Position numbers and translations under genes: made by a program. From Marinobacter sp. (lineage in GTDB: Bacteria > Pseudomonadota > Gammaproteobacteria > Pseudomonadales > Oleiphilaceae): 49,850 nucleotides of DNA. Each line of letters opens with the position of its first letter. Position 1 is the first letter of the stretch. This document shows positions 1 through 49,850 of the stretch, in pieces. The stretch is from positions 1 to 49,850 of the forward strand of contig JASBRL010000090.1 in assembly GCA_030149475.1 (NCBI GenBank). The letters run 5' to 3'. The notes under the pieces are model-generated. The model did no database searches, was not told the DNA's origin, and saw only the letters and a list, made by a program, of their open reading frames with translations.

Positions 1-377
<377 letters not shown>

Positions 378-501
378 AAATCATACAGAGACCCTAAAGT
401 CTCAATTCTTGCTCAAGACAAAACTCAATTTCGACGAGTCGCTGCCTTGATATCTCTTGCCGAAACATCACAGCCAGCGCCCACACGAATTACTTGATCA
501 A

Positions 502-527
502 CTTTTTAAAGAGCCGGGCGTTCGCCC
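502..527 (-). promoter_or_regulatory. rRNA leader antitermination site (boxB-like hairpin and boxA)
   Basis: Read on the minus strand, a GGGCG/CGCCC hairpin (527-516) is followed at once by GCTCTTTAAAAAG (514-502), close to the rrn boxA consensus TGCTCTTTAACA. The next bases include ATTCGTGTGGGCGCT, a block common upstream of gammaproteobacterial 16S genes. The order boxB then boxA is that of rrn Nus-factor antitermination sites. The function is inferred from this resemblance. Confidence 0.7.
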
Positions 528-540
528 AATCGAGGTGCGC

Positions 541-568
541 ATTTTACAGCGTTTACCACCTCTGTCAA
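541..568 (-). promoter_or_regulatory. rRNA promoter, proximal of three
   Basis: On the minus strand TTGACA (568-563), a 16-base spacer, then TAAAAT (546-541) followed by GCGCACC. The GC-rich discriminator is typical of stringently controlled rRNA promoters. The predicted start is near 534, just before the boxB/boxA leader. Confidence 0.75.
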
Positions 569-659
569 CCGCTATTTTCAACCGTTTACGCTCGATTCAA
601 AACAGCCTCTAACTGTCTTCCGACGCCAGCCCCGAGGCTTCAGCATCCGAGTGGCGCGC

Positions 660-687
660 ATTCTACCGCAACACCAGTGCTTGTCAA
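660..687 (-). promoter_or_regulatory. rRNA promoter, middle of three
   Basis: On the minus strand TTGACA (687-682), a 16-base spacer and TAGAAT (665-660), followed by GCGCGCC. Spacing and discriminator match the proximal promoter. Confidence 0.75.
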
Positions 688-780
688 CACTTTGTTTTAG
701 CCGATAAACGCAGTAAAAACAAAGTATTAAAAGCTCACTTGAGCAACGCTTTTGAGGCGGTGACGTCAAGCGAGGTGCGC

Positions 781-808
781 ATTCTACAGACCACCGCAGA
801 AGAGTCAA
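781..808 (-). promoter_or_regulatory. rRNA promoter, distal of three
   Basis: On the minus strand TTGACT (808-803), a 16-base spacer and TAGAAT (786-781), followed by GCGCACCTCG. It lies just past the tyrS stop (853), so tyrS read-through would enter the rRNA operon. Confidence 0.7.
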
Positions 809-852
809 CGATCATTTCGCGTTTTAGCAAAAATTCGCCCAACGCCAGGCTA

Positions 853-2052
853 TTAAACCACCTTGACGCGGGCAATCTTCTTTTTACCGGCCTGGATGAC
901 TACATCATCCCCTTTCCGGAACAGGCGCTCATGTTTCAACTGATCGCCGTCTACATAGACGGCCCCCCGGGCAAAGACATCTTTGGCGGCCTTGCCATTC
1001 TGGGCGAGGCCGGCTTCCTTCAATAGCGATACGATGTGGACATCGTCACGACCGGCCAGTGATACCTCGACTTCGGGCACATTGTCAGGAATGGCACCAA
1101 GCGCGACCTGATTTCCGGCCGACTTGTGCGCAGTCTTTGCCGCCTCCTCGCTGTGGAAGCGGGTGATAATCTCTTCTGCAAGCACCTTTTTATAGCCCTG
1201 AGGATTCGCCCCGCCCTCAACCGCTGACCGGTACTCTTGAACCTCAGCGAGCGGTCGCAAACTCAGCAGCTCGAAATAACGCCACAACAACTGATCCGGT
1301 ACGGCCAGCAGCTTGGTATACATCTCACCGGGCGAGTCGTTTACCCCGATGTAGTTACCAAGAGACTTCGACATTTTCTGGACACCGTCCAGCCCCTCCA
1401 GAATCGGCATCGTCAAAATCGCCTGCGCCGGCTGCCCGTAATGCTTCTGGAGTATGCGCCCCATCAACAGATTGAATTTCTGATCGGTACCACCCAGTTC
1501 GACATCGGCCTTCATGGCGACGGAGTCGTAGCCCTGAACCAGCGGATAAAGAAATTCATGAATGGCGATCGGCTGCTCTGCCCGGTAGCGCTTGGTGAAG
1601 TCATCCCGCTCGAGCATTCGGGCAACAGTATATTGGCCCGCCAGACGTATCATGTCGGCAGCCGACATGTCTCCCATCCAGTCAGAATTGAACATGACCT
1701 CGGTTTTGTCCGGATCGAGAATTTTAAAGACCTGCTCTTTATAGGTTGCAGCATTCGCTGCAATCTGTTCATCCGTTAAAGGAGGGCGTGTCGCACTTTT
1801 GCCGGTGGGATCACCAATTTTACCCGTAAAGTCACCAATCAGAAACAGTACCTCATGCCCCAGATCCTGGAACTGACGCAACTTGTTGATCAGGACCGTA
1901 TGTCCCAGGTGCAGGTCTGGCGCGGTGGGGTCAAAGCCGGCCTTGATTCTCAGGGGACGCCCCTGCTTGAGCTTCTCGATCAACTCCTCTTCCGGGAGCA
2001 ACTCATCCACACCACGCTTGATGATGGCGAGCGCCTCTTCGATTGATGCCAT
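853..2052 (-). CDS. tyrS: Tyrosyl-tRNA synthetase (TyrS/TyrZ type)
   Basis: Charges tRNA-Tyr with tyrosine in the cytosol. The 399-residue protein is a class I synthetase: HLGH at residues 48-51 is the HIGH motif and KMSKS is at 226-230, followed by SLGN. The last ~65 residues ([18 protein letters not shown] and on) form an S4-like RNA-binding domain. Length and motifs fit the TyrZ-like form found beside an rRNA operon in Pseudomonas. The gene reads leftward into the rRNA promoters and is divergent from the M23 peptidase gene. The ATG at 2052 is the natural start. I could not settle a promoter in the 2053-2347 gap. Confidence 0.96.
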
Positions 2053-2347
2053 GGACAGTCATCCCCTGATAACAGTTGCCGAATAGTTTTTACACAGCCC
2101 AACAAATCAACGCTGAGCGTTACTGCCGAGCCTGCTATAGTCCACTGAGCTTGAATGACCAGCACCGCAGTGGACAGGCGCCGCATTATAGCAAGCGCGG
2201 CAAAAAAATCTTCGCCTGTTTCAAACACAACCTTGCGGTGCGCCGGATTGAATACTTTTTATACGAATCTGGTTGCTCTATACTTCAAAGCTGACTTTAA
2301 ATAGGTTGCACAACGTACCGAAGCCACATAAAAAACAGGTTAAGACC

Positions 2348-3706
2348 GTGTTCAAGACGTTTCCGAAAGCACACCTGGCCATTGCCGTCGTCGTCAGCAC
2401 TCTGGTCGGCGCAGGCCTGATGCTCAGTCCAAGCACCGATGTCGAAGCCGGGCGGATGTCGGTGTCTCTGGATCTTGACACGGTGAACAGCACGCCCAGC
2501 AACGACACACCGACCAAAGCCTCGGGCAAAACCCTTGCCGCTGCACCTACAGAAACAACCCTGGCCACAGCACCGTCTCGTACCCCCGCTCCGGAATTGC
2601 ACTGGTCACGTTACGACATCAAACGGGGGGATACGCTTTCCGGACTGTTCAAGCAAGCCGGATTCAATGACGGTCTGATGCTGAGCGTCCTCCACGGATC
2701 GGGCGATGCCAACAAACTGGAGCGGCTCTACGCCGGTGAAACAATCTCCTTTGCCACCAATGCCAAAAATGAACTCGAGGCCGTCAAATTGCAACGCTCG
2801 CGCCTGAGATCCCTTCGCATAGACCGCGAAGATGATGGATTCGTTGGCAAAAAAGTCGTGCGCGAACCTGAGGCCCGGACCACCTATGCTCAAGCCACCA
2901 TCACCAACTCGCTGTTCGGCGCTGGCCAGCAGGCCGGACTGACTGACAAACTGACCATGGAGTTGGCCGGTATCTTTGGCTGGGACATTGATTTTGCGCT
3001 GGATATCCGCAAGGGTGACCGTTTCAGCCTCGCTTACGAAGAGCTATACCTGGACGGCGAGAAAATCGACAACGGCAAGATTCTCGCCGCCACTTTTAAC
3101 AATCAGGGCCAGAACTATGTGGCGGTGCTGTATACCGACAAAGACGGTAACAGTGATTATTACACGCCCGAAGGACGAAGCATGCGCAAGGCATTCCTGC
3201 GCACGCCGGTGGATTTTACCCGCATTTCGTCAAGCTTTAACCTTCACCGTAAACATCCGGTACTCAACACCATTCGAGCCCACAAAGGAACAGACTATGC
3301 GGCGTCCACCGGAACACCCATCCAGGCCGCCGGTGAAGGAAAAATCATCTACGCGGGCCGTAAAGGCGGTTACGGCAACGCAATCGTGATCCAGCATGGC
3401 TACAACATCACCACGCTCTACGGCCACATGAACGGGTTTGCGCGAGGCATCCGTTCCGGCAAGCACGTCAAGCAGGGGCAGGTGATCGGGTATGTCGGAC
3501 AGACGGGCCTGGCCACCGGACCCCACCTGCACTATGAATTCCGTGTCAACGGCGCACCCCGTAACCCGGTCACCGTCAAGCTGCCGGATGCAGCACCCAT
3601 AGCAAAGTCAGAACTGGCACGCTTCAAGGCCAGGACTGACGTGACCCTGGCAACGCTTGAGACATACCAGAAAGCCGGCCAGCTAACTCTGGCAAAAGGC
3701 GAGTAG
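2348..3706 (+). CDS. M23-family murein endopeptidase with LysM/OapA-like region (MepM-like)
   Basis: A zinc metallopeptidase expected to cut peptidoglycan cross-links in the periplasm. From this start it is 452 residues. An N-terminal membrane anchor (LAIAVVVSTLVGAGLML) is followed by a low-complexity linker, then a LysM/OapA-like part (WSRYDIKRGDTLSGLFKQAG). The C-terminal M23 domain has the metal motifs HKGTDYA (HxxxD) and GPHLHYEFRVNG (HxH). The GTG at 2348 has AGGT eight bases upstream. An ATG at 2273 is in frame, but a possible -10 (TATACT, 2279-2284) would put it before the transcript. It ends two bases before anmK, suggesting co-transcription and a shared cell-wall turnover role. Confidence 0.88.
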   Translation: MFKTFPKAHLAIAVVVSTLVGAGLMLSPSTDVEAGRMSVSLDLDTVNSTPSNDTPTKASGKTLAAAPTETTLATAPSRTPAPELHWSRYDIKRGDTLSGLFKQAGFNDGLMLSVLHGSGDANKLERLYAGETISFATNAKNELEAVKLQRSRLRSLRIDREDDGFVGKKVVREPEARTTYAQATITNSLFGAGQQAGLTDKLTMELAGIFGWDIDFALDIRKGDRFSLAYEELYLDGEKIDNGKILAATFNNQGQNYVAVLYTDKDGNSDYYTPEGRSMRKAFLRTPVDFTRISSSFNLHRKHPVLNTIRAHKGTDYAASTGTPIQAAGEGKIIYAGRKGGYGNAIVIQHGYNITTLYGHMNGFARGIRSGKHVKQGQVIGYVGQTGLATGPHLHYEFRVNGAPRNPVTVKLPDAAPIAKSELARFKARTDVTLATLETYQKAGQLTLAKGE

Positions 3707-3708
3707 TC

Positions 3709-4821
3709 ATGGCAGGGGCGCCTCCATCGGCGTACATCGGCCTCATGTCGGGAACCAGCATGGATGGCATTGATGCTGTGCTGGTGAACTTCAATAACGG
3801 ACAAGCAGAGTTGCTTCAGCGCCAGTCCATTGCCTACCCGGATAACGTTCGCAACCGCCTGGAGCGTGTCAGTCAGAACGAGGGCACACCGGATGACCTT
3901 GGTGAACTCGACCATATTCTCGGCAAACTGTTTGGCCGCGCTGCCCTTGAGGTGATCCGTTCCAGCCCCTTGTCAGCCAGCGACGTTGCGGCCATCGGAA
4001 GTCACGGTCAGACCATCCGTCACAAACCCGAAGGTCAGTCCCCGTTTACTCTGCAGATTGGCGATCCCAACCTGATCGCTGAAATGACCGGTGTAACCAC
4101 CGTCGGCGATTTCCGGCGCAGGGACATGGCAGCCGGAGGCCAGGGAGCGCCGCTTGTGCCCGCCTTTCACCAGGCAATGTTCGGTGATGACAGCGAGAAC
4201 CGGTGCATCATTAATATCGGGGGCATTGCCAATATCAGCTGGCTGCCTGCCGATAAACGCCAGTCCACAACCGGTTTCGACACCGGACCGGGCAACGCCC
4301 TGATGGATGCCTGGTGCCTGAACCAGACTGGACGGCACTTTGATGAAGACGGGCACTGGGCCGCGGAAGGCAGAACTGATCAGGCCTTGCTGAGCGACAT
4401 GCTCACTGACGCTTACTTTGGCCAACCAGCTCCCAAAAGTACCGGTAAAGAAAAGTTCAACCTGGCATGGATTCAGACAATCCTGCATAGACATCCGGAC
4501 GTTTTGCCCTCGGATGTGCAGCGGACATTGCTCGAACTGACCGTTATCACCATCGTACGTCAATTACCTTCCGCATCCGGTCAGAGGATTTTCATCTGCG
4601 GAGGCGGCGCAAAAAACCCCCTTTTGATGAAGACGTTGAGTCTTGCATGCAACCCGATGCCAGTGCATGCAACCAGTGAATTGGGAGTCGATCCGCAATG
4701 GGTTGAAGCAACCGCCTTTGCCTGGCTTGCCCGGCAGACTCTCGCCAGGCAATCCGGCAACCTGCCTGCGGTAACCGGCGCCCACGGAGCGCGTATTCTG
4801 GGGGCAGTTTACTGGCCGTGA
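3709..4821 (+). CDS. anmK: Anhydro-N-acetylmuramic acid kinase
   Basis: Phosphorylates and opens 1,6-anhydro-MurNAc to MurNAc-6-phosphate in cytosolic cell-wall recycling. The protein is 370 residues, the usual family length. It begins with the phosphate-loop signature YIGLMSGTSMDGIDAVLV and contains IGSHGQTIRHKP, the DFRRRDMAAGGQGAPLVPAFH block, and the ASKHA-type GFDTGPGNALMD motif with FICGGGAKN near the C-terminus. The ATG is two bases after the peptidase stop, so it is probably the second gene of a murein turnover operon. It converges on erpA, with a small hairpin between them. Confidence 0.96.
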   Translation: MAGAPPSAYIGLMSGTSMDGIDAVLVNFNNGQAELLQRQSIAYPDNVRNRLERVSQNEGTPDDLGELDHILGKLFGRAALEVIRSSPLSASDVAAIGSHGQTIRHKPEGQSPFTLQIGDPNLIAEMTGVTTVGDFRRRDMAAGGQGAPLVPAFHQAMFGDDSENRCIINIGGIANISWLPADKRQSTTGFDTGPGNALMDAWCLNQTGRHFDEDGHWAAEGRTDQALLSDMLTDAYFGQPAPKSTGKEKFNLAWIQTILHRHPDVLPSDVQRTLLELTVITIVRQLPSASGQRIFICGGGAKNPLLMKTLSLACNPMPVHATSELGVDPQWVEATAFAWLARQTLARQSGNLPAVTGAHGARILGAVYWP

Positions 4822-4832
4822 AGGATTACCTG

Positions 4833-4848
4833 TGACGGCAAACCGTCA
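4833..4848. terminator. Short hairpin between convergent anmK and erpA
   Basis: TGACGG (4833-4838), loop CAAA, CCGTCA (4843-4848). The TCA at 4846-4848 is also the erpA stop codon read on the minus strand. There is no T-run on either side, so a termination role is only possible. Confidence 0.3.
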
Positions 4849-5199
4849 GATGGAGAAGGATGAGCCACACCCACACGTGGAGCTGGCATTGGGGTTATTC
4901 ACAATGAATTGTGAGCCCTGTAAGCCCTCGGTGTATTCAATCGTTGCGCCGACCAGATACTGATAGCTCATCGGGTCCACCAACAGTGTGGCGCCATCTT
5001 TTTCGATGGCTGTGTCGTCTTCGTCCTGACTGTCGTCAAACGAAAAGCCGTACTGAAACCCCGAGCACCCGCCGCCCGTTACATAAACCCTCAGTTTGAG
5101 ATTCGGGTTCTCTTCCTCTTCAACCAGCTCACGCACCTTGGCGGTCGCACTATCGCTGAAAAAAAGCGGGGTTGGCATTTGTTGCTGGACAACACTCAA
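4846..5199 (-). CDS. erpA: Iron-sulfur cluster insertion protein ErpA (A-type carrier)
   Basis: Delivers Fe-S clusters to target proteins, classically those of isoprenoid synthesis (IspG/IspH). The 117-residue protein has the three ligand cysteines of the HesB/IscA family: C45 in [10 protein letters not shown], and C109 and C111 in STCGCGSSF. The start at 5199 gives [12 protein letters not shown]. It is separated from the upstream bactofilin gene by a good promoter (5236-5264), so it can be transcribed alone. Confidence 0.96.
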
Positions 5200-5235
5200 T
5201 GGAGCCTCCGGTATTCAACATACATTATCAGGTCG

Positions 5236-5264
5236 ATTATCGTATTCCCGACTAAAACAATCAA
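5236..5264 (-). promoter_or_regulatory. Probable erpA promoter
   Basis: On the minus strand TTGATT (5264-5259), a 17-base spacer and GATAAT (5241-5236). The -35 box abuts the bactofilin stop codon at 5265. The predicted start near 5229 leaves a ~30-nt leader before erpA. Confidence 0.5.
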
Positions 5265-5735
5265 CTATTCTGCCTTCTCACCGTCAATATCCGGGCCGGT
5301 TACTGCCTCACTACGCGGAGCCGAATCTGCCTGAACGCTGGCCTGCTGCCCCAATAACCCGACCGGCTCGCTCTGGTGCACCAGGTTGCCATTCACCTGC
5401 GCGCCCATCGCCATCTCGATCAGGGTATAGTAAACGTTACCATGAATGGAGGCTTTTGCGGCCAACTCAAGGTGGGCCGACGCATAAACGTCGCCGTGCA
5501 CCGTCCCATTTATGATCACATGGGGAGCGACAATGTCACCTTCGATCTCCCCGATTTCCGACAGACGCAACACCGCTTCACTGCCCTCCTCAGCCACAAC
5601 CCGGCCGCGGATACAGCCATCCACATGCAGGCCACCGGAGAAATGCACATCACCCGCCACTGTGGTCTTGCGGGAAATCAGGGTATCGAAGTGCCCTACT
5701 TGGCGCCGGGGCTTCTGCGCTTTCTTGCCAAACAT
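5265..5735 (-). CDS. Bactofilin (polymer-forming cytoskeletal protein)
   Basis: A 156-residue protein with the bactofilin (DUF583) beta-helical core: FDTLISRKTTVAGDVHF, then repeating G-x-V units such as GGLHVDGCIRGRVV, EGDIVAPHVIINGTVHGDV and IHGNVYYTLIEM. Bactofilins form nucleotide-free filaments on the inner face of the membrane and often position cell-wall enzymes. It lies one base after the stop of the coiled-coil membrane protein gene at 5737-6474, which makes that protein a good candidate membrane partner. The low-complexity C-terminal tail is normal for the family. Confidence 0.9.
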   Translation of the reverse strand: MFGKKAQKPRRQVGHFDTLISRKTTVAGDVHFSGGLHVDGCIRGRVVAEEGSEAVLRLSEIGEIEGDIVAPHVIINGTVHGDVYASAHLELAAKASIHGNVYYTLIEMAMGAQVNGNLVHQSEPVGLLGQQASVQADSAPRSEAVTGPDIDGEKAE

Positions 5736-5736
5736 G

Positions 5737-6474
5737 CTATTTCTCCGTCAATGAGGACCAATCAAACGTGCGCTCTACCTTGGTCGCTTTCGAGCCTTTG
5801 GCCTGAGCGACAACTTGTATTTCAACAGGCTTGAAGTCGTCCGGCAGGACCAGTTCGCCCTCTACATCCTGGAAGTAGCGAAAGCGGAACTTTACGCCCA
5901 GATTCTCGATGTCCTCGGACAAGTCCCGCAGGGCAATCACCTGCTTTTCGCCGTCCTGGTCACCTATTACATTGACCGCGACCAGCCCGGTTATGTAGCT
6001 GCTGTTATCACCCACCTGGGTAAGGACAAGCTTGAAGTCAAAATGCCGCTTGCCCCGAGACGGCTGCAGACTCAGGCGATCTACCTGCAAGCCTTCGGTA
6101 GTTTCTGAAGGCGCCATAATGTTCTTGTAAAAGGTCAGATCCGCCTCAAGCTCGGAATTACGGGTTTCCAGGGACGTAATCGCCTGACGGGCCTGTTTCA
6201 GAGCCTGCTGGTCAATGGATTGCCCACGCTCCAGATTGATGAGCTTCTGTCGCGCAGTGGCACTGGCGGCCCGCAATGCGCTCAATTCCTGCTTCAGGTT
6301 ATTCCGGGTCTCAACCACGTTACTGAAACGGAATCCATCTCTGGCCATCCCCGCCATGTACCCGCCCACTGCCGAGACGACCGAAAACACCAGCAGAATT
6401 AGCGTCCGTCGTATACGGCGACCCGGTTTGTGCCGGATGACAACGTACTCACCCGGTTTGCGGTCGTCTGGCAT
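5737..6474 (-). CDS. Single-pass membrane coiled-coil protein (DUF6776-like)
   Basis: A 245-residue protein of unknown function. After a short basic N-terminus (RHKPGRRIRRTL) there is one membrane helix (about residues 24-44, LILLVFSVVSAVGGYMAG). Next comes a coiled coil rich in L, A, Q and E (about 55-115), then a ~115-residue domain expected in the periplasm that ends near TFDWSSLTEK. Pseudomonas has a similar gene between argC and a bactofilin. Tight spacing to the bactofilin gene (1 base) and to argC (10 bases) suggests one operon argC–this–bactofilin. I infer a membrane anchor for the bactofilin filament; no direct evidence. Confidence 0.75.
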   Translation of the reverse strand: MPDDRKPGEYVVIRHKPGRRIRRTLILLVFSVVSAVGGYMAGMARDGFRFSNVVETRNNLKQELSALRAASATARQKLINLERGQSIDQQALKQARQAITSLETRNSELEADLTFYKNIMAPSETTEGLQVDRLSLQPSRGKRHFDFKLVLTQVGDNSSYITGLVAVNVIGDQDGEKQVIALRDLSEDIENLGVKFRFRYFQDVEGELVLPDDFKPVEIQVVAQAKGSKATKVERTFDWSSLTEK

Positions 6475-6484
6475 CAGGACACCC

Positions 6485-7525
6485 TCAGGGTAGCAGAGCC
6501 GGTATTTTCAGACCGCTAGTCTCATCGAGACCGAACATAATGTTCATGTTCTGGACCGCCTGGCCAGCCGCGCCCTTGACCAGGTTATCGATGACCGACG
6601 AGACAATCACCACGGAGCTGTCGGGCTGACGGTGAAGCGCCATCCGGCAACTGTTTTCACCTCGCACACTGCGGGTTTCCGGATGACTGCCAAATGGCAT
6701 GACATCCACAAACGGCTCCTGCGCATAGCGGGATTCAAACACGGCCTGCAGCCGCTGGAAATCGTCAGGGTTTTTCAACTCGGCGTAAAGTGTCGCCTCA
6801 ATGCCACGAATCATCGGCACCAGATGGGGCACAAAGGTAATGCCCAGCTCAGGGTCGCCGGATGCCGCCACGAGTCTTTCCCGAATCTCGGGCAGGTGTC
6901 TGTGGCCAGACGCTCCGTAGGCCTTGAAACTCTCACCGATTTCGCCGTGCAAGGTGCCGACACTGGCTTGGCGGCCTGCGCCGCTGGCACCGGATTTGGC
7001 GTCGGCAATAAGCCGGCGGCCATCTACCAGTCCGGATTCCAGTAACGGCAGAAAGCCCAGTTGAACCGCTGTCGGGTAACAGCCCGGATTTGCGACCAGT
7101 TGCGCGTCACGGATCGCATTGCGCGCCATTTCCGGTAATCCGTAGACTGCCCGTTCTGCCCACGCCGGGCTTTCATGTGGCATGCCATACCAGCTTGCCC
7201 AAACCTGCAGATCTTTCAGGCGGAAGTCCGCCGACAGGTCCACCACCCGAACGCCACGATCAAGCAGGTCAGGCACCAGACGCATGGCAACACCGTGGGG
7301 CGTGGCAAAAAAAACCAGATCACACTGCGCCAGTGTAGCAGGATCGGGATCGGAAAATACCAGCTCGTAATAGCCGCGCAGATTTGGGTACAGGTCCGCC
7401 ACCGCCAGTCCGGCCTCGGAGCGGGACGTAATGCAAATCACTTCAACACCCGGGTGGATCGCCAAAATCCGCAACAATTCGACACCGGTGTAACCGGTTC
7501 CGCCAACGATACCTACTTTTATCAC
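6485..7525 (-). CDS. argC: N-acetyl-gamma-glutamyl-phosphate reductase
   Basis: The NADPH-dependent third step of arginine synthesis. The protein starts [21 protein letters not shown] (Rossmann GxxGxxG) and holds the catalytic cysteine in [25 protein letters not shown] is another family block. The GTG at 7525 is chosen because a GGAG lies about six bases upstream and it gives 346 residues, the usual size. An upstream in-frame ATG (7567) would add 14 residues with no homology-like content. Confidence 0.94.
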
Positions 7526-7642
7526 TGCACACTCCATCCGGTGATTGCAGACGGCCTTCCCCTGCACTGAAACAAGGGACGGGGCCTGGTCCGAAAACTG
7601 TTTATCAAGGACGATAGTCTATCATGATAAATCACGGGCTGA

Positions 7643-7670
7643 TTGCAGCCTGCCCGGCAATCGTTAAGAT
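7643..7670 (+). promoter_or_regulatory. Possible promoter of the CLC gene
   Basis: TTGCAG (7643-7648), a 16-base spacer and TAAGAT (7665-7670). A start near 7677 would give a ~215-nt leader containing the folded element at 7754-7845. Match to consensus is moderate. Confidence 0.35.
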
Positions 7671-7753
7671 ACGGTAAGTTTGAACAATCCCTGAAATCGG
7701 ACCACTTCCATAGACGTCGGGCGGTGTCCCGCCTGGTTAATTCGCTGACTACC

Positions 7754-7845
7754 GAGCCCCTGGAGCACGGGAGAGCGCAGTGGTGAAGGTCTGGCGGTCC
7801 CGGATCGAGTCGCCGCAACGCGGCTATCCGGTGCTTCAGGGGCTC
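7754..7845 (+). other. Structured RNA element in the CLC leader
   Basis: Outer arms GAGCCCCTGGAGCAC (7754-7768) and GTGCTTCAGGGGCTC (7831-7845) pair at 14 of 15 positions plus one G-U. Directly inside the 3' arm is a second helix: CGGAT (7801-7805) with ATCCG (7826-7830) enclosing GCCGC-AAC-GCGGC (7812-7824). The element ends 46 bases before the CLC start. It lacks a T-run, so it is not an ordinary terminator, and I do not see the fluoride riboswitch consensus. Function unknown. Confidence 0.5.
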
Positions 7846-7891
7846 CCGAAGGGCGCGCAGTACGGCAACATTAACCAGACGGGGCACCAGC

Positions 7892-9691
7892 ATGCGCTCG
7901 ATCCGACAAGTGATGACCCAATCGCTGTTTCCGATGTTCAGGCGTCGCCTGTCCGATGTGGATGCATTGCCCCAACTGGCGCTTCTGGGCCTGCTGTCAG
8001 GTCTGGTCACCGGCAGCATCATTCTGCTCTTCCGTCAGGCAATCGAATGGCCGTTGCATTATTTCCTGCCGGGCCACGGTTCTGAGTCATTTGAAGGCCT
8101 TGACCTGACCGTCCGTGCGCTCCTGCCCCTTGGCGGAGCCATGGCACTCGGGCTGCTGCTGAGCCGTCTCGGCACACATGATCGCAAAGTCGGTGTGGTG
8201 CACGTTATGGAACGCCTGAATTATCATCAGGGCTACATCCCTTTTCGCAGTGCCGTGGTGCAGTTTGTGGTCGGCGTAAGCACCGTCGTCACCGGTCAGT
8301 CTGCCGGTCGTGAAGGGCCGGCTGTTCATCTGGGCGCGGCTTTTTCCAGCCTGATGGGGCAGTGGATGAAGCTGCCGAACAACAGCATCCGCACCCTGGT
8401 TGCCTGTGGCTGCGCCGGTGCTATTTCCGCCTCTTTCAATACGCCCATCGCCGGGGTCATTTTCGCGATGGAAGTGGTGATGATGGAATACACCATTGCC
8501 GGCTTCACCCCCATCATCCTTGCGTCGGTAAGCGCAGCGGTCATCAACCAGGCGGTGTATGGCGCCGAGCCCGCTTTCACGGTGCCCGGTCTGACCATGA
8601 ATTCACTGCTGGAGATCCCGTGGATTCTGGTCATTGCGATCATTATCGGCATCGCCGCCGCCGGGTTTATCCGGATGCTGGATTTCTTCAGCCGCTTCAA
8701 CGAGCATCCGGCCTCCATCCGGCTCACCGTCGCGGGGCTGATCATGGTGCCCTTTGCCATACTGGTTCCTGAAGTCATGGGCATTGGCTATGACACCGTC
8801 GGTCAAACCATCAGCAATGAGCTTCCGTTCTGGCTGCTCCTGGGCGTCGCCCTGGCCAAACTGTTCATCACGGCCATAACCATCGGCCTGGGCATGCCGA
8901 GCGGGCTAATTGGCCCGACTATTTTTATCGGTGCTACGCTGGGCGGGGCTATGGGGCTGATTGGCGCCAGTGTTGCGCCGGACACGGCCTCGTCAGTGGG
9001 CTTTTATGCCATGCTGGGCATGGGTGCGATGATGGGCGCGGTGCTGCAGGCGCCGCTGGCGGCCCTGATGGCCCTGCTGGAACTGACTCGCAACCCCAAC
9101 ATCATTCTCCCCGGGATGTTGATCATCACCACCGCGAGCCTGGTCACCAGCGAGGTCTTCGGGCAGAAATCCGTGTTCCTGACCATTCTTCGCAGCCAGG
9201 GGCTGAACTACCAGAGCTCACCCGTCATCCAGGCGCTGCGCCGGGTGTCCGTTGGCGCCATTATGGACCGCAGCATTCTTCGCTCCGAACGCCGGCTAAC
9301 CTACGAACAGGCCCGAGACGCGCTCAAGTCCGAGCCCAAATGGCTGCTCGTGGAGGGCTCAAGCGGACCCACTGCACTGATGCCGTCTGTCGACCTGGCC
9401 CGCTTTCTGGAATCTGGCGAAGAGCCGCCGGAGGCAGCACCCGGACGCGGAGACGAGTCTGACCCGGATCAGCCGACCATCGACCTGATGGACATTCCGG
9501 CCAATCGGCGGGATATCGGCCCCATCGCCTATCAGTCGACGCTGGAAGAAGCGCTTAACGCATTTGACAAATCCCAGGCGGAAGCGCTGTATGTGGAGCG
9601 CCAGATCGCCCCCACGATCAAACGCATCTACGGCATACTGCTGAAATCGGATATTGAAAATTACTACCAGTACCGTCAGAAACAGGGATAA
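7892..9691 (+). CDS. CLC-family chloride channel/transporter with CBS-like tail
   Basis: A 599-residue inner-membrane CLC protein. Residues about 25-440 form the hydrophobic CLC fold; GREGPAVHLGAA carries the conserved gating glutamate and ASFNTPIAGVIFAMEV the next family block. The last ~160 residues include degenerate CBS-like segments (VGAIMDRSILRSERRLTYEQ and YQSTLEEALNAFDKSQ). By eye the Ser-containing GSGIP filter of E. coli ClcA is replaced by KVGVV, and the internal proton glutamate (E203) position is a valine, so it may not be a ClcA-type Cl-/H+ exchanger. The start ATG 7892 has a weak ribosome site; 7913 is an alternative. Confidence 0.88.
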   Translation: MRSIRQVMTQSLFPMFRRRLSDVDALPQLALLGLLSGLVTGSIILLFRQAIEWPLHYFLPGHGSESFEGLDLTVRALLPLGGAMALGLLLSRLGTHDRKVGVVHVMERLNYHQGYIPFRSAVVQFVVGVSTVVTGQSAGREGPAVHLGAAFSSLMGQWMKLPNNSIRTLVACGCAGAISASFNTPIAGVIFAMEVVMMEYTIAGFTPIILASVSAAVINQAVYGAEPAFTVPGLTMNSLLEIPWILVIAIIIGIAAAGFIRMLDFFSRFNEHPASIRLTVAGLIMVPFAILVPEVMGIGYDTVGQTISNELPFWLLLGVALAKLFITAITIGLGMPSGLIGPTIFIGATLGGAMGLIGASVAPDTASSVGFYAMLGMGAMMGAVLQAPLAALMALLELTRNPNIILPGMLIITTASLVTSEVFGQKSVFLTILRSQGLNYQSSPVIQALRRVSVGAIMDRSILRSERRLTYEQARDALKSEPKWLLVEGSSGPTALMPSVDLARFLESGEEPPEAAPGRGDESDPDQPTIDLMDIPANRRDIGPIAYQSTLEEALNAFDKSQAEALYVERQIAPTIKRIYGILLKSDIENYYQYRQKQG

Positions 9692-9730
9692 ATGGATGAT
9701 AATAAAACACGCCAGCCGAGGGTCCCTGCC

Positions 9731-10153
9731 ATGCTGTGGGTGAAAGCTTTTCATGTCATTGCAATGGTGTGCTGGTTCGCTGGCCTGTTCTATCTGCCGC
9801 GGCTGTTCGTGTATCACGCTGCGTGCACCGACCAACCCGGCCGCGAGCGCTTCAAAATCATGGAGCGCAAGCTTTATCGGGGCATCACCACACCCTCAAT
9901 GGTGGCGACTGTGGCCCTTGGTCTGTGGCTGATCGGGTATAACCCGGACTATTACCTCAGTCAGGGCTGGATGCACGCCAAACTGACGCTGGTGGTGGCG
10001 CTTCTGGCCTATCATTTCTATTGCGGTCATCTGGTCCGGGTTTTTCGTGATGACCGGAACCAGCGGAGCCACGTATTCTTTCGCTGGTTCAATGAACTAC
10101 CGGTGTTGGTGCTGGTCGCCGTCGTGATACTGGTGATCGTCAAACCGTTCTGA
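9731..10153 (+). CDS. hemJ: Protoporphyrinogen IX oxidase HemJ (UPF0093)
   Basis: Oxidises protoporphyrinogen IX to protoporphyrin IX in heme synthesis, at the inner membrane. The protein has four membrane helices and the family signature near the N-terminus, MLWVKAFHVIAMVCWFAGLF then YLPRLFVYH, with the conserved histidine of the first helix; KLYRGITTPSM and WMHAKL follow. The ATG at 9731 is preferred: GAGGG lies eight bases upstream and the length (140 residues) fits the family. An ATG at 9692, directly after the CLC stop, would add 13 residues. hemL lies three genes downstream. Confidence 0.88.
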   Translation: MLWVKAFHVIAMVCWFAGLFYLPRLFVYHAACTDQPGRERFKIMERKLYRGITTPSMVATVALGLWLIGYNPDYYLSQGWMHAKLTLVVALLAYHFYCGHLVRVFRDDRNQRSHVFFRWFNELPVLVLVAVVILVIVKPF

Positions 10154-10167
10154 ATCCATGCTCACTC

Positions 10168-10183
10168 AGGAGGACTCACCATT
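10168..10183 (+). promoter_or_regulatory. Strong ribosome binding site before an ATT start of thiD
   Basis: A perfect AGGAGG (10168-10173) is followed by seven bases and ATT (10181-10183), in frame with ThiD. There is no ATG in this frame before the conserved glycine-rich motif. The next usual start codon, GTG 10211, has no ribosome site and would cut off the first beta strand. Confidence 0.6.
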
Positions 10184-10969
10184 ACACTCAAACATCGCCC
10201 TCAGGTTTTAGTGCTGTCGGGTCTTGACCCGTCAGGCGGTGCCGGCATTCAGGCGGATATTCAGGCCATCACCGCATTGGGTTGCCACCCCCTACCGGTA
10301 CTGACCTGCCTGACCGTGCAGGACACCCGCAATGTCTACAACAGCGCGCCGGTGGATGCCGAGCTCATTCGCGAACAGTTGGCCTGCCTCGAAGAGGACA
10401 CGCCCATTCACGCAATCAAGACCGGCGCTCTGGGCAACGCTGATGTGGTCGCGGTGGTGATGGGGTTTCTTGCCCGTCATCCGGATATTCCACTGATCGT
10501 CGACCCTGTTATCAAGGCAGCGGGCGGCGGCGATCTTGCGGACCAGGCCCTGGTCGACCGCATGCGGGACGGTCTGTTCGCCTATGCCGAAGTCATCACC
10601 CCGAACGGTGAAGAGTTGCAACTGCTGGGCGAGGCAGATACTGCGGGCCAGTCTGCGAAAACGTTACTGACCGGCGGCTGCCGGACGGTGCTGGCAACCG
10701 GTGGCCATGGCCAGGGTGAGCAGATCATCAATACCCTTTACTACAGCGACGGCAGTAAACGTAACTGGGAAATCCCTCGCCAGGGCGGCGAGTACCATGG
10801 CACAGGCTGCACCCTGGCAGCCTCTATTGCTGCCGGCCGTGCGGCCGGACTCGACCTGGAGTCCGCCATCGCCCAGGCTCAGACCTTTGTCTCCGGGGCC
10901 ATTGCCCAGGCCCTGTCGGTCGGTCAGGGCCAGCCTGTGCCTGACCGACGCACCGGAGGCCCGGCTTGA
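10181..10969 (+). CDS. thiD: Hydroxymethylpyrimidine/phosphomethylpyrimidine kinase
   Basis: Phosphorylates HMP to HMP-P and HMP-PP for thiamine synthesis. The ribokinase-fold signature [20 protein letters not shown] opens the protein; [17 protein letters not shown] and the catalytic [17 protein letters not shown] block follow. From ATT 10181 the product is 262 residues, beginning (f)[14 protein letters not shown], as expected for ThiD; from GTG 10211 it would be 252 and lack strand 1. The stop TGA overlaps the thiE ATG by one base, so the two are translationally coupled. Confidence 0.93.
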
Positions 10970-11649
10970 TGCACTTACGCCATCCGGCGATCAAACCTGG
11001 TCTGTACGCTATTACCGACAGTGATCTGCTGCCCGGGGGCATGCTCGTTCCTGCCGTGGAAGCCGCAGTTCGGGGTGGTGCCGTGATGGTGCAATACCGT
11101 GACAAAGACGGCTCGTCGGCCCTGCGCCTGAACCAGGCCCGCGCACTTCAGTCGGTTTGCGCCAACGCCGGTATCCCGTTGATCATCAACGATGATGGCG
11201 AGCTCGCCCGCCGGGTTGGTGCGGCGGGGGTTCATCTTGGCCAGACCGACGGTTCTCCGGAGGCTGCCCGCCGCCTGCTTGGCGATGACGCAATCATCGG
11301 CGTAACCTGCCACGCCGACCTTGAGCTGGCCCGACAGGCGGCGGCATCCGGCGCCAATTACCTGGCCTTCGGCCGCTTCTTTCCATCTGTCACCAAGCCC
11401 GACGCGCCCCCGGCATCAACCGATGTCCTGGCCGACGCCCGGCAGTTTGACCGGCCGGTGGTTGCGATTGGCGGCGTAAGCCTCGAAAATGGCGGTCTTC
11501 TGATAGACGCTGGCGCAGATTTGCTGGCCGTTGTTGGCGGACTGTTCGCCACCAGTGAGATTGAAACCCGGGCCCGGACCTTTAGCCAGCTATTCGAACG
11601 AGCGCGTTTCGAGTCTGAGAGCCACCGCCAGTCCGGCTTTACCCCTTGA
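10969..11649 (+). CDS. thiE: Thiamine-phosphate synthase
   Basis: Joins HMP-PP and thiazole phosphate to thiamine phosphate. A 226-residue TIM barrel with [47 protein letters not shown], a [20 protein letters not shown] block (the family GP-x-TxTK region) and [12 protein letters not shown]. The ATG overlaps the thiD stop (TGATG). hemL follows after 17 bases, so hemJ-thiD-thiE-hemL look like one run of cofactor genes. Confidence 0.94.
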
Positions 11650-11666
11650 TCACGGAGCCCTGATCC

Positions 11667-12947
11667 ATGACGCAATCCGAAACCCTCTTTGAACAGGCAC
11701 AGCAATACATCCCTGGCGGCGTCAACTCGCCGGTGCGGGCCTTCCGTGGGGTCGGCGGAACACCGCTGTTCTTCAAACAGGCCAAAGGCGCTTACCTGTA
11801 CGACGAAGACGACCGTCGCTACATCGACTACATCGGCTCCTGGGGGCCAATGATCCTGGGCCATGGCGACCAGCGGATCATTGATGCGTTGCACGCCCAG
11901 ATTGATCGCGGTCTTGGCTACGGCGCACCCACCGCCATCGAGACCGAGATGGCAAAAAAGGTGTGTGAGCTGGTGCCGTCGATGGACCTGGTGCGCATGG
12001 TCAATTCCGGCACCGAAGCCACCATGAGCACAATTCGCCTGGCCCGCGGTTACACCGGGCGGGACAAAATCGTGAAATTTGAGGGCTGCTATCACGGCCA
12101 CGTCGATTCACTGCTGGTGAAGGCCGGCTCCGGCGCCCTGACACTCGGCGTACCCAACTCACCCGGTGTTCCCGCGAGTCTTGCCGAACACACGCTGACA
12201 CTCACCTTCAATGACATTGACAGCGTCCGCCAGACCTTTGCCGAGATAGGTGACGAGATCGCGGCCATCATCGTCGAGCCCATTGCCGGCAACATGAACT
12301 GCATCCCGCCTGTGCCCGGCTTTCTTGAAGGCTTGCGGGAGGTCTGTGATCAATTCGGGACGGTATTGATTTTTGATGAAGTGATGACCGGCTTCCGGGT
12401 GGATCTGGGCGGAGCCCAGGCCCATTACGGCGTCAAACCTGACCTGACTGCGCTCGGCAAGGTGATCGGCGGTGGCCTGCCCGTCGGCGCCTTCGGCGGC
12501 AAGCGCAAAATCATGGAGCATATTGCACCGCTGGGGCCGGTTTATCAGGCCGGCACCCTTTCGGGCAACCCTCTGGCCATGTGTGCCGGGTTGACCACGC
12601 TGAATGCCATTTCCGAACCGGGCTTCCATGATCGCCTTGCAGAAAAGACACTGGCCGTGCGGAATGGTTTGAAAGCGGCCGCCGACCGGGCCGGTGTTGC
12701 TATGGCCGTGCAGGGCGTCGGCGGCATGTTCGGCTTCTTTTTTACGGACGCCCCCAGCGTCACCCGCTTTGATCAGGTGACCGCCTGCAATCTTGAGCAT
12801 TTCAAGAAATTCTTTCAGGGCATGCTCAAGGAAGGTATCTACCTGGCGCCCTCGGCCTTTGAGGCAGGGTTTGCCTGTGCGGTGCTTTCCGATGACGATA
12901 TTGAACACACCATCGCAGCCGCCGAACGGGTGATGAAAGCGTTCTGA
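11667..12947 (+). CDS. hemL: Glutamate-1-semialdehyde 2,1-aminomutase
   Basis: Converts glutamate-1-semialdehyde to 5-aminolevulinate, the tetrapyrrole precursor. The 426-residue PLP enzyme of the class III aminotransferase fold has [10 protein letters not shown] at the N-terminus, [29 protein letters not shown] and the PLP lysine K265 in [18 protein letters not shown]. It is the last gene of the plus-strand run and converges on the barrel protein gene at 12999. Confidence 0.97.
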
Positions 12948-12998
12948 CAAGAGTTCCTGGCAGGCCATGCTTTATCCGTGGTCTGTCAGTGAGTCCTC

Positions 12999-14324
12999 TC
13001 AGAACTGTCCGCTAATACCAACCGTAACAACCTGACCGGAGTAATCATAACGGGACAGGCTGCTCTGATTGTACTGTGCGTCCCATTCACCGGTCGCTGT
13101 CCACCGGGATGTCAGACGATACTCCAGCATCACCGCTCCCTGGCGCCGATGATCAACCCGCCGTTCCACAAGCGGACCGGTCTGGGTGATCAATCGATGT
13201 TTTTTACGATAGCGGCTGAACAGATACTCGATCCGGGCGCCAAAATTCAGCGCACGAGTCAATGAATGCCAGCCTGTGACGACCAGTTCATGGTGCACCG
13301 GGGATTCGCTGTAAAACTCCGTAGGCGTCCGCAGGTCATGGCGCCGATTGAAGTCATAACGATAGCGACTGCCCAGTTGCCAGCCCTGCCAGTCACTATC
13401 CAGCTCAAATGTCGCGCCGAAGCGCTGGCCTCCGTACTCTTCAAAGCCCCGGCCACCCTCCACCCGGGCGGAAGAGAGGCTCGCCTCACAAGTGACGGAC
13501 GACGACCCAATGGCACACCCACCGAGTCGGTAGGACGCTGTCAGCGCAAATTCCCGCGTCAGCGCATCACTAGCCAGCCAGGATTGGGATGCACTCACGC
13601 GAGCCTTGGCCAGGCCCTGACCCAATACCAGAGATCGGCTCAATCCCATGGCCACGTAGTCCGTATCATATCCACCGCTGGACCTGTACTGTCGGCTGTA
13701 CAACAGGGCATCAACCCGCAAACCGTTCCGCCGGCCGCCCTCAAGCTGCGCGGCACCCGTCGCCAGGCTCTCCAGGAAGGACGCCCCCTCAAAACTCGGC
13801 TCACTGTTGGCAACCCGGGACAGGTTACTGTCGTAGCCGGCGTTCAGGTCGAGCGAGGCCGACCAGATGGTCGAGAAGCCCGAGGGCCCGGACGCTTTCA
13901 GTCGGTCAAGCTGTCGGCTGGCAAGCGTGCGGAGTTTGATCGCGTCCGAGTGATTGTAGACATACAGAAAGTTGGCTTGCGCCATGTCCATCTGGCGGGC
14001 CTTCAAGGCAACCAGGCCCAGGTTGTACCGTGCCAGGTCACGATTGGCGCCCCGCAGCAAACGGGAAAATGCCAGCTCAGCCTGTCGTAGCTGCCCCTGA
14101 CGATAATAGGCGACCCCGAGGTTGTACCAGAGCGCGTCACTGGCCAGCCCCTGTGATTGCGCCGCCTCAAACTCTTTGACCGCATCCTGGAAATGTCCGG
14201 CGTTAAACGCTTCAATCCCCCGGCCAAAGTACGCCTGCGCCGTCAGGTCGCCTGCCATGGCCGGAGCGGCCAACAGCCACTGGACCCACGCCAGCACAAC
14301 CCATACTCTGAACAACACAGACAA
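12999..14324 (-). CDS. TPR protein with C-terminal outer-membrane beta-barrel
   Basis: A 441-residue protein. A signal peptide (residues 1-24, ending AAPAMA) precedes three or so TPR units (about 28-145, for example AYFGRGIEAFNAGHFQDAV and ALWYNLGVAYYRQGQLRQAE). The rest, about 155-441, alternates polar and aromatic residues in short strands and ends VVTVGISGQF; the terminal F is the usual mark of an outer-membrane barrel. The layout resembles TPR-barrel surface or export proteins such as the Slam or PgaA types, but I do not assign a family. It lies downstream of the ECF sigma cluster on the same strand, after a 257-base gap. Confidence 0.7.
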   Translation of the reverse strand: MSVLFRVWVVLAWVQWLLAAPAMAGDLTAQAYFGRGIEAFNAGHFQDAVKEFEAAQSQGLASDALWYNLGVAYYRQGQLRQAELAFSRLLRGANRDLARYNLGLVALKARQMDMAQANFLYVYNHSDAIKLRTLASRQLDRLKASGPSGFSTIWSASLDLNAGYDSNLSRVANSEPSFEGASFLESLATGAAQLEGGRRNGLRVDALLYSRQYRSSGGYDTDYVAMGLSRSLVLGQGLAKARVSASQSWLASDALTREFALTASYRLGGCAIGSSSVTCEASLSSARVEGGRGFEEYGGQRFGATFELDSDWQGWQLGSRYRYDFNRRHDLRTPTEFYSESPVHHELVVTGWHSLTRALNFGARIEYLFSRYRKKHRLITQTGPLVERRVDHRRQGAVMLEYRLTSRWTATGEWDAQYNQSSLSRYDYSGQVVTVGISGQF

Positions 14325-14581
14325 GCAAAGCTCCTTTTGCGTAATCCGGCGGTGTAAATGGCTCGGCCATCCATGATGGAGGAGGTGCCGCGATCAACGT
14401 GCATCGATGGGCGCGAACACACAGCGCCAACGCAAGGATGCCATTGATCAACGATAGAAGGGAATTACAAAAAATGCATGACCCAGGGGAGCCCGGAGCA
14501 ATTCGCTAAATGCCCATAGTGCAGGCGGACCCGGAGAAGCCAAAAGCAGTTTCCGTTTTCACGCGGGTGACCGGTAAGCCA

Positions 14582-14986
14582 TCACTGTGCCTTGGCCCTG
14601 GCTTTGTCTGGCTTGGGCGGTCGTTCGGGTTTATGCCGTTGCGGCTTGACCTCATCGCGGCGATACTCCCGGGCAGGATCAACGATCGACTCCCCGGGAT
14701 AGCGCCCGCGATCGCCCGCGTTGTTTTTCCTGTGACTGTTGTCTCGCTTATCCGGTCCACGCAGCCTGTTCGGGGTTGCTGCACCCCTGGAGAGAGCACC
14801 ATCGGAGCCCACTGCGCCAGGATCAGGCAACTGAATTTGCTGGACAACCGAATCAGACAGCGCATCGTCGGTCACCATGCGCATGGTGACGTCCAGATCC
14901 GGCTCCGCAAAGCTGACGCCAGGCCACAGCACAAAGCCTGAAACCATCAGGATCATCGCCACATTGCAACCCCGAATCAGCTTCAT
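14582..14986 (-). CDS. Small secreted protein of unknown function
   Basis: A 134-residue protein. Residues 1-27 look like a signal peptide (hydrophobic MILMVSGFVLWPGVSFA). A short stretch, VTMRMVTDDALSDSVVQQI, may be structured; the rest is very rich in R, K, P and D and is probably disordered. Its ATG overlaps the anti-sigma stop by four bases, so it belongs to the sigma/anti-sigma operon. That context suggests an envelope role. I recognise no domain. Confidence 0.6.
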   Translation of the reverse strand: MKLIRGCNVAMILMVSGFVLWPGVSFAEPDLDVTMRMVTDDALSDSVVQQIQLPDPGAVGSDGALSRGAATPNRLRGPDKRDNSHRKNNAGDRGRYPGESIVDPAREYRRDEVKPQRHKPERPPKPDKARAKAQ

Positions 14987-15654
14987 GATGACGGCCTCCC
15001 CACCGGGTCTGAGTCCGGCAGTCGGACCCTGAACGTTTTCTGTCGCACGCCATCGTCAAGATGCGCAACCAGTTCTCCGGAACCCGGGAACAAAACCCTG
15101 ATGGGCAGCGCCAGCACATTGTCACCTGCTTTCAGGTCAACCTGCCAGCTCAATCGTTGCCGCCCGGGAAACCGGGCCAGCTCAACATTTTTGGGCAGAT
15201 CCAGCGTCAGCGTGACATTGTCAAGCGCGTCGTGGCTGCTGAACGCCAGCTTGACTGTCCGGACTATCGAACCGGAGGCCGCCTCACGCCCACCCGACGC
15301 CGCCGGGTCAGACACCACCTCAGGCGCCCGGGAGTTACCGGAAAACAGACCTGCCCCCAATACCACGCCCAACACCAGTGCGGCAGCGACAGCCGCTCCA
15401 ACCCACGGCGATACCGGCCTCCGTCGGCGCCGGCCCTGTGTTGCCGCCGCCAGCGTACGCTGTTCAAACCCGGCTGACGGCCCCGGCACAGGCGCTATCT
15501 GTCGCAACGCCTGCTGGATCGCACGCTCGCCTGAAAGCCGGGCACGACATCGCCCACAACCATCCAGGTGCTGCATGACGTCGGCCCGTTCCCCGGGGCT
15601 CAGCGTTTCGTTCAGGTACGCAATTAACTGCGGCTGGCATTCATGGCATAACAT
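14983..15654 (-). CDS. Membrane anti-sigma factor with zinc-finger (ZAS) domain
   Basis: Predicted to hold the adjacent ECF sigma factor inactive at the membrane until an envelope signal arrives. From ATG 15654 the protein is 223 residues. The N-terminal zinc-finger part begins MLCHECQ and has the ZAS motif H-x3-C-x2-C (HLDGCGRC). One membrane helix follows (WVGAAVAAALVLGVVLGAGLF), then a ~120-residue periplasmic domain. The ATG at 15654 has an AGGTGG-like ribosome site and fits the zinc finger, so the extra 17 residues of the open frame upstream are not used. It starts 10 bases after the sigma gene and overlaps the next gene by four. Confidence 0.85.
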   Translation of the reverse strand: MLCHECQPQLIAYLNETLSPGERADVMQHLDGCGRCRARLSGERAIQQALRQIAPVPGPSAGFEQRTLAAATQGRRRRRPVSPWVGAAVAAALVLGVVLGAGLFSGNSRAPEVVSDPAASGGREAASGSIVRTVKLAFSSHDALDNVTLTLDLPKNVELARFPGRQRLSWQVDLKAGDNVLALPIRVLFPGSGELVAHLDDGVRQKTFRVRLPDSDPVGRPSS

Positions 15655-15664
15655 AGCTACCACC

Positions 15665-16252
15665 TCACTGATCCAGACGGTCTGGCAACAAAAAAGGTTC
15701 CTCAACTTCCTGTAACTTTTTGCGTAACGCAGCCCGGCACCGATGCAGCCGGGATTTAATGGTACCCACGGGTAAATCCAGCACTATCGCGATGTCTTCC
15801 TGCCGCCAGCCGTCCACATCGTGCAACAGCAACAACGTACGATGATCAGGCGGCAGATCATCCAGAACCCGCTTCAGAGCAGGTTTTAAACGCTCCAGAT
15901 CAATCATGACATCCGGCGCGGCATCCTCGGCGATGACACTGTCGAGAAAGGAAGCCTGGCCCTCAGGTTCGACCATGTCGCTCAGGGGGCGGTCAGCCTG
16001 GCGGCCTTTTTTGCGGGTATTGTCGATAAACTGCCGGTACAGCACGCGGTTGAGCCACGAACGAAGCTGGTCCACGGCCTCGAGTTCGGACAGCCGGGGA
16101 TACAGTTTGACCACCACGTCCTGCACCAGGTCCTCTGCGTCCGGGCCATGCCCGGTCAGGCGAAAGGCAAAACCGTGCATGGCCTGCAGATGAGGCTGCA
16201 CGAGTTGCTCAAAACGTCGCGCCCGTGACGGGCGAAAAGGTAGCAGGGCCAA
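15665..16252 (-). CDS. ECF (sigma-70 group IV) RNA polymerase sigma factor
   Basis: A 195-residue extracytoplasmic-function sigma factor. Region 2 is seen in AFRLTGHGPDAEDLVQDVVV with LRSWLNRVLYRQFID, and region 4 in LPPDHRTLLLLHDVDGWRQ then EDIAIVLDLPVGTIKSRLHR. It is followed by its anti-sigma factor, so the pair should respond to an envelope signal and probably autoregulates. Targets cannot be read from the sequence; the neighbouring secreted, barrel and DUF4382 proteins are the obvious candidates. Confidence 0.9.
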   Translation of the reverse strand: MALLPFRPSRARRFEQLVQPHLQAMHGFAFRLTGHGPDAEDLVQDVVVKLYPRLSELEAVDQLRSWLNRVLYRQFIDNTRKKGRQADRPLSDMVEPEGQASFLDSVIAEDAAPDVMIDLERLKPALKRVLDDLPPDHRTLLLLHDVDGWRQEDIAIVLDLPVGTIKSRLHRCRAALRKKLQEVEEPFLLPDRLDQ

Positions 16253-16354
16253 ATCAATACTCGTTTCAGTTCAGACACAGCAGTCCGCCGGGGAGCCGCG
16301 TTTATACCAGACATTGCACTCCGGCACGAATCCGTCACCAAAGCATCACCTGAA

Positions 16355-16375
16355 CTGCCTGTAATCTTGAGGCAG
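16355..16375. promoter_or_regulatory. Inverted repeat in the divergent sigma/DUF4382 promoter region
   Basis: CTGCCT (16355-16360), nine bases, AGGCAG (16370-16375), in the 212-base gap between the divergent sigma gene and DUF4382 gene. It could be an operator or part of a promoter. No clear sigma-70 boxes were found nearby. Confidence 0.3.
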
Positions 16376-16464
16376 GGAACGCAATCGCCATCAGCAACGT
16401 GTGAACAGGGACGACAGGACAACTGCGTCCTCAGGATCTACTCATCAGCCAATGGAGATTGCCC

Positions 16465-17409
16465 ATGATCCGCTCAGCAAAGTACCTCAGTGTTGCAGCC
16501 CTGACAACGGCCCTGGCGGCCTGCGGAGGCGGCGGTTCGGTCAGCGGAGACGGCACAACCGGCACCATGTCACTGGGTATCACGGACGCGCCGGCGCTCG
16601 ATCTCAGCACCGTCACGATTGCTTTCACCAAGGTACGCCTCAAGCCCGAAGATGGCGACTGGATTGAGTTCCCGCTTAACGGCTTCGAAACGCAGAATCT
16701 GCTTGACCTTCAGGGCGGGGTCACCAGGCCGCTGGTGACCGACGAGAAAGTCCCGGCTGGCAACTACACGGAACTACGGCTCATCGTCGATACTGATCGC
16801 TCATTTGTTAAGCGCCAGTCCACCGGTGACAACGAATACACCCTCGCCGTGCCGTCCGGCGAGCAAAGTGGCCTGAAATTGAAGGGTCATTTTGTGGTAG
16901 CCGCAGACACCACCACGAACTTCACCCTTGACTTTGATGCGAGGAAGTCCATCGTCGACCCGCCGGGCAAAGCGCTGGCAGATTATATGCTCAAGCCCTC
17001 CTTGCGGCTGGTCAATAACCTGAACGTGGGCAGCATTCAGGGCACCGTGGACTACGCGCGGATCAGTTCAACGCGAGGGGCAAACGACAGCACGGGCGCC
17101 CTTGCCGACTGCGAGTACGAAGGCTCGGTTTACGTATTCTCAGGTGCCGATGCAACCTTGGCCGACCTCAATGTCAACAACGAAGACGGCAATCCATTGG
17201 CTGTTATTCCGGTAAAACTGGACACCGAGACAGGCCTGTATACCTATACCGCGGCATTCCTGCCCGAAGGGGACTACACAATCGCATATAGCTGCCAGCT
17301 CGATGACAACAATCAAACGGATAACAATGTCGAGTTTGACGGGAAGCAGAATGTCAACGTTGTCGCCGGTGATAAAACCATCGCCCAGGACATTCCGCTG
17401 GCTCCGTAA
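16465..17409 (+). CDS. DUF4382-domain lipoprotein
   Basis: A 314-residue predicted lipoprotein. The signal peptide ends in a lipobox, LAAC, followed by GGGGS, so it is lipid-anchored. The DUF4382 domain follows (GTMSLGITDAPALDLSTVTI, then FTKVRLKPEDGDWIEF and VPAGNYTELRLIVDTD). The C-terminal third (about 195-314) looks like a carboxypeptidase-regulatory or Ig-like beta domain. The ATG at 16465 is preferred over TTG 16459 because GGAG lies nine bases upstream. It is divergent from the ECF sigma gene and may be its target. Function unknown. Confidence 0.8.
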   Translation: MIRSAKYLSVAALTTALAACGGGGSVSGDGTTGTMSLGITDAPALDLSTVTIAFTKVRLKPEDGDWIEFPLNGFETQNLLDLQGGVTRPLVTDEKVPAGNYTELRLIVDTDRSFVKRQSTGDNEYTLAVPSGEQSGLKLKGHFVVAADTTTNFTLDFDARKSIVDPPGKALADYMLKPSLRLVNNLNVGSIQGTVDYARISSTRGANDSTGALADCEYEGSVYVFSGADATLADLNVNNEDGNPLAVIPVKLDTETGLYTYTAAFLPEGDYTIAYSCQLDDNNQTDNNVEFDGKQNVNVVAGDKTIAQDIPLAP

Positions 17410-17428
17410 ACCGCGCAAAACAGAAAAC

Positions 17429-17493
17429 ACGCCCGGGCACCGCCCGCCGGCGCCCTGCTTCAGTGCCAGACGGCCGCTGCCCAGCCCGGGCGT
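17429..17493. terminator. Possible bidirectional terminator between convergent genes
   Basis: ACGCCCGGGC (17429-17438) and GCCCGGGCGT (17484-17493) pair perfectly over ten bases with a long loop that is itself GC-rich. A-rich sequence lies on the left side and TTTATG on the right, so it could end both the DUF4382 gene and the lipoprotein gene at 17510. Confidence 0.4.
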
Positions 17494-17509
17494 TTATGTG
17501 GGAAATCAC

Positions 17510-18079
17510 TCAAAGGGCGGCAGCGCGTTCTTCCGCCCGACTGGCACCGGCGGTATTACCGCTGGCCCGCCGGATGTCCGCCAGCAGCATCCAGCCCGCC
17601 CGTTGCAGGCGGGCATTCTGCCCCGCCAGAGACAATCCTTTCAGCGTGAACTGCTCGGCGACGCTCAACTGCCCCAGGGCCACATAAGCCTGGGACAGCT
17701 TGTAATAGACTTCCACCGACCGGGGTGAAATCCGCTGGGCACGTTCCAGTTGACTCACTGCACCTTGCGTATTGCCCTGTGCCAACAGGGCGTCCGCCTT
17801 ACGCAGCAGACTGGCCGCAGCCGGGGACAGACTATCAGCACTTTGCTGATGACTGGGCGTCACACCCGGTTCAGCTGCACCCTGTCTGGTGTCTTCCGGC
17901 TGTTCTGATTTGCGGATCGTACTGTTTTGAGGCGCGCTCTGTGGTGGTTCAGGCGCCGTGCCATAGTCCGGCGACGAGTTGGGCGGTACGTAAATGGAGC
18001 CGCCCGGTCCGCTGGCACAGCCCGCCAGGGCCAACGCACCCAGTACAACCAGAGTGGCTCCGATAGATTGACATTTCAT
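17510..18079 (-). CDS. TPR lipoprotein beside PBP1B (LpoP-type candidate)
   Basis: A 189-residue lipoprotein. The lipobox is LAGC (about residue 21), then a Pro/Ser/Gln-rich linker (about 25-85), then TPR units (AASLLRKADALLAQGNTQGA, RSVEVYYKLSQAYVALGQLSVAEQ). Its ATG overlaps the stop of the PBP1B gene by four bases (ATGA). Pseudomonas has a TPR lipoprotein, LpoP, encoded next to PBP1B that activates it; position, lipid anchor and TPRs make this the likely equivalent. That role is inference. Confidence 0.75.
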   Translation of the reverse strand: MKCQSIGATLVVLGALALAGCASGPGGSIYVPPNSSPDYGTAPEPPQSAPQNSTIRKSEQPEDTRQGAAEPGVTPSHQQSADSLSPAAASLLRKADALLAQGNTQGAVSQLERAQRISPRSVEVYYKLSQAYVALGQLSVAEQFTLKGLSLAGQNARLQRAGWMLLADIRRASGNTAGASRAEERAAAL

Positions 18080-20406
18080 TGAAATAATCCCTCAAACCAG
18101 CCTCGAATACGTCGGGTCAGCTCGCCGGAACAGCTGACCCGGTCTGTGGGCTCACTCCCGACGATAAACGGCATAAAGCGCGCGTTATCACACTGCTTAT
18201 CGGTCAGCGCGCCGGTACGGGAGTCTACCCAGTCGTACTTTACGCCATCCGGCACCACTGGCGAAAATCCGTGTTGTGGAACCTGCGCCATAAACCGCGC
18301 CCACACTGGCAGCGCACCGGTGGCACCGGTCAGCGATGTGGGCGCGTTGTCGTCATGGCCAACCCAGGTTACCGCCAGCAAGTCACCGCTGAAGCCAGCG
18401 AACCAACTGTCACGGCCATCATCCGTGGTGCCAGTTTTGCCCGCCAGGGACAGCGATGACGGCAGGTATCGATAGGCGGACCGACCTGTTCCCTCCCGCA
18501 TGGTTTCCTGCATCGCATACTGCACCAGATGCACGGCCGCCGGATCCGCGACCTGGTCGACGGCCAGGTTGTAGCGGGACAGCACCTCGCCCTGCGCCGT
18601 CGTCACCCCGCGAATCGTCCGCAAGGGGATGTTGAAACCGGAGGTCGCCAGCCCCTGGTACATGGACGCTACCGTGACGGGGCTCATGGACACTGCCCCG
18701 AGCAGCATGGATGGGTAATCTGAAACCGGACCGGTCACGCCAAATTTACGCAACGTTTCTATGACCGCATCCACACCAATATCCAGGCCGGTGCGAACCG
18801 CCGCCAGATTGTAGGAATGCGCCAGCGCCGTGTGCAGTGGCACCATGCCATGCTCGTTACCTTCATAGTTTTTCGGCTCCCAGCGGCGACCATCGTCAAA
18901 CACCAGTGCGAACCTGCGATCTTCAAGCGGCGTGATCAGGGTGTACCGATCAGGCTGCTCCAGCGCCGTCAGATAGGTGAAGGGTTTGATCAGGGAGCCA
19001 ATCGGCCGCTGCGCATCAACCGCCCGGTTGAAGCCAGCGTAGTCCGGTTTGCGGCCACCGACCAGCGCCAGCACCTCGCCGTTATCACGGGACGTCACCA
19101 CCATCGCCGACTCCAGGGGGGATGATTCATCCTGCCCTTCATTGAGCTGTTGCAAAGTCGTGCGTACCGACTGTTCGGCAGTTGACTGAAGGGTGGGATT
19201 GAGCGTGGTAAATATCCGCAAGCCCTGATTCTGCAAATCCTCCTGACGATAGTCCCGGGCCAGATGGCGCCGGACCAGGTCAATAAAGGCCGGATAGCGG
19301 TCCTCCGAATAGGACGGCTTGTCGGCAATGCCCAGCGGCTCTGCCTCTGCCCTCCGGGCCGTTTTCGAATCAATCGAGCCGTTTGCCAGCAGGGTTTCGA
19401 TGACCAGATTCCGGCGCTCCCGGGCGCGCTCCGGGTGACGGCGAGGATCGTAATAGCTGGGCCCCTTTACCAGGCCGACCAGCAAGGCCACCTGATGCAG
19501 CTTGAGATCTTTGAGCGCCTCACCAAAGTAGAACTGGCTGCCCAGGCCAAACCCGTGAATGCTGCGTGGTCCGGCCTGCCCCAGGTAAACCTCATTCAGA
19601 TAGGTTTCCAGAATGTCTTTTTTGTCGTAGTGCAACTCCAGCAGCAACGCCATGATCGCCTCGTTGCCCTTGCGGATCAGTGTCTGATCCCGACTCAGAA
19701 ACAGGTTCTTGACCAACTGCTGGGTCAGTGTGCTGCCACCCTGCACGATATGCCCGGCCTGCAGGTTGACCCACAACGCCCGCACAATGGACAGTGGAGC
19801 AATACCGATATGGTCATAAAAATTGCGGTCCTCAACCGCCAGCAGGGCGGGTTCAAGCGTGGGCGGAAGATCCGCCAGCGTCACCAGTATCCGGTCTTCC
19901 TTGTGGGCCGGATAAATCCCCCCGATCTGCGCCGGTTCCAGCCGGGTAAGCGCCGCATCAGGACCGGACAGCACCCGAAATCCACTGACCTGGCCATTGG
20001 CGATGGTGACGCCCAACTGTCGCCGGGGCTCGGGGCCATCCGCAAACCGGAAGCCCCGGGTGTTGATCACGAACCGGCCCCCCGACTCCGTGTAGGTGCC
20101 CGCTCTCTGCGCACGAACCCGCTGATAGCCTGACAGGGACAGCTCCTGGCGCAGACCAGCCTCGGTGATCGTGGCGCCTTCATAAAGCTCCAGCGGGCGA
20201 GCGTACACCCGGGAGGGCACCTCAAAACGACGCCCTTCGAAACGGTCGGTCACCACCGCATCCAGGTAGACCGTCCAGCCGGCGAGCACAATAATGCCGA
20301 CCAGAGCCAGACGTCCGGCCAGGCGCCAGAACCAGGTTTTGCGACGGCTTGAGGCTTTCGATGGCCGCCTGGGGCCGCGTTTTTTGGTATTGGCTGACTT
20401 TTTCAT
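18076..20406 (-). CDS. mrcB: Bifunctional penicillin-binding protein 1B
   Basis: Class A PBP that polymerises and cross-links peptidoglycan. From ATG 20406 it has 776 residues: a short basic cytosolic tail, one membrane helix (LALVGIIVLAGWTVYLDAVV), a UB2H-like region, then the glycosyltransferase domain with EDRNFYDHIGIAP and GGSTLTQQLVKNLFL. The transpeptidase domain carries SLIK (GSLIKPFTYL), SYN and KTG (LAGKTGTTDDGRDSW). An in-frame start at 20424 is also open; a TATAAT at 20419-20414 lies between them, so the start is uncertain. The TPR lipoprotein gene follows with a four-base overlap. Confidence 0.95.
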   Translation of the reverse strand: MKKSANTKKRGPRRPSKASSRRKTWFWRLAGRLALVGIIVLAGWTVYLDAVVTDRFEGRRFEVPSRVYARPLELYEGATITEAGLRQELSLSGYQRVRAQRAGTYTESGGRFVINTRGFRFADGPEPRRQLGVTIANGQVSGFRVLSGPDAALTRLEPAQIGGIYPAHKEDRILVTLADLPPTLEPALLAVEDRNFYDHIGIAPLSIVRALWVNLQAGHIVQGGSTLTQQLVKNLFLSRDQTLIRKGNEAIMALLLELHYDKKDILETYLNEVYLGQAGPRSIHGFGLGSQFYFGEALKDLKLHQVALLVGLVKGPSYYDPRRHPERARERRNLVIETLLANGSIDSKTARRAEAEPLGIADKPSYSEDRYPAFIDLVRRHLARDYRQEDLQNQGLRIFTTLNPTLQSTAEQSVRTTLQQLNEGQDESSPLESAMVVTSRDNGEVLALVGGRKPDYAGFNRAVDAQRPIGSLIKPFTYLTALEQPDRYTLITPLEDRRFALVFDDGRRWEPKNYEGNEHGMVPLHTALAHSYNLAAVRTGLDIGVDAVIETLRKFGVTGPVSDYPSMLLGAVSMSPVTVASMYQGLATSGFNIPLRTIRGVTTAQGEVLSRYNLAVDQVADPAAVHLVQYAMQETMREGTGRSAYRYLPSSLSLAGKTGTTDDGRDSWFAGFSGDLLAVTWVGHDDNAPTSLTGATGALPVWARFMAQVPQHGFSPVVPDGVKYDWVDSRTGALTDKQCDNARFMPFIVGSEPTDRVSCSGELTRRIRGWFEGLFQ

Positions 20407-20532
20407 GGCCGCGATTATAACCAACTGGCCAGGCCCCCGCGCGACCCTTCTCTGTGTTATTTATGTAATGTGGCCGCTATGATGGTGCCCCAGTTATTGC
20501 CCCGAGCACATTACCCGTTCAAGGAGAGGCTT

Positions 20533-22110
20533 GTGAGTGAAGCAAACACCGGTGACCTGATTGCCGCGCTGCAGAATCCGGCGCTGTACGATCACCCTGT
20601 GACCGACTTTCAGGTTCATGAAACCCACATTTCCTGGGTCATCCTGACCGGCGAGTTCGCCTACAAGATCAAAAAGCCCATGGATTTTGGCTTCCTGGAT
20701 TTTTCCACGCTGGAACGCCGGCGCCATTTCTGTGAGGAAGAGGTGCGACTGAACCGGCGCCTGGCCGAAAACCTCTATCTGGAGGTTGTTCCCATTACCG
20801 GCTCGGTGGATGAGCCGGCACTCGGCGGCACCGGCGAGGCCTTCGAATACGCGATCCGGATGCGCCAGTTCGAGCAGGCCGATCTGCTGGATGCGCGCCA
20901 GGCAAACAGCCGTCTGGACGATGAACTGCTGACTGACCTCGCCCATCAGGTCGCAGAATTTCACCAGCACATTCCGCCGATAGCCGACGACAAGCCACTG
21001 GGTACGCCGGAAGCCGTTTATGCCGGCATGCAGGAAAACTTTGACCAGATCCGGCCACTGATCGACGAACCGGAACTGCTCGCCCAGCTTGACCAGTTGG
21101 AAAGCTGGACCGAAAGCACGTTTGCCCGCCAGCGCGGGCTGATCGAACGCCGCCGGGCCGACGGGTTCGTGCGCGAATGCCACGGCGACCTGCATCTGGC
21201 CAATATCACGGTGTTCGAAGGCCGGGTCACGGTATTCGACTGCATCGAGTTCAGCGAGCCTTTCCGCTGGATTGACGTGATAAACGATCTGGCATTCCTG
21301 CTGATGGACCTGGAGTCCCGCCGAGAGAAACCACTGGCCTACCGGATCCTGAACACCTGGCTGGAATTCACCGGGGATTTCGACGGCGTCGCCCTGCTGC
21401 CCCTGTACAAAACCTACCGGGCACTGGTTCGGGCCAAAATTGCCCTGTTCACTCTGGGCAACCCCTCCCTGGGCGAGGCCGAGAAAACCGGGCTCAGGCA
21501 ACGCTATCGCGATTACGCCAACCTGGCGGAAAGTTACAGCAGCATCCCCAGCCGCTATCTGTTGGCCACCACGGGGTTGTCAGGGAGTGGCAAGTCGGTT
21601 ATCAGCAGCGCGCTTGCACAGAACCTCGGGCTTATCCGACTGCGCTCGGATGTAGAGCGTAAGCGCCTGTTCGGACTGGGCCCGCTCGACAACAGCCGTT
21701 CAGGCCTCAAGGACACTATTTACACCGATCAGGCGACCCGGGACACCTACAACACCCTGGCATCACGCGGCACGGAGTTGCTTGCTGCCGGATGCCCGGT
21801 CATCGTTGACGCCGCCAACCTCAAACAGGCGGAGCGCGAGCAGCTTGAACAGGTCGCCGAAAATCAGGGTGTGCCCTTTGCACTGATCGACTGCCAGGCC
21901 CCGGAGGCATTACGACGGCAATGGATACGGGCCCGTGCCAACGATGCGTCGGAAGCCAGGGAAGATCTGCTCGAACAACAGCAGACCTGGCTGGAACCGC
22001 TGACCGCCCGGGAAAAAAGCCACACCGTCCATGTCCATACCGAGCAGGACTTCGTGGCGTCGGCACTTGCAGACCGGATTCGTCAACATTTCGGTCTGGT
22101 CACCGGCTGA
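20533..22110 (+). CDS. APH-like phosphotransferase fused to a P-loop kinase/ATPase
   Basis: A 525-residue two-domain protein of unknown substrate. The N-terminal part (about 1-330) is an aminoglycoside-phosphotransferase-like kinase with ECHGDLHLANI (the HGDxxxxN loop) and VFDCIEF. The C-terminal part (about 340-525) is a P-loop domain with Walker A GLSGSGKS and VIVDAANL. GTG 20533 is chosen because AAGGAGAGG lies just upstream; an upstream in-frame ATG (20470) lacks a ribosome site. The same fusion occurs in other proteobacteria. Resistance should not be assumed. Confidence 0.85.
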   Translation: MSEANTGDLIAALQNPALYDHPVTDFQVHETHISWVILTGEFAYKIKKPMDFGFLDFSTLERRRHFCEEEVRLNRRLAENLYLEVVPITGSVDEPALGGTGEAFEYAIRMRQFEQADLLDARQANSRLDDELLTDLAHQVAEFHQHIPPIADDKPLGTPEAVYAGMQENFDQIRPLIDEPELLAQLDQLESWTESTFARQRGLIERRRADGFVRECHGDLHLANITVFEGRVTVFDCIEFSEPFRWIDVINDLAFLLMDLESRREKPLAYRILNTWLEFTGDFDGVALLPLYKTYRALVRAKIALFTLGNPSLGEAEKTGLRQRYRDYANLAESYSSIPSRYLLATTGLSGSGKSVISSALAQNLGLIRLRSDVERKRLFGLGPLDNSRSGLKDTIYTDQATRDTYNTLASRGTELLAAGCPVIVDAANLKQAEREQLEQVAENQGVPFALIDCQAPEALRRQWIRARANDASEAREDLLEQQQTWLEPLTAREKSHTVHVHTEQDFVASALADRIRQHFGLVTG

Positions 22111-22216
22111 TCGTCGACCGGACTATACTGATATCGGAGTGGTAACGTTCGCCGGCACAAAGTCAGGTTCTGAGCCGCCCCCACAGTACGCAATCACCAA
22201 ACGCTGAGACTCTGGC

Positions 22217-22567
22217 ATGGAAGACATTCGCATTCTGCAAGACCCACTCTACAAAACGCTTCGAAATGAGAATATTGAGGCATTCAATACCGCCAAGGGT
22301 CGCATAACCGACCTGCCCAGTTTCACCCACGGTGATTTCCGGGGCCTGGACCTGCGGGGGATGGATGCAGACGGCCTGGACCTGAGTCACGCCTACTTCC
22401 GGGGCGCGGATTTGCGGGGCATCGATTTCAGCCTGGCCAACCTTGAAGGCTCGAGCATCGCCGGCGCCAAAATCTCCGGCTGTCTGTTTCCGATCGAACT
22501 GCACGCGGATGAAATCGTGATGTCGCTCAACCACGGTACCCGCATGCGTTACAACGTCGGCAAATAG
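22217..22567 (+). CDS. Pentapeptide-repeat protein
   Basis: A 116-residue protein whose central part (about 38-85) is made of A(D/N)Lxx-type pentapeptides: FRGLDLRGMDADGLDLSHAY, FRGADLRGIDFSLANLEGSS. Such repeats fold as a right-handed quadrilateral beta-helix. Too short to be a Qnr/MfpA gyrase mimic as known. It ends eight bases before the Rieske gene, so the two may be co-transcribed. Function unknown. Confidence 0.8.
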   Translation: MEDIRILQDPLYKTLRNENIEAFNTAKGRITDLPSFTHGDFRGLDLRGMDADGLDLSHAYFRGADLRGIDFSLANLEGSSIAGAKISGCLFPIELHADEIVMSLNHGTRMRYNVGK

Positions 22568-22575
22568 AGCGCCGG

Positions 22576-22938
22576 ATGACTGAACGATTCCAGCCTTCAA
22601 CCGGGCCAGTCTGGCACCGCGTCTGCGATGGCCCGGAATTGACCGGCAGCCAGTGCCGGGAGTTTGTGATCGCCGACACTCCCGGATTTGCCTTTCGTCA
22701 TCAGGGACAGGTGTACGCCTTTATCAACCGCTGCCCTCACCTGGGCATCGAACTTAACTGGCTGCCGGATCGCTTTTTCGACCGCGAGCAGACCTTTATC
22801 CAGTGCTCGACCCACGGGGCCCTGTTTCTGCCACAGACTGGCCATTGCGTTGCCGGCCCCTGTGCAGGGGAACATCTCACCGCGCTGCCGGTCAGGGAGC
22901 AGAACGGCGTGGTGGAAGTTCAGGTCAGTCCAGACTGA
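22576..22938 (+). CDS. Small Rieske [2Fe-2S] protein
   Basis: A 120-residue stand-alone Rieske domain with both cluster-ligand motifs, C-x-H ([10 protein letters not shown]) and C-x2-H (CSTHGALF). It resembles small Rieske ferredoxins of the nitrite reductase small-subunit or dioxygenase type; no oxygenase subunit lies nearby. Its last 14 bases overlap the 3' end of the convergent sfsA gene. Confidence 0.85.
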
Positions 22939-23647
22939 CCGGCAACGTACGGACCAGCGACAATGATCCGGATGGCTCGCCCTGATGGACCAGACCGGCC
23001 TGCAAGGCCACTAGCTCCACACCGCACGCTACCGCTTCGCGCAGCAGGCGACCGTAGTCCGCATCAATGTGGTCCGCCGGCCTCACCCGTTCAATACCGG
23101 TATGATTCACGCAGAAGACCAGCATCCCACGGTCACCGGCCTGCACCTGAGCCATCAATTCGCGAAGGTGCTTTTGCCCACGGGTTGTCACAGCATCCGG
23201 AAAATAGCCGACGCCCTGCTCACACAAGGTGACATTTTTCACCTCTACCCAGGCATCGGGTTGATCATCGTGGCCACTGAGCAACCAATCGATCCGGCTT
23301 TTTTCGTCACCGTAGCGGACTTCCGGGCGACAGCGGGCATACCCGGCCAGCGCCGGTATCCATTGCTGTTCGACGGCGGCCTTTACCTGGGCGTTGGGTC
23401 GTGCAGTATTGATGCAGGCGATAACACCGGGCGAGGTTTCGACCAGCTCCCAGGTATAGCGCAGCTTTCGCTTCGGGTTGTCGCTGACGCTGAGCCAGAC
23501 CCGACCGCCGTCCGGCTGGCAGCCGAGCATCGACCCGGTGTTCGGGCAGTGCGCTGTGACCTCCATGCCATCCGGCAATCGGACATCGGCAAGAAACCGC
23601 TTATAACGCCGAATCAGGCGTCCTTCAACTAGCTCCGGCATGTGCAT
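22925..23647 (-). CDS. sfsA: Sugar fermentation stimulation protein homolog
   Basis: A 240-residue SfsA family protein with [20 protein letters not shown] at the N-terminus, [13 protein letters not shown], the nuclease-like SRIDWLLSG...WVEVKNVTL region and [17 protein letters not shown] 23647 with GGAG upstream gives the usual length (234-240). The open frame runs 72 codons further up without family-like sequence. In E. coli SfsA was tied to maltose metabolism; its true role is unclear. The gene overlaps the Rieske gene tail to tail. Confidence 0.93.
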
Positions 23648-23815
23648 GGCCGACTCCATCTGGCGGTGGCTGGCAAGCTCGCCATCATACGCAAACCGAT
23701 GACCGGCTCCAATCCGCAAACCCGGCATCACAACGCTGGCGCCTGTCGGGCTTATCTGGTATTTTCCGCAAATTCCGGGGATTCCCGCTGTTGTTCGATG
23801 ATGACAGCCCAGCCA

Positions 23816-23830
23816 GCAACGACGTTGCTC
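23816..23830. promoter_or_regulatory. Perfect palindrome in the sfsA-dksA gap
   Basis: AGCAACGACGTTGCT has perfect 7-base arms around a single central base. It lies in the 336-base gap between the divergent sfsA and dksA genes, just upstream of a TAAGAT hexamer (23839-23844). It could be an operator. I found no other convincing element in this gap. Confidence 0.3.
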
Positions 23831-23983
23831 AAACCTGTTAAGATGCAGGGAACCCCCCGACAAGCGTCAGACGCATCAGCGCAAACAGCCACCGGTAGAA
23901 CGCTGATTGTTGTTTCGGAAGAGCGCACCGGCCGATCACAGGTCCTGCGTTCTGTTGAAGTATAAGGGAAGAGGCCGTTTTCA

Positions 23984-24424
23984 ATGGCAAAAGCTGAACA
24001 GAAACCACGCGAGAGCTTTACCAACTTCACCCCGTACGAGCTGAAAAAGGGTGAAGAATACATGAGCACGGACATGCTCGATCACTTCCGTAACCTGCTG
24101 CTGAGCTGGAAGCAGGAACTGATGGAAGAAGTTGACCGCACTATGCACCACATGCAGGAAGATGCGGCCAACTACGCTGACCCCAGTGACCGTGCCACCC
24201 AGGAAGAAGAATTCAGTCTTGAGCTCAGAACCCGGGATCGCGAGCGCAAGCTGATCAAGAAAATTGACCAGACCATTGATCGGATCGACAAGGACGACTA
24301 TGGCTTCTGCGACCAGTGCGGTGTCGAAATTGGTACTCGCCGACTGGAAGCACGGCCCACCGCGACTCTGTGCATCGACTGCAAGACACTGGCGGAGATT
24401 CGCGAGCGCCAGACGGGTATCTGA
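23984..24424 (+). CDS. dksA: RNA polymerase-binding transcription factor DksA
   Basis: Binds the secondary channel of RNA polymerase and, with ppGpp, tunes rRNA and amino acid promoters. The 146-residue protein has the globular N-terminus, a coiled coil with the tip acidic pair (ADPSDRA, D66 and D69), and a four-cysteine zinc finger, C109-x2-C112 (CDQC) and C130-x2-C133 (CIDC). This is the zinc form. The rRNA promoters at the left of the window, with GC-rich discriminators, would be typical targets. Confidence 0.97.
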   Translation: MAKAEQKPRESFTNFTPYELKKGEEYMSTDMLDHFRNLLLSWKQELMEEVDRTMHHMQEDAANYADPSDRATQEEEFSLELRTRDRERKLIKKIDQTIDRIDKDDYGFCDQCGVEIGTRRLEARPTATLCIDCKTLAEIRERQTGI

Positions 24425-24485
24425 CCGACAACTGACCTGAGGCCGGACCATCCATGCTCCGGCCGCAGGATCGACGAGCCTGCGC

Positions 24486-25373
24486 ATGACAGAACCGGTC
24501 TATCGTGGTCGCTTCGCCCCCTCCCCCACTGGCCCACTGCACTTTGGTTCGCTGGTTACTGCCCTGGCCAGCTACCTGGAAGCCCGCCACCATGGTGGTC
24601 AGTGGCTGGTGCGCATTGAAGATCTCGACCCCTTGCGGGATTCCCGACGTGCCGCCACCCTGATTTGCGATAGCCTGCGGGCTCACGGGCTGATGTCCGA
24701 TGAACCCATCCGGTTTCAGTCGCAGCGCCACCACACGTATGAAACAGCCATCGCGCACCTCTTTGAGGCACGCAGGGCCTATCGCTGCCATTGCTCGCGC
24801 AAGCAACTCGAGGAGAACGGCGGCCATCACCCCCAACTCTGCCGCGAGCGGTCATTACCAGCGGATGGCCGCCCCCATGCCATCCGTTTCGCCCTGCAGG
24901 AGCAGACCGCACGCTGGCACGACGATCTGCTGGGAGCCCAGGTTCAGCGGCTGAGGGCCGAGCTGGACGATCCGGTGATCCGCCGCAAGGAAGGCTTCTA
25001 CGCTTATCAACTGGCGGTCGTGGTGGACGACATCGACCAGCGTATCACCCACGTGGTCAGGGGGTCCGACCTGCTCCCGGTGACCGCCCATCAGCAGCAG
25101 ATCTGCCTGGCACTGGGCCATACCCCACCGAACTGGTTGCACATCCCGGTGATCCGCAACCGGCAGGGGCAGAAACTCAGCAAACAGACCCACGCGCCAG
25201 CGCTGGACGACGCCCGCCCTGAGCGGAACCTCTGGCAGGCGCTGGCAGCTCTGAACCAGTCGCCACCGGCCAGCCTGCAAACTGCGAGCGCGGCCCGGAT
25301 CCTGGCCTGGGCTGGCGATCACTGGCGCCGCAACCGGGTTCATCCTGAGCCCGGGACTCACCAACTGCGCTGA
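24486..25373 (+). CDS. gluQ: Glutamyl-queuosine tRNA(Asp) synthetase
   Basis: Attaches glutamate to the queuosine base of tRNA-Asp. The 295-residue protein is a GlnRS/GluRS catalytic core without the anticodon domain. It starts YRGRFAPSPTGPLHFGSLVT (HFGS is the HIGH motif), has a zinc-type cysteine segment (YRCHCSRKQLE), IRFALQEQ and the KMSKS equivalent KLSKQT. dksA-gluQ is a common gene pair in Gammaproteobacteria. Confidence 0.95.
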   Translation: MTEPVYRGRFAPSPTGPLHFGSLVTALASYLEARHHGGQWLVRIEDLDPLRDSRRAATLICDSLRAHGLMSDEPIRFQSQRHHTYETAIAHLFEARRAYRCHCSRKQLEENGGHHPQLCRERSLPADGRPHAIRFALQEQTARWHDDLLGAQVQRLRAELDDPVIRRKEGFYAYQLAVVVDDIDQRITHVVRGSDLLPVTAHQQQICLALGHTPPNWLHIPVIRNRQGQKLSKQTHAPALDDARPERNLWQALAALNQSPPASLQTASAARILAWAGDHWRRNRVHPEPGTHQLR

Positions 25374-25434
25374 CACGGCGGTGATCCTCGTGGTATAAAC
25401 GCAGCACACAATGACCATCAGGATGTCGTGTCCG

Positions 25435-25611
25435 ATGTATATTTATCGCCTGGTCTTTCTGCTGGTACTGGCCATCTATATCTTCTCACCCAACATTCTC
25501 GACTGGTGGGTGACACTCGGCAACGCCTGGTATTCACCCTACCTGATCTGGGCCGGTCTGATTGCCATGGGTTTCTGGCTTGAATGGCGGCGGGACCCCA
25601 ATGAGTTTTAG
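25435..25611 (+). CDS. cbrX: Small membrane protein in the CbrX position upstream of cbrA
   Basis: A 58-residue protein with two hydrophobic helices (about 4-18 and 36-50) ending LEWRRDPNEF. Its end overlaps the cbrA start by 11 bases, so cbrA translation is probably coupled to it. Pseudomonas has a small ORF, cbrX, in the same place; the symbol is assigned by position only. Starts at 25411, 25423 and 25429 are also in frame; 25435 gives the most natural N-terminus (MYIYRLVFLLVL). Confidence 0.7.
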   Translation: MYIYRLVFLLVLAIYIFSPNILDWWVTLGNAWYSPYLIWAGLIAMGFWLEWRRDPNEF

Positions 25612-28564
25612 CCTGCCCTCGCTTTTGCTGGTCAGCCTGCTCTATCTGTCATTCCTGTTCGCCCTGGCCCACATGACCGATCGCGGAATGATCCCACACC
25701 AGTGGGTCCGGAGCCCGCTCGTCTATGTTCTCAGCCTTGGTGTTTACGCCGGCATATGGGCCATTTACGGGGCCGTCGGGATGGCCGCCGACTCCGGCTT
25801 CGGGTTCCTCGCTTACTACCTCGGCATCAGCGGCGCTTTTCTGCTGGCCCCGGTGTTGCTCAACCCGATCATGCGTATCGGACGCGCCTATCAGTTGACC
25901 TCACTGGCCGATGTGTTCGCCTTCCGTTACCGCAGTCAGTGGGCGGGCACTCTGGTAACCCTGTGCTCGGGGGCGGCTATCCTGTCGTTGCTGAGCATGC
26001 AGATCAAGGCCGTTTCAACGTCAGTCACCCTGCTGTCACCGGGCGCATCCCCGCAACTGGCCAGCGTGCTGTTCAGCCTGACCGTCGTGCTGTTTGCCGT
26101 TCTGTTCGGCGCCCGCCGCGACCAGGGTTCGGACAGCCACCATGGTCTGGTGCTGGCCGTGGCCTTCGACTCCTTGATCAAGCTGGGCGCCATTCTGTTG
26201 CTTGGCGCCATCACTCTGATCAGCGTCTTCGGCGGCCTGGATGGTCTGGACGCCTGGCTGAAGGGTTACTCCGGCCAGATCGGTGCGCTGGAGGCGAGGA
26301 TCAATGATGGAAGCTGGCGGGCACTGATGCTGATGTCGTTCGCCGGCGCGCTGGTACTGCCTCACATGTACCACATGACGTTCAGCGAAAACCCCAGCCC
26401 CCGTGCGATGGCTCGGGCCAGTTGGGGGCTGCCCCTGTATCTGCTGCTGCTGGCCCTGCCGGTCCCGGTCATTCTCTGGGGCGGTATCCGGCTTGCGGTG
26501 GACATGCCACCCAACTTTTTTGCCCTCGGCGTTGCCATGGCTCTGGACAGGCCCGCCCTCACCCTGCTGATGTACATCGCCGGTATGTCCGCCGCCAGCG
26601 GCCTGATGATCGTCAGCACCCTGGCCCTGGCGGGAATGGTGCTCAACCACGTGGTGCTGCCCCTGCGCACACCCCGGGATCAGGACGACATCTACCGCTG
26701 GTTGCGCTGGGTCAAACGGGTGCTCATCGCGATCATCATTTTCGCCGCTCTGCTGTTTCACGAGGTCATCGGCAAACACCTGGACCTGTCGATTCTCGGC
26801 GCCCTGTCCCTCACCGGCCTGCTGCAACTACTCCCTGGCGCCCTGGGTATCATCTACTGGCCCGAAGGCAACCGGCGGGGACTGATTGCCGGGCTTGTCA
26901 CCGGCACCCTGACCTGGACCCTGACGCTGGTATTACCTTTCTCCCACGCCGGCCATCTGCCAGTATGGCTGCAATTACCGCTCGCCCCCGACAACGCCAA
27001 CTGGTACATCTTTACGTTTGTCAGTCTGGCGCTGAATGTGGTTGTTTTTACCGTCGTGTCCGTGGTGAGCGTCACCACTAAAGATGAAAGCAGTGCCGCC
27101 CAGGCCTGCTCCATGGGTGCCTTGTCTCGCCCCCAGCGCAGGGAACTGCTGGCGACGTCTTCCGACGACTTTATCAAACAGTTGGCCGAGCCACTGGGCA
27201 AAAACGTCAGCCACCGGGAGATCGAGCGCGCCCGGAACCAGCTCAAGCTGCCCGCGGTAGAATACCGACCCTATCAGCTCAGACGCCTGCGGGATCAGGT
27301 AGAAATCAATCTGTCCGGCCTGCTCGGCCCCTCAGTCGCCCGGGACATGGTCAAACGCCATCTGGGCTACAAACCCATGGCCGGCAGTGGCACCGCCCAG
27401 GACATCCAGTATGTGGAACGGGCACTCGGTGACTACCAGAATCAACTCACTGGCCTGGCCGGAGAGCTGGACAATCTCCGTCGCCATTATCGCCAGACGC
27501 TTCAGAACCTGCCAATCCCGGCCTGCTCCGTGGGCGATGACGGCGAAATCCTGATGTGGAATCACGCCATGGAAGATCTCACCCGCATTGCCGCGGAGGA
27601 TGTGGTCGGCGCCCGCCTGCTGGCACTGCCCGAGCACTGGCACCTCCTGCTGGACGACTTTGTCAACGGCCCGGACCTGCACCGCTACAAACACCGCCTG
27701 GATCTTGGCGGGCGCCCCCACTGGCTCAACCTGCACAAGTCCACGCTCAGCGGGCCGGAACATTCGGAAGGTGGCAGTATTATCCTGGTGGAGGATCAGA
27801 CTGAAACCCGCCTGCTGGAAGATGAGCTGATGCACAGTGAACGTCTGGCCTCTGTGGGCCGACTGGCTGCCGGAGTGGCCCATGAAGTAGGCAATCCCGT
27901 TACCGGTATCTCGTCGCTGGCCCAGAATCTCAAGCTGGAAACCGATGACGTCAACATTCTCGATACCGCCAATCAGATCCAGCAGCAGACCCGTCGCATT
28001 TCCACCATTCTGCAATCACTGATGAATTTTGCCCGGACCGGTAACCACGCCCAGGCCAATCGCTATGAGCCGGTCATCATCCGGCGGTGCGTGGATGAAT
28101 CAATCAACCTGCTGTCACTGAGCGACAAGGGGCGGAATATTCTCTATCAGAACGAGTGCCCGGAAAGTCTGACCGTCCTGGGCGATGAACAGCGACTGGT
28201 GCAGGTCTTCGTCAATTTACTGGCAAACGCCCGGGACGCCTCACCGGATGGCGGGCGTATCGTGATCGGTGGAAACCGGGAAGGGTACTCCGCTATTATC
28301 GAGGTTCTCGATGCGGGCGGCGGAATACCGGAAGATCAACTGGACCATATTTTCGAGCCGTTCTACACCACCAAGGAAGCCAATCAGGGCACCGGCCTCG
28401 GGTTGTCACTGGTCTACAGCATCATTGAAGAACATTACGGAAATATCCAGGTCGAGAGCCCGGCCGGCCCTCAGTCAGAACAGGGAACCTGCGTACGCCT
28501 GAGACTTCCGGCCTACGAAGCCGACACCGAGATGGCCGGCGTCAACCCGAACCAAAGGTTTTAA
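25601..28564 (+). CDS. cbrA: CbrA-type sensor histidine kinase fused to an SLC5-like transporter
   Basis: Sensor of the CbrAB system controlling carbon and nitrogen use. The 987-residue protein starts at ATG 25601 (MSFSLPSLLLV). Residues about 1-500 are a polytopic sodium:solute symporter (SLC5) domain; then a STAC-like linker, a PAS domain (about 630-740, PIPACSVGDDGEILMWNHAM), the phospho-acceptor box with H761 (AGVAHEVGNPVTGIS) and an ATPase domain with N box VNLLANARDASPDGG and G boxes DAGGGIPEDQLDHIFEPFYT and GTGLGLSLVYS. cbrB follows seven bases later. Confidence 0.93.
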   Translation: MSFSLPSLLLVSLLYLSFLFALAHMTDRGMIPHQWVRSPLVYVLSLGVYAGIWAIYGAVGMAADSGFGFLAYYLGISGAFLLAPVLLNPIMRIGRAYQLTSLADVFAFRYRSQWAGTLVTLCSGAAILSLLSMQIKAVSTSVTLLSPGASPQLASVLFSLTVVLFAVLFGARRDQGSDSHHGLVLAVAFDSLIKLGAILLLGAITLISVFGGLDGLDAWLKGYSGQIGALEARINDGSWRALMLMSFAGALVLPHMYHMTFSENPSPRAMARASWGLPLYLLLLALPVPVILWGGIRLAVDMPPNFFALGVAMALDRPALTLLMYIAGMSAASGLMIVSTLALAGMVLNHVVLPLRTPRDQDDIYRWLRWVKRVLIAIIIFAALLFHEVIGKHLDLSILGALSLTGLLQLLPGALGIIYWPEGNRRGLIAGLVTGTLTWTLTLVLPFSHAGHLPVWLQLPLAPDNANWYIFTFVSLALNVVVFTVVSVVSVTTKDESSAAQACSMGALSRPQRRELLATSSDDFIKQLAEPLGKNVSHREIERARNQLKLPAVEYRPYQLRRLRDQVEINLSGLLGPSVARDMVKRHLGYKPMAGSGTAQDIQYVERALGDYQNQLTGLAGELDNLRRHYRQTLQNLPIPACSVGDDGEILMWNHAMEDLTRIAAEDVVGARLLALPEHWHLLLDDFVNGPDLHRYKHRLDLGGRPHWLNLHKSTLSGPEHSEGGSIILVEDQTETRLLEDELMHSERLASVGRLAAGVAHEVGNPVTGISSLAQNLKLETDDVNILDTANQIQQQTRRISTILQSLMNFARTGNHAQANRYEPVIIRRCVDESINLLSLSDKGRNILYQNECPESLTVLGDEQRLVQVFVNLLANARDASPDGGRIVIGGNREGYSAIIEVLDAGGGIPEDQLDHIFEPFYTTKEANQGTGLGLSLVYSIIEEHYGNIQVESPAGPQSEQGTCVRLRLPAYEADTEMAGVNPNQRF

Positions 28565-28571
28565 CATCACG

Positions 28572-29972
28572 ATGCGTCGCATACTTATTGTAGAAGACGA
28601 GGAAATCATTCGCTCTGCCCTGCGCAAATTACTGCAGCATGCCGGCTATGACGTGTCTGATGCGGGAGCTGTGGATGCCGCGGAGCGCCAGTTCGATCTA
28701 CAACAGTTTGACCTGATCATCTCTGACCTGCGGCTACCGGGGGCACCCGGCACCGAACTGATCAGCCGGGCACCCGGAACGCCTGTGCTGATCATGACCA
28801 GCTACGCCAGTCTGCGCTCCGCCGTTGACTCGATGAAACTTGGCGCCGTCGAATACATCGCCAAACCATTCGACCATGATGAAATGCTCGCAGCGGTGGA
28901 AACCATCCTGACCCGGAATATGGTCCAGGACGACAACCTCACTGCCGACAGCAGCCAGGCCGCCGACCAGTCCGGTGATCCGGCCAGGATCATGTTTGGC
29001 CAGTGTGATGCCATGCAGCAAGTGTTCACCCTTATCCGCAAAGTCGCCCCCACAGAAACCACGGTGCTGGTGCAGGGAGAGTCAGGCACCGGCAAGGAAC
29101 TGGCCGCCCGCGCGCTTCACCTGATGAGCCCGCGCGCGCGCAATCCCTTGATTTCGGTCAACTGCGCGGCCATTCCGGAAAGCCTGATCGAATCGGAACT
29201 GTTCGGACATGAAAAAGGCTCGTTCACCGGCGCGGTCTCTGCCCGAACCGGGCTGATCGAGGCGGCCGATGGCGGCAGTCTGTTTCTTGACGAAATCGGT
29301 GAGTTGCCGGCTGAGGCCCAGGCAAGGTTGCTAAGAGTCCTGCAGGAAGGCGAAATCCGCAAGGTGGGCTCCACGCAGAGCCGCAAGGTGAATGTCCGGA
29401 TGATTGCCGCCACCCACCGGAACCTCAAGGCAATGACCCGCACCGGCGAGTTCCGGGAAGACCTCTACTATCGCCTCAACGTCATGCAGATTCGCATCCC
29501 TCCACTGCGGGAACGGGATACGGACATTCTGGGACTGGCCCGGCGATTCCTGGAACGCCAGAGTAAAAACATGGGCAAACCGGGGCTGAAACTAAGCCCG
29601 GAATCCATGCAGGCGCTTAAGCGCCACCGCTGGCCCGGGAACGTAAGGGAGCTCGAAAACGCCATCGAACGGGCGACCATCCTCGCAGACGACGACGTCA
29701 TTTCCCCCGGCCTGCTTGACCTGGACAGCAACGGAGGTGACTTCAGCATCCCGGAAGGCCTGGTGGAAGGCGGCAACCAACCTACCCAGATGCACGATAA
29801 CGAGACCGGCAGCGACCTTTCCCTGGAAGACTACTTCCAGCATTTCGTGCTGGAAAATCAGGACCGTATGAGTGAAACGGAACTGGCCCAGAAGCTCGGT
29901 ATCAGTCGAAAGTCTCTGTGGGAACGGCGACAGCGGCTGGGCATTCCACGCAAGAAAAGCTCGGGCACATAA
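28572..29972 (+). CDS. cbrB: CbrB-type sigma-54-dependent response regulator
   Basis: An NtrC-family activator, 466 residues. The receiver domain has the phospho-aspartate D52 (LIISDLRLPG). The AAA+ domain has Walker A GESGTGKE, the sigma-54 contact loop as GSFTGA (the usual form is GAFTGA), and Walker B SLFLDEIGEL. A Fis-type helix-turn-helix ends the protein (ELAQKLGISRKSLWERRQRL). Its known role in Pseudomonas is to switch on the sRNA crcZ; sites fitting that lie just downstream (29997-30145). Confidence 0.94.
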   Translation: MRRILIVEDEEIIRSALRKLLQHAGYDVSDAGAVDAAERQFDLQQFDLIISDLRLPGAPGTELISRAPGTPVLIMTSYASLRSAVDSMKLGAVEYIAKPFDHDEMLAAVETILTRNMVQDDNLTADSSQAADQSGDPARIMFGQCDAMQQVFTLIRKVAPTETTVLVQGESGTGKELAARALHLMSPRARNPLISVNCAAIPESLIESELFGHEKGSFTGAVSARTGLIEAADGGSLFLDEIGELPAEAQARLLRVLQEGEIRKVGSTQSRKVNVRMIAATHRNLKAMTRTGEFREDLYYRLNVMQIRIPPLRERDTDILGLARRFLERQSKNMGKPGLKLSPESMQALKRHRWPGNVRELENAIERATILADDDVISPGLLDLDSNGGDFSIPEGLVEGGNQPTQMHDNETGSDLSLEDYFQHFVLENQDRMSETELAQKLGISRKSLWERRQRLGIPRKKSSGT

Positions 29973-29996
29973 GGAAACAATGAACCCCACATCAAC

Positions 29997-30057
29997 TGTT
30001 ACCCAGTGTTACCTCAAGGAACACGCTCCACATATTTACTGAGACCTGGGTAACACT
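29997..30057 (+). promoter_or_regulatory. CbrB-type upstream activating sites
   Basis: TGTTAC occurs at 29997-30002 and again at 30007-30012, and its complement GTAACA at 30050-30055. The third site reads CTGGGTAACACT (30046-30057) and is the mirror of the AGTGTTACC and GTTACCCAG around the first two. Such TGTTAC repeats resemble reported CbrB targets. They sit 75-135 bases upstream of a sigma-54 promoter, a usual enhancer distance. Confidence 0.65.
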
Positions 30058-30129
30058 TTGAACTTAAAAGCACTTCTCGATTCAGGTTAACTTTAATTAA
30101 GCGACTGTTAATAAACACTTTTTAAAACC

Positions 30130-30144
30130 TGGCACAGGCAGTGC
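30130..30144 (+). promoter_or_regulatory. Sigma-54 promoter of the CrcZ-like sRNA
   Basis: TGGCACAGGCAGTGC gives GG (30131-30132), ten bases, GC (30143-30144): the -24/-12 signature of sigma-54 (consensus TGGCAC-N5-TTGCA). The predicted start is near 30155. Confidence 0.75.
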
Positions 30145-30154
30145 ACTCTTAAGG

Positions 30155-30516
30155 GCGCACAACAACAAAAACAATGTGGCAATGCAGCGACAAAACAAAA
30201 ACAAAAAGCTGCGGGAAAACGTTCAGAAACAAAAACAACAATTGAACGAGAGCGAACTGAGTGTTTTGGGTGCTGAGCTTTTTAGGGGTGCCTTGGCGAG
30301 TGCAAGTTGTAGATGTAGAGAAGAATCGTCTTCCAGACGCCGCTATATTTACTCGATCTTGTGCTTGTTGATTACCACTCTCTGTATTCAAAGCGTTCCG
30401 CTTGCGTGATTCACCTCGTGAAGAGGTACAAAAGGGCATGGACCCTGGTAATAACAAAAACAACGCAGATCGTGTACTATTCCCGGGCGGGTTCGTGAAA
30501 GCGAATCCGCCTTTTG
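30155..30516 (+). ncRNA. crcZ: CrcZ-like regulatory sRNA with CA motifs
   Basis: No plausible gene fills the 693 bases between cbrB and pcnB. A sigma-54 promoter precedes and a rho-independent terminator ends a ~360-nt transcript. It is rich in AAnAAnAA-type CA motifs: 30161-30175, 30191-30206, 30226-30241 and 30451-30465. In Pseudomonas CrcZ lies between cbrB and pcnB, depends on CbrB and sigma-54, and uses such motifs to titrate Hfq/Crc, relieving carbon catabolite repression. Position, promoter and motifs all agree; sequence identity with CrcZ was not tested. Confidence 0.8.
30486..30515 (+). terminator. Rho-independent terminator of the CrcZ-like sRNA
   Basis: GGCGGGTTCG (30486-30495), loop TGAAAG, CGAATCCGCC (30502-30511): ten pairs with one G-U, followed by TTTT (30512-30515) and further T's. 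Confidence 0.8.
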
Positions 30517-30529
30517 ATTTTCTGCCTCA

Positions 30530-30558
30530 TTGCCCTTCAAGGAAGCGCTGAATAATTC
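30530..30558 (+). promoter_or_regulatory. Possible pcnB promoter
   Basis: TTGCCC (30530-30535), a 17-base spacer and TAATTC (30553-30558), downstream of the sRNA terminator. The spacer holds one copy of the GGAAGCGCTGA repeat. Consensus match is weak to moderate. Confidence 0.3.
30539..30555. repeat. Short dispersed repeat, copy 1 (GGAAGCGCTGA core)
   Basis: AAGGAAGCGCTGAATAA. The same core recurs twice more, at 32494-32510 and 32558-32574, all in intergenic DNA. Confidence 0.45.
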
Positions 30559-30665
30559 GGTCGCCCTTCTGACACCCACCGCCAGACCGGCTGAATATTC
30601 CCGGCATGGGCAAATCGCCTGCAAACCGTTAAACTCTCTCCTTTTCCCATCTCAGATACGGATTC

Positions 30666-32006
30666 ATGCTGAAAAAACTGATGTCATTCATGCCCGGTCG
30701 TGGCAAGAAAACAGCCCCCGTCTACACCCGAGAGATCATTCCTCGCGATCAGCACACAGTCTCTCGCTCCATTATCAGCGAGCCGGCAAAAAAGGTGTTG
30801 AACCGCCTCAACCATGCAGGCTTCGAGGCATATCTGGTCGGCGGTGGCGTGCGGGACATCCTCATTGGCGAACGTCCGAAGGACTTTGACATCGCCACCA
30901 ATGCCACCCCCGAGGAGGTGCACGACCTGTTTCGCAACTCGCGCCTGATCGGGCGGCGGTTCCGCATTGTTCATGTGCTGTTTGGCCGGGAGGTCATCGA
31001 GGTCACCACCTTCCGGGGCAACGCGGCCAATACCGATGATGACGACGATGACCGCCGGACCAGCGAACACGGATTGCTGCTGCGGGATAACGTGTACGGC
31101 TCGATGGAAGAGGATGCCCTGCGCCGTGATTTTACAGTCAATGCGCTCTACTACTGCATCCGCGATTTCACGGTGATTGATTTCGCCCGCGGCATCGAAG
31201 ATCTGCACAATCGCCAGTTGCGACTGATCGGTGACCCGGAAACCCGCTACCGGGAAGACCCGGTGAGAATGTTGCGTGCGATTCGCTTTGCCGCCAAGCT
31301 GGACTTCGACATCGCACCGGACACCGAGGCCCCTATCGTCGAGCTTGCGCCCCTGCTTACGCACATCCCCCCGGCCCGACTGTTCGAAGAAATACTGAAG
31401 CTGTTTTCAGCCGGTTACGGCGAAGCAACATACGACCGGTTGCGACGCTACGACCTGCTCGCCCCGCTGTTTCCGGAAACCGCCCGCGCTCTGGACTCCG
31501 GCGAACCGGACCAGTTGATTCGGCAGGCACTGCAGAACACGGACCGGCGTATCCAGCAGGGCAAATCCGTAACCCCCTATTTCCTCTACGCCGCCATGCT
31601 GTGGCCGGCCCTGCAGGCTGAGTGGCGCAAACGTCAGGACAATGGCGAGCCAATCCAGCCCGCGCTGCACCAGGCCATTGCAAAAGTCATCGGCCGGCAG
31701 GTTCAGGCCACCGCCATCCCCAAGCGATTCTCCGGGCCGATGAAGGAAATCTGGGAGTTGCAGATGCGGCTGCCGCGACGCAACGGCAAACGAGCCTTTC
31801 AGACCATGGATCACCCCCGTTTTCGCGCGGCCTATGATTTCCTGCTGGTCCGGGAACTGGCTGGCGAGGTCGAGCCAGGGCTGGGGCAGTGGTGGACAGA
31901 GTTTCAGGAGGCAGATGAACGGGATCGCGAAAAAATGCTCAGCCAGCTGGGCAGTGATGGTCCGCGCAAACGCCGGCGCCGCCGCAAGCCCGCCAACCGC
32001 GAGTAA
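30666..32006 (+). CDS. pcnB: Poly(A) polymerase I
   Basis: Adds 3' poly(A) tails to RNAs and promotes their decay. The 446-residue protein has the class II nucleotidyltransferase head (YLVGGGVRDILIGERPKDFD, with the DxD metal pair in DFDIA), RRFRIVHVLFGREVIEVTTF, the LRRDFTVNALYY and DPVRMLRAIRFAAKLDF blocks, and a basic tail (RKRRRRRKPANRE). The N-terminal basic extension and length fit PcnB rather than CCA-adding enzymes. folK starts three bases after it. Confidence 0.95.
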   Translation: MLKKLMSFMPGRGKKTAPVYTREIIPRDQHTVSRSIISEPAKKVLNRLNHAGFEAYLVGGGVRDILIGERPKDFDIATNATPEEVHDLFRNSRLIGRRFRIVHVLFGREVIEVTTFRGNAANTDDDDDDRRTSEHGLLLRDNVYGSMEEDALRRDFTVNALYYCIRDFTVIDFARGIEDLHNRQLRLIGDPETRYREDPVRMLRAIRFAAKLDFDIAPDTEAPIVELAPLLTHIPPARLFEEILKLFSAGYGEATYDRLRRYDLLAPLFPETARALDSGEPDQLIRQALQNTDRRIQQGKSVTPYFLYAAMLWPALQAEWRKRQDNGEPIQPALHQAIAKVIGRQVQATAIPKRFSGPMKEIWELQMRLPRRNGKRAFQTMDHPRFRAAYDFLLVRELAGEVEPGLGQWWTEFQEADERDREKMLSQLGSDGPRKRRRRRKPANRE

Positions 32007-32009
32007 ACC

Positions 32010-32495
32010 ATGACCCGGGTGAGGGCTTACGTCGGACTCGGCAGCAACCTGGCAGATCCGTTGAATCAGCTTGCCAGCGCAATCGTTGAACTGGCCCGCA
32101 TGCCCGCGACGACACTGATCGCACAGTCGCCATTTTACCGCAGCCTACCCGTCGGGCCACCGGACCAGCCAGACTTCATTAACGGCGCTGTCTGCCTGCA
32201 GACCGGACTGGACGCCCACAGGCTACTGGACCAGTTACAGGCGATTGAACGGCTACACCAGCGGCGCAGAGACAGTCGGTGGGGCCCACGCACCCTGGAC
32301 CTGGACCTCTTGCTGTTCGGAGACCAGACAATCAGTGACGCCAGACTGACGGTACCCCACCGGGAGCTGGTTAACCGCGACTTCGTGCTTCAGCCGTTGC
32401 TGGATCTTGAACCATCGCTGGTATTGCCCGACAGTCGCGCTCTGGCCGAACTGCGACGGTGCTGCCCGGACAATCAACTGCAACGGCTGAGCTAA
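32010..32495 (+). CDS. folK: HPPK (7,8-dihydro-6-hydroxymethylpterin pyrophosphokinase), copy 1
   Basis: Transfers pyrophosphate to hydroxymethyl-dihydropterin in folate synthesis. The 161-residue protein has YVGLGSNLADPLNQL, DQPDFINGAVCLQT, RRRDSRWGPRTLDLDLLLFG (the HPPK signature) and VPHRELVNRDFVLQPLLDL. It lies between pcnB and panB as in Pseudomonas. A second folK-type gene is at 35987-36514. Confidence 0.95.
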   Translation: MTRVRAYVGLGSNLADPLNQLASAIVELARMPATTLIAQSPFYRSLPVGPPDQPDFINGAVCLQTGLDAHRLLDQLQAIERLHQRRRDSRWGPRTLDLDLLLFGDQTISDARLTVPHRELVNRDFVLQPLLDLEPSLVLPDSRALAELRRCCPDNQLQRLS

Positions 32496-32574
32496 GGAAG
32501 CGCTGAGCAGCGACTGCGTGCACCGGCCTTGCCTCCGGGGTAGGGCCGAATTAACCTAGGGAAGCACTGAGCAG
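32494..32574. repeat. Short dispersed repeat, copies 2 and 3
   Basis: AAGGAAGCGCTGAGCAG (32494-32510) and AGGGAAGCACTGAGCAG (32558-32574) are a direct pair 64 bases apart in the 149-base folK-panB gap. The first copy starts inside the folK stop codon. Both share the core of the copy upstream of pcnB. Confidence 0.5.
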
Positions 32575-32644
32575 TTCCCCGGGGACGTGTTCGCTACCAA
32601 CATCCGGATAATTCTGACTCATACACTGAAAAGGCACGGATTCT

Positions 32645-33439
32645 ATGGCGGTTACCATCAACACCCTGCGTGACTACAAACGGAATGGTGAAGCGTTTTC
32701 TGTCCTGACCGCCTACGATGCCACGTTTGCTCAGGCGGTCAGTGAGGCGGGCGTTGACGCCATTCTGGTGGGGGATTCCCTGGGCATGGTACTGCAAGGC
32801 AACGACAGCACCCTCCCCGTCACCATGGACGACATGTGTTATCACACCCGTGCGGTTGCCCGCGGCAATAAAGGCGCGCTGATCATGGCTGATATGCCGT
32901 TCATGAGCTACGGGACCCTACCCGACGCCCTCAGCAATGCCGCCGCCCTCATGCGCGCTGGCGCTCATATGATCAAACTTGAAGGCACCGACTGGATGGA
33001 AGGCACCATTCATGCCCTCAGTGAGCGCGGCATTCCGGTCTGCGCCCATCTTGGTCTGACGCCACAATTCGTCAACAAATTTGGCGGTTACAAAGTTCAG
33101 GGCCGTGACGAAAAGCACGCCGAACTGATGCTTGAGCATGCCTGTCAGCTTGAGGCCGCCGGAGCCGATGTGATCCTGCTGGAATGCGTTCCGGCGGAGC
33201 TCGCCGCGCGTATTACCCGGACCGTTCGCGCACCGGTGATCGGCATTGGCGCTGGCGCCGCCACAGACGGGCAGGTTCTGGTGATGCACGACATGCTCGG
33301 CATCACGCCAGGCCGCCGCCCCCGATTCGTCAAGGACTTCCTCAAGGAGACCGGTACCATCCAGACAGCATTTGCGGCCTACGCCGAAGCCGTCCGCACC
33401 CGTCAATTCCCCGGCGAGGAGCATACGTTCAAAGCATGA
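32645..33439 (+). CDS. panB: 3-methyl-2-oxobutanoate hydroxymethyltransferase
   Basis: First step of pantothenate synthesis, making ketopantoate from 2-oxoisovalerate. A 264-residue TIM barrel with the signature [41 protein letters not shown] and [20 protein letters not shown]. It overlaps panC by four bases (ATGA), so the pair is translationally coupled. Confidence 0.97.
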
Positions 33440-34284
33440 GAACCATCCATACACTCAAAGAATTGCGAGCCGTCCTCCAAGGGTATCGCCAGCAGGAAAA
33501 ACGCATTGGCCTGGTGCCCACGATGGGCAACCTCCATGAGGGACATCTGGCACTGGTGGGGTATGCCAGACAGGCGGCGGATGTGGTGGTCACCAGCATC
33601 TTTGTAAACCCCATGCAGTTCGGCGCCAATGAGGACCTGGACAGCTACCCGCGCACCCTCCAGGAAGACCAGGACAAGCTCCAGGCGGCTGGCAATACGC
33701 TGATCTTTGCACCCGCTCCGGACGACGTCTATCCGGACGGCCTGGCCAACCAGACCCAGGTTGTGGTGCCGGACGTGAGCGACGGCTACTGTGGTGCCAG
33801 CCGCCCCGGCCACTTTGAAGGCGTGGCGACCGTGGTCACCATGCTGTTCAACATGATCCAGCCCGACCTGGCTGTCTTTGGCGAGAAAGACTTTCAACAG
33901 TTGGCGGTGATCCGCAAACTGACGCGGGACCTGTTTATACCCGTGGAGATCATTGGCGCGCCGACGGTTCGCGACGACGATGGCCTGGCCAAAAGCTCCC
34001 GCAACGGTTATCTGTCCAGTGACGAACGGAGTCGGGCCCCGGTCATTCACCAGACCCTGCAACGCACCGCAGAAGCACTGATGGAAGGCGCGACCGACTA
34101 TGCAGAGCTGGAACAGCAGGCGCTGGCCGCACTCACCCGGGCTGGCCTGCGTCCCGATTACTTCAACATCGCCAACAGCCTGACCCTGAAGCCGGCCCGT
34201 GCCGAGGATACGCAACTGACCATTCTGGCGGCTGCGTTCCTGGGCACGACCCGGCTGATTGATAACGTATCGATTCAACGCTAA
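33436..34284 (+). CDS. panC: Pantothenate synthetase
   Basis: Joins pantoate and beta-alanine using ATP. From ATG 33436 it is 282 residues, the usual length. It has the HIGH-type motif in [44 protein letters not shown] and the SSRNGYLS loop. The open frame extends upstream inside panB, but the ATGA overlap with the panB stop marks the real start. Confidence 0.96.
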
Positions 34285-34306
34285 CCCAACCAGAAAGGAT
34301 TCCAAC

Positions 34307-35974
34307 GTGACCGAGGCCGCTGCACCACTGACCCGTACCACCGAATGGCAGGCTCTGGCAGACCACCAGCAGACCATGAAAGCCGTGCACATGCGGGACC
34401 TCTTTGATCGGGATCCGCAGCGGTTTGAACGGTACTTTGCAGAAGCGGCCGGGTTATCGCTGGACTACTCCAAGAACCTGATTACAGACGACACCCTGTC
34501 CCACCTGATGGCCCTTGCCCGTCGCTGTGGACTGCCTGCAAAAATCGAAGCCATGTTCCGGGGCGACCCAATCAACAACAGCGAAAACCGCCCTGCCCTG
34601 CACACCGCTCTACGTAATCTGTCGGCTGAAGCGATTGAGGTGGATGGTCGCGATATCATGCCCGAGGTACGCAGCACGCTTGCCCGCATGGAGGAATTTG
34701 TCTGGCGGGTCCGCAGCACCCAGTGGCGCGGCTTTACCAACAAGCCGTTCACGGATGTGGTCAGCATCGGCATTGGCGGGTCGTTCCTCGGCCCGAAGCT
34801 GGTCTCTGCCTCGCTGAAGCCCTACTGGCACGGCCGCCTGAACTGTCATTATGTGGCCAACATTGACGGCAGCCACATCACGGAAGTACTTCGCCATATT
34901 AACCCCGAAACCACGCTATTCCTGATCCAGTCAAAGTCATTCCGGACCCAGGAAACCCTGGAAAACACCCGGGTCGCACGCGAATGGTTTCTCCACAACG
35001 GGGGCTCCGAGGAGCGCATCGGCAAGCACTTTGTAGCGGTTACCGCGAATACACCGGAGGCGGTCCGTTTCGGCATCGCCGAGGAAAATATCTTTCCCAT
35101 GTGGGACTGGGTGGGTGGGCGCTACTCACTCTGGTCGGCGATCGGGCTACCCACCGCGCTGACCATCGGCATGGACAATTTCCGCGCCCTGCTGTCCGGC
35201 GCCCACGCCATGGACAAACACTTCAGGACCGCTCCACTGGAGCAGAACCTGCCGGTACTGATGGCTTTGCTGGGCGTGTGGTACGGCAACTTCTGGGGCG
35301 CCGATGCCCACGCCATCCTGCCCTACGATCATTACCTGAGAGGGCTGCCAGCGCACCTGCAACAACTGGATATGGAAAGTAATGGCAAGTGCGTTACCCG
35401 GGACGGCACCCCGGTGGATTATGAAACCGGTCCAATCATATGGGGCGGCGCCGGAGCCAATGGTCAGCACGCCTATCATCAGCTCCTGCACCAGGGCACC
35501 AGGCTGTCACCAGCGGACTTTATTATTCCCCTGCACACCCATAACCCGGTCGCCGACCATCATGCGATCCTGTTTGCCAACTGCCTGAGCCAGACCCAGG
35601 CGCTGATGCGCGGCAAGACCGAAGCAGAAGCCGTGCGCGAACTGGAAGCCGAGGGGCTTGACCAGGCGGCCATCAAACAGCTCGCGCCTCACAAAGTGAT
35701 CCCCGGCAACAAGCCGAGTAATACCCTGTTGTTTGAGCGCGCCACACCGCGCACCGTGGGTGCGCTGATCGCCCTGTATGAGCATAAAACCTATGCCCAG
35801 GGGGTCATCTGGGATGTGGACTCGTTTGATCAATGGGGGGTGGAACTGGGCAAGCAGCTCGGCAAGGACATTCTCACCCGGCTGCTGGATAGCAATTCTG
35901 CAGAAGTCAGCACCGACAGCTCAACCGACGGTCTTATTCAGCTGTTCCGTAACCATCACCTGAATGGATTCTAG
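34307..35974 (+). CDS. pgi: Glucose-6-phosphate isomerase
   Basis: Interconverts glucose-6-phosphate and fructose-6-phosphate. From GTG 34307 (AGGA about ten bases upstream) it has 555 residues, near the family's 550. Motifs: [15 protein letters not shown], the PGI signature [21 protein letters not shown] and [15 protein letters not shown]. It is separated from panC by 22 bases and converges on folK copy 2; the two stop codons share a hairpin. Confidence 0.96.
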
Positions 35975-35990
35975 TGCCCCTTAGCACTAG
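35971..35990. terminator. Hairpin built from the stop codons of convergent pgi and folK copy 2
   Basis: CTAGTGC (35971-35977), loop CCCTTA, GCACTAG (35984-35990): a perfect 7-base stem. The pgi stop TAG is 35972-35974 and the folK stop is CTA at 35987-35989, read on the other strand. No T-run, so termination would have to be weak or structural. Confidence 0.4.
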
Positions 35991-36514
35991 CGCGGGGGCC
36001 GCGGGGAAATGACCCGGCCCTGCCAGCTAAAGGGCACCGGCCAGAGCTTCTGCTGCCGATCATAGTGCTGCCAGAGCTCAGCGTAGGTCTTACCGGCCAG
36101 CGGATGAACGGCCGTCGGGGCAATCTCGGCCAGCGGCAGCAGCACAAAGGCGTTTTTCAGGATCTCACCCCGTGGCAACTCAATACCCTCAACATCGCCG
36201 GTGCGATCGTCGTAGGTCAGAATATCCAGGTCCAGAGTCCGCGCACTGAACCTGGGCAGGTCACGGCGACGACCGTTATCCGCTTCCAGGCGCTTGAAGA
36301 ACCGGGACAGCTCCGCGACGGGCACCCCGGTGGTTACCGCAACCACCAGATTCAGGAAATTATCCCCGTCAAACCCCACCGCTTCGCTTTCATACACCGA
36401 TGAAATATCGAGGGCTCCAAAGTGTTCCGCCAGAGCATCCAGCGCAGCGGTGATATGGCGCTCACGCTCGACATTGCTTCCAATACTGATGTAAACCGTC
36501 GCCCGATCACTCAT
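35987..36514 (-). CDS. folK: HPPK, copy 2
   Basis: A second HPPK, 175 residues, with YISIGSNVERERHITAALDA, DNFLNLVVAVTT, the signature FSARTLDLDILTYDDRTGDV and LKNAFVLLPLAEIAP. It is only distantly similar to copy 1 at 32010. Its start overlaps the folB stop by four bases, so it pairs functionally with folB, which makes the HPPK substrate. Confidence 0.93.
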   Translation of the reverse strand: MSDRATVYISIGSNVERERHITAALDALAEHFGALDISSVYESEAVGFDGDNFLNLVVAVTTGVPVAELSRFFKRLEADNGRRRDLPRFSARTLDLDILTYDDRTGDVEGIELPRGEILKNAFVLLPLAEIAPTAVHPLAGKTYAELWQHYDRQQKLWPVPFSWQGRVISPRPPR

Positions 36515-36867
36515 GGTCGCTGCCCTCGTTCAATGCAAACGCCCACCGCCCGGGCCTGCGGAACGGCACCGGGTTTTCGAATCACCAGCCGCAGCCAGCT
36601 GATGCCGAACTGATGCCGCAGTTGCGTTGACAGCCCTTCGGCGGCGGCTTCCAGCAGTTGAGGCTGATTGTGGGCAAAAAACTCGGCCACGGCCTCACTG
36701 ACGCGGGCATAGTCCAGGGCATTGCCGACGTCGTCCGATTGCCCGGGGGCCCGGTTGTCCCAGGCCATCTCCAGGTCAATCAACAGCGTTTGTGAAATCT
36801 CACGTTCCCAGTCGTAGACACCAATGACAGCGTCTACCGTCAGCCCTTCGATCAGTACACTGTCCAT
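36511..36867 (-). CDS. folB: Dihydroneopterin aldolase
   Basis: Cleaves dihydroneopterin to hydroxymethyl-dihydropterin, the step before HPPK. From ATG 36867 (MDSVLIEGLTVDAVIGVYDW) it has 118 residues. The conserved LDYARVSEAV, LLEAAAEGL and RKPGAVPQARAVGV blocks are present, with the lysine of the last region. The frame opens eight codons further up, but the family starts at MDSV-like sequence. Divergent from plsY. Confidence 0.93.
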   Translation of the reverse strand: MDSVLIEGLTVDAVIGVYDWEREISQTLLIDLEMAWDNRAPGQSDDVGNALDYARVSEAVAEFFAHNQPQLLEAAAEGLSTQLRHQFGISWLRLVIRKPGAVPQARAVGVCIERGQRP

Positions 36868-37020
36868 CACCGCTGATGCCTCCGCTCCCAACCACAGGGA
36901 ACCTGCTTGTTGATTGTCTGCTTTACGTCAACCCGTTACCGTGCTGAACTGCACTCCGTTATCGTAGCGCCGGGCGATTTTCGCATACATTGCCCACGCA
37001 AGTCTCTGCCCGGGGAAACC

Positions 37021-37605
37021 ATGAACGACGCCCTGCTGCTGGTTTTACTCTGTGTGCTGGCTTATCTGGCCGGCTCGGTCCTGTTTGCGATTCCAGTCTG
37101 TCGCCTGTTGCACCTGCCCGATCCCCGCGGGCTGGGGTCAGGCAACCCGGGCACAACCAACGTCTATCGCACCGGCGGCTGGCTGGCTGCGATCTTAACC
37201 CTGGCCCTGGACGCCGCCAAAGGTGGACTGCCAACCTGGTTTGCGAACGCGCTCGGGATGAGCCTCTTTGCCCAGGTGATGGTCGCCCTGTGCGCTGTTA
37301 CCGGCCATATGATCCCGGTGTTCTATCGCTTCCAGGGCGGCAAGGGCGTGGCGACGGCGCTGGGTGCTGGTCTGGCGCTCGCACCTGTGACCACCCTGCT
37401 GCTCTGCCTCATCTGGGGGGGCGCCATGTGGCGATGGCGAATTGCGGCGATCGCCTCCCTCCTGGCGATTATCAGCGGGCCACCTATCAGCGCTCTGCTG
37501 GAACCGGAGGCGCTACCGCTGTTCGGCTTGCTGGCCCTGTTGATTGTGGTGCGCCACCGCAATAATCTGATCAGACTGATGCAGGGGCGGGAAATGCGGT
37601 TTTAG
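37021..37605 (+). CDS. plsY: Acyl-phosphate:glycerol-3-phosphate acyltransferase
   Basis: First acylation of glycerol-3-phosphate in phospholipid synthesis, at the inner membrane. The 194-residue protein has about five helices and the PlsY motifs GSGNPGTTNVYRTGG, FQGGKGVATALG and VVRHRNNLIRL. ATG 37021 follows a CGGGG-like site and gives the family length. It converges on tsaD, eight bases apart. Confidence 0.95.
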   Translation: MNDALLLVLLCVLAYLAGSVLFAIPVCRLLHLPDPRGLGSGNPGTTNVYRTGGWLAAILTLALDAAKGGLPTWFANALGMSLFAQVMVALCAVTGHMIPVFYRFQGGKGVATALGAGLALAPVTTLLLCLIWGGAMWRWRIAAIASLLAIISGPPISALLEPEALPLFGLLALLIVVRHRNNLIRLMQGREMRF

Positions 37606-37613
37606 AAGAGCGC

Positions 37614-38669
37614 TCAATCAACCAGACCGGCCAATCTGGACTCACCGATGGCGGGTAATGTATCCATCGGCCAGCGAGGTACCGCAATGATCCGGTCACC
37701 ATCCCGCTGCCCTGCCCTCAGCCGCTGGCAACCGGCGTAGGCGATCATCGCCCCGTTATCCGTGCAGAACTCCGGCCGGGCATAAAAGACCGAGGCCTGC
37801 TGTTTGCGGGCCATGGTCTCCAGGCCTGCCCGCAAACGCTTGTTGGCGCTGACCCCGCCGGCAATCACCAGTCGCGGGCATTGGGTCTGGACCAGGGCCC
37901 GCCGGCATTTGATCACCAGTGTATCCACCGCGGCGGACTCGAACGCCAACGCGATATCGGCACGGGTCTGATCACTGAGATCGTCCGTCGCCCGGGCCTC
38001 ATTGACGGTATTGAGCGTGTAGGTCTTGAGCCCGCTGAAACTGAAATCCAGCCCCGGACGGTCCGTCATGGGTCGGGGAAACCGAAAACGCCCGGGGGTG
38101 CCCTTTTCGGCGAGTGCAGCAACCCGCGGCCCACCCGGATAATCCAGACCCAGCATCTTGGCCGTCTTGTCAAACGCTTCACCGGCGGCGTCATCCACCG
38201 ACTCCCCCAACAGAACGTATTCGCCGATACCGGCCACTTCGACCAGTTGGGTATGCCCGCCGGATACCAGCAACGCCACGAAAGGGAACGCCGGAGGTTC
38301 AGGCTCCAGCATCGGCGCCAGCAAATGCCCTTCCATGTGATGAACACCAAGCACCGGGATATCCAGGGCGAAGGCCAGCGCATGAGCCACCGCCCCACCC
38401 ACCATCAACGCGCCGATCAGGCCCGGACCGGCCGTGTAGGCGATGCCGTCGATATCATGGCGGGTCAGCCCCGCCTCGTTCAGCACCTGATCACACAGCG
38501 GCAATAACTTGCGAACATGATCCCGGGAGGCCAGTTCGGGGACAACGCCGCCGTAGTCGGCATGCATATCCACCTGGCTGAACAGTGCATCGGCCAGCAG
38601 CCCCTCCTCACTGTCGTACAGCGCGACTCCGGTTTCGTCACAGGAGGTTTCTATTCCTAAAATCAGCAT
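37614..38669 (-). CDS. tsaD: tRNA N6-adenosine threonylcarbamoyltransferase
   Basis: Catalytic subunit that puts the t6A modification on A37 of ANN-decoding tRNAs. From ATG 38669 ([20 protein letters not shown]) it is 351 residues. Metal-binding [11 protein letters not shown], the GGHTQLVEV loop, [20 protein letters not shown] and [13 protein letters not shown] are seen. An extra 26 in-frame codons upstream look like leader. It is divergent from the rpsU operon, as in many Gammaproteobacteria. Confidence 0.96.
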
Positions 38670-38792
38670 AACAACACAGTCGCCCGGGCTCGGGCCCCGG
38701 CGTGCAATTAAAGGCCGGGGCGTGGTGACAAGGGTAGCGGTCGGCATTTTATCAGAATGCGGACGAATCCCCCCAGTTTAATCGGTAAGACA

Positions 38793-38822
38793 TTGACCTT
38801 TTCCTATGTGAGGCGCTATCAT
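38793..38822 (+). promoter_or_regulatory. Promoter of the rpsU-dnaG-rpoD operon
   Basis: TTGACC (38793-38798), an 18-base spacer and TATCAT (38817-38822). A start near 38829 gives a ~170-base leader before rpsU. Confidence 0.6.
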
Positions 38823-38879
38823 TGCCGCCCTTAAATATGCACTGGCTGAGTTTTGATCAATCCGGTCAGGCATCGAGTC

Positions 38880-38961
38880 GAAGAGAACGCAGAACAAGGC
38901 TGGCGAGCAACAAGTCGCCGAGTGCCGGGAAACGACACAGGTAGACCTGTCTGCACTCTTC
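38880..38961 (+). promoter_or_regulatory. Structured leader of rpsU
   Basis: Hairpin 1 is GGCGA (38902-38906) with TCGCC (38915-38919). Hairpin 2 is ACAGG (38937-38941), loop TAGA, CCTGT (38946-38950). Two mutually exclusive outer pairings enclose them: GAAGAG (38880-38885) with CTCTTC (38956-38961), or AGTGC (38921-38925) with GCACT (38953-38957). Alternative pairing suggests a switch, perhaps for S21 autoregulation. Confidence 0.4.
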
Positions 38962-39000
38962 CGAAACTGGAACCGATTCTATCAGGTAGGTGATTTTCGA

Positions 39001-39216
39001 ATGCCAGCTGTCAAAGTGAAAGAGAATGAACCGTTTGACGTAGCCCTGCGTCGCTTCAAGCGCTCCTGCGAGAAAGCCGGTGTGCTGTCAGAAGTACGTC
39101 GTCGTGAGCACTACGAAAAGCCGACGGCTGTTCGTAAGCGCAAGGCGGCCGCTGCCGTCAAGCGTCATCTCAAGAAGCTTCAGCGGGAACAGCGCAAGTT
39201 CGAGCGTCTGTACTAG
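39001..39216 (+). CDS. rpsU: 30S ribosomal protein S21
   Basis: A 71-residue basic ribosomal protein near the 16S 3' end, involved in initiation. It begins [20 protein letters not shown] and includes [20 protein letters not shown] and the basic C-terminus. It heads the macromolecular synthesis operon with dnaG and rpoD; a strong terminator sits before dnaG. Confidence 0.97.
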
Positions 39217-39273
39217 GTCGCTATTGCGTCACGCGAGACGGATCGCGTCGCTTCTATGTGGAAGCCGACACGA

Positions 39274-39316
39274 GCCCAAAATGCCGCCGGGGCCTGGCTT
39301 CGGCGGCATTTTTGGC
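39274..39316 (+). terminator. Rho-independent terminator between rpsU and dnaG
   Basis: AAAATGCCGCC (39278-39288) pairs with GGCGGCATTTT (39302-39312), extended by GCC/GGC beyond one mismatch. The TTTTT (39309-39313) lies at the stem base. As in the E. coli operon it should let S21 be made in excess over DnaG and RpoD. Confidence 0.85.
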
Positions 39317-39357
39317 TATGGTGATTTTATCAGCCTGGCGCTGGTAACGGAGAATTC

Positions 39358-41097
39358 ATGAGCGGACTGATCCCTCAACGGTTTGTTGAAGATCTGCTGG
39401 ATCGGGTTGATCTGGCCGATCTGATCGGGTCCCGCATCACGCTCAAGAAGGCCGGCAGTAACTACAAGGCCCGTTGCCCATTTCACGACGAGAAAACACC
39501 GTCGTTCAATGTCCGGCCGGACAAGGGGTTTTATCACTGCTTTGGCTGCGGCGCTCATGGTGACGCCATCAGCTTTGTGCGGGAATTCGACGGCCTCGGT
39601 TTCACCGATGCCGTTGAGGAGCTGGCCCGCCGGGCCGGGCTGGAAGTGCCCTACGATCAGGTTGCACGCCAGGAAATGCAGCAGGCCCGCACCCTGACCG
39701 ACGCGCTGGATTTTGCCAGTCGCTTCTATCAGTCGGCCCTCGGTCGTCCCGATGGCGCATTTGCCCGCGACTATCTGACACAACGCGGGCTGGACGCGAG
39801 CATCATCGAGCTTTATCAGCTCGGCTATGCGCCCGGAACCGGCACCGCCCTGGCCGAGGCGGTTAATCAGGAACTGCAGGCACCGTTGCTTGAGACGGGG
39901 ACTATTTCCGATCGCTTCGGCCGGCTTCGGGACCTGTTTCGCAATCGGGTGATGTTTCCGATCCGCAACACCCGGGGCAAAACCGTCGCGTTTGGCGGTC
40001 GCACGCTGGGCGATGACAAGGCGAAGTACATCAATTCGCCGGAATCGGACGTGTTCCACAAAAGCCGGGAGATCTACGGGCTGTTTGAAGCCCGCCAGGC
40101 CACCCGACAACTGGATCGCCTGCTGGTGGTCGAGGGCTACATGGACGTGATTGCCCTGGCCCAGCACGGCATCCACTACGCGGTCGCCACCCTGGGCACA
40201 GCCACCAATCAGGACAGCCTGACAGCGCTGTTGCGCCAGGTCCGGCACCTGGTGTTCTGCTTTGATGGTGACAGCGCCGGTTACCGGGCAGCGGATCGCG
40301 CCATGGAGAACGCGCTGGAGCTATTGACCGATGGCCTGCATCTGCAGTTTCTGATGCTGCCGGACGGCGAAGACCCGGATACGCTGGTGCGCCAGGAAGG
40401 TGCAGAGGCATTTCGCAAGCGCATCGACGGGGCAAGACCCCTGTCGCGGTATCTTTTCGACCGTCAGAGCGAAGGCCTCGACCTGACACTGCCTGAGCAC
40501 CGGGGTGAACTCAGGTCACGTGCCGAGCCACTGCTGAACAAGATGCCCCGCAGTACCCTGCGAGACGCCATGTGGCATGAAATGCTGCGCCTGTGTGGCA
40601 ACCGGCGCGACTGGCAGGCGAATCGGGAACGCGCGGGCGGATACGGACGCTTTGGCAAAGGTCCGGAGCGCATCGCGGAAGCGCCGGTCAACGTAAAGCT
40701 CAGTAAAGACGTCATGCTGTGTCAGGCGCTCCTCGAAGCGCCGGAGATGGCGACCGAACTGCTGGCCCTGTGTCGCGAAGACCGTCAACTGCATCAGGCC
40801 CGGCAGTTTGCCGAATGGATCATCAGCCGGGACATCCCCGACAAACGTCGCCTGATGGCAGCCCTGGCCCAGGACAGCGAGGCTCACAGCCGGTTCTACC
40901 GGCTCTTTGATGGCCTGGAACATCTGCCCTCCCGGGACAATGCTCTGGCTGGCGCACGCCAGATGTTGACGCCAAACAGGGAGGCCACTCACAAACAGCG
41001 ACTGGCCGCACTGCTGACAGAAAAACGCAGCATACGCGACCTGTCCGACGCCGAGCGCCAGGAATTACAGCGGCTCAGCCGCCAGGATCCGTCCTGA
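39358..41097 (+). CDS. dnaG: DNA primase
   Basis: Makes RNA primers for replication. The 579-residue protein has the CHC2-type zinc-binding domain (CPFHDEKTPSF, YHCFGCGAHGD), the Toprim core with VVEGYMDVIALAQHG and FCFDGDSAGYRAADRAM, and a C-terminal helicase-interaction domain. GGAG lies upstream of ATG 39358. Confidence 0.97.
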   Translation: MSGLIPQRFVEDLLDRVDLADLIGSRITLKKAGSNYKARCPFHDEKTPSFNVRPDKGFYHCFGCGAHGDAISFVREFDGLGFTDAVEELARRAGLEVPYDQVARQEMQQARTLTDALDFASRFYQSALGRPDGAFARDYLTQRGLDASIIELYQLGYAPGTGTALAEAVNQELQAPLLETGTISDRFGRLRDLFRNRVMFPIRNTRGKTVAFGGRTLGDDKAKYINSPESDVFHKSREIYGLFEARQATRQLDRLLVVEGYMDVIALAQHGIHYAVATLGTATNQDSLTALLRQVRHLVFCFDGDSAGYRAADRAMENALELLTDGLHLQFLMLPDGEDPDTLVRQEGAEAFRKRIDGARPLSRYLFDRQSEGLDLTLPEHRGELRSRAEPLLNKMPRSTLRDAMWHEMLRLCGNRRDWQANRERAGGYGRFGKGPERIAEAPVNVKLSKDVMLCQALLEAPEMATELLALCREDRQLHQARQFAEWIISRDIPDKRRLMAALAQDSEAHSRFYRLFDGLEHLPSRDNALAGARQMLTPNREATHKQRLAALLTEKRSIRDLSDAERQELQRLSRQDPS

Positions 41098-41218
41098 GCG
41101 GGACCTCAGCGTGGCGCTGTGCAATCCCGGACAAGTGCCGCAGCCGCGCGATAGCACTTGAAACTTGGCCGTCTGATCACCATCTAACCATTTGGTGGCG
41201 GACCGAATAGGCGACAGC

Positions 41219-41224
41219 TATAAT
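41219..41224 (+). promoter_or_regulatory. Possible internal rpoD promoter (-10 only)
   Basis: A perfect TATAAT in the 173-base dnaG-rpoD gap. No good -35 is at 16-18 bases; TTGGTG (41192-41197) is 21 bases away. It may need an activator or be a different sigma class. Confidence 0.4.
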
Positions 41225-41270
41225 GGCTGTTTAACTTTTTTCCGTCTAAAAGCGAGTTCACAGGGTGTCT

Positions 41271-43112
41271 ATGTCAGGCAATTCGCAAAAATCACGTTTG
41301 AAAGACCTCATTGCCCGAGGCAAAGAACAAGGTTACCTGACTTACGCAGAGGTGAACGACCACCTCCCGGAAGACATAGCCGACCCGGACCAGGTTGAAG
41401 ACATCATCCGGATGATCAACGACATGGGCATCCAGGTTTCTGAAGTCGCACCCGATGCCGACACGCTGTTGATGACAGACGGCGACTCCACCGCCGATGA
41501 AGCCGCTGCTGCCGAGGCCGCCGCCGCGCTGGCCGCTGTGGAATCCGACGCCGGCCGCACCACCGATCCGGTACGCATGTACATGCGTGAAATGGGTACC
41601 GTGGAGCTGCTGACCCGGGAAGGCGAAATCGTCATCGCCAAGCGCATCGAAGAAGGCATCCGTGACGTCATGGCCGCCGTGGCCCATTTCCCCGGCACCA
41701 CCGGCACAGTTATTCAGGCTTACGAGCGGATCATCGAGAACGAAGGCCGCATCAGCGATATCGTCACCGGCTTTCTGGATCCGGACGACGCCGAACCATT
41801 CATGGGCGAAGACACCGCCGATACCTCGTCTGACGATTCAGACAGCAGCAGCGACGATGACGACGACGATTCCGAGGAAGAAACCGACAACGGGCCGGAT
41901 CCGGAAGAAACCCGCCTGCGCTTCGAGTTGCTGAACGAGAAGCTCACCGCGGCCAACAAGGCTCTGGAAAGGCACGGCCGTGGTCACAAAACCACCCAGG
42001 CCGCACTGAATGAGCTGGGTCAGGTGTTTGCCCCGTTCAAGCTGGCCAACAAAGCGTTCGACGAACTGGTTAACGTGATTCGCTCTACCAACGAGCTGGT
42101 TCGTGAAAACGAGCGCGCCGTAATGCGCATCTGTGTTCGCGAAAGCAAGATGCCACGCAAGGATTTCATCAAGTCCTTCCCGGGCAACGAGACCAATCTG
42201 GACTGGGCCGCAAAGACGGCCCGCAGCAAGAAACCCTATGCCGCAGCCATCGGTGAGCGCATTGATGAAATCGTGCGCATGCAGAAGCGCATTGCCAATA
42301 TCCAGACTGAGGTCGACCTGGATATTCCGGACATCAAGGAGATCAACCGCCGCGTATCCATCGGCGAAGCCAAGGCCCGGCGCGCCAAGAAGGAAATGGT
42401 CGAAGCCAACCTGCGCCTGGTGATTTCCATCGCCAAGAAGTACACCAACCGCGGCCTGCAGTTCCTGGACCTGATCCAGGAAGGCAACATCGGCCTGATG
42501 AAAGCGGTGGACAAGTTTGAATACCGGCGCGGCTACAAGTTCTCCACCTACGCCACCTGGTGGATCCGGCAGGCCATCACCCGCTCGATCGCAGACCAGG
42601 CCCGGACCATCCGGATTCCGGTTCACATGATCGAGACCATCAACAAACTGAACCGCATCTCCCGCCAGATGCTTCAGGAGATGGGCCGTGAGCCAACCCC
42701 GGAAGAACTGGGTGAGCGCATGGAAATGCCGGAGGACAAGATCCGCAAGGTCCTGAAAATCGCCAAGGAACCGATCTCCATGGAGACACCTATCGGCGAT
42801 GATGAAGACTCTCACCTGGGGGACTTTATCGAGGACATCCAGGCGCTGTCGCCGGTGGACTCCGCCACCGCCGAAGGCCTGCGGGAAGCCACCCGGTCTG
42901 TGCTGGCCGGGCTGACCGCACGGGAGTCCAAGGTCCTGAGGATGCGCTTTGGTATCGAAATGAACACCGACCACACCCTTGAGGAAGTGGGCAAGCAGTT
43001 CGATGTCACCCGCGAGCGAATCCGGCAGATCGAGGCCAAGGCGTTGCGCAAACTGCGCCACCCTTCCCGCTCCGACCACCTGCGCGGCTTCATCGACGAC
43101 CAGAACGGCTAA
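41271..43112 (+). CDS. rpoD: RNA polymerase primary sigma factor (sigma-70)
   Basis: Housekeeping sigma factor, 613 residues. Region 1.1 ([20 protein letters not shown]), 1.2 ([20 protein letters not shown]), a non-conserved insert with a very acidic stretch ([19 protein letters not shown]), region 2 ([20 protein letters not shown]), region 3 and the region 4 helix-turn-helix ([20 protein letters not shown]) are all visible. ATG 41271 is preferred over GTG 41265, which sits on the ribosome site. Confidence 0.98.
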
Positions 43113-43129
43113 CCAGCCGCCGCACCAGT

Positions 43130-43167
43130 AGCGGGCGCCTACCTGCATGGGTATAATGGCGCCCGCT
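43130..43167 (+). promoter_or_regulatory. tRNA-Ile2 promoter -10 inside an inverted repeat
   Basis: AGCGGGCGCC (43130-43139) and GGCGCCCGCT (43158-43167) are perfect 10-base arms around an 18-base loop that ends in TATAAT (43152-43157). The right arm forms the GC-rich discriminator of the tRNA promoter. It may also act as the rpoD end hairpin. Confidence 0.5.
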
Positions 43168-43197
43168 GCGCATTGGCCGCAGCTACTTCTACGTTTT

Positions 43198-43274
<77 letters not shown>

Positions 43275-43290
43275 TTATTTTCAACTACTT

Positions 43291-43318
43291 AGCCTGCCCT
43301 GCGCGGGCTTTGTTGTTT
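43291..43318 (+). terminator. Terminator after tRNA-Ile2
   Basis: AGCCTGC (43291-43297), loop CCTGC, GCGGGCT (43303-43309): seven pairs with one G-U, then TTTGTTGTTT. Confidence 0.6.
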
Positions 43319-43332
43319 CTGGAGCCCCGTTT

Positions 43333-43351
43333 TGTAAGCAATATGTAAGCA
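43333..43351. repeat. Direct repeat TGTAAGCA x2 next to tRNA-Ile2
   Basis: TGTAAGCA at 43333-43340 and 43344-43351 in the AT-rich DNA just past the tRNA terminator. The location suits integrase arm sites or a leftover of a tRNA-inserted element. No integrase gene is present. Confidence 0.35.
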
Positions 43352-43392
43352 AATTCAGGCAAGACGAATAGACAGGCTCACCAAATCAATCT

Positions 43393-43887
43393 TTAGGACG
43401 GATCTAAATCAACACCGGTGTCCGAGTCGCCAGACTTCAAGGACTCAGAATCCAAGTTCAACTTCACAAACTTTGTAAGATAAGAAACGAAAGTGCGACT
43501 GTCTCGATCAGCGTAATTTTCGCTTACGTCATTAAAGCCAGAAGCTTCGCTAAGGCCTGCAGCCAAGCCCTCGATTAAATCCTGAATAGCGGAGAAAGTT
43601 TCATCGCCAACATCGTCGCGGAGCAGAGCAAAAATTTCAAAGTCGTAACAGTCGGCCTCTGCCAAAGAGTCAATCCAAACATACAAGGCTCTGATATAAC
43701 TCTTACCTTCTTCACCCTCGATCCGGGAAACTTTATCAATTTCGGGAAGCGCCGGCCCAAGAACATTGAAGAGTTGCTCATTGAATTTGTCTGGCAGCGC
43801 CGTCCGGGAATAACGGTTGGCTCGCCAACGCACAACGCATTGACGGTCAAATTCTGACAGCACAGACAAACGCACCCTTGGCGCCAA
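43393..43887 (-). CDS. Hypothetical protein of unknown family, possibly truncated
   Basis: Up to 164 residues, acidic, no membrane segment, signal peptide or recognised domain. It includes VVRWRANRYSRTALPDKFNE, SYIRALYVWIDSLAEADCYD and AIQDLIEGLAAGLSEASGF. It is richer in A/T than its neighbours. The frame opens with TTG 43887, overlapping the truncated mgsA at the junction; GTG 43875 or 43863 are other starts, so its own N-terminus may be lost or fused. Likely brought in by a mobile element. Confidence 0.5.
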   Translation of the reverse strand: MAPRVRLSVLSEFDRQCVVRWRANRYSRTALPDKFNEQLFNVLGPALPEIDKVSRIEGEEGKSYIRALYVWIDSLAEADCYDFEIFALLRDDVGDETFSAIQDLIEGLAAGLSEASGFNDVSENYADRDSRTFVSYLTKFVKLNLDSESLKSGDSDTGVDLDPS

Positions 43888-44086
43888 TCTGCTGGTCGCC
43901 TCCCAGTGGGCCGCCGAGCATGCATACGATATCGTCCCTTTCCAAGTTCTCCCTCAGCAACCTGCCGGTGGTGCCGGAGGCATAAAGCCGCAGGGAGGCG
44001 AAGTGGGCCTGGTTTTCAGAGACCCAGTCCACCAGTTCTCTCTTCTTGTTGTCGTGGGCAACGAGGGCGACGGATTTAACAGCCAT
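43881..44086 (-). pseudogene. mgsA: Truncated methylglyoxal synthase (N-terminal part)
   Basis: From ATG 44086 the product reads MAVKSVALVAHDNKKRELVD, ...SLRLYASGTTGRLLREN, ...MLGGPLGGDQQIGA, the N-terminal half of MgsA including the catalytic-aspartate GGDQQ motif and the phosphate loop TGTTG. Homology stops after IGA (about 43881) and the frame continues as unrelated KGAFVCAVRI. About 68 of ~150 residues remain, so the enzyme, which makes methylglyoxal from dihydroxyacetone phosphate, is dead here. Confidence 0.8.
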
Positions 44087-44461
44087 TTGCGGTAAAGTCT
44101 CCGGGTTAAGGTGGTGTCTGACATCGGGCTTTAGTGTTTCATATTCATCATAAACGCGGAACACGAAACATGTGTTATGGCGACAGATCAATCCATCGAC
44201 TGGGCAAAGACACCGGCCGGCAGCAATGAGCGCTGGTCCGTAACACCGAACGCTTCCTCGCCGGTGAACCCTCCAATATCGCTCTGCTCTGGGGGGGGCA
44301 TTTAAGAGTTTGTTCCTGCAAGCGCGGGTTTTGGGTCCCGGAGGCACGCCAATGGTTGGCCTTATGAGGCTCATCTTAAGTCTCGCTCTGTGACCATCAG
44401 CGCAGGCTTTAATCAGTGGTGCAACTGAAACAGGAGTGTTGACAATAGGGCTGGGCGCTGT
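44087..44461. other. Gap without a recognised gene
   Basis: From the mgsA remnant to the cdaR promoter there is no coding sequence I can support. The frame running upstream of mgsA to 44374 shows no family-like content. Confidence 0.5.
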
Positions 44462-44490
44462 TTGCCTATTGACTCACGGCTGGCTAGACT
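44462..44490 (+). promoter_or_regulatory. Probable cdaR promoter
   Basis: TTGCCT (44462-44467), a 17-base spacer and TAGACT (44485-44490), giving a ~75-base leader before the GTG start of cdaR. Confidence 0.45.
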
Positions 44491-44572
44491 CTCGTGCCTG
44501 TGGCTTGCTTAAGTCGGCGCCAGAAATGGGGCGCATCCCTCCCTCGATATAAACGCGCCTGGACGGTAAAAC

Positions 44573-45661
44573 GTGCTCGGTCTCGATCAGAAAATAGCCC
44601 AACGTATCGTCGAGCGCACCATGATCGCGATCGGTCATTCCATCAACGTGATGAGCCCGGATGGTGTGATCATCGCATCCGGCGAGCCCCAAAGGGTTGG
44701 CAGCCTGCATGAAGCGGCCCGGATGGTTGCGGAGCGGGGGCAGCCGTTAGTGATCGAGGCCTGCGACCTTGACCAATATCCGGGCGCCCAGCCGGGCGTG
44801 AATTTGCCTGTTACCGTGGGTGGGCATCTGGCTGCCGTGGTGGGAATTTCCGGCTCGCCTGCCGAAGTCTCACACTTTGCCGATCTTGTTTGCATAACCG
44901 CAGAGCTCATGCTTGAGCAAGTTGCTTTGCTGGAAGCAGGTCAACATCGCCGCCGGCAGATTGAGGAAACGGTACTGGCCGCTTGTGAGGGCAAACCGGT
45001 GCCGGATGTCTGGTTTGAGCAGTTGGGAATAGATCTTCACCGCCAAAGAGCCGCCCTGCTTCTGGAAGTCACAACCCAAGAGGCTGTAGAGCAAGTACTG
45101 GCGCCGCTATTGTCTTCAATTGAGCAGCGGCAAAAGACGGCGTTGGCTGTGCACCTCTCCCCGCGCCAGTTACTGCTTTTCCTGGAGGCTGATCAGGAGC
45201 AGCCTTGCCCCGATCGGTTTCGTCGATTGCTGTCCCTGCCCTCCCGGGACGATATCATCCTTGCTGTAGGCCAGGCCTTTACCAGGAATTTTCAGATGGG
45301 CTACCAGTCTGCCAAGGCAACTCTGGAGGTTGGTCGGCGCAAGGACCCCTTACAGAAGAGTTTCCGTTACGACGTCTTTCGCGTCCCGGTACTTTGGCAT
45401 AGCCTGACACCAGGATGGCAGCATCAGGAGCTTCAGGCGCCAGTGGCGGATCTTCTCAAGCAGCGCCACGGGGAGCTCTATCTGAAAACGCTCGCACGTT
45501 TTATCGAGAGCGATGGGCAGATTCTGCGATGTGCCGAACTACTCCATGTTCACCCCAATACAGTGCGTTATCGCCTGCGTAAGGTTGAGTCAATGACGGG
45601 TCTTTCGCCATTTTCACTGCGGGAGCTTTTGATTCTGCAGCTGGCGCTGGATACTCGCTAA
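44573..45661 (+). CDS. cdaR: Sugar-diacid/glycerate regulator, CdaR family
   Basis: A 362-residue transcription activator. The N-terminal diacid-recognition domain (about 1-135) includes SINVMSPDGVIIASGEPQRV and VNLPVTVGGHLAAVVGISG; a central region and a C-terminal PucR-type helix-turn-helix follow (LRCAELLHVHPNTVRYRLRK). In E. coli CdaR activates glucarate, galactarate and glycerate genes. Here it precedes a GntP permease and glycerate kinase, so D-glycerate is the likely inducer. The start is GTG 44573. Confidence 0.9.
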   Translation: MLGLDQKIAQRIVERTMIAIGHSINVMSPDGVIIASGEPQRVGSLHEAARMVAERGQPLVIEACDLDQYPGAQPGVNLPVTVGGHLAAVVGISGSPAEVSHFADLVCITAELMLEQVALLEAGQHRRRQIEETVLAACEGKPVPDVWFEQLGIDLHRQRAALLLEVTTQEAVEQVLAPLLSSIEQRQKTALAVHLSPRQLLLFLEADQEQPCPDRFRRLLSLPSRDDIILAVGQAFTRNFQMGYQSAKATLEVGRRKDPLQKSFRYDVFRVPVLWHSLTPGWQHQELQAPVADLLKQRHGELYLKTLARFIESDGQILRCAELLHVHPNTVRYRLRKVESMTGLSPFSLRELLILQLALDTR

Positions 45662-45696
45662 ATTTTGTTTAAAACGACGAATTAATCCTTTTTATA

Positions 45697-45720
45697 GTTA
45701 TATTTTTTGTTTTTTATAAC
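45697..45720. promoter_or_regulatory. Inverted repeat in the cdaR-gntP gap
   Basis: GTTATA (45697-45702), 12 bases, TATAAC (45715-45720), in a very T-rich stretch within the 145-base gap upstream of the permease. Candidate operator for CdaR, or a weak cdaR terminator. Confidence 0.35.
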
Positions 45721-45806
45721 AAAGACATTGCGCCAGTCAACTTCTACACTGCCAGTCTGGACTTCAACTCCATACCAATAACAATGCACTCCAAAGGAGA
45801 TCATCG

Positions 45807-47150
45807 ATGCATCTGGTCCTGATCCTGATAGCGCTGATCGTGTTTATTGTACTCGCGACCAGCAAGCTTAAACTTAACCCATTTATCACACTTCTCCTGG
45901 CCTCATTCCTGGCCGCGTTTGCATTTGGCCTACCGTTAGATTCAATTGAGCAAACCATCAGCACCGGGTTCGGGAATATTCTTGGCTACATCGGTCTGGT
46001 AATCGTGCTGGGCACGATTATCGGTGTCATCCTTGAGCGGACAGGCGCCGCGATTGTCATGGCGGAAAGTATTATCAAGCTGCTGGGCGATCGCTTCCCG
46101 AAGCTGACCATGTCGCTGGTTGGGTTCATTGTTTCCATACCGGTATTCTGCGATTCGGGTTTTGTTATCCTGAATAGCCTCAAACGCTCGATGGCCCGAA
46201 CCCTCGCCGTATCGCCCGTGGCCATGACTGTGGCCCTGTCTACAGGGTTGTTTGCCACACATACGCTGGTGCCGCCGACACCGGGCCCGATTGCCGCCGC
46301 GGGCAATCTGGGTCTTGAAGACAGCTTGGGTTTGGTCATTGCCGTTGGTTTCGTATTTGCCGTCATCGCCGCTCTTGCGGGGTTGTTCTGGGCGCACCGC
46401 TGCCGGAACCTGGAAAGCAAGGAATTGGAACTGGCCGAGGAAGCTTTCGAGGAAGCCAAGGAACACTATGGTGAGCTGCCGACCGCGTGGGCAGCATTCG
46501 CTCCTATTTTCGTGCCGATTCTGCTTATATGCTTTGGGACCGTCGCAAATTATCCGACCGAACCTCTGGGTAGTGGCGCTCTCTATGAAACACTGAACTT
46601 CCTGGGCAAGCCGCTGAATGCCTTGATGATCGGCCTGGGGTTTGCCCTGATCCTGATGCAGGGTGATAAAAAGCTTGGGGATTTTGCCCGTCACACCCAA
46701 AAGGGGCTGGAGGTCTCAGCGCCCATTATCCTGATCACCGGTGCCGGCGGTGCCTTCGGTGCCGTCCTGGCTCAGACGCCTTTGGGCGACTACCTGGGTG
46801 ACACTCTCTCTACGCTGGGGTTGAGTGTCATCATGCCTTTCCTTGTCGCTGCGGCTTTGAAATCAGCGCAAGGCTCTTCCACGGTTGCCCTAGTTACAAC
46901 ATCGGCTCTGGTTGCACCATTGATGCCTCAGCTTGGGCTGGACTCTGAACTGGGGCGTGTTCTGGCAGTGATGGCTATTGGTGCTGGCGCAATGACGGTG
47001 TCGCACGCCAACGACAGTTATTTCTGGGTTGTTTCCCAGTTCAGCAAGATGGACGTGGCGACCGCTTACAAATCCCACACCACTGCAACGCTGATCATGG
47101 GGCTGGTCACCATTGTGTGCGTCTGGCTGGCCTCAAAGGTAGTGATCTGA
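45807..47150 (+). CDS. GntP-family gluconate/glycerate permease
   Basis: A 447-residue inner-membrane protein of the GntP family with about 12 helices. It begins MHLVLILIALIVFIVLATSK, includes LGTIIGVILERTGAAIVMAE, GFIVSIPVFCDSGFVIL and THTLVPPTPGPIAAAG, and ends WLASKVVI. AAGGAGA precedes the ATG. It ends one base before the glycerate kinase, so it probably imports D-glycerate (a GntP member) rather than gluconate; that is inferred from context. Confidence 0.9.
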   Translation: MHLVLILIALIVFIVLATSKLKLNPFITLLLASFLAAFAFGLPLDSIEQTISTGFGNILGYIGLVIVLGTIIGVILERTGAAIVMAESIIKLLGDRFPKLTMSLVGFIVSIPVFCDSGFVILNSLKRSMARTLAVSPVAMTVALSTGLFATHTLVPPTPGPIAAAGNLGLEDSLGLVIAVGFVFAVIAALAGLFWAHRCRNLESKELELAEEAFEEAKEHYGELPTAWAAFAPIFVPILLICFGTVANYPTEPLGSGALYETLNFLGKPLNALMIGLGFALILMQGDKKLGDFARHTQKGLEVSAPIILITGAGGAFGAVLAQTPLGDYLGDTLSTLGLSVIMPFLVAAALKSAQGSSTVALVTTSALVAPLMPQLGLDSELGRVLAVMAIGAGAMTVSHANDSYFWVVSQFSKMDVATAYKSHTTATLIMGLVTIVCVWLASKVVI

Positions 47151-47151
47151 C

Positions 47152-48309
47152 ATGCGTGTCGTCGTTGCGCCGGATTCGTTCAAGGAATGCCTCACTGCGA
47201 AGGCCGTCGCTTCATCCATCACATACGGTTGGAAAAGGGGTGCTCCTGAAGACGACATCGTGCAGGTGCCACTTGCTGACGGCGGCGAGGGTACCACGGT
47301 CGCTCTGGTAGAATCGCAGGGAGGAAGCCTGCATGCGGCTAATGTGACCGGCCCCCTCGGAGCGACTGTCAGTGCACGTTATGGGTTGGTGGACGAAGGG
47401 CGTACCGCGATTGTCGAGGTCGCCGAGGCGAGCGGTCTTCACTTGGTGTCCGCCGGTTGCCGCGATGCACTGCATGCAACGAGCCGTGGTACTGGTGAGC
47501 TGATAGATGCGGTGCTCGCCCACGGGCCGAGCAAACTGATCCTGTGCCTGGGGGGCAGTGCAACTACTGACGGTGGCGCTGGTATCCTTCAGGCTCTTGG
47601 AGCACGTTTGCTGGATGCCCAAGGGAGGGATATTCCTCCCGGAGGCGTCGGGTTGGAGCAATTAACCCATTTGGACGTGACACCGGCGCAGGACCGGCTT
47701 GCCGGAATTCAACTCGTTGTGGCCTGTGATGTTACGAATCCACTGTTAGGGCCAGAAGGCGCCAGTGCGGTGTTCGGGCCGCAAAAAGGCGCAACGTCAG
47801 AGCAGGTTGAATCCCTGGATTGCGCCTTGTCCCGTTTCTCCACACTGGCGAGTCAGGCCGGGTTTGATATGCACTCGTTCGCGGGTAGCGGAGCAGCAGG
47901 GGGGATTGGCGGCATGCTGAGGGGCATTCTTGGCGCCGACCTGAAGTCGGGCATAGAACTGGTTATAGAAACCGTGGGCCTGGAACAGAAGATCCGGGGC
48001 GCTGATCTGGTCATTACCGCGGAGGGAGCTATCGACAGCCAGAGTGCCCAGGGCAAGACCCCAGCAGGTGTAGCCTCATTGGCCCGGAAATACGGTGTCC
48101 CTGTCATTGGCCTGGCAGGCCGTGTGGGCGACAAGCTTTCTCCCCTCTATGCAACAGGCGTCACTGCCGCTTTCTCGATTGTTCCTGGCCCCTCTACGCT
48201 TGCCGACGCTATAGGCGATGCAGAAAGAAATCTTGAGCAGGTATCCGAGCAGCTTGCGCGTATGGTGGTTGCTGTCGGAAGCGTCAAACGCATCTCAATC
48301 TGTGAGTAG
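47152..48309 (+). CDS. Glycerate kinase (GarK/GlxK family)
   Basis: Phosphorylates D-glycerate; this family makes 2-phosphoglycerate. The 385-residue protein has MRVVVAPDSFKECLTAKAVA, VPLADGGEGTTVALVESQGG, GLGGSAT-like LCLGGSATTDGGAGILQALG, DVTNPLLGPEGAS and AEGAIDSQSAQGKTPAGVAS. ATG is one base after the permease stop. With cdaR and the permease it forms a glycerate-use operon. Confidence 0.93.
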   Translation: MRVVVAPDSFKECLTAKAVASSITYGWKRGAPEDDIVQVPLADGGEGTTVALVESQGGSLHAANVTGPLGATVSARYGLVDEGRTAIVEVAEASGLHLVSAGCRDALHATSRGTGELIDAVLAHGPSKLILCLGGSATTDGGAGILQALGARLLDAQGRDIPPGGVGLEQLTHLDVTPAQDRLAGIQLVVACDVTNPLLGPEGASAVFGPQKGATSEQVESLDCALSRFSTLASQAGFDMHSFAGSGAAGGIGGMLRGILGADLKSGIELVIETVGLEQKIRGADLVITAEGAIDSQSAQGKTPAGVASLARKYGVPVIGLAGRVGDKLSPLYATGVTAAFSIVPGPSTLADAIGDAERNLEQVSEQLARMVVAVGSVKRISICE

Positions 48310-48556
48310 ATCGGATAAAGTTCGTTGAGTCTTCTACCTTGTAGTGCTTGGTCGCCTGCCAGCTTAGCGTGCAACCGCTGGACTGGGGGAAAGGCTCAGT
48401 CAGTATCAATACGCGTCACGCGGATGTCCTTTACGCCGCTTTGTGATTGGTTGCGCTCAGGCAGTGGGCCTTTGCTTAAAGAAAGCCGTAAACGGATGGT
48501 TCCGGAAATTTTGATGATGCAAACAAAACAGCTGCGAAAGCCTCTTAGCGTTGTCG
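48310..48556. other. Gap without a supported gene
   Basis: From the kinase stop to the convergent cytochrome gene I see no family-like coding sequence and no clear terminator hairpin. Confidence 0.4.
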
Positions 48557-48895
48557 CTACTCCGGTATGGACACCGTTACGCTGATGGATTCATACCAGG
48601 CCGCCAAGTCTGATATTTGTTGATCCGTAAGGTTTTTCGTCACAACCGACATCATTTCGTTCTCGCGTTTGCCGCTCCGGAAGGCTTTCAGCTGTTTTTC
48701 AAGGTAAATCTGGCTTTCGCCAGCAAGATTTGGAGCAATCGGAATTTTCGCGATTCCGTCAATGCCATGGCAGGTTTTGCATTGGGTAGCGAGTATGCGG
48801 CCCTCTGCCGGATCAGCAGCAAAGGTGTTTGCAGAAAAGCTGAGGTACACACTCATGATTAACGCGCCGCAGCGTACTTTGTTCAGTGCTGACAT
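48557..48895 (-). CDS. Small c-type cytochrome (class I)
   Basis: A 112-residue periplasmic cytochrome c. The signal peptide (residues 1-27, ending NTFA) is followed by a single heme site CKTCH and APNLAGES; ENEMMSV provides the likely axial methionine, and LTDQQISDLAAWYES closes the fold. It resembles c553-type electron carriers. It lies downstream of the broken sugar dehydrogenase stub on the same strand and was probably its electron acceptor. Confidence 0.88.
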   Translation of the reverse strand: MSALNKVRCGALIMSVYLSFSANTFAADPAEGRILATQCKTCHGIDGIAKIPIAPNLAGESQIYLEKQLKAFRSGKRENEMMSVVTKNLTDQQISDLAAWYESISVTVSIPE

Positions 48896-48918
48896 TTATT
48901 TTGATCTCGAATAAGTAG

Positions 48919-48942
48919 CCAGAGAGCCCCGGGGCTCTCTGG
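48919..48942. terminator. Perfect 12-base palindrome between cytochrome c and dehydrogenase stub
   Basis: CCAGAGAGCCCC (48919-48930) is followed directly by GGGGCTCTCTGG (48931-48942). No T-run on either side; the stem is strong enough to act as a processing or attenuation hairpin in the minus-strand operon. Confidence 0.45.
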
Positions 48943-48965
48943 CGTAAGGGATTGGAGATTAGGTC

Positions 48966-49098
48966 TCAGGAACCGGATCCAGTGTAGGCAATCCGGTAGA
49001 CGGCGCCAGCCAAGTCATCGGAGACCAGTAATGACCCATCTTTCAGTTGTGCCACATCCACTGGGCGGCCGAGATATTCGCCATTTTCGCTAAGCCAT
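48966..49098 (-). pseudogene. C-terminal stub of a PQQ-type sugar (sorbosone) dehydrogenase
   Basis: Read on the minus strand, 42-odd residues (ENGEYLGRPVDVAQLKDGSL, LVSDDLAGAVYRIAYTGSGS, then TGA at 48968-48966) match the last beta-propeller blade of L-sorbosone/glucose dehydrogenases. The frame is lost at the IS21 end near 49099, so the gene was cut. The rest may lie beyond the element or be gone. Confidence 0.75.
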
Positions 49099-49850
49099 TG
49101 TCAATGGCCATTTATTTTGACCCACCTTTGGCCAATAAAATTGACCCACCTTTCATAGTCTATCTTGTGGCTTTTTGCTTCAGTCGATAGCTTTCTCCTC
49201 CCAGCATAAAAATGTGTGAATGGTGGATGACCCGGTCAATGATCGGCACCGCCACGTTGTCGTCGTGGAAGAACTCGCCCCAGCTGGTGAAGTCCTTGTT
49301 GGTGGTCAGGATGATGGACCGGTATTCGTACAGGCTGTTGATCAGCTGGAACAGGTTGTACCGGGCCTGCCGGGTCATGGGCAGGTAGCCCAGCTCATCG
49401 ATGACCAGCAGGTCGTATTTGGCCAGGGCGCTGACCCGTTTTTTCAGCTCACCCTTCATTTCGGCCAGTTCCAGCTCTTCCACCAGATCCAGGGCGTTGC
49501 GGAACAGGACTCGGTAGCCAGCTTCCACGGCTTTGTAGCCAATGCCGATGGCCAGGTGGGTCTTGCCGACACCGGGCGGGCCGATGAACACCAGGTTGTT
49601 CCGCTCTTCGATGAACTGGAAGTCCAGCAAGGCATTTACCTGACGTTTGGTAATGGTGGTCTGGTGCCTGTAGTCGAAGCCCTCCAGTCGCTTCTCAGCA
49701 GGGAACGCGGCCATCTTCCGGTTCCGGCGGATGCGTTTGTCCTGGCGCTGAACCAGTTCGTGTTCAGCAAGCCGGTCCGCGAAGCTCAGGTAGGACATCT
49801 CGTTGGCTTCTGCCTCAGCCAACAGATTCGTTAATTCATCGGCGGCTGCG
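49099..49850 (-). mobile_element. IS21-family insertion sequence, one end (continues past the window)
   Basis: The end begins near TGTCAATGGCC (49099), with two direct copies of TTGACCCACCTTT (49117-49129 and 49141-49153) as in the multiple terminal repeats of IS21 elements. The istB helper gene follows inside. The istA transposase should lie beyond the right edge. It cuts the dehydrogenase gene. Confidence 0.85.
49160..49850 (-). CDS. istB: IstB-type ATP-binding helper of an IS21-family element (5' end off the window)
   Basis: An AAA+ ATPase needed with IstA for transposition. Walker A is GPPGVGKTH, Walker B is LLVIDELGYLP, and LTTNKDFTSWGEFFHDD and VIHHSHIFMLGGESYRLK are family blocks. The frame continues to the window edge (AAADELTNLLAEAEANEMSY), so the start is outside. 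At least 229 residues are visible, near the usual ~250. Confidence 0.93.
   Translation of the reverse strand, partial: AAADELTNLLAEAEANEMSYLSFADRLAEHELVQRQDKRIRRNRKMAAFPAEKRLEGFDYRHQTTITKRQVNALLDFQFIEERNNLVFIGPPGVGKTHLAIGIGYKAVEAGYRVLFRNALDLVEELELAEMKGELKKRVSALAKYDLLVIDELGYLPMTRQARYNLFQLINSLYEYRSIILTTNKDFTSWGEFFHDDNVAVPIIDRVIHHSHIFMLGGESYRLKQKATR

Follow-up and report, generated by a model that had tools for sequence, protein, structure and literature searches.

A likely CrcZ-type decoy RNA gene between cbrB and pcnB in Marinobacter, and its layout across the Pseudomonadales

The cbrB-pcnB locus

The window (the whole stretch of DNA analysed, 49,850 nt) carries the gene order cbrA-cbrB-gap-pcnB, and the gap, read directly from the cbrB stop (29972) to the pcnB ATG (30666), comprises 693 nt (29973-30665). 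A candidate RNA gene lies in this gap, directly 3' of cbrB. The source is a Marinobacter assembly of 3.36 Mb that is 84% complete; NCBI taxonomy places Marinobacter in the Marinobacteraceae, Pseudomonadales. The features of the locus are the following.

25562..28564, + strand: cbrA, fusion of an SLC5-type transporter and a histidine kinase (start codon as listed)
28572..29972, + strand: cbrB, sigma-54 response regulator comprising a receiver, an AAA+ part and a DNA-binding C-terminal part
29997..30002, + strand: TGTTAC, CbrB-type forward subsite, 133 bp upstream of TGGC
30007..30012, + strand: TGTTAC, CbrB-type forward subsite, 123 bp upstream of TGGC, Pseudomonas-like
30050..30055, + strand: GTAACA, CbrB-type reverse subsite, 80 bp upstream of TGGC, the position of GTAACN in Pseudomonas loci
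30130..30145, + strand: sigma-54 promoter TGGCACAGGCAGTGCA, with TGGC at 30130 and GG-N10-GC at 30131-30144; predicted start about 30156
30156..30521, + strand: predicted CrcZ-type small RNA (Rfam CrcZ match 30159-30530; conserved covarying fold)
30161..30174, + strand: CA motif 1, close to the 5' end and left unpaired by the consensus fold
30184..30212, + strand: hairpin GCAGC (30184-30188)/GCTGC (30208-30212), helix 2, with CA motif 2 (30194-30207) in the loop
30220..30248, + strand: hairpin CGTTC (30220-30224)/GAACG (30244-30248), helix 3, with CA motif 3 (30228-30241) in the loop
30251..30270, + strand: core helix, 5' arm, pairing with 30387-30406
30387..30406, + strand: core helix, 3' arm, pairing with 30251-30270
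30450..30463, + strand: CA motif 4, a AANAANAA run
30485..30512, + strand: rho-independent terminator stem of 12 pairs (helix 12 of the fold), then a T-rich tail
30666..32006, + strand: pcnB, the flanking gene, encoding poly(A) polymerase I (TIGR01942 above cut-off)

The listed 1000-aa CbrA matched its counterparts over approximately the full length, at 70-80% in Marinobacter loci and 50-52% in Pseudomonas loci. PAS, HisKA and HATPase domains were recognized by Pfam, and the transporter part had no Pfam match. CbrB contained receiver, sigma-54-activation and lid domains, and its C-terminal end closely resembled that of Pseudomonas CbrB. Hfq, Crc and RpoN were all encoded in the same assembly. 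The best match of the Crc frame among solved structures was Crc itself (4jg3, 232 bits), followed by 2myi, deposited as exodeoxyribonuclease III (228 bits), and then by a structure at 143 bits; by eye, the gene sits between rph-like and pyrE-like frames. Elsewhere in the window, the 5' part of a 16S rRNA gene occupies positions 1-377 (- strand), truncated by the window's end, and inspection by eye revealed two HPPK-like genes, a folK-like gene at 32010-32495 and a second frame at 35987-36891 (- strand) next to a FolB-like frame.

The first-pass annotation had reported three TGTTAC/GTAACA sites and a GG-N10-GC promoter in the gap, and all were present, the sites at 29997, 30007 and 30050 and the promoter at 30131-30144. 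The start of the RNA had been placed at 30155; the promoter stood, and the start was corrected to about 30156 by taking C30144 as -12. A tighter sigma-54 pattern had no match in the gap, where the -12 part reads GTGC, and the IHF consensus was matched there only with two mismatches. The four A-rich CA-motif runs claimed for the RNA were recovered as well (AANAANAA runs starting at 30161, 30194, 30228 and 30450), several of them unpaired and two in predicted hairpin loops, as was the rho-independent terminator, a 12-pair stem at 30485-30512 followed by T-rich DNA.

How far such elements arise by chance was assessed with 5,000 dinucleotide shuffles of the gap. At least three CbrB-type hexamers occurred in 22 of them, at least four AANAANAA runs in 60 and a sigma-54-like box in 490 (weak evidence alone), and hexamers, box and A-rich runs jointly in none. 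Terminator-like sites numbered two in the region against 0.9 expected in shuffles, again weak alone. Thus, the elements in the gap are genuine and, taken together, exceed what chance would give, which neither the promoter box nor the terminator would do alone.

A coding gene in the gap was rejected, in agreement with the initial description of the gap as gene free. Frames of at least 80 aa in the gap were a 104-aa antisense frame and a + frame running into pcnB, and the longest + frame inside the predicted RNA shifted in position and length between homologues, ranging from 17 to 113 aa in 61 Marinobacter-clade sequences and lying in differing places in the 14 inspected. These longest + frames had a median of 60 aa, compared with 38 in shuffles, and shared no common place. 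Antisense frames on the same 380-nt stretch measured 17-91 aa; the 104-aa antisense frame of the window extends past that stretch.

Relation to CrcZ and conservation of the fold

At gathering thresholds, Rfam listed no family in the gap. With permissive settings, RF01675 (CrcZ) matched 30159-30530 over the whole model (1-398 of 398) with an E value of 4.9e-9, and the match began 3 nt downstream of the predicted start. A covariance search with the CrcZ model had been proposed as a check and came out divided, with a significant full-length match on the one hand and a score of 40.1 bits, below the gathering cut-off of 95 bits, on the other. This was the sole RF01675 match at an E value of ≤1e-3 in the 84% complete assembly, and 14 control genomes had no match. 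The L20 leader (RF00558) was considered and rejected, as it scored 23.2 bits against a cut-off of 58.7 (E = 0.045) and the neighbouring gene is pcnB. In a reciprocal test with a sequence profile built on 32 Marinobacter-clade transcripts, the gene was recovered at E values of <1e-3 from 34 of 39 outgroup loci (Pseudomonas-type and the tool-numbered families f2 and f34). Judged by sequence, the predicted RNA is a CrcZ-type relative; it is not filed as a curated RF01675 member because its score of 40.1 bits lies under the 95-bit cut-off.

To compare promoter geometry, we collected 111 loci, namely, 80 found through CbrA in named genomes, the window locus, and 30 chosen by RF01675 match (L082-L111), which for that reason do not count as independent evidence. 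Both cbrB and pcnB were present in 100 of these, which formed the first set; 11 were dropped, as one or both genes were missing on the stretch. The set comprised 61 Marinobacter-clade gaps (57 distinct, window included; Marinobacter, Halospina and a metagenome-assembled genome labelled Halomonadaceae are among them), 32 Pseudomonas-type gaps (22 from named Pseudomonas and 10 of family f20), 2 of f2 and 5 of f34. From its high RF01675 scores, we infer that f20 is the Pseudomonas family.

A sigma-54 box stood in the corresponding place in all 100 gaps. GTAACN was found at -78 to -82 from TGGC in 61/61 Marinobacter-clade (57 distinct) and 32/32 Pseudomonas-type loci; the reverse site of f2 and f34 loci was at -89. 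A forward site at -120 to -126 was present in 32/32 Pseudomonas-type and 10/61 Marinobacter-clade loci. The usual forward position in the Marinobacter clade was -132 to -134, and the 133 bp of the site at 29997 was its commonest distance. The window carries forward sites at both -133 and -123 and, with the latter and the reverse site at -80, displays the Pseudomonas geometry upstream of its sigma-54 promoter. In P. putida, changing the R2 subsite (GTAACg) is described as having hurt crcZ most drastically (PMC6296734).

The consensus fold of 32 Marinobacter-clade sequences comprised 73 pairs, of which 27 had both partners changed in one or more sequences, and none of 500 column shuffles reached any of the five measures. 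Of its cells, 96.7% were paired, compared with 37.6 to 44.6% when the arms were slid, a comparison that favours the fold, as it was predicted from the same sequences. In helix 3 (CGTTC/GAACG), three of six pairs were changed on both sides in some sequences, with U-A replaced by C-G in 7 sequences at one pair and in 10 at another. The window RNA itself had a folding z score of -2.54, and 2 of 100 shuffles folded as well.

A 20-position core helix was common to the Marinobacter clade and Pseudomonas. In a cross-clade alignment of 27 sequences from four groups (Marinobacter clade, Pseudomonas-type, f2 and f34), 85.4% of its cells were paired (33.5 to 55.4% when slid) and 24 cells were changed on both sides, which 0 of 500 shuffles equalled. 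Two of the five covariation measures fell within the shuffles in this cross-clade comparison, namely, pairs changed on both sides (32/500) and further pair types (94/500). Five pairs of the core helix could be made out by eye in the structure line of the Rfam CrcZ family. The idea of a conserved layout with a different sequence needs refinement, as the sequence was not wholly different and these two mutually pairing blocks were conserved with Pseudomonas.

The core raises the question of whether the RNA is chiefly a base-pairing sRNA or a structured scaffold that acts through this conserved part, with Hfq binding at the CA motifs serving for loading only. Its arms were indeed among the most conserved parts besides the CA motifs. 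However, they pair with each other across clades, so their conservation needs no target; further families (see below) have the promoter and the CA motifs without a core recognizable by pattern or profile, and the titration role of CrcZ in P. aeruginosa is experimental (PMC4063720). We regard a base-pairing or scaffold function as very improbable as the main role and retain a CrcZ-type decoy as the preferred reading.

Distribution across the order

Among 293 genomes of the order, 60 matched RF01675 at an E value of ≤1e-3, 14 of them above the cut-off (strict filters), and all 12 genomes of the same genus that were listed, its own included, were among the matches. CbrA was matched in 209 of the 293 genomes at 1e-120. 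A Crc query matched 224 at 1e-40, some of which may be Crc relatives rather than Crc. One f20 genome (G170) has CbrA and was absent from the RF01675 matches. Seven weak CrcZ matches (G239, G259, G063, G192, G030, G241 and G134), checked by hand, lay 1.66 to 1.73 kb past the end of cbrA, which is the expected place of the gene.

We described the layout by a signature, consisting of a CbrB-type site 40 to 160 bp upstream of a sigma-54 box, an A-rich motif 20 to 65 nt downstream of the box, and at least two A-rich runs; the rule was fixed after the motif lists of the first 100 gaps and of the further loci had been inspected. The signature was present in 100/100 first-set gaps and occurred once in the 49,850-nt window. 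It was found in 4 of 5,900 shuffled gaps, 0 times on the opposite strand of the gaps and 0 times in 1.92 Mb of flanking sequence with both strands counted. These controls also speak to the possibility that the element is a relic or unexpressed, its motifs persisting by chance or through constraints on its neighbours. The individual motifs are short, as such a relic would allow, but compensatory changes run across 32 sequences, the spacing between CbrB-type site and sigma-54 box is narrow, and the signature is missing from the flanks, which together leave this explanation hardly credible next to that of a maintained RNA gene.

A further set of 60 regions 3' of cbrA was picked by hand among the matches listed; 26 families, with f1, f2, f20 and f34 excluded, contributed one to four regions each. 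The signature was found in 48 of these genomes and 20 of the families, and the distance from reverse site to TGGC peaked at 79-80 bp. It was missed in three f8 loci with no pcnB on the stretch (L190-L192), in two where the contig ends (L193 and L210) and in two with no such element (L204 and L221); the other five (L188, L234, L235, L236 and L238) had at least one site and A-rich runs and no sigma-54 box that passed the rule. Two tandem promoter-plus-decoy units were present in 9 of the 48 (L185, L194, L195, L196, L215, L230, L231, L239 and L240). The Marinobacter-clade profile found 0 of the 60 further loci, where the core was likewise unrecognizable by pattern, and hence kinship there rests on position, promoter and motifs only. 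The suggestion of a wider family held as a layout, since the signature recurs across the order.

In four f8 genomes (L165, L168, L169 and L170), cbrAB was unlinked and a decoy with CbrB-type sites still stood beside pcnB. By eye, an aspartic-protease-like frame precedes the decoy in L170.

A planned negative control failed in a telling way. It used 37 genomes of the order in which CbrA had no match at 1e-120; pcnB was present in 36, and 30 loci were returned. Upstream of pcnB, the full signature was found in 19 of the 30 loci and promoter plus A-rich runs in 22, and 18 of the 19 signature-bearing loci had a CbrB match upstream on their stretch. No CbrA match was obtained in the 1.5 kb upstream of cbrB in any of 12 loci (L291-L302: six of f26, two of f13, two of f15, one of f41 and one of f36), in which dksA and gluQ precede cbrB. 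A CbrA-type kinase below the threshold may be encoded elsewhere in these genomes. Pfam found no receiver domain in one f26 CbrB, whereas the CbrB of the f36 locus retains one, and the phosphorylation-pocket residues of the receiver looked altered by eye in f26, f15 and f13. Whether f26 might be Acinetobacter was also considered; its Hfq frames measure 88 to 93 aa (six genomes), whereas A. baylyi has a large Hfq according to the title of a work cited in PMC5295007, and the identification was rejected.

In four other f36 genomes (G036, G130, G176 and G257), cbrB was not found upstream of pcnB on the stretch. Three of these (G130, G176 and G257) had no exact CbrB-type site and kept the sigma-54 box and 7 to 9 A-rich runs, and G036 had one forward site 67 bp upstream of the box. 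The best CbrB matches in the three of the four that were searched reached 45-47% and were located elsewhere. This pattern fits with the hexamers being the sites of CbrB.

The steady company of pcnB is what would be expected if the element were mainly a regulated 5' leader of that gene, i.e., a CbrB-driven transcript in which partial read-through of the terminator would tune poly(A) polymerase, with the A-rich motifs acting in cis. In the 100 first-set loci and in most further regions, the element precedes pcnB in the same orientation; it also stands upstream of pcnB in CbrA-negative genomes, and in f8 it remains beside pcnB despite cbrAB being elsewhere. In the Marinobacter clade, however, a conserved terminator stem closes the RNA; about 150 nt separate the RNA end from pcnB, the tandem units would be odd for a leader, and crcZ of Pseudomonas is described as a regulatory-RNA gene of its own (PMC8871633). 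A pcnB leader is accordingly an unlikely main role, although less so than base pairing, and we favour a separate decoy RNA gene.

By our tally, 29 tool-numbered families show the layout: 20 of the further set's 26, the four of the first set (f1, f2, f20 and f34), f8, and f13, f15, f26 and f41. We think it probable, with some reserve, that CbrB plus a CA-motif decoy beside pcnB is an ancestral circuit of the whole order Pseudomonadales and not a speciality of the Pseudomonadaceae. The body of the decoy would have evolved fast around a fixed promoter geometry and A-rich motifs and would have been doubled in tandem in several families. The decoy would also have outlived cbrA, which is missing between gluQ and cbrB in genomes of five families, with the CbrB receiver decayed in at least one family and the decoy still carrying its CbrB-type sites; CbrB would be run there by an input other than CbrA.

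Proposed function and comparison with known systems

Taken together, we put the probability at close to nine in ten that the gap at 29973-30665 holds a conserved CrcZ-related sequence encoding an sRNA of about 365 nt, whose sigma-54 promoter CbrB would likely activate and whose A-rich motifs would titrate Hfq (with Crc). A functional CrcZ-type decoy RNA gene outside the Pseudomonadaceae is therefore likely. Transcription, dependence on CbrB, binding to Hfq and the lifting of carbon catabolite repression are here ascribed by homology with Pseudomonas. With a poor carbon supply, CbrA would phosphorylate CbrB, which would bind TGTTAC/GTAACA 80 to 133 bp upstream of the -24 box and drive RpoN-dependent transcription. 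The RNA would expose CA motifs near its 5' end and in hairpin loops and thereby occupy the distal face of Hfq, and catabolic and uptake mRNAs would be released from Hfq-Crc repression. In P. aeruginosa, CrcZ binds Hfq via A-rich motifs and titrates it, as reported from experiment (PMC4063720), the Hfq Y25D variant is described as defective in CrcZ binding (PMC4063720), and Hfq cross-links are reported at the CA repeats of CrcZ (PMC6890931). The Hfq encoded at L116 (1441-1692, - strand) has a phenylalanine at position 25 by eye, and the aromatic character is retained.

Candidate targets were sought by scanning 285,396 bases (20 stretches plus the window) for AANAAYAA at -30 to +6 of predicted starts. 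The motif was present at 3 of 215 starts, compared with 0.81 expected from mononucleotide shuffling, so that the evidence for a broad Hfq-Crc regulon was thin. The three genes encode a GntP-type permease, a TRAP solute-binding protein and a protein without a Pfam match; the first two would fit into a regulon for carbon uptake. A GntP-family permease of the window (45807-47150, + strand), with AANAAYAA about 30 nt upstream of its start codon, is a candidate Hfq-Crc target.

CbrAB is called exclusive to the Pseudomonadaceae in a 2018 study (PMC6296734) and in a 2022 review, which links it to crcZ synteny (PMC8871633). We found no report of CrcZ in Marinobacter, Oceanospirillales or Alcanivorax in the open-licence literature; a prior report elsewhere is possible. 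The accessible text of open-licence papers covering Marinobacter, catabolite repression, Crc and Hfq held nothing on CrcZ in Marinobacter, and for CbrB with Marinobacter or Halomonas, that literature offered a sea-water metatranscriptome whose accessible text names CbrAB transcripts. Specialists may be surprised by the spread of the pattern over the whole order, by the tandem copies and by the lineages that lack a kinase gene nearby. If the proposed reading is true, control of carbon use by RNA titration would likely be order-wide, with marine Marinobacter included. The 29 families would be natural variants for asking what CrcZ must contain, the lineages without a neighbouring kinase gene would be material for asking what drives CbrB, and Rfam would gain a wider CrcZ seed and a longer core helix.

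Decoy RNAs of the RsmY/RsmZ type work alike, as RNAs under two-component control that titrate a global RNA-binding repressor. They differ in the protein (RsmA/CsrA), the motif (GGA) and the regulator, and no homology is implied. In A. baumannii, sRNA99 is called reminiscent of CrcZ, has three potential A-rich motifs and is mostly in first position in Hfq chimeras (PMC12802169).

The closest known system is CrcZ of Pseudomonas and Azotobacter (RF01675; siblings CrcY and CrcX), whose A-rich motifs are located on loops in A. vinelandii (PMC5429807). The place and design that the first-pass annotation had likened to CrcZ matched in gene order (cbrA-cbrB-gap-pcnB), CbrB-type sites, sigma-54 promoter, CA motifs and terminator. 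The two share the position between cbrB and pcnB, CbrB-type sites at -123 and -80 from TGGC, a sigma-54 box about 30 bp upstream of the first CA motif, CA motifs in loops, a core helix and a terminator. Unlike CrcZ, the window RNA has another middle domain and another terminator, and its promoter carries an extra forward site at -133. It has four CA runs, compared with six in most Pseudomonas-type loci (28/32), and its assembly has one CrcZ match, compared with two in several Pseudomonas-family genomes.
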